Shown here: piece by piece, positions 1 to 52,608 of the stretch
Numbering within the stretch: the stretch's first letter is position 1
Layout: every line of letters begins with the position of its first letter
NCBI GenBank assembly: GCA_903821365.1
Contig: CAIJKY010000007.1
Location: forward strand, 1 to 52,608
DNA: 52,608 nucleotides
Source of the DNA: an uncultured bacterium
GTDB taxonomy: Bacteria > Patescibacteriota > Saccharimonadia > Saccharimonadales > Saccharimonadaceae
Direction: 5' to 3'
Notes under the pieces: generated by a model
What the model was told of the DNA's origin: nothing
Database searches by the model: none
The model's input: the letters and a program-made list of their open reading frames with translations, nothing else
Position numbers and translations under genes: made by a program

Positions 1-2200
1 CGCCATTCTTAATATTCAGTCTTTCGCTAACATTTGTTTTTTCTTTATTATTGTAATTTATATAGTAGCTTGCAAATTTTGCATTATCACTTTGATAATC
101 AAAGCTCAAAAAATAGTCTGCTCCCGACTGAACCCCAATAGGATTTGGGCCAGTACATGCAACGTGATTTCTAGCATAAAGCAACAAAGAAGATGTACCG
201 TCCGTCGACTTACCCGATTGGCTCATGGATATATCAGGGTTCTTGTCGTAAGCATAGCAATCGCCCACGCTCTGTTGCCATAGCCCATCTTCAAGCGATC
301 CGTTAGGCACTAGATTTGTGTTGGTTACTTTTGGATCATAGTAAGTAAATTTTGAGTCCGCCAAACTAGCGTTCATAACGAATCGCTCGCTAAGGTCATT
401 TTTGTTTGGGCGAGTATCAATGCTTGCTTGATTAAGCGGGAATGTCGTTACTTTAGCCTGGCTTTTATCAATGATATAACTGTTATTAGCACCTTTAAAG
501 TTCTGTAGCGTCACAGATAGTTGGCCTTGAGTGATATTTGCACGAGTAATGTTCTCAAAAATGTCATCAAGTTTGACATCACCATTCTCGATCTTACTAA
601 GTGGCGGCGTATAATAAAAATCTTTAGACAGTATTGAGTTAGTAAAAGAGTATTTCTCTGATAGGTTTGTAGCTGAGTCAAGTGTGAATATTGTATCTGT
701 AGTTTTTGCATATGGCGTCTGCTTAGCATTCTTATATAAATTCAATGCTCCATTGGCATAGGACTGAGTCTTAGTAAAATTAACGGCATCTGTTTGAACA
801 TGCTCGTCCTCACAGCCTAGGATATAATCATATGAATTCAGCTCTACTTTATCTAAATCTGCATCTGGAACTCGCTTGAGTTGCGCATATGTAGAGATCA
901 GTATCTGGTTAAGCTCCACAAAAGTTGATGGGCTGTCCTTCGAGAATCCAGCACAGTTTTTTCCACTCACGTACAAGATGCTCTTGCCCGTTAAGTCTGC
1001 TTTACTAAGTTGTGTTAGCTCAGATATTTTACGAGGAGCCACTAATTTGTTGTACATGTCGAACACTAAATACGATCCGCTTACGACAATAAGGCCAAGC
1101 ATCGATATTGCAAGCGGTTTAGTGTATTGTTTGTACTTAAAATTATTCAGAGCGATTACCGCCAAGGCAGCAACACAAATAGGAATATACAGTTGCCACT
1201 TTAGAGGTGACCTGAACATCCATCCTCCCGGAAGGCTAATCGCATATGCAATAATTTTATCAATATGAAAGAATACCCCCGTCGACAAAAGCGTGAGCAA
1301 CAAAAAGCCAACCATAAATACTGCAAATCTTGCATTATCTTGTTTATTATTCCTTTTGGCTGCTATCAAATAAGCACCGAGCCATGATGCATGAAAAAGA
1401 TATATTGCAAAATAATAAACTGTTTGACCACTTGCTGAATAATAGTCAAAGTCTTTTAACACATCCTTTGAAAGTGACAATGCGACATAGGGATCTCCCG
1501 TATTCGCAATCGATAAAAGATCAGTGTAATCAACAGGCTCGTTGCTGACTTCTTGAGACAACACATCTTTGCTAATGCTCCCTATACTTGCAATCGGCAG
1601 TATTAAATAAGCATTGAGAGAAATACCCATAACAAAAACCGCTAGTAGCTCTTTCCATTTCTTCTTAACAATTTTTGAGTTTTTTCGAGCTCTATAGATA
1701 AAATACAGGAGAGTTATTCCAAGATTAAGCGTAAATGTAAATGGATGTATTAACGACAGGTTGAGAAAAATCACTAATAACAACAGCAATCGTGCATCAG
1801 ATTTATCAAAGAATTTTTTAACTACTAACAGACATAGCGGGAGTAAAGCCGCAGCGAACACTAACCCCAATTTCGCAGTATATCCTAAAAATACAGGGTT
1901 AAACGTAAATATAAGCGCACCAATAATCGATATATACGTCTTCTTTGTGTTCAAGAAATATTTCGAGAATACATAAAAAGATACAAAGATGATTATGTAG
2001 CTACTGAATAGATACGCATAAGCGGTAAACAGATTATCGGATATGCCAAATAAACCAATGCTTAGAAGCCTAGCCGGAAGGCGAATTATGCCGTCTAAAT
2101 TTAAAGCTCCGCTTTGATAAGACCATACAAACAAGTACTTAAATAAGTAGATGAAAAAATCAAACGGAAATATAAAATCGCCGGAAGATATAAAGTTCAT
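1..2200 (-). CDS. Large membrane glycosyltransferase-like protein (3' end outside window)
   Basis: This reading frame starts at ATG 2200 and stays open for about 733 codons to the left edge, so the C-terminus is missing. The first ~400 residues hold about nine to ten hydrophobic segments separated by short loops. A loop reading LPGGWMFRSPLKW resembles the FRxPxKW-type loop of YfhO-like and PTPS-related membrane proteins, which are GT-C-fold-like polytopic enzymes. The remainder is hydrophilic and beta-rich and ends in a jelly-roll-like stretch (VPNGSLEDGLW ... SGADYFLSFDY) that suggests a carbohydrate-binding module on the outer face. It lies one base after the pyruvyl transferase stop (2202), so it is probably the last gene in view of the glycan operon. 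I infer transfer of a lipid-linked sugar or glycan outside the membrane. The exact substrate and family are not certain. Confidence 0.7.
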   Translation of the reverse strand, partial: MNFISSGDFIFPFDFFIYLFKYLFVWSYQSGALNLDGIIRLPARLLSIGLFGISDNLFTAYAYLFSSYIIIFVSFYVFSKYFLNTKKTYISIIGALIFTFNPVFLGYTAKLGLVFAAALLPLCLLVVKKFFDKSDARLLLLLVIFLNLSLIHPFTFTLNLGITLLYFIYRARKNSKIVKKKWKELLAVFVMGISLNAYLILPIASIGSISKDVLSQEVSNEPVDYTDLLSIANTGDPYVALSLSKDVLKDFDYYSASGQTVYYFAIYLFHASWLGAYLIAAKRNNKQDNARFAVFMVGFLLLTLLSTGVFFHIDKIIAYAISLPGGWMFRSPLKWQLYIPICVAALAVIALNNFKYKQYTKPLAISMLGLIVVSGSYLVFDMYNKLVAPRKISELTQLSKADLTGKSILYVSGKNCAGFSKDSPSTFVELNQILISTYAQLKRVPDADLDKVELNSYDYILGCEDEHVQTDAVNFTKTQSYANGALNLYKNAKQTPYAKTTDTIFTLDSATNLSEKYSFTNSILSKDFYYTPPLSKIENGDVKLDDIFENITRANITQGQLSVTLQNFKGANNSYIIDKSQAKVTTFPLNQASIDTRPNKNDLSERFVMNASLADSKFTYYDPKVTNTNLVPNGSLEDGLWQQSVGDCYAYDKNPDISMSQSGKSTDGTSSLLLYARNHVACTGPNPIGVQSGADYFLSFDYQSDNAKFASYYINYNNKEKTNVSERLNIKNG

Positions 2201-2201
2201 G

Positions 2202-3254
2202 CTAAATGACTCGTTTGTGTTCTTGATCTATAAATAGCTGAATGTCTTCTGTCTTAAGTGTTTCTATTGAGTATGGCTCTACAGTTGGATTGATTTCCTG
2301 TAGGACCTGACGTACCTTATTATCATACACTATAGGCATAAACGATATCCCTGCGGCATGTGCAGTGATGATTACATGATACTGAGGAGCAACCACGCAA
2401 TAACTTGCACCCTCCATAAATTCTGAGTACAACTCTAGCGGATTAAAGATTGGACTGAATGTTGTGACATTATTAAACTTTTTAGCCCAACTACGTATCA
2501 ACGCATCATTATGTGCATCTTCTTTCGCTGATTCCAAAATGGCGACTGTGAACTTCTTTTCTGGATTTTGTTGGATAAGTTTTTCTACTGAATTATTATA
2601 GTTATCTTGCTTAGATTTCTTCATTCTTCTTAGAAAAATAAGTACTTCAGTTGATTGTGGAATAATTTTATTAACCCGCTTATATCGCGTTAAATCAATG
2701 TGATTCATGTATGCAGATATATCTTTGTCACGAATGGTGGATTTTTTATATTTTATAAAGTTTTTATATGACTCGTCGTCTCTCGCAAATATCTTGTTTG
2801 CAGCTTTGGACGCGAGATAGGCGCTTCTGTGGCCTAATTTTGGAGTCGAGTTGTAGTAGCCTACGCCAAGTAAATACACTTTTTTGAAAAAAACATAACG
2901 AAGTACAAATAATAGAGTACTGAGTAGGAGAATATTTTTATTTACGTCCAAGCCCCACAGGCCACCACCTCCGATAATAATATTCCTTGAGGTTAACATG
3001 CCGATCAAAACTTGCGCCCTATCAGTGCCTTCAACAAGTTTTACACCTTTGAATTCTCGATGCATAGTAGGATAGTTAGAAATATTAAAATACGAAACTT
3101 TAACATTTTGACTCTTTTTTGCTTCAAAGATGTTCGCCAACACTTCTAGAAGCAGCTCGTCTCCATAATTGCCGCCCCCATAAAAACCTGTCAGAAAACT
3201 GTTATCTAAGTTAGTTTCTTTCAGGAACGTGTACAGATCTTGTTTTCTCTTCAT
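2202..3254 (-). CDS. Polysaccharide pyruvyl transferase family protein
   Basis: The 350-residue protein has the N-terminal motif GFYGGGNYGDELLLE (residues ~23-37), the GxxNxGDE signature of the CsaB/WcaK pyruvyl transferase family. It also has a glycine-rich strand IIIGGGGLWG (~92-101) and a C-terminal region with YCVVAPQYHVIITAHAAGI, matching the conserved R/QxH segment. The family moves pyruvate from phosphoenolpyruvate to a sugar as a ketal, giving surface glycans a negative charge; in Gram-positive bacteria such groups can anchor S-layer proteins. The ATG at 3254 has an AAGG site eight bases upstream and lies inside the preceding glycosyltransferase gene, giving a 44-bp overlap and probable translational coupling. 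Function is predicted from family membership; the acceptor is unknown. Confidence 0.8.
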   Translation of the reverse strand: MKRKQDLYTFLKETNLDNSFLTGFYGGGNYGDELLLEVLANIFEAKKSQNVKVSYFNISNYPTMHREFKGVKLVEGTDRAQVLIGMLTSRNIIIGGGGLWGLDVNKNILLLSTLLFVLRYVFFKKVYLLGVGYYNSTPKLGHRSAYLASKAANKIFARDDESYKNFIKYKKSTIRDKDISAYMNHIDLTRYKRVNKIIPQSTEVLIFLRRMKKSKQDNYNNSVEKLIQQNPEKKFTVAILESAKEDAHNDALIRSWAKKFNNVTTFSPIFNPLELYSEFMEGASYCVVAPQYHVIITAHAAGISFMPIVYDNKVRQVLQEINPTVEPYSIETLKTEDIQLFIDQEHKRVI

Positions 3255-4434
3255 TAGTGAGACCTTGTTTAGCGGAATTATTATTCATTGCGTTATGTAA
3301 AACTGCAATATGTTTTGACCAAGCGTATTCTTGTTTAACTTTTATCCACGCACTAGCGCCAAGAGAGTAAGATAGTTCCGGATGCTTAATGATCTTATCA
3401 ATACAGTCCAAAAACGATGCATCATCTCCAAATTTATAAAATAAACCATCGATATTATTTTGAAAGTACCGTGCAGCACCGCAATCATCTGGGATGATGA
3501 ATGTCCCAGCATTTGAGGCAGCCTCTAGAGCGGGTAGTCCAAACCCTTTTTCTTGGCTGAAAATTATGGCTGCACTAGCTTTTTGATGCAAGTTATTAAG
3601 CTCACCCTCTGAAACTTCTCCCAGTATTTCTACTCTATCAGCCATATTCAAGCTCTTCAGTGTACCTAATACTATCTTTTTGTAATCATCCTGTATCCAC
3701 TTCCCTGCAACTTTAAGACGAAAACCTTCTATTCTACTCGTAAGTGTGAGTAGTTGTTCTAGATTTTTACCGTGCTTCCAAGCTGATGCTACCAAAAAGA
3801 AGGGTTCTCTTGTTGTCGGTGGTGTTTCTATCGCATTTCTGCCTGGAGAAATATAGAAAACTTTAGCAGGATCTTTAACAATACTGGTTAAGAACTTTTT
3901 GTGATCATCACCTTGCACAAAAACCGCAGATGCATTATTGAGTATTTTTTTATCAATATAAAGCCCGAGGGGTGTGAGTGTTTTTAGCATTTTGCCTTTT
4001 GCTGATTCCCCGTATCCATTCTGCAAAATATAACTGATTGGATCATGGACATACATGCCGTATGGAATATTAAACTTAGCACCAAGCGCTTTTGCGCTAA
4101 ACGTAGTGTATGAATTATGACTAATGAGATAATCGTATTGAAAATCTTTTATAAATTTGTTGAGCAAAATTGGATATGTAAGGTGAAATAGCGAGAAGAA
4201 CGAGAAAAAAGGCATTCTAAACGAAAACCTAAAAAATTTCGGTATCTTAGAATCTAAATGTATGACATTGATACCGTCGAGCAGTTCATTGAATGCCATA
4301 GGAGTCTCATAGTCCTTCGATAAGACGAGTAGATCTGCCTGAATACCGGCATCTCTGTATGCTCGAACTTCTTCGATAGCAATCTTTTCAACACCGCCAA
4401 TGGTTATGCGGTCAAGTAGCACTCCGATGCGCAT
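3211..4434 (-). CDS. Glycosyltransferase family 4 (GT-B fold)
   Basis: The 407-residue protein opens with MRIGVLLDRITIGGVEKIAIE, the typical GT4 start with a glycine-rich acceptor-side loop. The C-terminal half has the nucleotide-sugar site: a GKNLEQLL helix start after VASAWKHG, VEILGEVSEGEL, and the conserved EKGFGLPALEAASNAG followed by PDDCGAARYFQNNIDGLFYK, which is the retaining GT4 E-x7-E motif region. GT4 enzymes use NDP-sugars to extend lipid-linked glycans at the cytoplasmic membrane face. Its start overlaps the upstream GT2 stop by one base (TAATG), and its 3' end overlaps the pyruvyl transferase by 44 bases, so all three appear co-translated. Donor sugar and linkage cannot be read from sequence. 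Confidence 0.85.
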   Translation of the reverse strand: MRIGVLLDRITIGGVEKIAIEEVRAYRDAGIQADLLVLSKDYETPMAFNELLDGINVIHLDSKIPKFFRFSFRMPFFSFFSLFHLTYPILLNKFIKDFQYDYLISHNSYTTFSAKALGAKFNIPYGMYVHDPISYILQNGYGESAKGKMLKTLTPLGLYIDKKILNNASAVFVQGDDHKKFLTSIVKDPAKVFYISPGRNAIETPPTTREPFFLVASAWKHGKNLEQLLTLTSRIEGFRLKVAGKWIQDDYKKIVLGTLKSLNMADRVEILGEVSEGELNNLHQKASAAIIFSQEKGFGLPALEAASNAGTFIIPDDCGAARYFQNNIDGLFYKFGDDASFLDCIDKIIKHPELSYSLGASAWIKVKQEYAWSKHIAVLHNAMNNNSAKQGLTNEEKTRSVHVPERN

Positions 4435-5294
4435 TATTTGCCTTTCTCGGTACTTACGCGTGGCGAAAACACATACCCCAACGCCCCCGCCCCAAACTCA
4501 CAAGTTTTCATAAACAACATTGCGATGCCCATATGTGGCTGTTTAAACAATTGTTTCGGCTTTGAAAAGAACAATTTATACCGCTCAATTGGTCCCTGTT
4601 GGGCGCCGAGCTTAGACTTAACGGGATTAGCTTTCAAGTACGACGTTGCGTGTTGAGCATAATAGTATTTCTTCTTTAATGTCTTGCCGAGGTTAATTCG
4701 GCCTTCGTTGTGTCGAATAAATGCATCGATTGCTACAATTTCACCGAGTTTCTCGGCGCGCTGCGATAAATCCCAGTCTTCACCACTTACGAGTGTCTCA
4801 TCGTAGCCTTTAAGCTGGCGAAAAACGTCCATCTTGAAACAACGAGCGGCTTCGATCCATGGCACATTGACATAAAATGAGCGCTCGAGCCGTTTGCATT
4901 GTGCCCAAAAACCTTCGCCAAATGACTCTTCATGGATCACGACACCGCTGGCATCTTTATTGACGCCAAATGTCGTCACGCACTCTGAGACAACTGTCGG
5001 TGCAAGTTCCATGTCGGAGTCGATAAACATAATGTAGTCGCCTGTTGCGCGTGCTGCTGCGTCATTACGCTGTGCGGTGCGCTCAGGACCTTTGGTGTAA
5101 GCGTGCTTGGTGAACTGCTTGGCGATTTCAAGAGTTTTGTCAGTCGAGAAGTTATCAACCACAATCAGCTCAACATTTGGATACGTTTGCTTTTGGATCG
5201 AACGCAGGCAGGCATGCAAAAAAACAGCGCTGTTTTTTGTAGGGACTATCACCGACACCAATGGAACTGGTGTTGATGTGGTTTCATGGCTCAT
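4434..5294 (-). CDS. Glycosyltransferase family 2 (GT-A fold)
   Basis: The 286-residue protein shows the GT2 layout: VSVIVPTKNSAVFLHACLRS at the N-terminus, VELIVVDNFSTDKT for nucleotide binding, and GDYIMFIDSDMELAP, which holds the DxD-type metal site. A later ETLVSGEDWDLSQRAEKLG contains the ED acceptor-side motif of inverting GT2 enzymes. The mature part ends in a hydrophobic stretch near HMGIAMLFMKTCEFGAGALG that may touch the membrane. The gene overlaps the upstream GT4 by four bases (ATGA at 5291-5294) and the downstream GT4 by one base, placing it firmly in the glycan operon. It probably adds one sugar to a polyprenyl-linked intermediate; the sugar is unknown. Confidence 0.85.
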   Translation of the reverse strand: MSHETTSTPVPLVSVIVPTKNSAVFLHACLRSIQKQTYPNVELIVVDNFSTDKTLEIAKQFTKHAYTKGPERTAQRNDAAARATGDYIMFIDSDMELAPTVVSECVTTFGVNKDASGVVIHEESFGEGFWAQCKRLERSFYVNVPWIEAARCFKMDVFRQLKGYDETLVSGEDWDLSQRAEKLGEIVAIDAFIRHNEGRINLGKTLKKKYYYAQHATSYLKANPVKSKLGAQQGPIERYKLFFSKPKQLFKQPHMGIAMLFMKTCEFGAGALGYVFSPRVSTEKGK

Positions 5295-6427
5295 ATGCGA
5301 ACAACTTTCTTAAAATCTTCATAACACTTATCAAAGGTAATCCGTCGGCTCCATTGCCAGGCATTAGTGCGAAGCCGGTTGTAGGTGAGTCGGTCGTTAA
5401 GCACATCCACTATTCTATCAGCTAAGGCAATTGGGGTGTTGGCTATGGCAAGATACCCTGTCTCACCGTTACGAATACTGTCTCGTAATCCGTCTGAATT
5501 GTAGGCGACGGCCGGTGTTCCTTGACTATTCGCCTCGGTCACCACCAAACACCAGCCCTCTTTAATGCTCGTCACCGCAACGACATGTGATTTTTGCATC
5601 ACTTCGAGCTTAGTGGCATACGGTACACGACCTAAATACTCGATATCAGCCGCGAACGGACTGCGGCGAATGTATTCCAAAACTTCTTGACCGTATTCAC
5701 CGTTGGCGCTACCGACAATCTTAAGCTGAAGATCGGGCATTTTGAGTTTGGCGGCTTCAAAGGCTTTTACCTGATGGAGCGTTTGTTTCATGGCACGCAT
5801 TGCACCAAGCGACAGCATGGTCGGCTTATCAAACTTGGCGACAGTCTCGATGTTGGCAACTGGCTGCATTTGGATGCCTTCACTAATGATGTTAATATCG
5901 TTGCTGTTAAAACCGCTTTTAACTAAGTCTTCTTTAGTGCTATTGCTCACTGTGATGACACCGGCGCCAGATTTGCTTAAAAGTAAGTTTGCGCTTGGTT
6001 CAAGTACATTGTAGCCGAGCACGTTGAGCGGAAACTTAGTCTCATAGTGCCAAATCTCTCGAGCGAGTTGATGATAAAACAAGTAAAAGCTCGGCCGTTT
6101 GCCGTGAGTGTTTTTGCCGCCAAAAAGGGCCGCAAAATAAGGTGCTGTGTTGACCGCCTCAACCACAACGTCGTAGTTGCCGCGTAGATTACGGATATAG
6201 TAACGAAGTGCTTGAAACGAGTGAAAATAACGATTGCGGCCTACACGGATAAAAGTGATGCCGTCAATAACTTCTTTGTGAGGTGCGCCCTCGTATTCGG
6301 CAGTAAGTATAGTGACTGCATGGCCCTCTTGGACTAAACGTTTCGAGATCTCCATTAACACCACTTCAGCGCCACCGCTTGCTGGGTGTTTATGGTCCTT
6401 CCAGCTTAGCCACAAGATCGAGCTCAT
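5291..6427 (-). CDS. Glycosyltransferase family 4
   Basis: The 378-residue protein begins MSSILWLSWKDHKHPASGGAE, with the SGGAE loop found in many GT4 enzymes acting on surface polysaccharides. Residues ~145-175 carry GAGVITVSNSTKEDLVKSGF, a strand-turn typical of the GT-B interdomain region. The C-terminal domain holds YLGRVPYATKLEVMQKSHVV and SIKEGWCLVVTEANSQGTPAVAY, including the EGW...E donor-binding segment. It overlaps neighbours on both sides by four bases (ATGA at 6424 and at 5291). Role: a further cytoplasmic sugar transfer in the same glycan pathway. The donor is not identifiable. Confidence 0.85.
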   Translation of the reverse strand: MSSILWLSWKDHKHPASGGAEVVLMEISKRLVQEGHAVTILTAEYEGAPHKEVIDGITFIRVGRNRYFHSFQALRYYIRNLRGNYDVVVEAVNTAPYFAALFGGKNTHGKRPSFYLFYHQLAREIWHYETKFPLNVLGYNVLEPSANLLLSKSGAGVITVSNSTKEDLVKSGFNSNDINIISEGIQMQPVANIETVAKFDKPTMLSLGAMRAMKQTLHQVKAFEAAKLKMPDLQLKIVGSANGEYGQEVLEYIRRSPFAADIEYLGRVPYATKLEVMQKSHVVAVTSIKEGWCLVVTEANSQGTPAVAYNSDGLRDSIRNGETGYLAIANTPIALADRIVDVLNDRLTYNRLRTNAWQWSRRITFDKCYEDFKKVVRI

Positions 6428-7449
6428 CGTATCGGCCGCTCCGTATCATTGCCACCGCGCTTGCGGCGCACAACGTACAGTGGACGGTTGAAAACTTCGG
6501 CGTGGATCGCTTCGATGTACCGCGCAATCAAGCCTAAGCTGCTCAATACCATGCCCATCAAAAAGACAGTGAAAATAGCGAGCATTGCAACATTCGAAAT
6601 CTTGAGCTGCATTGCATCATGAAATACATAATTTTCAAAAATGATAAACACACCGAGTAAGCCAGCGAACAGTGTTAGGCCGACGCCGAGATAGCCGGCA
6701 AAGCGCAAAGGCGCCATACTGTGCGAAGTGATACTGTTGAGTGCAAGATTGATAAGCTTTTTGGTGCTATACGCGGGAGTACCAGTAGCTCGTTCGTCGG
6801 GCTTAAATTCGATATACTCTCGATCAAAGCCAAGCCAGTCGATCAGGCCGCGGTTGATACGTGAACGTTCAGTAAAACGATTGAATTCGTTCACAACGTG
6901 ACGATCGAGTAAACGGAAATCGGTAGAGCGAGGCACGATATCAACGTCCGAGATACGTGCCATCAAAATATAGAATAGCTTTGAGCCCCAGCTTTTGATA
7001 AGACCTTCGTGCTCGTCTTGACTGCGAACGCCAACCACCACATCAGCACCAGCTTCCCAGCGACGAACGAAATCAGGAATGTAGGCAGGCGGGTGCTGCA
7101 TGTCAACATCAAGAATAACCACCGCCTCGCCAGTCACTTCTTGCATACCAGCAGAGACTGCCGCCTCTTTACCAAAATTACGAGAAAAACGAACGAATTT
7201 TACCGTGAGGTTTTTAGTGTTTGTTAACTTGTCTATAGCGGCGGCGGTGCCATCGCGGCTGCCGTCGTCGACGTAGATAAGTTCACAATCATAGTCGGCC
7301 ATGTCTTTTTTAGCAAAAACTGCTTTGACCGCTTCGTACAACAGGGGTACATTTGCCTCTTCGTTGTACGCTGGTGTCATGACCGAAATAACAGGCCTTT
7401 TGCCTGTTGTTGTTGAAATACCTGTCTTTTTCACACTTTGCTTGTCCAC
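6424..7449 (-). CDS. Polyprenyl-phosphate glycosyltransferase, GtrB/DPM1-like (GT2 with C-terminal membrane anchor)
   Basis: The 341-residue protein has a GT2 domain with ISVMTPAYNEEANVPLLYEA, LIYVDDGSRDGTAAAI, FSRNFGKEAAVSAGM and VVILDVDMQHPP (DxD), plus a GLIDWLGFDRE segment. Two C-terminal membrane helices follow (about residues 245-275 and 285-315). This is the architecture of enzymes that load a sugar onto undecaprenyl or dolichyl phosphate (GtrB, CsbB, ArnC, Dpm1 families). The start is a GTG at 7449. It is the first gene of the 1-7449 chain and overlaps the next by four bases. By inference it supplies the lipid-linked sugar donor used by a membrane GT-C enzyme such as the one at 1-2200. 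Confidence 0.85.
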   Translation of the reverse strand: MDKQSVKKTGISTTTGKRPVISVMTPAYNEEANVPLLYEAVKAVFAKKDMADYDCELIYVDDGSRDGTAAAIDKLTNTKNLTVKFVRFSRNFGKEAAVSAGMQEVTGEAVVILDVDMQHPPAYIPDFVRRWEAGADVVVGVRSQDEHEGLIKSWGSKLFYILMARISDVDIVPRSTDFRLLDRHVVNEFNRFTERSRINRGLIDWLGFDREYIEFKPDERATGTPAYSTKKLINLALNSITSHSMAPLRFAGYLGVGLTLFAGLLGVFIIFENYVFHDAMQLKISNVAMLAIFTVFLMGMVLSSLGLIARYIEAIHAEVFNRPLYVVRRKRGGNDTERPIR

Positions 7450-7520
7450 GGTTTACTACTTTACCAGAATTTTAAGGATAAAGCTATAGTGGTTGCCACA
7501 AAGTTTGTGTGAAATTTCTT

Positions 7521-8798
7521 CTAGCGAGCACCCGCTAACTTATATCCACGTGCTCGGTATGCCGTCCAGACCACCATACAACCAAGCAGCGTAAAGCTTC
7601 CGATCGCGAGACTGGTGATAATCGCCGTGATGCCGTTATGATTTGTCACGAACATGAAGGTTGTGACAACTGCACCGATTGCCAATGGCACTGTAACAAA
7701 ATAATGACGAAGCGCTACATGGTACTGTGATAGCAACGTAGCGAGCGATATCGCCATGATTGCAGCGCTCAGCAGAGGCAGGCTTGAAGCATAGGCGTCA
7801 TACCGTGGCCCCATAAGTGTGTGAATGACAAAGTGCGGAAATAGTGAGAAAACAAGCAAAGCGCTACCACCAAGTGCTGATACGAGCGCAATCGAGCGGA
7901 GTAACAAGGCGATATTCTTGGCCGGCGTCTGGCCAACCTTTACCGATGCAAGCAATACTAAACCAACCGAGCCGGTAAGGTAAAAGATAATGCGGGCAAT
8001 AGTTGAAATGCCACCATAGAGCCCAGCTTCTGTTGGCGAGAGGTAGTATTTAACCGCAATCGAGTCGATGGCCACCATTGTGGTTGTAATGAGTGAGGTC
8101 GCGAGCACAAATACCGCAAACTTCATATGTGGGCGAAGTATGCTCCACTCTGGCGTGCGGCGTGACGACTTTATCTTACGATAGCCAAGCTTGCGTGCTC
8201 GTTGCGCCGTATAGACCAGCCCAATAAGTTGTGCGAGCAGAATACCAGTAATAGCACCCGCCACCTGAAAGCCGACATAGACCAAGATAACCGAAAGTAT
8301 AAGCTTTGCACCAGCTGCTGCTGCCGATGTCGCTGACGCTGCTTTAAAGTCTTTTTTCGCACGAAGAAAGGCGCCAGTAAACGCTGGCGGTACACTTGCG
8401 AGAAAGATTAAACCAAGAATAATAAATGGAATCGGTGAATCAAACTTCAGTCCAGCCTGCAAACTTGGTGCAATAATGATTGTGATAATAAATAAGCCGA
8501 GGCTAATAAGCAGCGAGAATTTCTCAAGTTCGCTTAGTACGGCGTTTGCCTTATCTGCATCCTTTTCATTGACAACGATATTGGTCGCCACCAGCCCAAG
8601 CACTTGCAGCAAAATAGTTGCTTGCATAAATAGTGACACGAGCACTTGCAGCTCACCGAAAGACTCGGTTGGCAGCAGCCGGCCAAGAACTGGATAATAC
8701 AAGTAATTGAGCACTGCGACAATCAAAGATCCGATAAAAAAGACGAGGTTTTGTCGTAAAAATGGGCTTTGACTGGCGCGGACTAGCTTGTCTTTCAT
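7521..8798 (-). CDS. Polysaccharide flippase (Wzx / MOP superfamily)
   Basis: The 425-residue protein is hydrophobic throughout, with about 12 predicted membrane helices. Its N-terminal pattern is FLRQNLVFFIGSLIVAVLNYLYYPVLGRLLPTESFGELQ, where the GRLLPTESFGE turn is typical of RfbX/Wzx-type polysaccharide biosynthesis proteins in the MOP family. These proteins flip undecaprenyl-linked oligosaccharides across the cytoplasmic membrane. It lies 71 bases upstream of the glycosyltransferase chain and just after the VIT1-like gene (4-base gap). Together with the glycosyltransferases it completes a plausible synthesis-and-export pathway. No polymerase (Wzy) is evident in view, though one could lie beyond the left edge. 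Confidence 0.85.
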   Translation of the reverse strand: MKDKLVRASQSPFLRQNLVFFIGSLIVAVLNYLYYPVLGRLLPTESFGELQVLVSLFMQATILLQVLGLVATNIVVNEKDADKANAVLSELEKFSLLISLGLFIITIIIAPSLQAGLKFDSPIPFIILGLIFLASVPPAFTGAFLRAKKDFKAASATSAAAAGAKLILSVILVYVGFQVAGAITGILLAQLIGLVYTAQRARKLGYRKIKSSRRTPEWSILRPHMKFAVFVLATSLITTTMVAIDSIAVKYYLSPTEAGLYGGISTIARIIFYLTGSVGLVLLASVKVGQTPAKNIALLLRSIALVSALGGSALLVFSLFPHFVIHTLMGPRYDAYASSLPLLSAAIMAISLATLLSQYHVALRHYFVTVPLAIGAVVTTFMFVTNHNGITAIITSLAIGSFTLLGCMVVWTAYRARGYKLAGAR

Positions 8799-8802
8799 GA
8801 CC

Positions 8803-9531
8803 CTACTTAATCACAGTACCGAAGAGAAGGCCAACACCATAAGTGACGACCGAGGCAAAAATAATAATAAGGAGCTGACGGATGGCGCTCTTAGCCGGGC
8901 TGTTACCGCCTGATTTACCAACAAAGGCGCCAACAGCAAGACCACCGATACAAGTGAAGACGATGGATAATATAATTGCAGTCGCACCGCCACCGAAGAA
9001 CCATGGAGCGAGCGCAACAAGCGAGCCCGCAGTAAACAGTAAGAATGAAGAGATAGCCGCGGTCCATGGAGAGCCGAGCTCTTCAGGGTTAACGCCTAGC
9101 ACACTCGATGAAAACCGGTTGAAAAGGTGGTGATCATTTTGTGATATTTCGTTTGCTGCAATGTGCGCTGTTTTGGTGGTAACACCGCCTTTTTCAAGCT
9201 CATCTTGAAGTTGCTCGGTCATGAGCACACGATCATCTTTTACCATTTGCTTGAGATCTTTGAGGATGCCTTGAAACAGTTCTACCTGTGAACGTACTGA
9301 TATCCACTCGCCCGCTGCCATCGAGATAGCTCCGGCGATTAAGCCTGCAAAGCCTGCAATAAGCACAGCGTGCTTGCTACTACCTGCACCGGCGACCGCA
9401 AGCACGATACAAAGTGTACTGACAAGTCCATCGTTGACTCCAAGTACAGCCGCGCGTGCTGCCCCGCCTTGAACCTGGGCAGCACGGCGCGCCAAAAGTA
9501 GACTGTCTTGTTTTTTGCTATTTGATTCCAT
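8803..9531 (-). CDS. VIT1/CCC1 family metal transporter
   Basis: The 242-residue protein has the VIT1/CCC1 signature: VQGGAARAAVLGVNDGLVSTLCIVL, AGLIAGAISMAAGEWISVRSQVE, then a cytoplasmic helical segment (LKQMVKDDRV..., residues ~90-130), and three further membrane helices. The family exports Fe2+ or Mn2+ from the cytoplasm (vacuolar iron transporter in eukaryotes). The conserved MAAGEW motif and the Glu-containing metal-binding loop are present. Bacterial members commonly serve in metal detoxification. A TACGAT hexamer lies seven bases before the ATG (9539-9544), suggesting leaderless transcription, with AGGA also in the gap. The metal is inferred only. Confidence 0.85.
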   Translation of the reverse strand: MESNSKKQDSLLLARRAAQVQGGAARAAVLGVNDGLVSTLCIVLAVAGAGSSKHAVLIAGFAGLIAGAISMAAGEWISVRSQVELFQGILKDLKQMVKDDRVLMTEQLQDELEKGGVTTKTAHIAANEISQNDHHLFNRFSSSVLGVNPEELGSPWTAAISSFLLFTAGSLVALAPWFFGGGATAIILSIVFTCIGGLAVGAFVGKSGGNSPAKSAIRQLLIIIFASVVTYGVGLLFGTVIK

Positions 9532-9582
9532 TCGTCCTATCGTACCATACTTAACAGATTGAACAAGGCTCTCGTAAAAAGC

Positions 9583-12252
9583 TTATGAGCGGTGCTGTTC
9601 GTTGCCTTGGCTGTATTGTCCATCGGCATTCGGCATTTGATAGCCTGTGGTTTGTTGTGGAGCTTGCGGCGCAGCAATTTGTGGCGTCGGTGCTTGAGCG
9701 GCTGGCTGAGCATATGGATTATTTGCAGGATCAGAGTGTACATATGGCGTTGTGGCTTGTTGAGCAGGTACATACTGCTGGGCAGGTGGCTGTGGCACAT
9801 ACTGTTGTTGCTGCGGATACTGCTGTACTGGCTGCTGAGCATATTGTTGCTGTTGACTGTATGCTTGCTGTTGAGCATATGGTAGCTGCTGGGCGTACTG
9901 TTGCTGTCCAGGCTGTTGCGGTGGTCCGTAACCTGCAACTGCAGCGGCTGGTGGAGCGTGCCGGCCACGAACCAAGAAGATCGTAAGACCAACACCCGCT
10001 ATAACGATAAATGTGCCGATTGCCCCAACAAGCACTATCACCAAGTTGAAGTTATTCTGTGCAGCCGATATATCTTCAGCTGTGCCAAGCTTTGACGTGG
10101 CGAGTTCGGCGAACTTAGGCGCGAGATAGTTGGCAGGATAGCTTGCCTGAACTGCTTTAAAGTTTTTGGCGGCGGTAGTGTAGTCACCTTTTGAAAAAGC
10201 ATCGATGCCTTCGCGCCAGGTCTTCGAAATTGGGCTATCGGTTTGTAGCGTAATCTTATCTTTTTCAACCAAGGCCTTAAGATCGGCAATGTCGCGTGAC
10301 ACACCATTACCAAAACAGTTGCCATCATTACAGTCGCCTTTTGCGCCATAGGTATTGATGCCAATTTGGTTACCGTTAGCATCGAGCGTAGGACCGCCGC
10401 TGTTACCGCTGGCAATCGGCACGCTGGTTGCGATGAGCTGATGAGCATTTTTGCTTGATTGCATGCCGATACTTTCAATAAGTCCTTGTGTCACACTTGG
10501 AACTGTCTGCTTTTCTTTTGTATCAAGCCCACCGTCAACAAAGTACGGATAGCCGATTGCAGTCAAAAGGTCGCCCGATTTAAGTTTGCTGATGCCGCCT
10601 AGCTGCACCACTGGGAACGTGCCTTCTGCCTTAAGTAGCGCGACATCAGTACCTGTGCCGTTGTCAAAGTCGTAAAGTTCAGTACCAGGTATAGTTTTTT
10701 CTTCATAGTCGAGGTCGACGAGTTTAGCTGCAATATTAGTCTTAGAAAGTGTCAAGGTCATGACGCCATCCTTCGCGGTCTCAAGCCGCAGTGGGTCATT
10801 TGAGGTCTGGATAGAGTAACTGTGAGTTTCTTTGCCGACCTTAATACGATTTGCTGGCACCAAACTGCCTATAGACTGTAGCTTGGCGATCGCATCAGGA
10901 TCTTTTGCCTGCACGCCCGCAAGAAGCGCCTGAACATCTGCGGCCGTCAACACGCCCGACTTAATAAGATAGCTCAACAATGCCACAACACGGTCACGGA
11001 AAATGGTTTCATCAGTCGGGAACAATGCATATCCTGTAATCACCGAGTCGGCGCTAAATTTAGCAACATGTCCGTTTGTAGCGATATAGCCATCCTTGCT
11101 AATAAACGATCCACTGCCGATACCAGCGCTACAGCCATTCTTAACTGCTAATCCAACCGAGTTGTCAGGCATTAAGAGATCCATATCCGCACAATAGACA
11201 GACCCGATGCGCACAACAGAGGGTTGGTTCTTGGCAACGACATTAAGCACCGTCTTTGGATCGAGTTTATTTGGGACATTTGCGGTGCCTTCAGGAAGGC
11301 TCGTCGTATCGGTGTCCGTTGTTGTCGAAGGAGTTGAAGTTGCGGCAAGTTTAATCGCGCTTTGGCTGTCGGCTTTCACTAATAGGTCTGATTTTGGCGC
11401 AGTGAATTTGAGCGATTTGATGACATTGTCATACAGCCCAGCCTGACCTTGGTTACGACTATTGATGCCCTGCACCTGCACACGAATTGGGCGATCAAAC
11501 TGGACGGATATGTAATCAATAACTGAGTCGTACGTCGTAATGCCGTACTGTTCATTCTTCTTTTGGAAATCAAGTCGACGGAACTTGTTGCCAGAAATAG
11601 TGATATCAGTCGTTTTGATAAGTTGATATTTACCATTGGCATCACTCCCATAGGTAAGAACCTCATTTTCAGCCAGTATATCGAGCTTCGACTTACCTTG
11701 GTTGGCAGGCAACGTCGCCGAGTCACCCCAGAAAGCTTTATTGCGGTTAGCAGTGATGCGGAGGTATGGCGGCGGCGTGTAATCACGTTTTCCAGTATCG
11801 GCTGAGATTTGAGCAACTTCACTGATAATGTACGGCCGTTTTTTGCTCCATAGGTCTTCATTTTTAAACGCAGTGCCGTTCGCATCAACGCTCTTGTTCG
11901 GATCTGTCGGCACGGCACCCGGTATTTGAGATGTCGATGACATCATGGTTGAGTCAAAACTGTAGGCGTATCCAAAATCAGAGCTGACTGTATGGAAACT
12001 ACTAGCTTTGACGCTGCCATCGGTGACAATCGCTGCGGCTTCTGCACGAGTTGCATCGCTGCCGCCTGATTTTGTGAGGCGGTTACCGATCATTGCCAAG
12101 AAGACGATGAGAACGGCAATGACAACAAAACTTATGGCGAGTAATAGCTTTAGTGTCTTAGCTGTCATCGTGTGATGGCGATCACTGTGTTTGACGCGCT
12201 TAGCAAATGACGGCTTAACGCCGTTTGCGATATCTCTTGAAGGTGTGTTCAT
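9583..12252 (-). CDS. Membrane-anchored HtrA-like trypsin-fold serine protease with Gln/Pro-rich C-terminal tail
   Basis: The 889-residue protein has a cytoplasmic N-terminus, a membrane helix at ~33-56 and a long external domain. The protease core carries a full trypsin triad: His395 in ATNGHVAKF, Asp536 in GTGTDVALLK, and Ser618 in PIASGNSGGPTL. A single TPR-like repeat follows (~676-715), then a second membrane helix (~735-762). The C-terminal ~125 residues are almost only Gln, Pro, Tyr and Ala, and would lie in the cytoplasm. The ~300 residues before the protease are unassigned. No PDZ domain is evident, unlike classical DegP. It is a likely surface protein-processing or quality-control enzyme. 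The region upstream (12253-12457) is AT-rich and divergent from the 12458 gene. Confidence 0.85.
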   Translation of the reverse strand: MNTPSRDIANGVKPSFAKRVKHSDRHHTMTAKTLKLLLAISFVVIAVLIVFLAMIGNRLTKSGGSDATRAEAAAIVTDGSVKASSFHTVSSDFGYAYSFDSTMMSSTSQIPGAVPTDPNKSVDANGTAFKNEDLWSKKRPYIISEVAQISADTGKRDYTPPPYLRITANRNKAFWGDSATLPANQGKSKLDILAENEVLTYGSDANGKYQLIKTTDITISGNKFRRLDFQKKNEQYGITTYDSVIDYISVQFDRPIRVQVQGINSRNQGQAGLYDNVIKSLKFTAPKSDLLVKADSQSAIKLAATSTPSTTTDTDTTSLPEGTANVPNKLDPKTVLNVVAKNQPSVVRIGSVYCADMDLLMPDNSVGLAVKNGCSAGIGSGSFISKDGYIATNGHVAKFSADSVITGYALFPTDETIFRDRVVALLSYLIKSGVLTAADVQALLAGVQAKDPDAIAKLQSIGSLVPANRIKVGKETHSYSIQTSNDPLRLETAKDGVMTLTLSKTNIAAKLVDLDYEEKTIPGTELYDFDNGTGTDVALLKAEGTFPVVQLGGISKLKSGDLLTAIGYPYFVDGGLDTKEKQTVPSVTQGLIESIGMQSSKNAHQLIATSVPIASGNSGGPTLDANGNQIGINTYGAKGDCNDGNCFGNGVSRDIADLKALVEKDKITLQTDSPISKTWREGIDAFSKGDYTTAAKNFKAVQASYPANYLAPKFAELATSKLGTAEDISAAQNNFNLVIVLVGAIGTFIVIAGVGLTIFLVRGRHAPPAAAVAGYGPPQQPGQQQYAQQLPYAQQQAYSQQQQYAQQPVQQYPQQQQYVPQPPAQQYVPAQQATTPYVHSDPANNPYAQPAAQAPTPQIAAPQAPQQTTGYQMPNADGQYSQGNEQHRS

Positions 12253-12354
12253 GTGTTTTTAAGTGCTATGTGAATTGATACTAGTATTACCTATTATTCT
12301 TATGCTTTTCGCCTGAAAAGTAAATGGCGAAATGCTTCACGAGCATCGATACTA

Positions 12355-12383
12355 TTGACAATAATACAATATTAATTCATTAT
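12355..12383 (+). promoter_or_regulatory. Candidate sigma70-type promoter for the 12458 gene
   Basis: TTGACA (12355-12360) is followed 17 bases later by CATTAT (12378-12383), in an AT-rich stretch about 75 bases before the ATG at 12458. The -35 is perfect but the -10 is weak (4 of 6), so this is tentative. Confidence 0.4.
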
Positions 12384-12457
12384 ACATTTTACTAATTAGC
12401 TCTTTAAAATTATTTATTGGTAATTACCTGCCACAAACTACGCTGGAGAGGGAAAAA

Positions 12458-12838
12458 ATGTCTGAAGAGTCGGATACGCACTTTCTGCTGGTCAAGTGCA
12501 ACATTGCCGTCAGGAATAGCGTCGGCGAGGCTGCCTTCGACAGCAGTCGTGTCTTCGAGAAGAAGCTTGATGAGGCTGCGGCCATGGCTTTATTGCATGC
12601 GCTGTTCGGTGGTCTCAGTCGAGAAGCTCGGGTGGTACGCGACACGCCTTCCAGGCTGATCGTGCTCTTCGGCGGAGGGCTTTCCTGGCTGGTATCGCAC
12701 GGATTCGATATCGACCCCGAATCAGCGCAGTACGCCAATCAGTTATTCCGTATTCATTTCATCAAAATACGGGACAGCCCCCTCTTTGATGCCGCAAAGC
12801 ACAGGCTGCGTCTGTCCATCATAGACACCGGCTCCTGA
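12458..12838 (+). CDS. Orphan 126-residue protein of unknown function, GC-rich codon use
   Basis: I do not recognise this family. The ATG at 12458 is preceded by a strong GGAGAGGG site. The stop is TGA at 12836. The protein begins MSEESDTHFLLVKCNIAVRN and has a central Ala/Leu/Gly-rich part (LDEAAAMALLHALFGGL, then RLIVLFGGGLSWLVSHGFDI). No signal peptide or clear membrane helix is seen, so it is probably cytoplasmic. Codons prefer G or C at the third position far more than in the flanking genes, and the upstream flank is very AT-rich. This suggests acquisition from a GC-richer genome. It is a solitary gene between the HtrA-like gene (divergent) and tRNA-Gln. The imperfect hairpin after it (12854-12890) lacks a T-run. 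Similar solitary genes sit at 21116, 33755 and 52106. Confidence 0.65.
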   Translation: MSEESDTHFLLVKCNIAVRNSVGEAAFDSSRVFEKKLDEAAAMALLHALFGGLSREARVVRDTPSRLIVLFGGGLSWLVSHGFDIDPESAQYANQLFRIHFIKIRDSPLFDAAKHRLRLSIIDTGS

Positions 12839-12917
12839 CAACCGTTTGTAGTGGGAGGCGACTGCGCTACATGCGCGGCCGCCAACCTCCAAGATAATTC
12901 CTAATAAGTAACCGTAG

Positions 12918-12946
12918 TTGCGCTCCTGCCACCAATCTCCTATAAT
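12918..12946 (+). promoter_or_regulatory. Promoter of tRNA-Gln
   Basis: TTGCGC (12918-12923), a 17-base spacer, then a perfect TATAAT (12941-12946) lie 13 bases before the tRNA 5' end. Position and spacing fit a sigma70-type promoter. Confidence 0.75.
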
Positions 12947-12959
12947 TGCCCGGTGATAG

Positions 12960-13034
12960 TGGCGAGTGGCCAAGTGGTAAGGCGCCTGTTTCTGGCACAG
13001 GAGATCGAAGGTTCGACCCCTTCCTCGCCAGCCA
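12960..13034 (+). tRNA. tRNA-Gln (CUG anticodon)
   Basis: Cloverleaf elements are visible. The acceptor TGGCGAG pairs with CTCGCCA (13024-13030). The anticodon stem CCTGT/ACAGG encloses loop TTCTGGC, giving anticodon CTG. The T-arm has GGTTCGACCCC. The discriminator is G and CCA is encoded (13032-13034). It reads CAG codons. It has its own promoter and a strong terminator right after it. Confidence 0.93.
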
Positions 13035-13050
13035 TGAGATTATACGAAAA

Positions 13051-13077
13051 AGCACCGACATACATCGGTGCTTTTTA
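13051..13077. terminator. Bidirectional rho-independent terminator
   Basis: AGCACCGA (13051-13058), a six-base loop, and TCGGTGCT (13065-13072) are followed by a T-run on the plus strand and preceded by an A-run. It can end tRNA-Gln on the plus strand and the 13096 gene on the minus strand. Confidence 0.88.
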
Positions 13078-13095
13078 TGTGTGAACCTAAAATTA

Positions 13096-13989
13096 CTATT
13101 TCAAAGTAATAGTGCGGCTAACGCTGTCCCCAACTTGCGTACCCGTTGCGGTCAGCACAAAGCTATCGCCAGTCATTGGCGCAGTGATTGTCAAGTCGCC
13201 CGTGCTCCCTATGCTCCCGTCACCACCAGCAGTTGCTTTTGCGGCTAATTGGCCGTTCACAAATAGACGAACACCTTCAAACGGTGCAAAGTTTTTACCT
13301 TTTATCGTAACTTGGCTGCCTTTGCTCACGTAATATGATGATGGTGTTAATTCAGGATAATAAGTGCCTACAGTGACAACAAATGTGCTCATGCTTCCAC
13401 TTGTTTGCCCCTTCACGACAAATGTCTGCTTAGTGTTCGCTTGGTTGTAGGCAACCATACGATTTGGTGTCTCAAACTTGCCTTGAGCATCGGCATGAAC
13501 ATTTAACTCAGATGTATTACTTGTCGTATTGACGACCGAGATAGCCTCGCCAGGCTTAAACGAAGTACCCGAGATGCTTAAGCCATGTCGTGGCAATACG
13601 TAATACGAAGATGGCTGAGCAACACCGTAATAGCGCCCAACGCCATACTTTGCTACGGCGGTGTCATTGTATGTCGTGCCCGTTGCCTTGACGTCATACG
13701 TTCCAGCCGCCACATCAGAAACAGGCAACTGCTGGCTGAACTTGCCCATGCTGTCAGTTCTGACTGTTCGCTTTTGCGCTTGCATTGCTATGACAACCGT
13801 TTCTTCACCACCGAAACCATAGCCGTTTACGGTGAAGGTATCGCCAGGCAATCCGTAATACGATGACAGCACGACATATGGTTGAGATGTGGGTGGTGTA
13901 CTCGCCAGGGCGACTCCACTGCCACCAAAGACAGAAACCGCCAGCGCGGCTCCTGCAAGCATAAGTTTTTTACTACTAAATTTAAACAT
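13096..13989 (-). CDS. Secreted protein with three Ig-like repeats, each opening with an SSYY motif
   Basis: The 297-residue protein starts with a clear signal peptide (KKLMLAGAALAVSVFGGSGVALAS, cleavage near residue 30). Three repeats of about 85-90 residues follow. Each opens with SSYY (residues 42-45, 127-130 and 217-220) and then a beta hairpin of the type FTVNGYGF, LSISGTSF and VTIKGKNF. The G-x-x-F strand pattern recalls IPT/TIG immunoglobulin-like domains. No catalytic motif or C-terminal anchor is seen, so it is probably a secreted or loosely attached surface protein, possibly an adhesin or matrix component. The start is fixed by a very strong GAGGAGGG site just before ATG 13989, hinting at high expression. 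The tRNA-Gln terminator serves its 3' end. Confidence 0.78.
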   Translation of the reverse strand: MFKFSSKKLMLAGAALAVSVFGGSGVALASTPPTSQPYVVLSSYYGLPGDTFTVNGYGFGGEETVVIAMQAQKRTVRTDSMGKFSQQLPVSDVAAGTYDVKATGTTYNDTAVAKYGVGRYYGVAQPSSYYVLPRHGLSISGTSFKPGEAISVVNTTSNTSELNVHADAQGKFETPNRMVAYNQANTKQTFVVKGQTSGSMSTFVVTVGTYYPELTPSSYYVSKGSQVTIKGKNFAPFEGVRLFVNGQLAAKATAGGDGSIGSTGDLTITAPMTGDSFVLTATGTQVGDSVSRTITLK

Positions 13990-14036
13990 GTTGCCCTCCT
14001 CATTGTTTATTTACTTTATTATACTCCGCACGTGGC

Positions 14037-15587
14037 TTATGCAGCCTTAATATATCTTTTATATCTATCAGCCGAGTATTTACCGTAATTAATTACCACC
14101 TTATGTGCAGTTTCGGCATTATCAAGCTCGAGTCCTTTTTCGGCAATAATCCGCACCCGAACTGCTTTACGTATGTCAGACACAATTTTGCCATTTGTTA
14201 ATCTTGTTTCATTATAATTTAACATTGGCTGCGCATCTTTTAGGATCATATCGACACTTTTGCCGCGCGTCTCAGGGAGCCAAAAATGTACGTAAGCCGC
14301 CGAGCTATCACGATCTCGTAAATTTTTAGTGGGGCTATAAATTCGAAACGTTGGGCTGAGCGGATTGGTTACCCCGGCCTGCATCTGCCACTGCCAATGG
14401 TTAATCGCAATGTCTCCATCAACTAAACAATTCATAAAATGACGAGCGCCGTGGTGCCAGCTCACGCCACAATTGATCGTAAGGAATGTTGCCGCCATGG
14501 CGCGCATACGAAAATTAATGAAACCATCATGTTCTAATTGTTTCATTGCTGCATCAAGTAGTGGGAAGCCCGTCTCGCCTTGTTTCCAACGCTCGAAATA
14601 CTCTTGTCGCTGGTCATCAAGTGGCTGTTCATTGTAGAGTGTATCGAACTCATAAAAGCGGTTCTGCCACATTAATTCTGGATGAAACCATAGACGCTGC
14701 GTAAAACTATCGCGCCATCGCAGACGATCAAGATACGTTGCAATATCAAAAGCTTTTTTAGGTTGTTTTGCTTCGAGCTTTGCCCGATGGTTCACAGCCG
14801 CCTGAAAAACTGCTCGATTAGAAATGGTGCCGAACGCCAAATGCGGGCCAAGCAGCGAGGTCGCGCCACGCTGCGCGAGATACGGACGTGATATTTTCCA
14901 TCGATAACCATCGACACGTTCTTTCAAAAAAGAATACACCGTTAGTCTCGCTGCATTTTCACCGCCAACAAATAGTTGCTGCTTGGGCGTCGGCAGTGTA
15001 ACATCCAGTTCTTCGGCAATACGTTGCGGATCGTAGTGCGGCAATGCTTTAACTATGTCATACACCTCACTGATAAGTTTCGGCACGTTCTGCACAATAT
15101 ACTGCGGGGCGTATTGGTACGCATAGTATTCTCGCCACCAATTATCCATATTGGATTCATCGTGTAACAAAAAATAGTTGTCGGTAGTGCGGATTGATAT
15201 ATCGTGCTCCACACAATATGCGCGCACCGCCTCGTCACGTTCACGTCCATATGCAACTTGAATATCATGGTTGAAGTACAGAGTTGGTTGGTACTGCCTC
15301 GCTGTCAGCGTTGTTAATAAGTTGGTTATAGTGGCGACACTTTCGCCCTGTAGAACAATCAGCCGATTGCCTTGTTTTGCCAAAGCTGTGTCGAGTGCTG
15401 CAAGCGATTCGAATAAAAATCGCACGCGCAGCCAGCCAATTTCCGGCTGACTGAAAAACCAAGGATCAACAACGAAAACGAATAAGCAGCATTCATTATT
15501 CTTAGCGGTTGCAACAAGCGCTTCATCCACTGCCTGATTATCTTGTAATCTTAAGTCTCGCCGAAACCAAACAATTGAAATATTCAC
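14037..15587 (-). CDS. phrB: Deoxyribodipyrimidine photolyase (FAD-binding, cryptochrome/photolyase family)
   Basis: The 516-residue protein has the N-terminal antenna-domain start MNISIVWFRRDLRLQDNQAV and the C-terminal FAD-binding domain: RWRDSFTQRLWF, ETGFPLLDAAMKQLEHDGFINFRMRAMAA, GVSWHHGARHFMNCLVDGDIAINHWQWQMQAG, and FRIYSPTKN. These are the family hallmarks, including the Trp-rich flavin pocket. The enzyme repairs UV-induced pyrimidine dimers in DNA using blue light. The start is GTG 15587. Its presence suggests that this lineage, or its host, meets sunlight, so an oral or gut lineage is less likely. Cryptochrome-like signalling cannot be excluded by eye, but a repair enzyme is the simpler call. 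Confidence 0.9.
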   Translation of the reverse strand: MNISIVWFRRDLRLQDNQAVDEALVATAKNNECCLFVFVVDPWFFSQPEIGWLRVRFLFESLAALDTALAKQGNRLIVLQGESVATITNLLTTLTARQYQPTLYFNHDIQVAYGRERDEAVRAYCVEHDISIRTTDNYFLLHDESNMDNWWREYYAYQYAPQYIVQNVPKLISEVYDIVKALPHYDPQRIAEELDVTLPTPKQQLFVGGENAARLTVYSFLKERVDGYRWKISRPYLAQRGATSLLGPHLAFGTISNRAVFQAAVNHRAKLEAKQPKKAFDIATYLDRLRWRDSFTQRLWFHPELMWQNRFYEFDTLYNEQPLDDQRQEYFERWKQGETGFPLLDAAMKQLEHDGFINFRMRAMAATFLTINCGVSWHHGARHFMNCLVDGDIAINHWQWQMQAGVTNPLSPTFRIYSPTKNLRDRDSSAAYVHFWLPETRGKSVDMILKDAQPMLNYNETRLTNGKIVSDIRKAVRVRIIAEKGLELDNAETAHKVVINYGKYSADRYKRYIKAA

Positions 15588-15647
15588 TCAATAAATATAT
15601 CGATTAAATATAAAATGAGCTGTTAATTATCCTACAGCCTGTCAGTG

Positions 15648-16025
15648 CTATTGATTTTGCATAATCGACAATATGTTCCCAGCCGGATCAGTAAACCAAG
15701 CTATATCAGGACCCATGTTATTGGCGATACCGCGCTGGATACCTTTTTCATCGGTATGTTCTTGCGATTGAAACGTAACGCCGCGTTTTTTTAACTCATT
15801 AACGGCCGCGTCAATATCATCAACTTCAAAATTCAAAATGGTATAGTTGGCTGGCACATGAGCCTCACCTTTTGGGTAAAAGAATACAGTCGCGCCACCA
15901 GGCAGATGAATCGTAGTGCCGTAATCTTGTTCCTCGACTGTTAAATTGAGTGTATCCTTGTAAAAAGTTCGAGCTTTGCTATTGTCGCTCACCGAAAAAC
16001 CACTAAACGCCGACTTAATATTCAT
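15648..16025 (-). CDS. VOC superfamily (glyoxalase/bleomycin-resistance-like) protein
   Basis: The 125-residue protein has a single VOC module: SGFSVSDNSKARTFYKDTLNLTVEEQDYGTTIHLPGG in the first beta-alpha-beta unit and VDDIDAAVNELKKRGVTF...DIAWFTDPAGNILSIMQ in the second. The FxDPxGNxLxI ending is typical of the family. Members are metal-dependent enzymes (glyoxalase, dioxygenase) or drug-binding proteins, and sequence alone does not tell which. It overlaps the upstream YihY-family gene by four bases (ATGA, 16022-16025), so the two are co-translated. Cytoplasmic. Confidence 0.85.
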   Translation of the reverse strand: MNIKSAFSGFSVSDNSKARTFYKDTLNLTVEEQDYGTTIHLPGGATVFFYPKGEAHVPANYTILNFEVDDIDAAVNELKKRGVTFQSQEHTDEKGIQRGIANNMGPDIAWFTDPAGNILSIMQNQ

Positions 16026-16870
16026 CGTTCTCTCCCTATCTTATGATTTACTTCAGCACCCAATAAAAATATAAACGCTGAGACATTGAACCAAATCATT
16101 AAAACGATAACACTCGCAAAGAACCCGTAGGCCACAGTGTAATCAGCCAAATAGTGAATATACAGATAAAAAATCGCGGTGCTAATTAACCAAACTAACG
16201 TTGCTGCTATCGCACCCCATAAGTATAGACGCCAATTAGGCTGCTTATGATTCGGCCCAACATAATAGAAGACTGTTAAGGCCATTGCCATAATTAGTGC
16301 CGCCATAGCCCATCGCACAACGATAAGCGCTTGGGCCAGCCCGTGAGGCACACCAAGGCTGTTCAGGACTTCTGGCGTCGCAAGCATAATGCCCGCCAGC
16401 ACGACATTGACCAAAATTCCGCCAATAGCCAAAGCTAGGCTGGTAGTCAACAATCGTACAAGACTTCGTGTTTCTTTTAGGGCAAAGGATTCGTTGGCAC
16501 TTTGTATCAAGTTTTGCACCGCGTTAGTGGCTGCATAGAGTAATACAGCACCTGACGATAGCGCAAATACCACGTTACTTCCCTCTTTTTGTGCAAAGTT
16601 ATGGAGTTGCGAACTTAACAAGCTACCAATTTCTTTTGGCAATGCACTATTAAGTGTGGCAATGAATGACTCTGTCTGATGCGGCGACATGCTTGCGACA
16701 AGCACAGCCGATAAAGCCGCGAGTAATGGGAAAAACGCTAGCGTTGTAAAGAACGCCACGCCAGCAGCAAGCGTCGGTAACTTCTTATTAAAAAAGCTGC
16801 TGGCCGTAGCAGCCGCAACCGAGTGCCATTGGCTAAGACTGAAATGCTTTGGTTTAGAGCGATGAAACAT
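16022..16870 (-). CDS. YihY/BrkB family integral membrane protein
   Basis: The 282-residue protein has about six membrane helices. It carries the family start FFNKKLPTLAAGVAFFTTLAFFPLLAALSAVL and the C-terminal AYGFFASVIVLMIWFNVSAFIFLLGAEVN, which matches the conserved L-x-W-x-x-x-x-x-x-x-LGAExN ending of the YihY/virulence-factor BrkB family. Members were once mis-called ribonuclease BN and the actual role is unsettled (envelope or transport). It is followed by the VOC gene with a 4-base overlap. Upstream is the GH16 terminator region. Confidence 0.88.
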   Translation of the reverse strand: MFHRSKPKHFSLSQWHSVAAATASSFFNKKLPTLAAGVAFFTTLAFFPLLAALSAVLVASMSPHQTESFIATLNSALPKEIGSLLSSQLHNFAQKEGSNVVFALSSGAVLLYAATNAVQNLIQSANESFALKETRSLVRLLTTSLALAIGGILVNVVLAGIMLATPEVLNSLGVPHGLAQALIVVRWAMAALIMAMALTVFYYVGPNHKQPNWRLYLWGAIAATLVWLISTAIFYLYIHYLADYTVAYGFFASVIVLMIWFNVSAFIFLLGAEVNHKIGRER

Positions 16871-16901
16871 ATGTTTTACTTGCTTACCATAGTAGCACTT
16901 A

Positions 16902-16937
16902 AAATACGCTCATCTCAGAAAAGAGACGAGCGTATTT
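16902..16937. terminator. Rho-independent terminator downstream of the GH16 gene
   Basis: Arms 16902-16916 and 16923-16937 pair almost perfectly over 15 bases (one mismatch) around a six-base loop. The outer AAATA/TATTT bases give T-runs in both directions. It sits 17 bases after the GH16 stop and 31 bases before the yihY start. Confidence 0.85.
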
Positions 16938-16953
16938 ATTAGAATTCTGTTAA

Positions 16954-17934
16954 TTAGTTTTTCTTCCAAGCGCGGACGTAATCAACTTTGACCGAAGTTT
17001 CAGTCACTGTTTGACCACCCATAGGCCGTGATGTGTTATCAAGAATGATATTCATTGGGTCTTTGACGCCTTGGCTAGGGATCGGCTCGCCAACTTGCTT
17101 ACCGTCGTAGTAGATCGTAAAGCTGTCCGCTTCCCAGTCAACCGCAAAGGTGTGCCAGCCAGTCCAGTCACCGCCGCCTGGGTCTGCGTGTGGCCAGCCA
17201 TTGCTCACATTGTCACACGAACTACCTTGACCATAACTTGCTTTTGCGCCACCACCAATGGTTTCCATAACATCAAGCTCACCACCAGTTGGCCAGCATG
17301 GAGCACCATCAGAGTATGGGACGATCCAGAAGGCTGGGAAGTTATAGGTGCTACCGTTTGACCCTGGCAAGTTCATACGTGCTTCATAAAAACCATACAC
17401 TTGCTTGAAAGAGCTGGTGTGCATTTGGCCACCCATGTTTTCTTTGCCCTGACAACTCTGGCCTTTGAGTGCCATGTCGAGCGAGCCACCGCTGACTGTT
17501 AGTGTCGACGGGTCAAAACATGCTGTCTCATCGGGGTTATTGCCGCCCGATGTTTCTTTCGTCCACTTGGCAGAGTCAACCTCTGTGCCATCAAACTCAT
17601 CGTTAAAGGTCATTGTCCAATTGCCTGACACTCCGGTCGGTTGCTCAGTGCCGGTCGCAGGAGGAGTCGTGCCTGTTCCACCACCGGTCGTAGGAGGCGT
17701 TGTACCAGGGTGCCCTGATGCAGATGCAAATGATAACGCCTTGCTTCCCGAAGCCGTTGAATCATCGATGACTTCAGGCGGCGTGCCAGTCGTTGTTGGA
17801 GTGGCGTTTTCTGCTTCAAGGACGGGAGTAGAGGCTGCCGCAAGGCTATAAAAGATGATCGAGCCCGCGATGCCGACAACAATCGCTGTAGCAACACTTA
17901 TAAATAGTGGTGATTGGTGGACGGAACGGGCCAT
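16954..17934 (-). CDS. Secreted glycoside hydrolase family 16 (beta-glucanase-like)
   Basis: About 326 residues from ATG 17934, chosen because an AGGGAGA site precedes it by nine bases; an in-frame ATG at 17955 is the alternative. An N-terminal membrane/signal helix (ISVATAIVVGIAGSIIFYSLA) is followed by a short remnant resembling a CBM start (PVLEAEN...ASGSKALSF). A Thr/Pro/Gly linker follows, then a GH16 domain: TMTFNDEFDGTEVDSAKWTK, YGFYEARMNLPG and the catalytic GGELDVMETIG (ExDxxE: two Glu plus assisting Asp). Family members hydrolyse beta-1,3/1,4-glucans or galactans. It is probably exported or membrane-tethered, acting on surface or environmental polysaccharide. It stands alone with its own terminator. 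Confidence 0.88.
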   Translation of the reverse strand: MARSVHQSPLFISVATAIVVGIAGSIIFYSLAAASTPVLEAENATPTTTGTPPEVIDDSTASGSKALSFASASGHPGTTPPTTGGGTGTTPPATGTEQPTGVSGNWTMTFNDEFDGTEVDSAKWTKETSGGNNPDETACFDPSTLTVSGGSLDMALKGQSCQGKENMGGQMHTSSFKQVYGFYEARMNLPGSNGSTYNFPAFWIVPYSDGAPCWPTGGELDVMETIGGGAKASYGQGSSCDNVSNGWPHADPGGGDWTGWHTFAVDWEADSFTIYYDGKQVGEPIPSQGVKDPMNIILDNTSRPMGGQTVTETSVKVDYVRAWKKN

Positions 17935-18108
17935 AAGCTCAGCTCTCCCTCTCATTTCTGTATATTTAGTTTCTAACTAGATTTAAGTATAAGCGTGTAT
18001 GCGACGACGTCAAGCCCCGTGCTCTTTATGGATCTGACACATGAGCTTTTCGAAATCATTAGCATGCGCTATTATTAAGGTAACGTTAACAACTAAGAGA
18101 GTGTAGCT

Positions 18109-18495
18109 ATGCAAGAAGATAAAAAAACCGTTCTCATCGTCGATGACGACAACATGCTATTAACTCGTATCGCAAGCTCACTGAGCAGTGCTGGATACAC
18201 CACATTGACTGCGCATGATGGACAAGAGGGGCTCGACACTGCCTTGCAATCTCACCCCGACTTAGTACTGACCGATTTTCAAATGCCAAGCCTGACTGGT
18301 GTCGAGATGGCCGAACGTATTCGCCGCGATGGCTGGGGAACGAATGTGCCAATCGTTATGATGACCAACACCTATGACCTCGAAGCGGTCAACAAAATGA
18401 TGATGATCAACGTCAAAGACTACGTTATAAAGTCTGACATGTCGCTTGATGCGATCAACGACCTTGTTGGCAGTTATTTAAACACTCAAGCGTAG
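18109..18495 (+). CDS. Single-domain response regulator (CheY-like)
   Basis: The 128-residue protein is only a receiver domain. The acidic pocket is VLIVDDDN (Asp12-14), the phospho-acceptor is Asp56 in LVLTDFQMPSLTG, the switch Thr86 is in VMMTNTYD, and the conserved Lys108 is in YVIKSD. There is no DNA-binding or enzymatic output domain, so it must act through protein contacts or as a phosphate sink. An AGAGAG ribosome site precedes ATG 18109. The partner kinase starts seven bases after its stop, so the two form one operon. A TAACGTTA palindrome lies upstream (about 18080-18088) and might be an operator; this is speculative. Confidence 0.92.
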   Translation: MQEDKKTVLIVDDDNMLLTRIASSLSSAGYTTLTAHDGQEGLDTALQSHPDLVLTDFQMPSLTGVEMAERIRRDGWGTNVPIVMMTNTYDLEAVNKMMMINVKDYVIKSDMSLDAINDLVGSYLNTQA

Positions 18496-18502
18496 CAATA
18501 GC

Positions 18503-19855
18503 ATGAAGCCGTTCCACTCTCTCATGACACCCAAAGGCGCTGATGAGAGTGTGCTTGTCCCGACTAAGTTTAAAGTGCTGTTACTTTTGCTCGCCGGAAG
18601 CATTATTGCGGGCTTTAACGTATATAACGCCGATCATGATTTTCGATCCATCTCAATGTCACGTGTCGCCACAATCGCTACCGCCCTTGATACCAATAAG
18701 ACAAAGGACCTCGCCGACACTGTCACGTCATCTCATGTGAATTATGAGTACATGCACACGGCGCTATCATCGATAAAACAAGCTAATCCTGATTTTCACT
18801 TTGTCTATCTTATGAACGAGAAAGATGGCGTCATTCGATTCATGGCTGACTCAGAACAAAAAGAAAGTAGTGGTTATTCAGCGCCAGGGGAAGTTTATAA
18901 TGATGCGACTCCCGCCTTTAAAGCTATTTTCAAAACCGGTAAACCACTTACCGAAGGACCCGTCACTGACGAGTATGGCACGTGGGTATCAATGCTAGTA
19001 CCAATGGTCAGCGAACGTGATGGATCGGTTGTTGCTGTCGTGGGCGTTGATGTTCCTGTCTCAAGCTACTACACCGCCCTCGTAAATGCTGGTGCATTGC
19101 CGCTACTTGCCGCCGTAACACTGGCAATTATTCTTGCAGTCAGTGATAGTATGCGACGTCGACGCGTCGAAGCCGCACGCTTCCGCTCTGAATTGGTATC
19201 GATTGCCTCGCATGAACTACGCACGCCATTAACTGGTCTACGTTGGGGATCTGAATCATTAATTCAGCAGAATCTCGCCAAAGAACAAATGTCACTTGCG
19301 CATGATATCCACGATAGTGTATTGCGGCTCCAAGAAGGCGCTGAAGACATTTTACAAATGGCGAGCCTGCAATCAAAACATTCTCAGCAGCTCAACATTG
19401 TACCAAACGATTTAACAAAAATGATGCGTGATGTGGCCGCTAATCAAAAACTCGCGGCGAGTGAACGTGGCGTAACTATCAAGCTGTCCGATAGTTGGCC
19501 GCAAAGTGTCATGGCCAACAGCGACCCGTTGCGTATGAAGCGCGTTTTCAATAACTTGCTCTCGAACAGCGTCAAGTACACACGGCCAAATACCGAAATC
19601 ATCATCGGCTATCACTACAAAAAAGACGAGGGTCACACCATATCAATGACTGATAAGGGTATTGGTATCCCTGCTTCAGAGCAAGATAAAATCTTTAGCG
19701 GCTTTTACCGTGCGTCAAATGCGATCAAAGCACAGGTAAACGGTACCGGCATGGGATTGTATCTCTCTCGCACCATCACTGAACAGCACGGCGGTAAGGT
19801 GTGGCTCACGTCAAAAGAAGGTGTTGGCACGACGGTGTTTATCTTGTTGCCATAA
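18503..19855 (+). CDS. Sensor histidine kinase with extracytoplasmic Cache-like domain
   Basis: The 450-residue protein has TM1 at ~22-41, an external sensor domain at ~45-188 (with FVYLMNEKDGVIRFM and VSMLVPMVSERDGSVVAVVGVDV, a PAS/Cache-like fold) and TM2 at ~192-215. No HAMP domain is visible. The HisKA domain has His237 in SIASHELRTPL. The HATPase_c domain has Asn351 in FNNLLSNSVKY, DKGIGIP (~384-390) and GTGMGLYLS (~414-422). All catalytic boxes are intact. It is co-transcribed with the receiver at 18109. The signal is unknown; Cache domains usually bind small molecules outside the cell. Confidence 0.93.
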   Translation: MKPFHSLMTPKGADESVLVPTKFKVLLLLLAGSIIAGFNVYNADHDFRSISMSRVATIATALDTNKTKDLADTVTSSHVNYEYMHTALSSIKQANPDFHFVYLMNEKDGVIRFMADSEQKESSGYSAPGEVYNDATPAFKAIFKTGKPLTEGPVTDEYGTWVSMLVPMVSERDGSVVAVVGVDVPVSSYYTALVNAGALPLLAAVTLAIILAVSDSMRRRRVEAARFRSELVSIASHELRTPLTGLRWGSESLIQQNLAKEQMSLAHDIHDSVLRLQEGAEDILQMASLQSKHSQQLNIVPNDLTKMMRDVAANQKLAASERGVTIKLSDSWPQSVMANSDPLRMKRVFNNLLSNSVKYTRPNTEIIIGYHYKKDEGHTISMTDKGIGIPASEQDKIFSGFYRASNAIKAQVNGTGMGLYLSRTITEQHGGKVWLTSKEGVGTTVFILLP

Positions 19856-19867
19856 ACTGTCAGCTTA

Positions 19868-20353
19868 TTAACGTTTTGATCGTTTTTCGGACGTACATAA
19901 GCTATACACGATACCTGCACAGGCGACCAATAGCGCTCCCCAAAAGAACGATGCAATAGGCGTAAACGGTTGCACTAAAAATCCTCCGAAGTAGCCAGGA
20001 TTGGCGAGATTTCCGCCATTCACTGCAGCCACGAGTGTGAGCAGTAGCCATAGGAGCGGCACGAGCACAATCGAGGCAAGGCTCAAACTGCGCATCAGCG
20101 GGCTAATTGAGAGCCTTAACAGCACAGGTAAACTGAGTATTTCAACCGCTGCAATAATCAACGCCAGTGTCGTGCTGCCATTGCCACTTGTCAGTCCATA
20201 TGCTTGCAACGCCGTTCGGTACTCTTCGAATGAACCAAGCTGCGCCAATGCCATCAGCGCAAATAGTAACGCCAAGAGTAGCATGACTACGCTCACTCCT
20301 TTTTGTTGAATTGGTGCTGGTGCTTTTGCGGTGCCAAGATGTAGTTTCGCCAT
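19868..20353 (-). CDS. DoxX/MauE-like small membrane protein
   Basis: The 161-residue protein has four membrane helices. The helix-1 to loop pattern LLLALLFALMALAQLGSFEEYRTALQAYGL, followed by LALIIAAVEILSLPVLL, resembles the DoxX/MauE family, whose members are linked to thiol-redox or quinone processes. No Cys pair is visible in the first helices, so a redox role is doubtful. It converges with the kinase gene, with 12 bases between the two stops. A TATACT hexamer lies nine bases before ATG 20353, suggesting a very short or absent 5' leader. Confidence 0.55.
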   Translation of the reverse strand: MAKLHLGTAKAPAPIQQKGVSVVMLLLALLFALMALAQLGSFEEYRTALQAYGLTSGNGSTTLALIIAAVEILSLPVLLRLSISPLMRSLSLASIVLVPLLWLLLTLVAAVNGGNLANPGYFGGFLVQPFTPIASFFWGALLVACAGIVYSLCTSEKRSKR

Positions 20354-20384
20354 AATGCTGTTAGTATATCGTACAGCTCATGCT

Positions 20385-21035
20385 TTAACCAGCCTGCTCG
20401 GCGCGCCAGGCCTCGATAGCGGCGTGATTGCCACTCAGTAGTACTTCGGGCACTTCCATGCCGCGAAACTCAGCAGGACGCGTGTATTGCGGGAATTCTA
20501 AATTATCACCGTCGCTAAAGCTTTCAATTTCGGCCGATGTCGCGCCACCGAGCACGCCAGGTATAAGCCGGACAACGCTATCAATAATCATGAGTGCCGG
20601 TAGCTCACCACCTGTTAATACGAAATCACCAATGCTTACCTGACGGTCAATCAGCGTCGTCACACGCTCATCGTAGCCCTCATACCGTGCGCAGACAAAG
20701 ATAAGGCCATGTGTATCGTCTGCCATCGACATCGCCGCTTTTTGCCGCCAGCGTTCTCCACGTGGCGTTGGCAGGATTACTAGCGCGTCAGGATCAATAC
20801 GTTTCGCAGCTTCAATCGCCGCGAATAAGGGTTCTGGCTTTAATAGCATGCCGTCACCGCCGCCATATGGAGTATCGTCAACTTGCTTGCGCGGGCCGAT
20901 GCCAAACTCGCGGAGATTGTGATGCTGAAACTGGATAAGCTGCTTGTTTTGGGCTTTCCACATCATACTGACGCCAAGGGTGGCCTCAAAGATTTCAGGA
21001 AACAAAGAGATTGATTGAATAATTCGTGGCTGCAT
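20385..21035 (-). CDS. trmD: tRNA (guanine37-N1)-methyltransferase
   Basis: TrmD methylates G37 next to the anticodon, preventing frameshifts. The protein has ISLFPEIFEATLGVSMMWKA, the acceptor-binding DDTPYGGGDGMLLKPEPLF, the trefoil-knot AdoMet segments VILPTPRGERW, LIFVCARYEGYDERV and SIGDFVLTGGELPALMIIDSVVRLIPGVLG, and the C-terminal PEVLLSGNHAAIEAWR. At 216 residues it is shorter than typical TrmD (about 230-255) because it ends right after the GNHxxIxxWR motif and lacks the last helices. A TATACT hexamer nine bases before ATG 21035 suggests a very short leader. The usual rimM neighbour is absent; the orphan gene at 21116 occupies that place on the other strand. Confidence 0.95.
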   Translation of the reverse strand: MQPRIIQSISLFPEIFEATLGVSMMWKAQNKQLIQFQHHNLREFGIGPRKQVDDTPYGGGDGMLLKPEPLFAAIEAAKRIDPDALVILPTPRGERWRQKAAMSMADDTHGLIFVCARYEGYDERVTTLIDRQVSIGDFVLTGGELPALMIIDSVVRLIPGVLGGATSAEIESFSDGDNLEFPQYTRPAEFRGMEVPEVLLSGNHAAIEAWRAEQAG

Positions 21036-21115
21036 AGTAGCCCTAGTATACTACACAGACTTAATGTTATATGGTATATTATGCCTGTATTATTGGCCCG
21101 AGAGAGGAATCTTCA

Positions 21116-21508
21116 ATGCCCGGTAAACACGCTGCTTTCCCCCAAATGGACTGGATGCTTGAGCAGGCCGTTGAACGTATTGCGCATCACATCTACATGA
21201 AGTCACCTCTACCCGACTCGCTAAGCCTCGAACGATACCGTGACATATTCGCGCACGAGGGCTGGAGTAGAGCGTTCGCCAATCAACTGATGCTCTATAT
21301 AGGTAGATATGGCAAGCCACAAGAACATATGTGTCTTGTCAGTGGTGCTTTTGTTCTACAGCGCTGCCGCCTTCTCGGTGCATTCTACCTATTCATCGCC
21401 GATGGCGTGCCGCTGTCGCCGCTGGGTACGCCCGGGCAACTACCGCCGGGGGAGATCTACCGTATAGCAGGAAACTCGACGCCGGTATATCAGTGTACTC
21501 GCGCGTAA
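21116..21508 (+). CDS. Orphan 130-residue protein of unknown function, GC-rich codon use
   Basis: I do not recognise this family. ATG 21116 is chosen over an in-frame ATG at 21071 because AGAGAGGA sits seven bases before it. The protein begins MPGKHAAFPQMDWMLEQAVE and looks helical and cytoplasmic at first (RYRDIFAHEGWSRAFANQLMLYIGRYG). It then has a beta-rich second half with GQLPPGEIYRIAGN. There is one moderately hydrophobic stretch (LLGAFYLFIADGVPL) but no clear membrane anchor. GC-rich codons contrast with neighbours. It sits alone on the plus strand between trmD and khpA, where rimM is found in many bacteria. A possible extended -10 (TGGTATATT) lies near 21073-21081. Confidence 0.65.
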   Translation: MPGKHAAFPQMDWMLEQAVERIAHHIYMKSPLPDSLSLERYRDIFAHEGWSRAFANQLMLYIGRYGKPQEHMCLVSGAFVLQRCRLLGAFYLFIADGVPLSPLGTPGQLPPGEIYRIAGNSTPVYQCTRA

Positions 21509-21528
21509 GAATGGCCGATGTACATGCG

Positions 21529-21586
21529 CCCCGCAGCCAGCGATATACAGTCCCTACACGTGGACGGAACCTCGCAGCCAGCGGGG
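21529..21586 (+). repeat. Inverted repeat plus 11-bp direct repeat after the 21116 gene
   Basis: CCCCGC (21529-21534) pairs with GCGGGG (21581-21586), and an inner GTCC/GGAC pair lies between them. The 11-mer CGCAGCCAGCG occurs twice in the same orientation (21532-21542 and 21573-21583). It may be a 3' RNA hairpin or the scar of an insertion. There is no proper T-run. Confidence 0.4.
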
Positions 21587-21626
21587 CCGTTTCATGTCAT
21601 TTCGAAAATAACAAACCCTTACAAAC

Positions 21627-21655
21627 AAAATAATCCCGAAAAACGGGATTATTTT
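21627..21655. terminator. Bidirectional rho-independent terminator
   Basis: AAAATAATCCCG (21627-21638), an A5 loop, and CGGGATTATTTT (21644-21655) form a perfect 12-bp stem with A/T-rich outer arms. It can stop the 21116 gene and the khpA transcript arriving from the other side. Confidence 0.9.
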
Positions 21656-21690
21656 GCCACATAAAGCTCTCAACTTATTTTTGGAAAGTT

Positions 21691-21712
21691 GCTCGCAAGA
21701 GCCTTTTTATTT
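21691..21712 (+). terminator. Second terminator-like hairpin with GCAA tetraloop
   Basis: GCTC-GCAA-GAGC (21691-21702) is followed by CTTTTTATTT. The stem is short (4 bp), but the GNRA loop and T-run fit a plus-strand terminator acting as backup to the one at 21627. Longer alternative pairing (GCTCT/AGAGC, CAACTT/AAGTTG) is possible. Confidence 0.5.
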
Positions 21713-21754
21713 TTGGTTCGCGGTTATTATCTTGGCCGGTGAACTTGTTAATGA

Positions 21755-22144
21755 TTATATATCGAGATCGTCTAAGTCCGCAAGCTCTTTCCTGGTTTTC
21801 GCGGCCAGCTTGCTTGGTTCTTCCACAGCTTCCTCTGATGAGTTTTCCACAGTGCCGCCAGATTGGGCAGTTTCTGCACCCTCTTCACCGCCAACATTGT
21901 CAGTATCAACGATCTTTAAGTTATATCTGGCATCATTCTTAGTGCCGAGTGCACGCAACAATGTGCGCAGACTTTGAGCTGTTGTACCACGGCGACCGAT
22001 AACTCGGCCAAGGTCTTCTGGGTGGACAGTGAGTACAAGCAGTACTCCTTTTTCGTCTATACTGCGTTCAACAATAACGTCTTCGGGGCGGCTTACGAGC
22101 GATTTTACGATATATTCTATGAATTGCTGGTCGATACTGGACAT
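21755..22144 (-). CDS. khpA: KH-domain RNA-binding protein (KhpA-like)
   Basis: The 129-residue protein starts MSSIDQQFIEYIVKSLVSRP, then a type II KH core with VLTVHPEDLGRVIGRRGTTAQSLRTLL, holding the GxxG loop (GRRG) that grips single-stranded RNA. The core is ~80 residues, the usual KhpA length. An extra ~40-residue acidic, Glu/Ala-rich tail follows, which is unusual and could contact basic ribosomal partners. KhpA-type proteins sit next to rpsP in many bacteria and modulate cell division and small-RNA function. Here it is 128 bases after rpsP with a terminator between them. Confidence 0.9.
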   Translation of the reverse strand: MSSIDQQFIEYIVKSLVSRPEDVIVERSIDEKGVLLVLTVHPEDLGRVIGRRGTTAQSLRTLLRALGTKNDARYNLKIVDTDNVGGEEGAETAQSGGTVENSSEEAVEEPSKLAAKTRKELADLDDLDI

Positions 22145-22214
22145 GGCAGCATTTCCCTCCCTTTAAGCTGATGCCTATTATTATATAGGATAATAAAAGA
22201 ATTTCTCGTTAAAT

Positions 22215-22257
22215 AAAATATCCGACCCATGACATGTTGTCACCGATCGGATATTTT
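22215..22257 (-). terminator. Terminator between rpsP and khpA
   Basis: Arms 22215-22225 and 22247-22257 form an 11-bp stem ending in A/T. An inner TGAC/GTCA pair (22230-22233/22239-22242) makes a branched loop. It is probably the 3' end of the rpsP transcript, or an attenuator before khpA. Confidence 0.75.
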
Positions 22258-22272
22258 TAAGTAAGAATACGT

Positions 22273-22620
22273 CTACGCTTCGGCAGGTGCAGTTTCGGCC
22301 TCAGTCGCTGGACGGTGCTTGCGCAACTTGTCTGGATTGCGAGTTACGCCAGTGTGGGTTGTCGGTTTTTTGACCCAAGCAGGAACATCGATCTTTGCAT
22401 CAAGCAAAAGACGGACGATACGTGGTGTCGGCTGCGCGCCATTCTTTAGGTAGAACCCAATCTTTTCAGCGTCGAGCTTTACGTCTTTAGTGTGAGGGTT
22501 ATAGTTGCCAACATAAGCAACAACACGGCCACTTGATGGGTGTCGCCTTGATTCTTGAACTGCCAAACGGTAAATCGGCATTGCCTTACGGCCCAAACGT
22601 TGCAAACGAATTGCGAGCAT
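22273..22620 (-). CDS. rpsP: Small ribosomal subunit protein bS16
   Basis: The 115-residue protein has the bS16 pattern: MLAIRLQRLGRKAMPIYRLA, VVQESR-like AVQESRRHPSSGRVVAYVGNYNP, and DAEKIGFYLKNGAQPTPRIVRLLLDAKI. The C-terminus is extended by ~30 residues (THTGVTRNPDKLRKHRP then an Ala/Glu-rich tail), as in several bacterial lineages. It binds 16S rRNA and helps assemble the 30S platform. It precedes khpA and follows rnc in the direction of transcription. Confidence 0.95.
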   Translation of the reverse strand: MLAIRLQRLGRKAMPIYRLAVQESRRHPSSGRVVAYVGNYNPHTKDVKLDAEKIGFYLKNGAQPTPRIVRLLLDAKIDVPAWVKKPTTHTGVTRNPDKLRKHRPATEAETAPAEA

Positions 22621-22711
22621 ATCTGTACGTACTACTTCCTTAAATTATCTATTAACTCTTTGGCTTTTAAAATGCCACTACTAATAAAGCTATGAACTCT
22701 TTGACTCGATA

Positions 22712-23452
22712 TTACCTATTTTTTGCACTATTGTCAATTAGTTCTCGCTGTGCGCTGTAATAAATCAACGCCGCCTCAGCTGCTTTTTGTTGAGCAAACT
22801 GCTTTGAGGGGCCTTCGCCTTTACCAAGGAGCTTATCGCCAACAAATACGCCGAGCGTAAATATCTTGTCATGATCAGGACCTTCTTCGTGAAGGACACG
22901 GTACTGTGGCGTGTGGCCATCAACACTCTGAGCAACCTCCTGAAGGTGTGATTTACCATCGCGCCAACTTCCACTATCTAAAATGCCTTGTAGCGTCGAA
23001 AGAATATTCTCAGTGATGAAGAGTTTAGCTGCGTCATAACCTTTTTCAAGATACAATGCGCCAGTTACCGCCTCAAAAGCGTTCGCAAGGATCTGCTGCC
23101 GTGCTCGTTCACTTCCTTGTTTCTCGCCACGGCTCAGTCGCATCATTGGCATAAAGTTTAAGCGGCTAGCAGCAGCGCTGATACTTTCGGTTCGAACCAA
23201 TGCCGCGCGCCAGTTTGTTAAGATACCTTCTGGCTCAGCGTATGTTGTGTAGAGGGCTTGCGTCACGACAAGCTCAAGCACGGCGTCACCTAAAAACTCA
23301 AGTCGCTCATTGTGCTGACTGGTACTTTTTTTATGTTCGTTAACATAGCTACGATGCGTAAACGCCGTGACCAAAATTTCAACATTCTCAAATCGCCCTC
23401 CCAGCTTCGCCTCGGCAAATTGCTGGTAAGGAGCGGTATCCATTCCTGACAT
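22712..23452 (-). CDS. rnc: Ribonuclease III
   Basis: RNase III cuts double-stranded RNA in rRNA precursors. ATG 23452 is chosen because AAGGA lies seven bases before it; an in-frame ATG nine codons upstream (23479) is less likely. The catalytic signature is HNERLEFLGDAVLELVVTQAL (conserved Glu and Asp), with the second acidic cluster in ANAFEAVTGALYLEKGYD. The C-terminal double-stranded RNA binding domain runs from DGKSHLQEVAQ to GPSKQFAQQKAAEAALIYY. About 246 residues, a usual length. It lies in a processing cluster with nusB, rpmF and rpsP. Confidence 0.95.
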   Translation of the reverse strand: MSGMDTAPYQQFAEAKLGGRFENVEILVTAFTHRSYVNEHKKSTSQHNERLEFLGDAVLELVVTQALYTTYAEPEGILTNWRAALVRTESISAAASRLNFMPMMRLSRGEKQGSERARQQILANAFEAVTGALYLEKGYDAAKLFITENILSTLQGILDSGSWRDGKSHLQEVAQSVDGHTPQYRVLHEEGPDHDKIFTLGVFVGDKLLGKGEGPSKQFAQQKAAEAALIYYSAQRELIDNSAKNR

Positions 23453-23492
23453 AGTACTTTCCTTTATCGTGTTTTCCATATTCGGTGTAAAT

Positions 23493-23990
23493 TTAAAGAT
23501 TACCTTGGCGGATTTTCTTCATAGCAAGCAGTATGAGCTTACCGATATCTTCATATTCAATTTTATCGAGGGATTCGGCGACGCTAAACCAGCCGATACC
23601 ATTCATCCACTCTTCTTTCTTTAACTTGTTTGTATCCCCTTGTGCTTGCACGAGATAAACATGCATTGTCATCAACACAAGGCTGTTTTGACGGCGATAG
23701 CGGAAGTTGATTTTGCCAAGCCAATCCATAACCCGCATTTCTTTAAGGCCAGTTTCTTCTTGGATTTCACGTTCAGCAGTTTCACGTGTTACTTCACCGT
23801 CTTCGACATGGCCTTTAGCAATTGTCCAGCGATCTTTAGCGTCTTGAGTCAGCAATATTTGCACTTGACCGTCTTGGCGTCGAAAAACAATACCACCGGC
23901 AGTAGTCTCTCGGACAACTTCTTGAATAAGTGGCTTGCGTCGACTAAAGTATTTTTTAAACTTTTCGAAACGATCAAGATTAGGGGTCAT
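23493..23990 (-). CDS. Nudix hydrolase
   Basis: The 165-residue protein carries a complete Nudix box, GHVEDGEVTRETAEREIQEETGL (G-x5-E-x7-REUxEExGU), preceded by TTAGGIVFRRQDGQVQILL and WTIAKGHVE. The W-x-(I/L)-PKGH-like lead-in resembles diadenosine-polyphosphate hydrolases (MutT/Ap4A type) seen in small genomes. The likely role is hydrolysis of nucleoside diphosphates linked to another moiety; the substrate is unknown. It overlaps nusB by four bases (23987-23990), so the two are co-translated. This is separate from the Nudix domain built into the leuS product. Confidence 0.88.
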   Translation of the reverse strand: MTPNLDRFEKFKKYFSRRKPLIQEVVRETTAGGIVFRRQDGQVQILLTQDAKDRWTIAKGHVEDGEVTRETAEREIQEETGLKEMRVMDWLGKINFRYRRQNSLVLMTMHVYLVQAQGDTNKLKKEEWMNGIGWFSVAESLDKIEYEDIGKLILLAMKKIRQGNL

Positions 23991-24478
23991 GCGACCGCCT
24001 TTTCTTCAGCTTCTGTTTCCGCTGCAACAGTAGGTTCAGCTGGTATTTCGCCAATCAGTGTGCGATACGCAGTGCCAAGCACGCCGTTAACAAACTTCGA
24101 CGAGTTGTCAGAGCCGAAGGCCTTAGCAAGCTCTACCGCTTCATTGATAACTACTTTTGGTGGCACTTCACCCTGCATGTTATTAAGTTCATAGAGCGCC
24201 ATGCGAAGAATGCATTTATCAATGCGAGCAATCTGATCAATTGGCCACTCCGGCGCGATTGGCTGTAATGTCGCGTCAAGCTCAGCAGTTTTATCAAAAA
24301 CGCCTTGCACCAACGTCCGCACAAACGTTTTGTCATCAAGCGTCTTTTCGTAACGTTCTAGATTACGATTAACGACTTCATTGACTTCCACATTGCTTTC
24401 AGGAAATTCAGCTCGAAAATCAAGCTCATACAAACTCTGTAGTGCCAAAATACGACCAAGGTGTCGGTTAGATGCCAA
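23987..24478 (-). CDS. nusB: Transcription antitermination factor NusB
   Basis: The 163-residue helical protein starts MASNRHLGRILALQSLYELDFR, the usual NusB opening (R-x-x-A-x-Q-x-L-Y). It continues with APEWPIDQIARIDKCILRMALYEL and PPKVVINEAVELAKAFGSDNSSKFVNGVLG, the latter being the most conserved part of the family. NusB binds boxA RNA with NusE/S10 to allow full rRNA transcription. It begins at TTG 24478 with a strong AAGGAG site. A ~20-residue Ala/Glu tail follows the core. Confidence 0.93.
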   Translation of the reverse strand: MASNRHLGRILALQSLYELDFRAEFPESNVEVNEVVNRNLERYEKTLDDKTFVRTLVQGVFDKTAELDATLQPIAPEWPIDQIARIDKCILRMALYELNNMQGEVPPKVVINEAVELAKAFGSDNSSKFVNGVLGTAYRTLIGEIPAEPTVAAETEAEEKAVA

Positions 24479-24565
24479 GTGTTTGCTCCTTATGCTCTGT
24501 GTTTATTGTTATATGCGACGCTGATGTTTCGAACAAAATCGAGTTAGTCGAACGCCCAAACGATA

Positions 24566-24736
24566 TTAAGCGTTTGTTTCAGCTTTTTGTGCTGTCTTTA
24601 GACTACCGCTTTCGCGGCGAGTTGTGTAGGCCTTTACTGGACTTTTCGCATTAACTGCTCGTGCCAATTTGACAACGAGGTGGCTGCGACGTAGACCGGT
24701 CTTGCGCATACTGCTCTGTTTTTTAGGCTTTCCCAT
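24566..24736 (-). CDS. rpmF: Large ribosomal subunit protein bL32
   Basis: This 56-residue gene begins at ATG 24736 with CAGGAG upstream. The protein starts MGKPKKQSSMRKTGLRRSHL, which aligns with the bL32 core PKR(K)TSKSRxxMRRSH. It is strongly basic. The later CxxC...CxxC zinc ribbon of many bL32 proteins is missing, as in zinc-free variants. Position fits: rpmF and rnc are common neighbours. bL28 was considered and rejected because its fold motif (C/G-x-x-T-G-K) is absent. Confidence 0.8.
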   Translation of the reverse strand: MGKPKKQSSMRKTGLRRSHLVVKLARAVNAKSPVKAYTTRRESGSLKTAQKAETNA

Positions 24737-24820
24737 ACGTAATAACTCCTGTCATTTGCTGTGCCGATAAGTATTTGCACTTATTATAGCGAAAAATCGC
24801 CAAAACCTCAAGTCATGTAC

Positions 24821-27775
24821 TTAGATGACAAAGTTGACGAGGCGACCCTGTACATAAACAGTTCGTTTGATCGCCGTGCCATTGAGCGCATTCTGCACAC
24901 CTTGTTCGGCCATTGCAGCAGTTACTGCCTCAGATTCGCTCGCATCCTTAGCCAAAATGACTGTTGCGCGAAGCTTGCCATTTACCTGCACAATAATCGT
25001 CGCAACTTCACTAACAAGCAACGCCTCATCGTACACTGGCCACTCACTCAGGTGCACTGATCCAACATCTTGTTGCGTCTGATCTGTGTGTAGTTCTTGC
25101 CATAATTCTTCACTCATGTGCGGTGCAAATGGTGCGATCAACTGGGCCATAGCGGTTAAGGCCGAACGCCAAGCTGCGTAATGCTGCGCCATCGGCACAT
25201 CTGCGCGCAACTTATAAAGCGCATTCGTATATTCCATAAGTGCAGCAATCGCCGTATTAAAGCCAAGCTCATGCAAATCTTTTGTCACACGTTGGACGGC
25301 CTGGTGTTGGGCTCGCACCAAAGGCATGGCTTTGGTGGCGTCGCCTGCGCTAGCGTCCGACACGGGTGTTATTGCGTGATATTCCTGGAACAGTGTCCAT
25401 ACGCGCTGCAAAAAGCGGAAACAACCCGCAAGGCCTTCAGAGCTCCACGGCGTCTTTTGGTCGAATGGTGCAAGGAACAGCACAATCAATCGGAGCGCAT
25501 CAGCACCATAGCCTTGTTCCATAATTTCTTCGGGCTTAATGTCGTTGCCAGCACTCTTCGAAAATTTTGTCCCATCAGCAGCAAGCAACATACCTTGGTT
25601 ACGGAGCGCCGTAAAAGGCTCATCAAACGATAACAAGTCGGCGTCATACATTACCTTTGTCCACATGCGCGCATAGAGCAAATGCATTACTGCGTGCTCG
25701 GCGCCACCAACATACAAATCGACAGGCGCCCACTGCTCGGCAAGGGACTTATCAAAGGCTACTTTCGCATTTTTAGGATCGGCAAAGCGCAAGAAGTACC
25801 AGCTTGAGCAAGCAAAGCCGTCCATCGTGTCAGTCTCGCGTTCAGCCGGGCCTTTACACTTTGGACAAGGTACTTCGACCCAATCGCGTACTTTTGCGAG
25901 TGGCGAACGGCCATCGCCTGATGGCTCAAAGTCTTTAAGCTCGGGCAATACTACTGGTAAATCAGTTTCGGGCACCGGTACTGCCCCACAATCAGGACAA
26001 TGGATAATAGGAATCGGTGCGCCCCAATAGCGCTGACGACTAATCAGCCAGTCACGTAATTTGTAATTAATACGCTCGTTGGCCGTACCTTGACTGGTGA
26101 GATCCGCCACAATCTTTTCACGGGCTTCGCTGGTACTCAACCCAGTGTGTTCGGCCGAGTTAACCAAGCTGCCTTCACCGTGATAACACTCCGGCGCGTA
26201 CGATTCATTGCGATCATACGCAAGTGCTGCTGCCTCTGCGCGCGCAAGCGCCTCAAGCCAATGCTCCACACCACCGGCGGTCTCCACAATCTGCCGACGG
26301 AGATCCACCATAGTCGTCCACTGGGTCGTAAAGTCCTCGTGCGCTTCAGGGTGCGCAGTTTGCTGCACTTTACTATCAATGATTGCCAAATAGTTATAGC
26401 CAAGCGAGCGACGATGCGACTGCTTAATGTCATTAAAGTAATGCGAGTAGATAGGGTTGCCAAGCTGAATGAGCTTTTCAACGGTCATATAGCCAGTTTC
26501 TTCGGCAAGCTCGCGCTTAGCAGCATCCTCGAAACTTTCACCGTCTTCTTTGCTGCCACCAACAAGCCAGGTCTGACCCTCTGGACGTCGCAAGCTAAGG
26601 AACTTTTGCGTGTTTGGATCGTAGGCAGTAACAACGACGCCTTCAACTTTTGTCTCAGTCTTAGCTGGCTCGCCAAAATCTTGCGCGACTACCGGTACGA
26701 TATCGATATCAAATTTAGTCGCAAAAGCAAAATCACGCTCGTCGTGGGCAGGCACCGCCATAACCGCGCCAGTACCATACCCAAGTAGCACATAATCAGC
26801 TACCCAAACTGGAATACGTTCTTGGTTGATCGGATTAATCGCATGCGCTCCCGTGAAAACTCCAGTCTTTTCACGGTTTTGCTCCATACGGTCGACATCA
26901 GTTTTGCCTTGGCTTGCCGTAATGTAATCCTCGACTGCTTGTTTCTGATCAGCCGTCGTAAGCGTGCCGACCATTGGATGCTCAGGAGCAATCACCATGA
27001 ATGTCACGCCGTAAAGTGTGTCGGGTCGGGTCGTAAAAACAGTAAGCGTATCATCTGTATCAGCAAGCTTAAAATGGATTTCCGCGCCTTCACTGCGGCC
27101 GATCCAGTTACGCTGCATAGCTTTGATACCCTCTGGCCAATCGATGGCATCAAGATCAGCTGCAAGTCGCTCGGCGTAATCGGTAATCTTGAAGAACCAC
27201 TGCTTCAATAGCTTTTTTTCAACCGGTGTGTCCTCGTGTCGCCAACAATATCCACCATTCACAACCTGTTCATTGGCTAATACTGTTTTACAGACTGGGC
27301 ACCAAAACTGGGCACTTTCTTTTTGATAAGCGAGGCCGCGTTTGTGAAGGAGCAAAAAGAACCACTGTGTCCAGCGGTAATAATCTGGGTCGGATGAGCC
27401 GAATTCTCGGTCCCAATCAATCGAGAAACCCATGCGCTTGCATTGTTCGCGGAAATTATCAGTATTGGTCTTTGTGCTCACTTGTGGCGCAACGCCGGTT
27501 TTAATAGCAAAGTTTTCGGCAGGCAACCCAAAGCTATCCCAGCCCATTGGCTGCAACACTTCATGCCCAGTCATTCGCTTAAAGCGAGCTGCCGTGTCTG
27601 TGATACTAAAATTACGAACATGACCAAGATGCAATCCAACACCACTTGGGTACGGAAAAAAGCTGAGCGCATAGTATGGTGGCTTAGCGCTGTCATCGTG
27701 CGCCTTATACGTTTTTTGCTCTTCCCATGTTTGTTGCCACTTGGCTTCTAATTCAGCTGGGTTATATCGTTTCAT
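24821..27775 (-). CDS. leuS: Leucyl-tRNA synthetase with a Nudix domain inserted in the editing region
   Basis: LeuRS charges tRNA-Leu. About 984 residues from ATG 27775 (MKRYNPAELEAKWQ, the usual bacterial start; a TTG at 27802 is rejected). Motifs in order: PYPSGVGLHLGH (HIGH, 49-52); editing-site TTRPDT (~250) and GTGAVMAVPAHDERD (~335-350); a ~145-residue insertion (~374-520, DNA ~26215-26655); then GEGSLVNS, LRDWLISRQRYWG and KFSKS (~735). The insertion has a full Nudix box, GGSKEDGESFEDAAKREL followed by AEETGY, with intact catalytic Glu residues, preceded by FLSLRRPEGQTWLVGG. The frame is unbroken across it. Typical bacterial LeuRS is ~860-880 residues, so the surplus matches the insertion. 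The Nudix part could hydrolyse a nucleotide by-product or reshape tRNA editing; either is inference. Confidence 0.95.
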   Translation of the reverse strand: MKRYNPAELEAKWQQTWEEQKTYKAHDDSAKPPYYALSFFPYPSGVGLHLGHVRNFSITDTAARFKRMTGHEVLQPMGWDSFGLPAENFAIKTGVAPQVSTKTNTDNFREQCKRMGFSIDWDREFGSSDPDYYRWTQWFFLLLHKRGLAYQKESAQFWCPVCKTVLANEQVVNGGYCWRHEDTPVEKKLLKQWFFKITDYAERLAADLDAIDWPEGIKAMQRNWIGRSEGAEIHFKLADTDDTLTVFTTRPDTLYGVTFMVIAPEHPMVGTLTTADQKQAVEDYITASQGKTDVDRMEQNREKTGVFTGAHAINPINQERIPVWVADYVLLGYGTGAVMAVPAHDERDFAFATKFDIDIVPVVAQDFGEPAKTETKVEGVVVTAYDPNTQKFLSLRRPEGQTWLVGGSKEDGESFEDAAKRELAEETGYMTVEKLIQLGNPIYSHYFNDIKQSHRRSLGYNYLAIIDSKVQQTAHPEAHEDFTTQWTTMVDLRRQIVETAGGVEHWLEALARAEAAALAYDRNESYAPECYHGEGSLVNSAEHTGLSTSEAREKIVADLTSQGTANERINYKLRDWLISRQRYWGAPIPIIHCPDCGAVPVPETDLPVVLPELKDFEPSGDGRSPLAKVRDWVEVPCPKCKGPAERETDTMDGFACSSWYFLRFADPKNAKVAFDKSLAEQWAPVDLYVGGAEHAVMHLLYARMWTKVMYDADLLSFDEPFTALRNQGMLLAADGTKFSKSAGNDIKPEEIMEQGYGADALRLIVLFLAPFDQKTPWSSEGLAGCFRFLQRVWTLFQEYHAITPVSDASAGDATKAMPLVRAQHQAVQRVTKDLHELGFNTAIAALMEYTNALYKLRADVPMAQHYAAWRSALTAMAQLIAPFAPHMSEELWQELHTDQTQQDVGSVHLSEWPVYDEALLVSEVATIIVQVNGKLRATVILAKDASESEAVTAAMAEQGVQNALNGTAIKRTVYVQGRLVNFVI

Positions 27776-27887
27776 AGTGTGTGCGGTTCCTCTTACTGGC
27801 AATCGTTATCTTTAGTATATAGGAGGAGGCGCCCTGAAGGAAAGAGAGGCCTGCCGTCTCGTTACGATAGCGAGAAAGAATAATGCG

Positions 27888-29093
27888 TTATTGAGTGAGT
27901 TGCAAGAATGTCGGCGTTGCGAGCGGCCTCGCAACTGGACGTCGCAATGCGCCTTGAGTCGTCAACGTATCGGTATCAGTAGCCGACTGGTCAGGCAAAT
28001 ACTTTTCATAGGTTTTCTTGAGTGTGCTAAACGGTGTGATGTCTGTTGTTGGCGCTTCTATCGATACAGCGCTACGGTAATCAGTATTTATATCGATGGT
28101 CGTGCTACCGTCGCTGTCTTTGCCAATCAGCTTAATGCGCGAGAACGTGTGGTCCCAGCGTCCGATCCAGACTTCGAGTGAGGTATCGCCTGAACTCGTT
28201 AGTGAATCACTGGTGAGCTCTTTGTCAAACTGGCCGCCCGTACAATCATTATATTTTTTGAAGAGCTGTGTATTCTTAAATGCTTTGATAAAATCACTTG
28301 ATTTTTGTTTGTCGGGCTTTAATAGGTAATGGACGTTATCTACGCCATTGATTTCTTCGTTGGGCAGAGTCTTGTCAATCGTAATGAATTGATTAGCGGC
28401 ATAAGCGGTGAACAGTTCACCCTGCAACTGCGTACTGTTGGTAACTTCAGTCTGTATTTTTTGGATACAGCTGAGCGTGCTGTCCTGAGAATTGCTTGGC
28501 GCGATCTCGTTGAGTTCGCTTTCGCTTAGTTTGACCCACTTTTTATCAAGCAGCTTTAGGAGCGGCTCAAGCTCTGACAGAGCTTGCGGCTGATCACCTA
28601 TTGCTTGAGTTGCGAGATCGCGAATATTATTGATTTTAAAGTAACCTTCGCCTTCAGGTGTGGCAAGCACATTGCCGTCAATGTTGAGTGGTACCCCATT
28701 ATAGGTTAAGCTAGCAACTAAATTTGCTTTAAAGCTATCTTTTGCTATCGCGCCACTATATGTTGCCGTCAAACGGTCTTTTGTGCCAGTATCAGTGCTG
28801 ACGAGATCCGCTGCGATTGTGCCCTTAAGCGTTGAGTGATCACTTTTTGCAGCGTTGATAAGCGCATCGCTAATCGCGCGCACCGGCTGACTGAACAAAA
28901 TATACCAAACCGCCACACCGATAATCACGAGTACTGCGGCCACCGCAGCAATAATGAGAATCAAACGCTTTTTATTACGCTTTGGCGCAGCCGGAGATGA
29001 CGCTGGCGCTGAAGATTGAGCATACCAATCGGGCTGGCCGTTGGCAGGCTGTGTTGGTGTTGTTTGAGGTTGTTGTGGTTGTGTTGGAGGCAT
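27888..29093 (-). CDS. Membrane-anchored LppX/LolA-like protein with Pro/Gln-rich N-terminus
   Basis: The 401-residue protein has a ~40-residue Pro/Gln/Thr-rich cytoplasmic N-terminus, a Lys/Arg stop (KRNKKR), one membrane helix (LILIIAAVAAVLVIIGVAVWYILF, ~44-67) and a ~330-residue external domain. The external part starts VRAISDALINAAKSDHSTLKG and alternates beta strands with polar turns, recalling the LppX/LolA lipid-binding fold. Two Cys (in TLSCIQKI and NDCTGGQF) may form a disulfide. The same plan recurs at 34428. It follows murF on the same strand with a 57-base gap. Function unknown; an envelope-surface role is likely. Confidence 0.6.
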   Translation of the reverse strand: MPPTQPQQPQTTPTQPANGQPDWYAQSSAPASSPAAPKRNKKRLILIIAAVAAVLVIIGVAVWYILFSQPVRAISDALINAAKSDHSTLKGTIAADLVSTDTGTKDRLTATYSGAIAKDSFKANLVASLTYNGVPLNIDGNVLATPEGEGYFKINNIRDLATQAIGDQPQALSELEPLLKLLDKKWVKLSESELNEIAPSNSQDSTLSCIQKIQTEVTNSTQLQGELFTAYAANQFITIDKTLPNEEINGVDNVHYLLKPDKQKSSDFIKAFKNTQLFKKYNDCTGGQFDKELTSDSLTSSGDTSLEVWIGRWDHTFSRIKLIGKDSDGSTTIDINTDYRSAVSIEAPTTDITPFSTLKKTYEKYLPDQSATDTDTLTTQGALRRPVARPLATPTFLQLTQ

Positions 29094-29150
29094 AATTATA
29101 TAAAGTGGTTATGTTTTATAGCTGTATCGTATCATGGCCTGATAGCTTTT

Positions 29151-30482
29151 TCACGCGTTTTCGAGCGCTTGCTTCTTGGCAGCGTCGTTGCCCAGGTTAA
29201 ACTTATCGAAGTAGGCTTCTTTTTTCTGCTGCCATTCGGGGGTTTGTCGGACGAGTTTGGTCTCATCGGCGGCATCGGCAAGCAAAAGCTTAATCGCTTC
29301 TTCGGCGTAAATGCCCGTCTGCGATCCCTTCACCAAGATAACTGTATTCGATTCTAAAATACTGCGAACAAACCCGCCAGCTTCATACGGACTGCTGAAG
29401 CTACGCACTTGGCATCCTCGATTGATAGCAGCAGGCGCAAGATACTGTTCTGCGTCCTTACCAATGGTAACGACCCATTCGAGCAACGAGTTATCGCATA
29501 GGTTACCAAGTGCCGCATGCTCTTTGGCGCTCTCGGCACCGAGCTCATTCATACTACCCAAAATTGCGATGTGTTGACGTTCTTGCATACTATAGAGTGT
29601 TTGCAGTGCGGCAGCGGCGGCAATCGGACTTGAGTTATATGTATCATCAATAATTAAGCTGTTCTTAATACCACGGAGAATCTGCATGCGCCCAGGCACT
29701 GGCGTAATCAGCGTCAGCTGCTTGGCAATCTCAGCCGGCTGCAGGCCAAACTTGATACCAACTGAGGCGGCACCGATAAGTGGCTTCAGGCTATGTTCGC
29801 CAACAACATTAAGCGCAACTGGTTGCTCGCCATATTCAGGAGAGACAAATTTACCGCTATATGTGCCGTTTGGTGACGATTGCTCTGTTAAAAAGTGGTA
29901 TTCGGCCACACCACCGAGCCCATAGGTGCTTATCATCGGGTTTCTCACCATCGCAGCGTAGTCTTCATTGACATCGTCGCGGTTGACCAAAATCTGTGCA
30001 CTAAAGTCACCTATCGCTAGCTCTTCTTTGGCAACAGCATCAAGCGTCTTAAAGAATTCCATATGTTCTGCGGAGATTGCCGTGATAACCGATAGATGCG
30101 GTCGTAAATATGTACCAAATTTAGCAATATCACCCGGGGCATCAGTGCCAAGCTCTACCACAATGACATTATAGTTAAACTGTTGCTTGGCGCGAACCCG
30201 AGCCCAATGGACTGTTTTGAGCCATGCAATCGGAGAATAAATATTATCAGGAAGCGGTAAATCAAGAATGGCCAGCGGCACGCTCAGCTCAGAATTGTGA
30301 TTGCCATGCTGCGCCAATACCCGATAACGCGCGCTCAGCACTTTGACAATAGCGAGCTTGGTGCTGGTCTTGCCGACACTACCGACGACTGCGATTAATT
30401 TAACATTAGGATTGCGGCCAAAGAATCGCTTGACGGCTGCCTGTAGTTGACCCAGGATAAAGTTTTTGAATGCGTTTTTCAT
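29151..30482 (-). CDS. murF: MurF-type Mur ligase (UDP-MurNAc-tripeptide D-Ala-D-Ala ligase)
   Basis: About 443 residues from ATG 30482 (MKNAFKNFILGQLQAAV); an in-frame upstream start at 30530 is less likely. The ATP loop is IAVVGSVGKTSTKLAIV. Further Mur-ligase marks are HGNHNSELSVPLAIL, VIVVELGTDAPGDIAKF, SVITAISAEHMEFFKTLDAVAKEE, LNVVGEHSLKPLIGAASVG, RMQILRGIKNSLIIDDTYNSSP and VILVKGSQ. This matches MurF better than MurC, D or E because of the NxNS-like start and the DDTYNSSP segment. It completes the stem peptide of the peptidoglycan precursor in the cytoplasm. The substrate-recognition N-terminal domain is short or absent. A TATACT hexamer sits ten bases before the ATG. Confidence 0.88.
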   Translation of the reverse strand: MKNAFKNFILGQLQAAVKRFFGRNPNVKLIAVVGSVGKTSTKLAIVKVLSARYRVLAQHGNHNSELSVPLAILDLPLPDNIYSPIAWLKTVHWARVRAKQQFNYNVIVVELGTDAPGDIAKFGTYLRPHLSVITAISAEHMEFFKTLDAVAKEELAIGDFSAQILVNRDDVNEDYAAMVRNPMISTYGLGGVAEYHFLTEQSSPNGTYSGKFVSPEYGEQPVALNVVGEHSLKPLIGAASVGIKFGLQPAEIAKQLTLITPVPGRMQILRGIKNSLIIDDTYNSSPIAAAAALQTLYSMQERQHIAILGSMNELGAESAKEHAALGNLCDNSLLEWVVTIGKDAEQYLAPAAINRGCQVRSFSSPYEAGGFVRSILESNTVILVKGSQTGIYAEEAIKLLLADAADETKLVRQTPEWQQKKEAYFDKFNLGNDAAKKQALENA

Positions 30483-30591
30483 ACTTATGTTTAGTATATA
30501 GCATTGTATGCGTTGTCGCACTAGCCGCATTGTTGACGAACACCCTCAATATATGAAATAATAAATTTAAGCATAAGCTAAAAAATAAAAC

Positions 30592-32286
30592 ATGAAAAAA
30601 ATAAACAAACCGTCTTCACGCGCTTGGCAGATTGTAATTAACAGTAGCCTCTTAGTTGGTGGCGTGTTTATGGCCTCCACGCTACTTCCTGGCCTACATG
30701 TAGCAAACGGGCCACACACAACATGGCACCTACCAAAACTGCCTATTAGTATTACCGCTCGTCCAAAAGAAACACCGCCTAAAGCTGCCGCTACCGACCA
30801 GCAAGCTGGCGTCCAACCAGCACACACAGCGCCCGCCACTCCGGCTGCAAGCACTTCACAATCGTCAGCAGACACTCATATAGCCGACGATAAACGCGTT
30901 GGCGACACCATTATTGCGCACGACGGCACGACTTATCCTATTGTCACCTATAAAGCGCTCGCGCTCCCAAATGACCCCTACGCCAACCAATGGTGGGTCG
31001 CACCAAATGGCATGGACGCCGCATGGAACATGACACCTGGCGCTACGCAAACAAAAATAGCCGTCATCGATACTGGCTTTGCATTAAAACATGAAGATTT
31101 GATAAATCGCTGGGCGACTAATAGCGCAGAAACAGGTTCTACGACAATGGAATCGCCGAATACACCAAATTGTACCAGTCGCGGCCTCGCTCTCAATAAG
31201 TCATGTAATGGTATCGATGATGATAACAATGGCTTTATAGATGATAGCCAAGGCTGGGACTTTACCGCACAAGACAATTCACCACAAGCAGGCGAAACAA
31301 ACCCTGACGGCACTTCAACCACTCACGGCACAACAACCGCTGGCGTCATCGCTGCCGAATATAACAACGGACGTGGCACTGCAGGAGTTAATCGTTATAG
31401 TAAAATACTGCCACTCCAAGCACTCGATGACGATGGCCATGGCGACACGTATACGGTAGGCCAAGCAATTTACTACGCCGCTGACCAATCGGCTGACGTT
31501 ATTAGTATCAGCTTAGGCGCTGCAAGCACCGATGCTTATTTACGCAACGCGATTGATTACGCAATCGGCAAGGGCTCAATTGTTGTTGCTTCGTCCGGCA
31601 ATGATGGCTGCGATTGTATTTCATATCCTGCGAATTACCCAGAGGTCGTCGCTGTCGGTGCGAGTACACCGAGTGGCGCTCGAGCCAGCTTTAGTAATTA
31701 TGGCGCCAATCTTGATTTGCTTGCTCCGGGGCAAGCAATGATCGCACCCTACTGGACAAAACTTAATGACACTAACGCCTATGCAAGCAACCTCGCTGGC
31801 ACCTCGTATTCAGCGCCATTCGTAAGTGGCTTACTGGCGCTTGGGCGAAGCTATCAGCCAACCGCCAGTTGGGACGAGATTCTTGGCGCAATGATCGAAA
31901 ACAGTGACCGCCGCACACTGACCGCCGCTGCACCACGCGCAAACGACATTGGTTTTGGCTACGCCAAGGCTGACTCTATGTTAGGACGTATGGTGACACC
32001 TGCGAGCTTCGACAGTAAAAGTGTCTACGACCAACTTATGCTCGGTAGCCAGCGTAGCTACGATTGCCAAGCAGGCGCACTACCATCGACAGCTATTTAC
32101 GAGCTCTGGAAGGCGCCAACGCAGCGTTTCACATCAAGCAACTACCAACTGGCATTGTATGCCAAAGACGGCTACAGCACGCGCCTAGCACAGTACGCTT
32201 GCATTGGCCTGCCAGGTGACACTACAACTATGTCACGCTCAGTGAATCTTGGGGCGGAGATTACGAATAGTAGCGGGACGCATTAG
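30592..32286 (+). CDS. Secreted or membrane-anchored subtilisin-like serine protease (S8)
   Basis: The 564-residue protein has an N-terminal helix (WQIVINSSLLVGGVFMASTLL) and a low-complexity Ala/Thr/Pro linker to ~residue 95. The S8 domain has an intact triad: Asp160 in KIAVIDTGF, His245 in STTHGTTTAGVIAA and Ser405 in LAGTSYSAPFVSG. The oxyanion Asn337 is in VVASSGNDG. The Cys-bearing insertion GIDDDNNGFIDDSQGWDF (~207-224) is typical of secreted subtilases and may bind calcium. After ~430 comes a ~130-residue C-terminal domain with two Cys, probably beta-rich. It converges on the 32287 gene with no gap. It is likely to digest surface or host proteins; the target is unknown. Confidence 0.9.
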   Translation: MKKINKPSSRAWQIVINSSLLVGGVFMASTLLPGLHVANGPHTTWHLPKLPISITARPKETPPKAAATDQQAGVQPAHTAPATPAASTSQSSADTHIADDKRVGDTIIAHDGTTYPIVTYKALALPNDPYANQWWVAPNGMDAAWNMTPGATQTKIAVIDTGFALKHEDLINRWATNSAETGSTTMESPNTPNCTSRGLALNKSCNGIDDDNNGFIDDSQGWDFTAQDNSPQAGETNPDGTSTTHGTTTAGVIAAEYNNGRGTAGVNRYSKILPLQALDDDGHGDTYTVGQAIYYAADQSADVISISLGAASTDAYLRNAIDYAIGKGSIVVASSGNDGCDCISYPANYPEVVAVGASTPSGARASFSNYGANLDLLAPGQAMIAPYWTKLNDTNAYASNLAGTSYSAPFVSGLLALGRSYQPTASWDEILGAMIENSDRRTLTAAAPRANDIGFGYAKADSMLGRMVTPASFDSKSVYDQLMLGSQRSYDCQAGALPSTAIYELWKAPTQRFTSSNYQLALYAKDGYSTRLAQYACIGLPGDTTTMSRSVNLGAEITNSSGTH

Positions 32287-33315
32287 TTAATTTTTGCGTG
32301 CCAACACCTCTATTAATACCTTTATCTCAGCCTCAACTTCTAACTTATCTTCGTTCGGATCTCTATAGCAAACACATAGTCTATACAAATCATTCTCTAC
32401 TGGATTGTTGAGAGCCATATTAGTCGCACCGCTTTCATCCGCTCCGTGTAGTGTCGAGTAACGATGCACGAACTCGGTAGTCGTGATGGCGCCTTTGGCG
32501 TACGTGTCTATCAAATCTTGGGCGAAGTGCTCACGGTGAGGCGCACTTTCTTGGTTGAGAGGGGGCAGTTTTACTCCAATGTCGTTTCTGAGGTCTTGAG
32601 CCATAGAGGCTAGTGTGACGTCGTCGATGCTGTCAGGGGTCTTATTTAAGTCTTCTCGTAGGTAGATGTATTCTTGTAGGTCGAAGCCAATGCCTCTTTT
32701 AAATCTATCCTCTGATAAATCAAGGAGACCGCACAATGAGAGCGCTAAAGCTCTCAGCAGTTCAAGTTGTTTAGAATCATCTTCTTGCTCGGCGATATCA
32801 AGAATAATCTCTGCTATGTCAATTAATCTATCGTCACGTAGTTCGTCTTTTATCATTGGGGATTTCATAAGTTTTTGCTGGCCACCATCTTTGCGATCAT
32901 AGAAAGTAAGGCCGAAACTATAAAGATCTACATTCTGATTAGGCGTGACACGCAGCAAAGCATAATGATTGTAGCCATCATCATAGGCGATGGCTTGGTA
33001 ATACTCCCAGTCTTCATCAGATTCATTAACACTATGATTCTTGAATGTATCAGGGGGCAATAACTTTACGCCGCCCTCTTCTTGATATGCGAGCAAGGTA
33101 TGCCAGCCTTTAACGTGGACAGGAAAAGACTGCTGAATATCTTTTATCACCGATACTATGTCAAAGTGATCAGTCTCGACAACAACAAGCCAGTCGTCGC
33201 CAACAGCGTATAGGTAGAGGTAGTAGTCTGGCGTATGGACGTCAACTGCGAGAGGTATTTGACGTTTATCTAAAATATCGGCTGAGAAGTAGTGTTTAAG
33301 TGTGTCACAAGTCAT
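32287..33315 (-). CDS. Unknown 342-residue cytoplasmic protein; central domain duplicated in the next gene upstream
   Basis: I do not recognise this family. It starts at ATG 33315, only six bases after a TATAGT hexamer (33322-33327), so it is probably leaderless. The protein is acidic and without signal or membrane helix. It reads as an N-terminal alpha/beta part (~1-145, with YLYLYAVGDDWLVVVE), a helical middle (~150-250, with RDDRLIDIAEIILDIAEQEDD) and a C-terminal part with YRLCVCYRDPNED. The middle is shared with the 33343 protein, and 113 bases of DNA are identical. The acidic, modular design and truncated neighbour are reminiscent of polymorphic-toxin immunity genes, but that is only an inference. 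Confidence 0.6.
   Translation of the reverse strand: MTCDTLKHYFSADILDKRQIPLAVDVHTPDYYLYLYAVGDDWLVVVETDHFDIVSVIKDIQQSFPVHVKGWHTLLAYQEEGGVKLLPPDTFKNHSVNESDEDWEYYQAIAYDDGYNHYALLRVTPNQNVDLYSFGLTFYDRKDGGQQKLMKSPMIKDELRDDRLIDIAEIILDIAEQEDDSKQLELLRALALSLCGLLDLSEDRFKRGIGFDLQEYIYLREDLNKTPDSIDDVTLASMAQDLRNDIGVKLPPLNQESAPHREHFAQDLIDTYAKGAITTTEFVHRYSTLHGADESGATNMALNNPVENDLYRLCVCYRDPNEDKLEVEAEIKVLIEVLARKN
32750..32862 (-). repeat. Perfect 113-bp direct repeat, copy 1
   Basis: This stretch is identical to 33530-33642 (offset 780 bases). It encodes the SPMIKDELRDDRLIDIAEIILD-type segment of the 342-residue protein. Sequence diverges sharply on both sides (32749 and 32863), which suggests gene conversion or very recent duplication. 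Confidence 0.95.
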
Positions 33316-33342
33316 ATAAATACTATATTGTAATTGCAGCCC

Positions 33343-33666
33343 TTATTCTTTTGGACCAATAGAATCCCTAATGGACTGTGCCCAGTCAGCAAGAGTTGCA
33401 TCATCAATACTATCTGGGGTTTTGTTTAATCCTTGTCTTAAGTAGACATACTCTTGTAGATTAAATCCGATATTATGATTTAGTTTGTCGTCTGAGGTGT
33501 ATAGTAATTTTGCCAATGAAATGGCTAGCGCTCTCAGCAGTTCAAGTTGTTTAGAATCATCTTCTTGCTCGGCGATATCAAGAATAATCTCTGCTATGTC
33601 AATTAATCTATCGTCACGTAGTTCGTCTTTTATCATTGGGGACTCGTTAGGCTTGTGGGTTTCCAT
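33343..33666 (-). CDS. Short paralogue (107 residues) of the middle domain of the 32287 gene
   Basis: The protein begins METHKPNESPMIKDELRDD and aligns with about residues 148-255 of the downstream 342-residue protein, ending NKTPDSIDDATLADWAQSIRDSIG. The first ~40 residues after the start are encoded by DNA identical to the paralogue; the rest has diverged with conservative changes (LALSLCGLL versus LAISLAKLL). It has its own promoter: TTGTTC (33697-33702), 18-base spacer, TAGAAT (33673-33678), then six bases to the ATG, so probably leaderless. It is either a functional stand-alone domain or the remnant of a longer copy. The frame is intact, which argues against a dead fragment. Confidence 0.6.
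   Translation of the reverse strand: METHKPNESPMIKDELRDDRLIDIAEIILDIAEQEDDSKQLELLRALAISLAKLLYTSDDKLNHNIGFNLQEYVYLRQGLNKTPDSIDDATLADWAQSIRDSIGPKE
33530..33642 (-). repeat. Perfect 113-bp direct repeat, copy 2
   Basis: Identical to 32750-32862, and located inside the 107-residue paralogue. See copy 1. Confidence 0.95.
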
Positions 33667-33672
33667 AGATTT

Positions 33673-33702
33673 ATTCTAACTGTTTCATGATGATATGAAC
33701 AA
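33673..33702 (-). promoter_or_regulatory. Leaderless-type promoter of the 33343 gene
   Basis: On the minus strand TTGTTC (33702-33697), an 18-base spacer and TAGAAT (33678-33673) are followed by only AAATCT before ATG 33666. A start site this close to the -10 implies the transcript begins at or next to the A of ATG. Confidence 0.7.
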
Positions 33703-33712
33703 TCTAAAAGCA

Positions 33713-33749
33713 AGCGGCATACCATCCATAGACAGGATGGTATGCCGCT
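33713..33749 (-). terminator. Strong rho-independent terminator of the 33755 gene
   Basis: A perfect 15-bp stem (33713-33727 with 33735-33749) encloses the loop ATAGACA. It is followed on the minus strand by TGCTTTTAGATT. It directly follows the orphan gene's TGA stop. Confidence 0.9.
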
Positions 33750-33754
33750 ACGAC

Positions 33755-34138
33755 TCAGTGGCCTGGGCCGCTGTACTTGCCACGATCCTCGTTGAAGTAG
33801 CCTGGCCCCTCGCGCTTCTTACCGTAGTGGTTGTGGCCACCTCCGTGCTCATCATTGCTCACGTGGCCATCGCTGATCAGCGTGTGCTGGATGTTGGCAT
33901 CTTCGCCCCACTTGACCGATACGGGGTGTGAGGTGTTTCCATCGAGCACATAGCCGTGAATCGGATCTTCGGTCTCCCCAGGAGCCCATGATTTCTTGCT
34001 GGACTTCTGCGGCTTGGAGTGCACCTCCGGCTTGTGCGCCTCGTAGTACGTGTCACATCCCAAGCATGTGCCTTCACAGGTACTGCGTGCGGAGTGAAAG
34101 ACACCAGGAGCTCTACCGCGCCCTCGTCTTCTTGGCAA
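33755..34138 (-). CDS. Orphan 127-residue protein with Cys cluster and His/Gly-rich tail, GC-rich codon use
   Basis: I do not recognise this family. The start is TTG 34138, supported by AGAGGA nine bases upstream and a near-consensus promoter. The protein begins MPRRRGRGRAPGVFHSARST, then CEGTCLGCD (C-x3-C-x2-C, possible metal site), a Lys/Ser/Pro linker (SKPQKSSKKSWAPGETED), and a C-terminal part rich in His, Gly, Asn and Asp (SDGHVSNDEHGGGHNHYGKK). No membrane helix. Metal binding is plausible. The basic Arg/Gly N-terminus could bind nucleic acid. GC-rich third positions differ from neighbours. It lies alone between tRNA-Ala and the duplicated pair. Confidence 0.6.
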   Translation of the reverse strand: MPRRRGRGRAPGVFHSARSTCEGTCLGCDTYYEAHKPEVHSKPQKSSKKSWAPGETEDPIHGYVLDGNTSHPVSVKWGEDANIQHTLISDGHVSNDEHGGGHNHYGKKREGPGYFNEDRGKYSGPGH

Positions 34139-34198
34139 TATGTCACTTCCTCTGATCGAGTGATGCAGTGTGGTGCGAGCATAGTTGGTCGCAAATTT

Positions 34199-34227
34199 AC
34201 TATAATATTTAATATTTTTATTGTCAA
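34199..34227 (-). promoter_or_regulatory. Near-consensus sigma70-type promoter of the 33755 gene
   Basis: On the minus strand TTGACA (34227-34222), exactly 17 AT-only spacer bases, then TATAGT (34204-34199). The predicted transcript has a leader of about 55 bases with a good ribosome site, unlike the leaderless neighbours. Confidence 0.82.
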
Positions 34228-34266
34228 CAATATGGAAAGAGATAGAAATGTCTTATTCCAAATAAA

Positions 34267-34295
34267 AACCGTGACCTACAAAATAGGTCACGGTT
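34267..34295 (-). terminator. Terminator of tRNA-Ala
   Basis: AACCGTGACCTA (34267-34278) pairs with TAGGTCACGGTT (34284-34295), a perfect 12-bp stem with a 5-base loop, followed on the minus strand by a TTTTATT run. Confidence 0.88.
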
Positions 34296-34309
34296 TAACA
34301 AAACTAACG

Positions 34310-34385
<76 letters not shown>

Positions 34386-34427
34386 TTAAAATACCTGCAT
34401 AGTGTAGCACGTATGCGCACTATTTGA

Positions 34428-35852
34428 CTACTGTGCGCTCGTCCCTTGCAGCTCCAGCGAGCCGCCACTGCCATCACCGGTCGCCCCAGGAACCACATCA
34501 TCGATCTTCTTAGCGCCGTCAGGAGTGTTGATTGTTAGTGACTTACCGTAGTTGGTGTAATCGACGACAATTGTTAGATCGTCTTGGTCAATTTCCATAC
34601 GCATTGGCAGTTTTGTCAGTTTATCAACATAAAAGGCAAAGCCATCAACCGACGTCAAGATGCTACTGTTAAGCACTTGCGAGTTAAACAACTGATTATA
34701 TTCTTGCAGCTTCTCTTTCTTGACGTTCACATCATAACGATACGCTTCATGGCCTTGAAAACTCATCGTCTTTGCCGAAGCAATCGAATAAACACCCTGC
34801 GCATTGTTGAAATTGATAAGTGCTTTCTGCTTTGCGTCGTCGATATTACCAAATAAGAGAATGCCATTAACACTGCCCATGGTTGCGAGTTGTAACGGGT
34901 TGAGCAAAATCAATGTTGAAAGCGGCAAATCACTAGAGCCTTCATTTGTGATAAGCCATTTGCCCTTTACCTCAGCGAGGAGTGTTTGACCAGCTTGATC
35001 AATGCCCTTCTTAGTGCCACTAACGTTTTCATCAGTAAACTCATCGAGCTTAATATATTGCTTGTCAGAGCTCATCAACACAAATTCACCTTTGCGATTC
35101 GAGACGACATCGTTGGCCAGCTGGCTAATCTCCATGGTACCTGAGGCTTTTGGCACATCGGCGTTTGTTGCGTCGACGTCGGTAGTATAGACGGCGCGGA
35201 TGGCCGAATTGCCAATTTTACGATCAAGTGTGAATGTTTGGCGATAATATTTAACGTCCATGGCGTTTGATAACGCACTAGCAAACACCGCTCGCGGTTC
35301 GTTGGCTGGGCCAAACCAAAAGAAATAGCCACCAACGCCACTGACCAGGATCAGGGCGCCCGCAATAATAAGTGTCAGCTTTTTATTAAGCTTTGCAAAG
35401 ATCGATTTCTTAGCAGCTACATCCGCTGGCCGTGTCCGTGGACGTAAGACGCGCTGAGGCGCCGGGAACACGATGCTTGGTGTTGACTGCAACGTACCAC
35501 TTGGCATGCGTGCATACGCAGCTGGCGCCCCAAACACTGGCGGAGCTCCAGGAATAATTGGTGCAGTCCCTGGTATAGCATTGGTGCCCGAAACATTGCG
35601 ATTCGCAATTGGTTGCACGGGAGTTGTCGATGGAATAGCGCCGAATGTCGGGAGAACCGGTAACTTCGGCAGTGCAGGTAATGTGGATTTTGGACGAGGC
35701 GTGCGTATAGGCGCAGCGGCAGGCTTTGGCGACCACGAATTAGCAACCGGCGGCACCGATGAACGAGGCGCGGCCTGTGGCTGCGGCAACGGCTGCGGTT
35801 GCGCGGGCTGAGCTGGTGTTGATGGTAGATCCAGCGTAAAACGTGGAGGCAT
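34428..35852 (-). CDS. Membrane-anchored LppX/LolA-like protein with long Pro-rich cytoplasmic N-terminus
   Basis: The 474-residue protein has ~150 cytoplasmic residues rich in Pro, Ala and Gln (for example PAQPAQPQPLPQPQAAPRSS), a basic patch, one membrane helix (LTLIIAGALILVSGVGGYFFWF, ~160-180) and an external domain. That domain starts PRAVFASALSNAMDVKYYRQTFTLDRK and alternates strands through GKWLITNEGSSDLPLSTLILL to MRMEIDQDDLTIVVDYTNYG, close to the LolA/LppX-type half-barrel pattern. It shares its plan with the protein at 27888 and is probably a distant paralogue. A candidate structured RNA lies just upstream (35884-36009) and may be its leader. AAGGGAAG precedes ATG 35852. Function unknown. 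Confidence 0.6.
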   Translation of the reverse strand: MPPRFTLDLPSTPAQPAQPQPLPQPQAAPRSSVPPVANSWSPKPAAAPIRTPRPKSTLPALPKLPVLPTFGAIPSTTPVQPIANRNVSGTNAIPGTAPIIPGAPPVFGAPAAYARMPSGTLQSTPSIVFPAPQRVLRPRTRPADVAAKKSIFAKLNKKLTLIIAGALILVSGVGGYFFWFGPANEPRAVFASALSNAMDVKYYRQTFTLDRKIGNSAIRAVYTTDVDATNADVPKASGTMEISQLANDVVSNRKGEFVLMSSDKQYIKLDEFTDENVSGTKKGIDQAGQTLLAEVKGKWLITNEGSSDLPLSTLILLNPLQLATMGSVNGILLFGNIDDAKQKALINFNNAQGVYSIASAKTMSFQGHEAYRYDVNVKKEKLQEYNQLFNSQVLNSSILTSVDGFAFYVDKLTKLPMRMEIDQDDLTIVVDYTNYGKSLTINTPDGAKKIDDVVPGATGDGSGGSLELQGTSAQ

Positions 35853-35883
35853 GCTTCCCTTTGGCTTACTTTATACAGCTAAA

Positions 35884-36009
35884 ATGGGCAGCTCGTGCGC
35901 GCCCACCCGGCTCTTCAAGTTTGTTTTTTGCTAAGTGTTTATTTTTCGCGCCAGACAAGCGAAGAGCCTATTGACTACCGTTTTTCGGGAAGTCTTGAGC
36001 GCACGAGCT
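35884..36009 (-). ncRNA. Candidate structured RNA (three-way junction), small RNA or leader of the 34428 gene
   Basis: The 223-base gap between ligA and the 34428 gene holds nested helices. P1 is an 11-bp perfect helix joining 35890-35900 with 35999-36009. Inside it are P2 (8 bp perfect, 35909-35916 with 35961-35968) and hairpin P3 (35973-35994: GACT/AGTC and CCG/CGG around a five-base loop). A fourth short hairpin (35884-35889 with 35901-35906) needs a G:U pair that exists only on the minus strand and is followed by TTTT, so the RNA is probably made from the minus strand. A possible promoter (TTGCCA at 36047-36042, 17-base spacer, AATCAT at 36024-36019) would start it right at P1. I do not recognise it as tmRNA, 4.5S, 6S or RNase P RNA. 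Confidence 0.55.
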
Positions 36010-36075
36010 AACATGCTTATGATTGCACAGTTGACACCATCTGGCAAGACCGTTCCAATGAACAAGACGGGTTAT

Positions 36076-39239
<3,164 letters not shown>

Positions 39240-39259
39240 AAGGATTCCCTGTTTTAGGT

Positions 39260-40141
39260 TTACAGCGACATGTTTCGCAGTTTAGCAATACGGTCTTCGA
39301 TTGGTGGGTGGGTACTGAACAAGCCGTTAAGCGAGCCTTTTTTGAGTGGGTTCGCAAAGAATAAATGAGCGGTTGATGAGTTTTGGGTACGAGTCGCCGA
39401 ACCAGCTTTTGCAATTTTTTCAAGCGCACGTGCGAGGCCTTCAGGGTAACGAGTTAAAAGTGCCCCAGTACTATCGGCAAGATACTCACGCCGCCGCGAA
39501 ACTGCCAGCTGTACCAACATCGCCGCAAATGGTGCGAGAATAAGAACCGCGATACCAACGATCATCATTACCGGGTTAGGCGAAGAGTCTTCATCTTTAT
39601 TGCCGCCAAACCATAGCATGTGCGAAATGATATCAGCAAGCAAGCCAATTGCGCTCACTAGGCCGAAAACGATCATCATCACACGGATATCAAAGTTTTT
39701 AACATGACCGAGTTCGTGCGCAAGAACCGCCTCTAGCTCAGTGTCGTCCATGATATCGAGCAGTCCAGTCGTAGCACAGACAGCAGCATGCTGAGGATCT
39801 CGGCCCGTTGCAAAAGCATTTGGCGCAGGATCATCCATGATGTACACAGCGGGCATTGGCAGCCCAGATGCGATCGCTAGGTTCTCAACCGTTCGATACA
39901 TGCGTGGGTTATCGCGCTTCTCTATCTTTTTTGCGCCATTAACGGCTAAGGCAATTTTTGCAGCAGCAAAATACTGAATGAGCGCATAAATACTGGCGAC
40001 AATTAGTGCGATGTAAATAAAGAATGGGCCGCTATGTCCACTGAACATACTTGCGACCCAGCCAAGTGCCGCAACAATACCAATGAACAAGGCGATAATC
40101 AACCATGTACGACGTTTGTTGGCGGCAATTGCTTTATACAC
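39260..40141 (-). CDS. htpX: HtpX-type M48 zinc metalloprotease
   Basis: The 293-residue protein has two N-terminal membrane helices (~13-33 and ~40-60), then the catalytic motif AVLAHELGHVKNFD (HExxH, His142 and His146), two more helices, and the third ligand in SRRREYLADSTGALLTRYP (ExxxD). The C-terminus HLFFANPLKKGSLNGLFSTHPPIEDRIAKL matches the conserved FSTHPPxxxRI ending. HtpX degrades misfolded membrane proteins. It follows lemA by 22 bases, the widespread lemA-htpX pair. Confidence 0.94.
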   Translation of the reverse strand: MYKAIAANKRRTWLIIALFIGIVAALGWVASMFSGHSGPFFIYIALIVASIYALIQYFAAAKIALAVNGAKKIEKRDNPRMYRTVENLAIASGLPMPAVYIMDDPAPNAFATGRDPQHAAVCATTGLLDIMDDTELEAVLAHELGHVKNFDIRVMMIVFGLVSAIGLLADIISHMLWFGGNKDEDSSPNPVMMIVGIAVLILAPFAAMLVQLAVSRRREYLADSTGALLTRYPEGLARALEKIAKAGSATRTQNSSTAHLFFANPLKKGSLNGLFSTHPPIEDRIAKLRNMSL

Positions 40142-40163
40142 GTGTTAAATTCTCTATCAACAA

Positions 40164-40721
40164 CTAGAACTTTACTGCGACTGGCTTTTCGACACTTGCA
40201 AGATCTTCGACTTCAAAGAACTCTCGCTCTTTAAACCCAAGCATGCCAGCGAAAATGTTGTTAGGAAATACTTTGATTTTAATATTAAGATCACGAGCAG
40301 AGCCGTTATAGAATCGGCGAGATGCTTGAATCTTGTCTTCAGTGTCAACAAGTTCGTCTTGTAGCTGCAAAAAGTTTTGATTTGCTTTCAAGTCTGGGTA
40401 CGCCTCTGCAACGGCAAAAAGACTCTTCAAAGCACCCTCAAGCATATTTTCCGCTTGAGCAGTCTGCTTGACGCCTGAGCTTTGCATAACAGCGCTACGA
40501 GCGGCAGTTACTTCTTCGAAAACTGACTTTTCGTGCCCTGCGTAGCCTTTTACAGATTCGACAAGATTTGGAATAAGATCAGCGCGACGCTTTAATTGAA
40601 CAGTAATATCGCTCCAAGCTTCATCGGTCCGAACTTTTGCAGTAACAAGACCATTGTAAATCGCCCAGAGTACGATACCGATAACCACTATAACGCCGAG
40701 CACTATCCATAAGACTTCCAT
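40164..40721 (-). CDS. lemA: LemA family protein
   Basis: The 185-residue protein has one N-terminal membrane helix (LWIVLGVIVVIGIVLWAIYN) followed by the family core: NGLVTAKVRTDEAWSDITVQLKRRADLIPNLVESVKGYAGHE, EEVTAARSAV, YPDLKANQNFLQLQDELVDTEDKIQASRRFYNGSARDLN, and FPNNIFAGMLGFKEREFFEVE. These are canonical LemA motifs forming a coiled helical bundle outside the membrane. It is paired with htpX in one operon. A TATACT hexamer lies upstream and GGAG precedes ATG 40721. The function of LemA is not settled; it probably assists HtpX-linked envelope quality control. Confidence 0.94.
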   Translation of the reverse strand: MEVLWIVLGVIVVIGIVLWAIYNGLVTAKVRTDEAWSDITVQLKRRADLIPNLVESVKGYAGHEKSVFEEVTAARSAVMQSSGVKQTAQAENMLEGALKSLFAVAEAYPDLKANQNFLQLQDELVDTEDKIQASRRFYNGSARDLNIKIKVFPNNIFAGMLGFKEREFFEVEDLASVEKPVAVKF

Positions 40722-40777
40722 TTGCTTATCTCCATTCTGTTATATTTGCTTTTAGTATACCACCATCCGGGCAATAA

Positions 40778-40809
40778 ATAGAGAGTTCGCATTGCTGCTC
40801 ACTCTCTAT
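40778..40809 (-). terminator. Terminator of the 40834 gene
   Basis: ATAGAGAGT (40778-40786) pairs with ACTCTCTAT (40801-40809), a perfect 9-bp stem followed on the minus strand by TTTATT. It lies between the cupredoxin gene and the lemA promoter. Confidence 0.75.
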
Positions 40810-40833
40810 AAATCTGCTGAAGCTGATCACTCG

Positions 40834-41253
40834 TTATTCAACAATGATTGTACCTTTGTACTTTGTAGCTTCAACTTTATCTCCATACTCATACGTGCCA
40901 GGAGACTCAAAGGTATAGGTATAGCTATCGCCTTGACTCAAGGTTTCGACGCTGTTGAAAGAGGCGACACCTGGAGTGTTTGGCTGGCTGCTAATGATCT
41001 GGTGTGGCGTTGGGTCTTTGTTGATCCAGGTAACACCCTCGCCACGCTTTACTTTAACCACAGCTGGATTAAATCCGACTCCATTGACGACAACCTGAGC
41101 AGGAACTGCTTCGTTGGCAACATTATTCTGTGCTTGTCGAACGATTGCGATAATGGCAATGACTGCGATAACAACCGTTACCAGGATTGCGACAGGCAAG
41201 AGCCACTTTGGTGCCGATTTTTTTGTTACTTGCTTTGGCGATTCAACATCCAT
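40834..41253 (-). CDS. Cupredoxin-fold membrane-anchored protein lacking copper ligands
   Basis: The 139-residue protein has one membrane helix (LLPVAILVTVVIAVIAIIAIV, ~18-38) and a single plastocyanin-like domain: VVNGVGFNPAVVKVKRGEGVTWINKDPTPHQI, then YTYTFESPGTYEYGDKVEATKYKGTIIVE. The first His (His84 in PTPHQ) is kept. The Cys, second His and Met that normally follow in the GTYxYxC...H...MxG loop are absent, with Tyr and Lys in that region. It is therefore unlikely to bind copper in the classical way and may be a structural or redox-inactive version. The stop comes just before a terminator at 40778. Confidence 0.85.
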   Translation of the reverse strand: MDVESPKQVTKKSAPKWLLPVAILVTVVIAVIAIIAIVRQAQNNVANEAVPAQVVVNGVGFNPAVVKVKRGEGVTWINKDPTPHQIISSQPNTPGVASFNSVETLSQGDSYTYTFESPGTYEYGDKVEATKYKGTIIVE

Positions 41254-41275
41254 GACACTTTATCCTATTTACCGG

Positions 41276-43072
41276 TTACTGTTTAAGAGCTACGTTTTGT
41301 GACTTGACGCCGTCATCAACTTTGAGCCAGAGGAAGCTAACACGGTAGTTACGTAGGGTGTATTTGATCGAGTAGACACCGCGAGGCAAGCCAGCAACAT
41401 TGTAGTTACCACGGCTATCGAGGCTGAAGATACGCTTTGTACCATTGATCCAGACAACGACTCGACCACCAGATACTTTAAGGTTAATACTTCCCTTTAT
41501 GCCACCAGGACCAGTGAGACCAAGTGAGTCATCACCAGGACCAGTCGATGGAAGGCCTGAGGTTGCCGTACTAGCAGAGGTCGTTGCAGTAACTCGCTCT
41601 GATTCAGGGCTACGGTTACCCGCTGCATCTTTAGCGACAATGTAGTAAGTGTATGCTGTTGATGGATTGAGTCCGCTGTCACCGAATGAAGTTGCATTGA
41701 TTGTTGCGATACGAGTACCGTCGCCAGTCTTGTTGCCCTGAGAACGATAGATTTCGTAGCCTGAGACACCAATATTATCTGTACTGGCGCGCCAGGTAAG
41801 GTTAATCTGCTTTGAGCCAGCGGCCTGAGCCTTTGGATCAGTTGGTGATGATGGAGCTTGAGTATCTGATGTTGTTAGTTCACCAGTTGTGACATCAACA
41901 CCATCGGAGAGTTCTGACTTATTGCCTGCAGCATCAAAGGCAAGAACTTGGTATGAGTAGGTTGTTCCTGGTTGTACGCTGCTATCAGTGTAGGTTGTTC
42001 CAGCAGTTCCACTTGTTTGACCGTTTGCCGTGCCGCCGCCTTCTGTTCGGAAGGTTGATACTTCGACGCCGTCTCGAACGATTGTGTAGCCTGCAACGCC
42101 GACGTTATCTGTGCTTGCGCCCCAAGTAACGACTACTTTGTTGCTACCACTTGGAGTTGCTTTGACGGCTCCTGGGATAGTTGGGTTTTGAATGTCAGCG
42201 TCGGTACCCCCACCGGTGCCACCACCAGGGTTGTCCGTGCCGCCAGTGCCGCCACCGCCATCTCCACCACCGCCAGTGTCATTACCCGCATTTTGTACGG
42301 TGACCTGGACTTGAGAGTCGGCAGAGCTACCCGCAGCGTCATACGCTACTGCTTTAATAACATGGCTGCCGTTTGGTACTTTTGTTGAGTCCCATGAGTA
42401 TGTATACGGATCAGCAGTTGATTCACCGAGTTTAGTAGTGCCATCGTAGAATTCTACTTTAGCGATGTTTGAGCCACCAGGATTATCTTGTGCCACAGCA
42501 GTGATGTCTGTTGTGCCCGTTACTGTTGCGTTTGCTTCTGGGCTTGTTAGATTAATGCCAGGGCCAGCATTATCTGAGGTACTTGCACAGTTTGTACCAA
42601 GATCTGTAGGTACACAGCTTGCGTCTTGAACAAACATTACCTTATCAAGAGCAACGCCTGCTTCTTTACCGACAAATTTAATGTCATGTGAACCAGTCGT
42701 GAGAGTAAGTCGCAACTTTGTTGCAGCCGTACCGTCAGTGTAGTCAACCCATGTCCATGCGCTGGCGGGAATGCTTGCAGCATCTCCGACAACATGACAT
42801 TCGCCATCTACTTCGAGTGAGTAAGAGTTGTTTGTAGTATCTGGAGCTTTAATACGGCTCCATATTGTATAGTCACCAGCTGTTGGTATATCAACAGTGG
42901 TCGTTGCTGATCCAAGCGATGTCGCTGGAGTTGCACAAGCTGCGGCATTGGCTTGCTTGGCAGGGATGCTGAGACCCAGCGTTGCGGCGAGTAAAAATGC
43001 CGAAGCAATTAAACCGATTCGCGGAAGGGTATGTTTTACGTTTGATATTCGGGCAATTGCTTGTGTCTTCAT
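41276..43072 (-). CDS. Secreted multidomain surface protein (CBM-like, Ig-like, two FN3, C-terminal beta domain)
   Basis: About 598 residues from ATG 43072, chosen because a GAGAAG site precedes it (a 6-codon longer start at 43090 is possible). A signal peptide (IGLIASAFLLAATLGLSIPAKQANA) is followed by a beta-sandwich resembling carbohydrate-binding modules (YTIWSRIKAPDTTNNSYSLEVDG), an Ig-like module (DITAVAQDNPGGSNIAKVEF ... PYTYSWDS), a Gly/Asp linker, two fibronectin type III modules (each with TYxY...DAAGNxS), and a last domain with GRVVVWINGTKRIFSLD. No sortase motif is visible. It is a likely adhesin or glycan-binding surface protein, similar in kind to the GH16 and SSYY proteins. Confidence 0.82.
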   Translation of the reverse strand: MKTQAIARISNVKHTLPRIGLIASAFLLAATLGLSIPAKQANAAACATPATSLGSATTTVDIPTAGDYTIWSRIKAPDTTNNSYSLEVDGECHVVGDAASIPASAWTWVDYTDGTAATKLRLTLTTGSHDIKFVGKEAGVALDKVMFVQDASCVPTDLGTNCASTSDNAGPGINLTSPEANATVTGTTDITAVAQDNPGGSNIAKVEFYDGTTKLGESTADPYTYSWDSTKVPNGSHVIKAVAYDAAGSSADSQVQVTVQNAGNDTGGGGDGGGGTGGTDNPGGGTGGGTDADIQNPTIPGAVKATPSGSNKVVVTWGASTDNVGVAGYTIVRDGVEVSTFRTEGGGTANGQTSGTAGTTYTDSSVQPGTTYSYQVLAFDAAGNKSELSDGVDVTTGELTTSDTQAPSSPTDPKAQAAGSKQINLTWRASTDNIGVSGYEIYRSQGNKTGDGTRIATINATSFGDSGLNPSTAYTYYIVAKDAAGNRSPESERVTATTSASTATSGLPSTGPGDDSLGLTGPGGIKGSINLKVSGGRVVVWINGTKRIFSLDSRGNYNVAGLPRGVYSIKYTLRNYRVSFLWLKVDDGVKSQNVALKQ

Positions 43073-43186
43073 TGTTTTCTTCTCACACATAGTAAACGCT
43101 TATGTTTCTATTACACTTAAATATGCGTGAACGGCACCGAAAAGTCAATTGTTTTTATGCTTCTTGGCGTTCGTTCGCGTTTACTC

Positions 43187-43192
43187 TATTAT
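43187..43192 (+). promoter_or_regulatory. Candidate -10 element for leaderless start at 43200
   Basis: A TATTAT hexamer lies seven bases before ATG 43200, with no ribosome site in between. See the leaderless-promoter finding. Confidence 0.4.
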
Positions 43193-43199
43193 TAACCAT

Positions 43200-43862
43200 A
43201 TGCAACAATTACGTCTACTTAAATTGTTACTTAAGCCCTCTTGGCTGAGTACACTCATGGCAATTACCTTAACAACAGTCGTGCTCGGTATCGGCAACTG
43301 GCTTTATGTCACGCGCAACACTTTTGTCAGTGAGTACTTATTTGGCGATTTTGGCTTAGTTACGAGCCTACAAAAATCGCAAGGTAATCTTGGCCAAGTC
43401 GTCATCGATCTATTCGATAAGCCATTTAGCTACAATGTGATCGTCCTCCTTATCGCTGTGGTGTGTGGAGCTCTTGTTTATATTGCCCTAGAAAGTGTCA
43501 CCCGTAGTGTCGACAATGTTCAAGAAACATGGGAAGAGATACATTATGCAAGTGGCAGTACGCGTAAACTGGTCGAGATTGAACTCGGTATGCGCTGGTT
43601 CATCCGCATAGCCGCACTGGTGAGCTGGATTGTCTATTGGATCCTATGGCTCAGTATCATTATCCCCTTCTGCTTGCTTGCAAGCCGCTTATTGCTTACG
43701 GATGCCAGCACACTCGCCGCATGGGCATACGGCGGCTTAGGCGTGGTTGTATGTGTTGCTAGCTTCCAGCTCCACGTGGTCTTTATACGCCTGATTCTTC
43801 TTCGGCCTCGTGTCTTTGGTGGCCGCAGAGCTATCGAATTAGAAACCTACGACCAACACTAA
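43200..43862 (+). CDS. Unknown membrane protein with four helices
   Basis: About 220 residues from ATG 43200 (MQQLRLLKLLLKPSWLSTLM); a TTG start 17 codons upstream is possible but has no ribosome site. Four membrane segments are predicted: TLMAITLTTVVLGIGNWLYV, YNVIVLLIAVVCGALVYIAL, IRIAALVSWIVYWILWLSIIIPFCLLA and AYGGLGVVVCVASFQLHVVFI. A soluble middle loop (TRSVDNVQETWEEIHYASGS) separates the pairs. No family recognised. It lies between the FN3 protein and a pilin and is the only plus-strand gene in this stretch. The -10-like TATTAT close to the ATG suggests a leaderless transcript. Confidence 0.6.
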   Translation: MQQLRLLKLLLKPSWLSTLMAITLTTVVLGIGNWLYVTRNTFVSEYLFGDFGLVTSLQKSQGNLGQVVIDLFDKPFSYNVIVLLIAVVCGALVYIALESVTRSVDNVQETWEEIHYASGSTRKLVEIELGMRWFIRIAALVSWIVYWILWLSIIIPFCLLASRLLLTDASTLAAWAYGGLGVVVCVASFQLHVVFIRLILLRPRVFGGRRAIELETYDQH

Positions 43863-43878
43863 GTTAAGCTGTTCGGTT

Positions 43879-44430
43879 CTACTTGTTCAGTCCGGCTTTT
43901 GTGAAGGTTCCACCGCCGGCACCATTTGCCGCTTCCTCAGTCCAGTACAATGCGTATGTGCCACAGGTTGAGGCGGTCGTACATACCGTTGTCGTACCTG
44001 CTTGGTACGCGAGATAGCCATGCTGCCCAGAAGTTGGTGTCGCAGTTGCATTTAAGTTATTGCCCGTGCCAATAGGGGTTGCCAACGCATTTGGATCCAT
44101 GCCAGGCAATACTGTTTGCACTTGGGCGACTGTCTGGGGGCTAACAATTGTTGATGCGAGCGGATAATTACTTGGGTTAGCGTTTGTTGGGCTCGCATAA
44201 AATAGTTCTATCAAGTTGGCCAAACTTTTCATATCTGTTTGTCGATGCGTGTTACGTGCACGCGCCTGGACGCCAGAGAAGGTATTAAGTACGATCGCGG
44301 CAAGTATGCCAATAACAACGATCACGATCAACAGCTCAACAATGGTGAATCCCGCTCGCTTATCTTTGCTGACACTGACAAGCGGATTTCTCTCGGATAT
44401 CTGTCTTTTAATGTTCTGAATGTTACGCAT
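43879..44430 (-). CDS. Type IV pilin-like protein (prepilin)
   Basis: The 183-residue protein has a prepilin leader ending at G, then the class III/type IV N-methylation signature KRAGFTIVELLIVIVVIGILAAIVL (Glu at position +5 after the cleaved Gly), a long hydrophobic helix and a soluble head with ASTCGTYALYWTEEAANGAGG at the end. One Cys pair (VCTTASTC) may form a small loop. Type IV pili drive surface attachment, twitching and DNA uptake in these bacteria. The secretion ATPases and prepilin peptidase are not in the window. A second pilin lies at 49176. An AGGGTGGG site precedes ATG 44430. Confidence 0.92.
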   Translation of the reverse strand: MRNIQNIKRQISERNPLVSVSKDKRAGFTIVELLIVIVVIGILAAIVLNTFSGVQARARNTHRQTDMKSLANLIELFYASPTNANPSNYPLASTIVSPQTVAQVQTVLPGMDPNALATPIGTGNNLNATATPTSGQHGYLAYQAGTTTVCTTASTCGTYALYWTEEAANGAGGGTFTKAGLNK

Positions 44431-44520
44431 ATCCCACCCTTAAAGCTAATGATTTACACTAGTATATATTTCTTACTGAGATTTAGTAAGTACTTAGATC
44501 ATATTTCGTCCGATAGAATA

Positions 44521-44548
44521 AAAATACCCTGTCGAAACAGGATATTTT
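44521..44548 (-). terminator. Terminator of the tRNA-Cys/tRNA-Leu transcript
   Basis: AAAATACCCTGT (44521-44532), loop CGAA, and ACAGGATATTTT (44537-44548) form a 12-bp stem on the minus strand (one G:U pair there), followed by T-rich sequence. Six bases separate it from the tRNA-Leu 3' end. Confidence 0.85.
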
Positions 44549-44553
44549 TACAT

Positions 44554-44640
44554 TGGTGGGCGAGGAGGGAATCGAACCCTCAAGGCTGTAAGGCCAACGG
44601 ATTTTAAGTCCGTCGCGTATACCAATTCCGCCACTCGCCC
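44554..44640 (-). tRNA. tRNA-Leu (UAA anticodon)
   Basis: Minus strand, 87 nt. Acceptor GGGCGAG/CTCGCCC, anticodon stem ACGGA/TCCGT with loop CTTAAAA (anticodon TAA), a long variable arm (class II tRNA, TTGGCCTTACAGCCTTGAGG region), T-arm GGTTCGATTCC, discriminator A, CCA encoded (44556-44554). Confidence 0.93.
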
Positions 44641-44646
44641 GCTTCT

Positions 44647-44720
44647 TGGAGGCACCGACGGGATTCGAACCCGTGTACACGGTTTTGCAGACCGCTGCGT
44701 AACCACTCCGCCACAGCGCC
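44647..44720 (-). tRNA. tRNA-Cys (GCA anticodon)
   Basis: Minus strand, 74 nt. Acceptor GGCGCTG/CGGTGCC, anticodon stem GCGGT/ACCGT with loop CTGCAAA (anticodon GCA), T-arm GGGTTCGAATCCC, discriminator U (typical for Cys), CCA encoded (44649-44647). It is transcribed ahead of tRNA-Leu with six bases between them. Confidence 0.94.
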
Positions 44721-44785
44721 ATTACTAGGGCAATTATACGCATTTGATCGACTTCGGTAAAGCGGCAATGGCCACGTCTACCGAC

Positions 44786-45433
44786 TCAGGCAAAATCTTT
44801 TGATTCGCCATCTTTCAAGTAGACCCATTCGCGATCCTGATTATTGAGGTTTCCGCGTATCGAGTCATTAGCCACTCTGTTGCCAATCTCGTTATATAGG
44901 CCATTGTGAGTCGGGACAATGTAGTGAGAATCGATAGCGTTTGCAAAATCGATTGCTTCCGATAGCTTATGCCAAGGACCGCTCGTTGGTAATGCCAGAA
45001 CCTGTATTTTTTTCGTAGTCAGTGTGTAAGAATCGCTTGGACAGTAGAGGAAATCATTCACCGTGATAGCAAGTACTTTACATGGCGAAGCGCCATAAAC
45101 AGGTGCATGGTCGCTCAGAGCGAGTGAAAGCTGGAAATCACCAACGACTTCTTCGTAGTTACCCGTAATGGCTTGGCACGCAATACCGCTCTTTTTCAAC
45201 GACTCGGCAACTGTGGGCGTACTAAAAACACGAGCTGTAGGATTTTTAGACAACAATGAAGTGATGTTGTCGGCACTAAAATGATCAAAATGCTCCTCAC
45301 CAACGACAATAACAGCGACGTCTATTAAAGATTCTGGCAATGTGGTCAATGAGCCGGGGTCAATTATCAGCTTTTGGTGACTTGTGTCAGATTCGATGCA
45401 TAAACAAGAGTGGGTGTATTTAGTCAATTTCAT
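44786..45433 (-). CDS. MBL-fold protein (UlaG-like) with altered metal motif
   Basis: The 215-residue protein has the metallo-beta-lactamase fold of the UlaG/L-ascorbate-6-P lactonase group: MKLTKYTHSCLCIESD (with the early His), LIIDPGSL, then a motif reading VVGEEHFDHFSADNI, and VPTHNGLYNE near the end. The standard HxHxDH motif appears as ExHFDH, with Glu in place of the first His, so the first metal site is altered. The remaining His/Asp ligands are present. It may be a divergent enzyme or one using a different metal. It runs in the same direction as the 45436 gene, with two bases between. Confidence 0.8.
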   Translation of the reverse strand: MKLTKYTHSCLCIESDTSHQKLIIDPGSLTTLPESLIDVAVIVVGEEHFDHFSADNITSLLSKNPTARVFSTPTVAESLKKSGIACQAITGNYEEVVGDFQLSLALSDHAPVYGASPCKVLAITVNDFLYCPSDSYTLTTKKIQVLALPTSGPWHKLSEAIDFANAIDSHYIVPTHNGLYNEIGNRVANDSIRGNLNNQDREWVYLKDGESKDFA

Positions 45434-45435
45434 AT

Positions 45436-46080
45436 CTACTGACTATGGTACGCTTTTTTGCGTGGCTGGCCAAGTGGCCCAACAAGCACCCATGTCATAA
45501 AGGCGACCGTTGCAGCAATGCCGAGGCTCACTATTACCACCCCTCCGTAGCCATTATTCATAGGGTTGAGGAATGGGTACGGATACCAGCCGACCACAGA
45601 GCCACGGATCAAGCTATACGCGACATACACAAGCGGGAATAATAGCCACAAGCCAGCACGCCGCATTGGCACACGCTTATGTGGTGTATCAAATAGCCAA
45701 TCAACGAGCAACGCTACTGGCATAATATAGTGGAGCACCACATTGTCCCACGGCACAGCTGTCAAAGTGCGCGCATCATAACCGGCGAGTAGCACAGAAA
45801 AAACAATGCCCGTTGTTACCATATAGAGTGTCGCTGCACCACGAAGCGAATCGAGCGTTGCCAGCTGCTTCGCATCAAATTTCTGGTAAAAAGCGGCGGC
45901 ACTTGTCAGCAAGACTGTCGCCGCGATCAAATTTGATTCAATGGTGAAATAGCTAAAGAAATTACCCGCTTCAAACTGCCCACGCCCTATAAGTGTCGCC
46001 ATTTCGAGTGCCACCGAGCTAAGCGCCAACAATCCAAATACTATTTTATAACCGACAAGAAAATTTCGATTTTTAATCAT
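45436..46080 (-). CDS. Pr6Pr-like membrane protein (FAR-17a/AIG1-related)
   Basis: About 214 residues from ATG 46080 (MIKNRNFLVGYKIVFGLLAL). About six membrane helices are seen, with family-like motifs FFSYFTIESNLIAATVLLTS, VLHYIMPVALLVDWLFD and GWYPYPFLNPMNNGYGG, as in the Pr6Pr (androgen-induced gene-like) proteins of bacteria. Function is unknown in bacteria; eukaryotic relatives are lipid hydrolases. TATAAT lies exactly six bases before the ATG (46087-46092), so the mRNA is predicted to be leaderless. It is followed by the MBL gene (2-base gap), likely one operon. Confidence 0.7.
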   Translation of the reverse strand: MIKNRNFLVGYKIVFGLLALSSVALEMATLIGRGQFEAGNFFSYFTIESNLIAATVLLTSAAAFYQKFDAKQLATLDSLRGAATLYMVTTGIVFSVLLAGYDARTLTAVPWDNVVLHYIMPVALLVDWLFDTPHKRVPMRRAGLWLLFPLVYVAYSLIRGSVVGWYPYPFLNPMNNGYGGVVIVSLGIAATVAFMTWVLVGPLGQPRKKAYHSQ

Positions 46081-46086
46081 ACCTCG

Positions 46087-46092
46087 ATTATA
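46087..46092 (-). promoter_or_regulatory. TATAAT -10 element, leaderless start
   Basis: A perfect TATAAT lies six bases upstream of ATG 46080 on the minus strand. See the leaderless-promoter finding. Confidence 0.75.
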
Positions 46093-46177
46093 TCGTAAGC
46101 GTAAGCGAAATAAAATCACAACAGTACTGAGGAGTATGTCCTGATAGTCTATACTTGAGCACAGATGAGGAGTCCTT

Positions 46178-48109
46178 ATGTCACTACAATCAGAAGTTAG
46201 CCCACATATTCGCCCGGGTGACGATTTTTATCAGTATGTAAATCAAAAGTGGATTGCTGAGCATCCCGTTCCTGACAATAAAGCCAGTATTAGCGCCTTC
46301 AGCGTTTTAGCCGATCAAAACTACGAGCGTATAAAAACGCTGCTTGAAGCTGATATAAGCGCCGACGACACCGTCGAAACCGCTGTCGCAAAACAGTTCT
46401 ACCAGGCCGCCATGGACACCACCGCAATTGAAAAAGCTGGCCTAAGGCCGGTTGATGCTCAGTTGGCCACGATTGCCAAGGCCACGACCCCAGACAAAGT
46501 GCGCCAGTACATGCAACAGTGTCACCGGGATGGCCAAGCCTTAATCTGGATTACTAGTTTTGATGTTGACGATAAAGATAGCAAGCGATATATCGCCCGC
46601 ATGTATCAATCAGGCCTTGGGCTGCCTGACAGGGACTACTATTTTGACAACGACGATCGGTTTACTAAGATTCGTGCCGATTATAACCAATTTCTTATTT
46701 CGACCTTCACACTACTTGGTTACGACAATCCCACGCAACGTGCACAGAATGTTATTAGTATCGAGAAAAAATTAGCCGAAGCCTCGCAGACAGCTACCCA
46801 AGAGCGCGACTCGCAGGCTACTTATAACATGTATTCGATTGCCGAGCTACAGACTGAAGTTCCTACCATCGACTGGACAGCATACTTTGCGCATGTTGGC
46901 TTCAAAGACTTAAAGCAGGTTGTACTATCGCAGCCTTCATTCATTGCTACCGCTGCTCAGCTGCTCGATTCCGAGCCAGTTGCTGCTTGGCAAGACTACT
47001 GTGTCATGCACACCGTTGTGCCCCTGATGAATGCCCTCCCTGAAGCATACGATGCACTTCATTTCTCTTTTTACGGCACCGTGCTTGGCGGCGCAACTGA
47101 GCGGGAGCCACGATTTCGACGAATTATCAGCAAGGCAATCCGTATGCTGCCCGAACCAACTGGCCAGTTGTATGTGAAGCACTATTTCGACGAGGCCGCG
47201 AAGCAAGAAATTAGCGACCTTGTCGGCTATATAATTGATGCTCTTCGCGTACGAATCGACGCTCTAGACTGGATGTCGAACGCAACAAAACAGCGCGCGC
47301 ACGAAAAACTCGACACTTTTATCCCACTTCTTGGCTATCCAGATACATGGCGAAGCTACGCCGATGTGAAGCTCGGTGCGGTACATGCCGACAACATTTT
47401 AGCGCTTGATCGCTTTGAATGGGAATATGATCGTGCCCGCCTCGCTCATCCAGTTGATCGCCGTGAATGGGTCATGCCCCCGGCCCTGGTTAACGCCGCC
47501 TACTGGCCTAATGCTAATAGCATTGTGTTTCCGGCGGCTATATTGCAAGCACCGTTCTTTACGAGTGGCGGTGATTTTGCCGCCAATTACGGTGGTATCG
47601 GCATGGTGATTGGGCACGAAATTAGCCACGGCTTTGACGATCAAGGCTCAATCTACGATCAAGATGGCAATATGCAGTCGTGGTGGACGCTGGAGGATCG
47701 CAGTGCTTTTGAAGCACGATCCAAGCAGCTTATTGACCAATACAGCCAGTACGTTCTGGAGGGCCGTCACGTAAACGGCGAGCTTACTGTCGGCGAAAAT
47801 ATTGGCGACCTTGGCGGTATGCTTATTGCCTTTGACGCGTTGCAGCAAAAAATCAAGCAGTCCGGCAACGATAAGTTGCTTGACGGCTTCACCCCAGCCC
47901 AACGCTTTTTTATCGCCCAAGCGCGTGTCTGGCGCGACAATGCCCGGCCAGAACATCGTCTTCGCGGGCTTGTATCAGACCCCCACTCGCCCGACATGTT
48001 GCGTGTTAACGGTGTCGTAACTAACGTCGATGGTTTTTATGAAGCTTTTGACGTCAAAGAAGGTGATGCGTTGTACAAGCCAGAAAAAGAGCGGGTACGC
48101 ATATGGTAG
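46178..48109 (+). CDS. pepO: M13 family metallopeptidase (neprilysin/PepO-like)
   Basis: The 643-residue protein has the M13 layout: N-terminal PGDDFYQYVNQKWIAEHPVPD, AYYxP-like VNAAYWPNANSIVFPAAILQ, the zinc site GHEISHGFDDQGS (HExxH, His480 and His484), and the third ligand Glu540 in GENIGDLGG, with RVNGVVTNVDGFYEAFDV near the end. No signal peptide or membrane helix is present, so it is probably cytoplasmic, as in several bacterial PepO enzymes. It cleaves peptides up to about 40 residues. It has its own TATACT hexamer (46150-46155) and a GAGGAG ribosome site. Its role may be to digest imported peptides. Confidence 0.95.
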   Translation: MSLQSEVSPHIRPGDDFYQYVNQKWIAEHPVPDNKASISAFSVLADQNYERIKTLLEADISADDTVETAVAKQFYQAAMDTTAIEKAGLRPVDAQLATIAKATTPDKVRQYMQQCHRDGQALIWITSFDVDDKDSKRYIARMYQSGLGLPDRDYYFDNDDRFTKIRADYNQFLISTFTLLGYDNPTQRAQNVISIEKKLAEASQTATQERDSQATYNMYSIAELQTEVPTIDWTAYFAHVGFKDLKQVVLSQPSFIATAAQLLDSEPVAAWQDYCVMHTVVPLMNALPEAYDALHFSFYGTVLGGATEREPRFRRIISKAIRMLPEPTGQLYVKHYFDEAAKQEISDLVGYIIDALRVRIDALDWMSNATKQRAHEKLDTFIPLLGYPDTWRSYADVKLGAVHADNILALDRFEWEYDRARLAHPVDRREWVMPPALVNAAYWPNANSIVFPAAILQAPFFTSGGDFAANYGGIGMVIGHEISHGFDDQGSIYDQDGNMQSWWTLEDRSAFEARSKQLIDQYSQYVLEGRHVNGELTVGENIGDLGGMLIAFDALQQKIKQSGNDKLLDGFTPAQRFFIAQARVWRDNARPEHRLRGLVSDPHSPDMLRVNGVVTNVDGFYEAFDVKEGDALYKPEKERVRIW

Positions 48110-48118
48110 CCCGCTCTT
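48087..48118 (+). terminator. Hairpin overlapping the end of the pepO gene
   Basis: AAGAGCGGG (48087-48095) pairs with CCCGCTCTT (48110-48118), a perfect 9-bp stem spanning the stop codon. A T-run is lacking on the plus strand, so it may protect the 3' end rather than terminate. Confidence 0.5.
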
Positions 48119-48141
48119 GATGCGAAACAAATAGTATCTGT

Positions 48142-48546
48142 CTATTTCTTAATCACGTTACAGCCAATTATAGCGCCGTTTGAACGGCTACCGTTATCGA
48201 GCCCACGTGGCACTGAGTAGTTACAGATAGCAGACCATGTTTTTGGCCCGACAACACCATCAGCAACGAGTCCATGCGCCTTTTGCCACACCTTAACTCG
48301 GTCGCGAGTTTTTGGCCCAAAGTTTTTTGTAAACGGAGGAGTACTTGGAACATTTATGTACCACTGCACTGCAGCGGTGCATGAGCTATTACTGCCATAC
48401 CGTAAGACCACATTACGACATAGTAACGGTGCCGCTTGACTCTGTACTAAAAACAAAAGCCCTGCCGAACCAACAACCGCCATCACCGCAACACCGGTGA
48501 GAATGTGCCATTTTTTTTCTTTGTAACCGCTTTTTTTGCTAGCCAT
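48142..48546 (-). CDS. Membrane-anchored peptidoglycan-binding-domain protein
   Basis: The 134-residue protein has a Lys-rich N-terminus, one membrane helix (ILTGVAVMAVVGSAGLLFLVQSQAA, ~16-38) and one PG_binding_1-type domain: NFGPKTRDRVKVWQKAHGLVADGVVGPKTW, the canonical F-G-x-x-T...V-x-x-F/W-Q repeat. Three Cys (LLCRNV, SSCTAAV, AICNYS) may form disulfides outside the cell. It probably binds peptidoglycan in the wall of the cell or of a neighbour. Signal-anchor topology would place the domain outside. Confidence 0.88.
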   Translation of the reverse strand: MASKKSGYKEKKWHILTGVAVMAVVGSAGLLFLVQSQAAPLLCRNVVLRYGSNSSCTAAVQWYINVPSTPPFTKNFGPKTRDRVKVWQKAHGLVADGVVGPKTWSAICNYSVPRGLDNGSRSNGAIIGCNVIKK

Positions 48547-48580
48547 AAAAATGTGACCTTTTTAATGTGTTAACTCAAGC

Positions 48581-49159
48581 TTAAGCTTGTTGTGATTTGT
48601 TGTCAATATTGCGATCCATAGCCGCCCCCTTGGCCGCGAGAAGTTGCAATGCAGCCAAGAGGTTAATGTTTTGGATGATTCCATCTCTAACGAGCTGCTC
48701 AATCTGCGCAGGCTCCATCCACATACTTTCAATAAATTCTTCAGGGTCTGCAGGCAATTCGCGAGCCGTGACGTTAGAACACAATACAATATATTGTTTT
48801 TTATTCGAATGGCGATTGCTGAGAAAAAAAGATCCAAGTATTTGCCCGTTAGTCGCTGTTAAGCCAGACTCTTCACTGAGCTCGCGCATACCGGCCTCAA
48901 TGATATCTTCTCCCGCCTCTATACCGCCACCCGGTAGTTGATACAGTATTTCATCTGGTGGATAACTGTATTCACGCTGTAGTAATATTCTACCTTGCTC
49001 ATCACGAGCAATGACTCCCACTGAATGATGAACTGCGGGTTGCTCACGCAGATATGTTGTACGTTCGCCATTAGGTAGCTCCACAACATCTTCGGATAAT
49101 TTCATGCGTGGGTGCTCAAACACTATCCGAGAGCTGATTGTCTTCCATTTTTTAATCAT
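48581..49159 (-). CDS. Nudix hydrolase (ADP-ribose pyrophosphatase-like)
   Basis: About 192 residues from ATG 49159 (MIKKWKTISSRIVFEHPRMK), chosen because AAGGAG lies upstream; longer in-frame starts run into the neighbouring pilin gene. The Nudix box is GGGIEAGEDIIEAGMRELSEESGL, preceded by LQREYSYPPDEILYQLPGG. The E-x-P-x-G(G/A)-type lead resembles ADP-ribose and nucleotide-sugar pyrophosphatases (NudF/YffH-like). All catalytic Glu residues are kept. Likely role: recycling of ADP-ribose or sugar nucleotides. It starts 17 bases after the pilin stop. Confidence 0.88.
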   Translation of the reverse strand: MIKKWKTISSRIVFEHPRMKLSEDVVELPNGERTTYLREQPAVHHSVGVIARDEQGRILLQREYSYPPDEILYQLPGGGIEAGEDIIEAGMRELSEESGLTATNGQILGSFFLSNRHSNKKQYIVLCSNVTARELPADPEEFIESMWMEPAQIEQLVRDGIIQNINLLAALQLLAAKGAAMDRNIDNKSQQA

Positions 49160-49175
49160 TTTTACTGTAGCTCCT

Positions 49176-49709
49176 TTACGAACAATTATAGTAAGGCACC
49201 GAATAGTAATCGTAGCCACTCGACTTTGGAGAGAATGGGTCGCCAACGGTATCGGCAACGCAATATCCAGGTAGCTCATTCTCATCGATGTAATATGGAG
49301 CACCATATGGATCACCATTCATTAAACCCTCGAGCTGCGTACTAGCAGCACCAGCAATAGCAGTTAATGCCGACTGATAATCAACCCAGCAGGCATCACT
49401 TTTTGGAAGCGCCGCAAGATTGGTATTACGTCCAAAACAAGACCCACCCGTCCAGCTCGAACCTGTAATCTGATTCAACGTTTTACTTTGATTGATACGA
49501 CCGGCTTTAATAGCTTTCGTCAGAAGCGTTAGGTCATCTTTAGCACGCGATGCCTTTGCTTGATCTTGGACGGTCGAGAAGGATGTGAGCGTGATCGCTG
49601 CTAAGATGCCAATCACCACAATCACTATCAATAATTCGACGATTGTAAAGCCCATCTGTTGCTTTTTTGGCGCTCGTAGATCGAGACATACGAGCATAAG
49701 GTTTTTCAT
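49176..49709 (-). CDS. Type IV pilin-like protein (prepilin)
   Basis: The 177-residue protein has a leader (MKNLMLVCLDLRAPKKQQMG) followed by the cleavage and methylation motif GFTIVELLIVIVVIGILAAI, nearly identical to that of the 43879 pilin, then an alpha-helical spine and a beta head. The head contains SCFGRNTN and DACWVDYQSA (Cys pair) and ends SGYDYYSVPYYNCS, a Tyr-rich tail with a terminal Cys pair. The leader is longer than usual. It is a second pilus subunit or minor pilin. The pilus machinery lies outside the window. Confidence 0.9.
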   Translation of the reverse strand: MKNLMLVCLDLRAPKKQQMGFTIVELLIVIVVIGILAAITLTSFSTVQDQAKASRAKDDLTLLTKAIKAGRINQSKTLNQITGSSWTGGSCFGRNTNLAALPKSDACWVDYQSALTAIAGAASTQLEGLMNGDPYGAPYYIDENELPGYCVADTVGDPFSPKSSGYDYYSVPYYNCS

Positions 49710-49744
49710 ACTATGTTCAGATTACCATAAATAATTTTACCGCA

Positions 49745-51976
49745 CTATATATAGCTCGCGGTAAGCGACGCTTTGCACGCTTTTAAGTCCTGAGGGAAGC
49801 CTTCGAACAGCACCTTTCCGCCGCGATTACCTCCCTCAGGCCCCATATCAATAATCCAGTCGGCTCGGCGAATAACATCGAGATTATGTTCAATAACAAT
49901 TACGGTGTTGCCGCCATCCACCAGGCGATCGATAATTGCCAATAAGTGCTGTATATCAGAAGTGTGCAGCCCCGTAGTTGGCTCGTCCATAACATAGACA
50001 CTGCCCTTTTTGTGGAGTTCTCCCGCTAGCTTCAGTCGCTGGCACTCGCCACCACTGAGCGTACTGAGCGGCTGTCCAAGCGTTAAGTAATCTAAGCCAA
50101 CATCATGCATTGCCTGCAATTTTTTGCTTATTTCTTTATCATCAAAAAACAGCAACGATTCGGCAATTGTCATTGCCAACACTTCGATAATGTTTTTACC
50201 GTTAAAGGTATATTCAAGTACCGATTCTTTAAAGCGCTTCCCATCGCATATTTCACAAACCAGCTTGGCTTCGTCTAAAAATGCCAGATCGGTTGCGACA
50301 TATCCAGTACCTTGGCAGTTCTCGCACGCACCCTTTGAATTAAAACTAAACAATGACGCGTCTACCTTATTCGCGGCTGCGAAGATCTTGCGGATAACGT
50401 CCATAATGCCAGTGTAGGTTGCCGGATTAGAGCGACTGTTCACGCCCACTGGCGCCTGGTTGATGACAATTGCATCCGGATGCGCCGCAACAAACGTTTT
50501 GTTGATCAATGAGCTCTTGCCCGACCCAGCCACGCCGGTAACTACAGTAAATACGCCGGTGGGGATTGCAACACTAACATCGTGTAAATTATTAATTGTT
50601 GCGTGTTCGATCGGTAATGTGCCCTTGGCCGTGCGCGGCGTCATGTTTATTGGCAGTGTTTGCCCTAAGAACTTTCCCGTCAGGGTATCAGTTTTTAGCA
50701 AATCATTATAACTGCCCTCAAATACAATAGAGCCTCCGCCCGCCCCCGCCTTGGGCCCGACATCAATAATATAATCGGCAACTTTAATAACATCCGGGTC
50801 ATGCTCAACGACGATCACCGTGTTGCCTTGGTCACGTAGTTGCTTGAGCAAATCATTCAGCCTATGCACATCTCGTGGATGTAACCCGACACTTGGCTCG
50901 TCAAAAATATACATTACGTCATTGAGCGTGCCGTTAAGATATTTCACCAATTTGACGCGCTGCGACTCGCCGCCCGATAACGAATCAGTCACCCTATCAA
51001 GACTCAGATAATCGAGACCGATGTCAACAAGGTGCTGCAGTCGAACTTTGAGCATGTCAGTCAGTGCTTTTAGCGCTGGCTCGTTAATATCGTTTATCGT
51101 GGTGATCAGCTCATCGATCTGCATCGACGAGAGCTCGGCAATGGTATGTCCATTGATTTTACTCGCCAGTGCTTGCGGGCTTAGCCGTGTGCCATGACAT
51201 GACTCACAGGCGCCCATAGTAATAAACGGCGTCATGGCTTTTTGGGTGCGTTCCGATAATGTTTTGAGATCACGTTTGATATATTTACGCGTAAAAAGGT
51301 CGACGATACCTTCAAATTTCAGTGTCAGGCCGCCGCCGACATCAACCTTGAATGGCGCTGCGTGTTGTAGATCATGCATTTCTTTGTCGGAAAAGTCAGC
51401 TATTTTTTTATCGTTATCGAATAGTTTTGACTTAATTACGATCTTCCAGCCCCAACCGTCAACTTTATAGTCTGGCAGCTGAATTGCGCCTTCGTTCAAT
51501 GATTTGCTCTTATCAAGTGCGAGCGCCATATTGACGCTCATCATTTGACCCAAACCGCTACAGGTTGGGCACATTCCTTGAGGGTTATTAAATGAGAACA
51601 AATAGCCATGCCCAAGCTTCGGTTGGCCACCCTGCGCAAATAGCGTGCGCATAATTGGCGCGAGGTCAGTCACCGTGCCAACAGTCGAACTTGACCCACC
51701 GCCAAGTCGCTTCTGGTCGACAATTACTGCCATATTGAGATTTTTAATGGCGTCAGCATCGGGCTGCGTTACTTTTGGTAAGAAATTACGGACAAATGCG
51801 CTAAATGTTTCGTTGAGTAACCGTTGCGCTTCGGCCGCTACCGTATCAAAAACAATTGAAGATTTCCCCGACCCCGATACACCAGTAAAGATAGTGATCT
51901 TGCGCTTTGGTATGCGTAAACTAACGTTTTTAAGATTGTTTTCGCGGGCGCCTTGGATCTCGATGTATTCTTGCAT
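49745..51976 (-). CDS. UvrA-like ABC ATPase (short, DrrC/UvrA2-type)
   Basis: About 743 residues from ATG 51976 (MQEYIEIQGARENNLKNVSL). Both ABC domains are present, with Walker A TGVSGSGKSSIVFDTV and TGVAGSGKSSLINKTF, signatures LSGGESQRVKLVKYL and LSGGECQRLKLAGEL, and Walker B VMYIFDEPSVGLHPRD and VYVMDEPTTGLHTSD. Zinc-finger Cys pairs CPTCSGLG and CENCQGTG are kept. It is ~200 residues shorter than UvrA (~940) and lacks the UvrB-binding and insertion region, like the class II UvrA2/DrrC proteins linked to drug resistance or DNA-adduct removal. TATGAT lies exactly six bases before the ATG, a leaderless design. Confidence 0.88.
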   Translation of the reverse strand: MQEYIEIQGARENNLKNVSLRIPKRKITIFTGVSGSGKSSIVFDTVAAEAQRLLNETFSAFVRNFLPKVTQPDADAIKNLNMAVIVDQKRLGGGSSSTVGTVTDLAPIMRTLFAQGGQPKLGHGYLFSFNNPQGMCPTCSGLGQMMSVNMALALDKSKSLNEGAIQLPDYKVDGWGWKIVIKSKLFDNDKKIADFSDKEMHDLQHAAPFKVDVGGGLTLKFEGIVDLFTRKYIKRDLKTLSERTQKAMTPFITMGACESCHGTRLSPQALASKINGHTIAELSSMQIDELITTINDINEPALKALTDMLKVRLQHLVDIGLDYLSLDRVTDSLSGGESQRVKLVKYLNGTLNDVMYIFDEPSVGLHPRDVHRLNDLLKQLRDQGNTVIVVEHDPDVIKVADYIIDVGPKAGAGGGSIVFEGSYNDLLKTDTLTGKFLGQTLPINMTPRTAKGTLPIEHATINNLHDVSVAIPTGVFTVVTGVAGSGKSSLINKTFVAAHPDAIVINQAPVGVNSRSNPATYTGIMDVIRKIFAAANKVDASLFSFNSKGACENCQGTGYVATDLAFLDEAKLVCEICDGKRFKESVLEYTFNGKNIIEVLAMTIAESLLFFDDKEISKKLQAMHDVGLDYLTLGQPLSTLSGGECQRLKLAGELHKKGSVYVMDEPTTGLHTSDIQHLLAIIDRLVDGGNTVIVIEHNLDVIRRADWIIDMGPEGGNRGGKVLFEGFPQDLKACKASLTASYI

Positions 51977-51982
51977 ATATGT

Positions 51983-51988
51983 ATCATA
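51983..51988 (-). promoter_or_regulatory. TATGAT -10 element, leaderless start
   Basis: TATGAT, preceded by TGC (extended -10), lies six bases upstream of ATG 51976 on the minus strand. No ribosome site fits between. Confidence 0.65.
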
Positions 51989-52005
51989 GCAAATAAGCCA
52001 TTTTA

Positions 52006-52034
52006 TTGCTTTATTATTATAAAAGTTATATAAT
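52006..52034 (+). promoter_or_regulatory. Sigma70-type promoter of the 52106 gene
   Basis: TTGCTT (52006-52011), a 17-base spacer and perfect TATAAT (52029-52034) give a leader of ~65 bases that ends in a GGAGG ribosome site (52096-52100). Confidence 0.8.
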
Positions 52035-52105
52035 ATAAATATTGTTGACCTTACGCTTCCAGCGTGATAAGTCGACAAACCCGTGACTCAACCTCGGAGG
52101 TAGCA

Positions 52106-52608
52106 ATGTTCTTGTTCAGTTTGCCCAGTGTCACATCCCTCGGCATGGCGCTCAGCGTCGCGCTGTTGGTCGTCACTGGCAGCATGCTCTGGCGTCTGAA
52201 GTCCGCACGCGGACAGTCGCAGGCCAGCCTGGCCGTGACCGGTATCGGGGTGACGGCCTTCGTCGCACTCTGCTGCGGCTACATCGCCATTCGCCTCGCC
52301 TACGCAACGAGCCGCGTGACCACGTACTCGGACCCCCTGACGGTGCCCGAGTTCATGGTTTCCGTGGGCATCTGCGTCGCCATCATGGTGGCGCTCGGCC
52401 GGACGCTGTACCACCAGAACCTGATCGGCAGCCTCGTGGCGCTCACCCTCTTCGGGGCGGCGCTGTCGCTGATGTCCGACGTCGGTCTGATCGTGTTCTA
52501 CGTCCAGGGCGTGTCGCCCACGGCGACGCTCGGCATCGCGGGCGGTCGTGCCATCGTCTGGTTCGGACTGGCGGCGGCGATCGTGGTGGCTTCGATCGCC
52601 GCGATCAA
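52106..52608 (+). CDS. Orphan multi-helix membrane protein, very GC-rich (3' end outside window)
   Basis: The frame is open from ATG 52106 to the right edge (167 complete codons), so the C-terminus is missing. GGAGG sits five bases before the ATG. The protein begins MFLFSLPSVTSLGMALSVAL and has about five membrane helices (VALLVVTGSMLWRL; VTAFVALCCGYIAIRLAY; FMVSVGICVAIMVALG; LIGSLVALTLFGAALSLMSD; IVWFGLAAAIVVAS). No family is recognised. Almost every third codon position is G or C, far from the native genes next to it, so it is very probably acquired from a high-GC donor. It has its own promoter and diverges from the UvrA-like gene. Confidence 0.7.
   Translation, partial: MFLFSLPSVTSLGMALSVALLVVTGSMLWRLKSARGQSQASLAVTGIGVTAFVALCCGYIAIRLAYATSRVTTYSDPLTVPEFMVSVGICVAIMVALGRTLYHQNLIGSLVALTLFGAALSLMSDVGLIVFYVQGVSPTATLGIAGGRAIVWFGLAAAIVVASIAAI

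Follow-up and report, generated by a model that had tools for sequence, protein, structure and literature searches.

In the window (the whole stretch of 52,608 nucleotides that was analysed), the genes follow one another in the order ligA, RNA, a gene designated the 34428 gene, and tRNA-Ala (Table 1). No gene-like open reading frame (ORF) crosses the gap that contains the RNA, ligA ending at 36076 and the next gene starting at 35852, both on the minus strand. The gap is thus free of genes, as an earlier reading made from the letters alone (the sequence-only reading) had stated, and the helix coordinates given in that reading are exact both in the window sequence and in the predicted centroid fold. 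Positions 35890–35900 (agctcgtgcgc) are the exact reverse complement of 35999–36009 (helix P1, 11 bp), positions 35909–35916 (ggctcttc) are the exact reverse complement of 35961–35968 (helix P2, 8 bp), and a hairpin (P3) is seen at 35973–35994. The 124-nt minus-strand RNA (35888–36011) has a minimum free energy of -45.4 kcal/mol, against -32.3 ± 3.5 in dinucleotide shuffles (z = -3.8; 0 of 200 shuffles as good), and its centroid fold consists of exactly P1, P2, and P3.

Table 1. Features of the RNA locus, in window coordinates
Feature	Position	Strand	Basis
ligA, conserved upstream neighbour	36076..38103	-	Pfam NAD-dependent DNA ligase domains
34428 gene, downstream, 474 aa, no Pfam family	34428..35852	-	ORF
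tRNA-Ala(GGC), conserved downstream neighbour	34310..34385	-	tRNA call
Whole predicted RNA gene core, P1 to P1 with short flanks	35884..36011	-	covariance models (CMs) R1, R2, and R3 match 35888-36011 minus; fold z
Promoter-like site TTGCCA-17-AATCAT	36019..36047	-	9/12 over two hexamers
P1 5' strand (AGCUCGUGCGC)	35999..36009	-	perfect 11 bp with 35890-35900; covariation
P3 hairpin (GACUUCCCGAAAAACGGUAGUC), genus-specific insert	35973..35994	-	in L002; absent from L003, L006
P2 5' strand (GAAGAGCC on plus strand; GGCUCUUC in RNA)	35961..35968	-	perfect 8 bp with 35909-35916; permutation test
A-rich apical loop (AAAAAUAAACACUUAGCAAAAAACAAA), AAAYAAA-type motif twice	35920..35947	-	motif kept in homologues
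P2 3' strand (GAAGAGCC in RNA)	35909..35916	-	pairs with 35961-35968
Invariant junction strand GGGUGGGC	35901..35908	-	GGUGGGC in 119/119 homologues
P1 3' strand (GCGCACGAGCU)	35890..35900	-	pairs with 35999-36009

Two further ORFs of the window (32287–33315 and 33343–33666) form a tandem partial duplication, in which the short ORF (33343–33666) repeats part of its neighbour's C-terminal half almost letter-for-letter; the longer protein of the pair has no Pfam family.

Base pairing and conserved segments

The primary evidence for pairing is an alignment-free test in which one sequence was taken from each of 22 families and the partners were permuted. Complementarity was 18.9 for P2 (13.0 ± 0.7 permuted) and 23.7 for P1 (20.8 ± 0.4 permuted), values reached by 0 of 20000 permutations in each case. 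P2 was tested in this way and with a structure-guided alignment because MAFFT alignments misplace it. The structure-guided alignment of 89 sequences contains two-sided changes in 16 of 16 modelled P1 and P2 pairs, and 195 two-sided cells against 58.5 in shuffled data (0/500); since such an alignment leans towards its model, the permutation test takes precedence. An alignment fitted to P1 only gave 110 two-sided cells for that helix against 41 shuffled (0/500). The covariation check proposed in the sequence-only reading therefore finds compensatory changes in both helices. The P2 variants include GGCUCUUC/GAAGAGCC, GCGGCG/CGCCGC, GGGGUAC/GUGCCCC, GCGACUUUA/UAAAGUCGC, and AAGGGCU/AGCCCUU; taken alone, P2 has a mean pairing probability of 0.53, a moderate predicted thermodynamic support.

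Two segments are conserved in sequence. The strand GGUGGGC lies between the 3' halves of P2 and P1 in all 119 homologues, with a G before it in 113 and a spacer of 0–3 nt to P2; its mean unpaired probability is 0.43 across homologues and 0.68 in the window. The A-rich apical loop carries motifs of the form AAAAYAAAMA; an AAYAAA-type motif is present in 115/119 homologues, mostly twice, with a mean unpaired probability of 0.86. Core length across homologues ranges from 70 to 143 nt (median 83).

The sequence-only reading had described a three-way junction, which does not hold as a general feature because P3 is missing from most relatives (L003 and L006 among them) while P1, P2, GGUGGGC, and the A-rich loop are kept. 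P3 is found only in the window's genus, that is, in the window and in its congener (locus L002), where the sequence differs and self-complementarity is retained. Family f1 (e.g., L006, L028, L032, and L037) has a covarying 5' hairpin, such as GCAUAGG...CCUAUGC, that overlaps the 5' strands of P1 and P2; it might belong to a pseudoknot or represent a folding intermediate. The signal for this hairpin is significant within f1 (0/20000) and lacking across families (3266/20000), so the idea that P1/P2 and the hairpin form a bistable switch in all homologues was rejected, and the switch is regarded as clade-specific. Inspection by eye of f31-like homologues (e.g., L103, L115, and L125) revealed a possible alternative 3' hairpin, CCACCCG-NNG-CGGGUGG, that would compete with P2 and is limited to that clade.

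Distribution and genomic neighbourhood

BLASTN detected copies in the congener (L002), together with weak matches in further genera and families (L003, L005, and L006); these homologues have the minus-strand motif CCGGGUGGGCGCG in common. A count of this 13-mer over the 247 genomes of the order gave 58 carriers, each with a single copy, against 3 for the reversed pattern used as a control. When read individually, the sites display one recurring layout with the exception of four chance matches in coding sequence; pattern matches at L004, L009, L014, L033, and L055 were judged to be chance. A covariance model built on P1 only (R1) located the element in 189/247 genomes of the order, nearly always as one copy, a count that is a lower bound because strict filters were used; among good-quality genomes of the order the figure was 161/192. 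One genome scored negative by R1 (G072) does carry a copy beside ligA, with P1 and P2 altered and still paired.

Applied to the whole phylum, the final model (R3) returned 31 matches within the order and three weak ones outside it (G527, G582, and G499); these three were discarded, because two fall within what appears to be coding sequence and one does not have the architecture. The same search gave no confident match elsewhere in the phylum and no element in five other members of the class. A stricter pattern, run against 84,980 named species genomes, matched 63 records, all of which were confirmed by R3 (63/63); their titles name Saccharibacteria, Saccharimonadia, TM7, Patescibacteria, or uncultured bacterium, and the complete chromosome of TM7i (CP075337.1) is included. 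The RNA is restricted to the order Saccharimonadales (Saccharibacteria/TM7), with no confident match elsewhere in the phylum.

The ligA cluster lies 5' of the RNA on the same strand in 44/96 loci, which represent most of the sampled families, and tRNA-Ala (nearly always GGC) lies 3' of it, in either orientation, in 60/96 loci and upstream in none; a gene similar to the 34428 gene adjoins the RNA in 21/96. The succession ligA, RNA, tRNA-Ala(GGC) looks like an ancient neighbourhood. In two genomes (G046, locus L230, and G088, locus L231) tRNA-Ala comes immediately after ligA and the RNA is missing between them; these apparent losses indicate that the RNA is dispensable in some lineages. A third genome (G050) has a reduced copy (L235:3572-3607) located 59 nt after ligA, in which a 10-bp P1-like hairpin presents AUGGGUGGGC. 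This copy has neither P2 nor the A-rich loop and retains only P1 and GGGUGGGC, which suggests, without proving, that the functional heart of the RNA may be the GGGUGGGC strand mounted on P1.

Taken as a whole, the comparative evidence establishes a discrete, predicted RNA gene that is base-paired, single-copy, and present across the order.

Transcription signals and the proposed cis-acting role

The best -35/-10 score averages 9.1/12 over 119 upstream regions, and a sigma-70-type promoter scoring at least 9/12 is present in 63% of them, against 13% in shuffles. At the better-scoring sites the -10 element ends mostly 7–10 nt 5' of P1, so the predicted transcription start falls at about P1, in agreement with the start proposed by the sequence-only reading. 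The promoter itself is better supported in relatives, which have strong sites at the corresponding position, than in the window, whose own site is mediocre (9/12, TTGCCA-17-AATCAT); the promoters of the window and its congener are both weaker than those of most relatives. The GCAATCATAAGC stretch of this site is common to the window and L006, and nearly so in L002. A hairpin followed by a T-run lies close 3' of P1 in 98/119 homologues, against 26% in shuffled sequence. Because most copies have a promoter and a terminator of their own, the element is predicted to be a stand-alone RNA gene. Terminator scans found no separate terminator downstream of P1 in the window's genome (G000) or in the congener (G001, locus L002).

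The sequence-only reading had P1 competing with an overlapping terminator hairpin, after the manner of a riboswitch or attenuator; the gene under control would be the one downstream. Such a hairpin (GGGC...GCCC-AUUUU over P1) can indeed be drawn in the window; it has 4 bp and an 11-nt loop, was missed by the terminator scans, and is weaker in the congener. In these two genomes the next gene begins 35–42 nt past the RNA, an arrangement that would suit control in cis. The wider sample argues otherwise, since the relatives' terminators stand clear of P1 and the downstream feature differs from locus to locus, being one of various genes or tRNA-Ala on either strand; the nearest downstream ORF, with ORFs called mechanically, is on the opposite strand in 23/95 loci. 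Whereas a riboswitch would be expected at a fixed place in the leader of one gene type, the conserved neighbour here is the upstream ligA, and the competing terminator and antiterminator that an attenuator would conserve can be drawn in the window's genus only. The cis-acting reading thus fails for the family and is very unlikely; an attenuator specific to this genus is conceivable, because G000 and G001 lack a separate terminator and have a gene 35–42 nt on.

Relation to known RNAs and candidate function

The sequence-only reading knew no standard small RNA with this layout, and none emerged from Rfam: covariance model searches with Rfam 15 placed no family over the RNA in the window (E up to 10) or at 34 homologous loci. 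Together with the fold and the compensatory changes, this upholds the assignment of an unassigned structured RNA to the minus strand. Open-access full-text literature on non-coding or structured RNAs in Saccharibacteria or CPR bacteria yielded nothing relevant. The RNA machinery was surveyed in 12 Saccharibacteria genomes (that of the window and 11 relatives). tmRNA (RF00023) was found in 12/12, 11 of them above cut-off (G000:C1:41350-41760 in the window's genome), and RNase P RNA (RF00010) in 11/12 (G000:C1:37034-37444). Both are likewise order-wide structured RNAs of these genomes, but neither has any similarity to the element, and their identity with it was rejected because they are encoded as separate genes elsewhere. 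No SRP RNA, small (RF00169) or large (RF01854), was found in any of the 12 genomes, nor was the Ffh M domain (PF02978; 0/12, controls 14/14); SRP appears to have been lost in this order (12 Saccharibacteria tested, controls positive), and papers on Parcubacteria (PMC4508563) and on many CPR bacteria (PMC8080830) report its absence. Neither 6S RNA (RF00013) above cut-off nor Hfq was found in the 12 genomes.

These results bear on several other identities. With a universal RNA seemingly missing, the element might be an SRP RNA diverged beyond Rfam, and it resembles the small SRP RNA in size (about 100 nt), single copy, and lineage-wide spread; the partner Ffh is missing as well, the published absences agree, the domain IV motifs do not occur in the element, and there is no CM match. 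The absence of Ffh from the genomes tested and the lack of a CM match refute this identity, to which we give practically no weight. It is extremely improbable that the element is a DNA-level inverted repeat, a mobile element, or a terminator instead of an RNA gene. REP-like elements and terminators are typically long inverted repeats too, but the element is single-copy at a syntenic site, has an upstream promoter and long invariant single-strand motifs, and gives strand-asymmetric model scores (e.g., 87.9 versus 21.5 bits at L098).

The most concrete alternative, although a distinctly unlikely one, is a functional analogue of 6S RNA that would bind RNA polymerase holoenzyme and regulate transcription. 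Both are single-copy, stand-alone RNAs of housekeeping type, in which a long-range helix closes off an internal loop; the element has its own promoter, and the role would be vacant in the 12 genomes. The element differs in having an invariant GGUGGGC strand and much shorter helices (under about 20 bp of helix in all) with an A-rich apical loop, where 6S RNA is a long rod with a central bubble; moreover, there is no match to RF00013, nothing resembling a pRNA start site is seen, and these bacteria may have no 6S function at all. One sub-threshold 6S RNA match was recorded in the congener (G001:C2:918320-918473; 28.8 bits, E 3e-4). A base-pairing small RNA, with GGUGGGC or the A-rich loop as the seed against mRNAs or tRNA 3' ends, is unlikely, if a little easier to entertain. 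The G-rich strand is predicted to be partly unpaired, and GGUGG is complementary to the CCACC found at many tRNA 3' ends, that of the adjoining tRNA-Ala among them; against this, mRNA seeds are not usually invariant throughout an order, and Hfq was not found. Pairing of the whole GGUGGGC strand with tRNA 3' ends was rejected because the full complement, GCCCACC, is conserved in none of the tRNAs seen, and dependence on Hfq, suggested by the A-rich motif, was likewise dropped, as 12/12 genomes gave no Hfq.

The interpretation that we favour, with a probability of about 0.8, is that the element represents a small, structured RNA gene of Saccharimonadales, stand-alone and not described before, encoding a trans-acting ribonucleoprotein (RNP) RNA of housekeeping type with docking strands. 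The RNA would be transcribed constitutively and would act in trans; P1 and P2 would fix the geometry of the GGUGGGC strand and the A-rich loop, which most likely are presented as docking sites to a conserved partner, either a protein or a structured RNA (rRNA, for example). We infer this docking from conservation: a conserved partner is favoured over changing mRNA targets because the unpaired strand is invariant across the whole order. The product would be a housekeeping-type ribonucleoprotein and not a regulator of the adjoining gene. A more specific proposal is tentative, namely that the RNA forms the core of a hitherto unrecognised Saccharibacteria housekeeping RNP distinct from RNase P, tmRNA, SRP, and 6S, which binds a conserved protein or the ribosome through GGUGGGC and the A-rich loop and arose in an SRP-less lineage. 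Novelty is claimed here for the RNA family, whose function could still prove analogous to that of a known kind.

The element is found in about 80% or more of the members of an order whose bacteria are reduced and host-dependent (tiny parasites), oral TM7 and TM7i included, and would rank among the most conserved non-coding genes of Saccharibacteria genomes, yet it has no Rfam family. The locus, the invariant motif, and the covariance model each give something concrete to test, and the element could shed light on the organisation of transcription or translation in minimal CPR cells that have no SRP.

T-box leaders contain the antiterminator motif GGGUGGNACCGCG, and, as in the element, a GGGUGG stretch lies beside GC-rich helix strands. 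The element differs from them: it lacks stem I and a specifier, is not followed by a tRNA-synthetase or amino-acid gene, and matches no Rfam family; the similarity is short and probably a coincidence.
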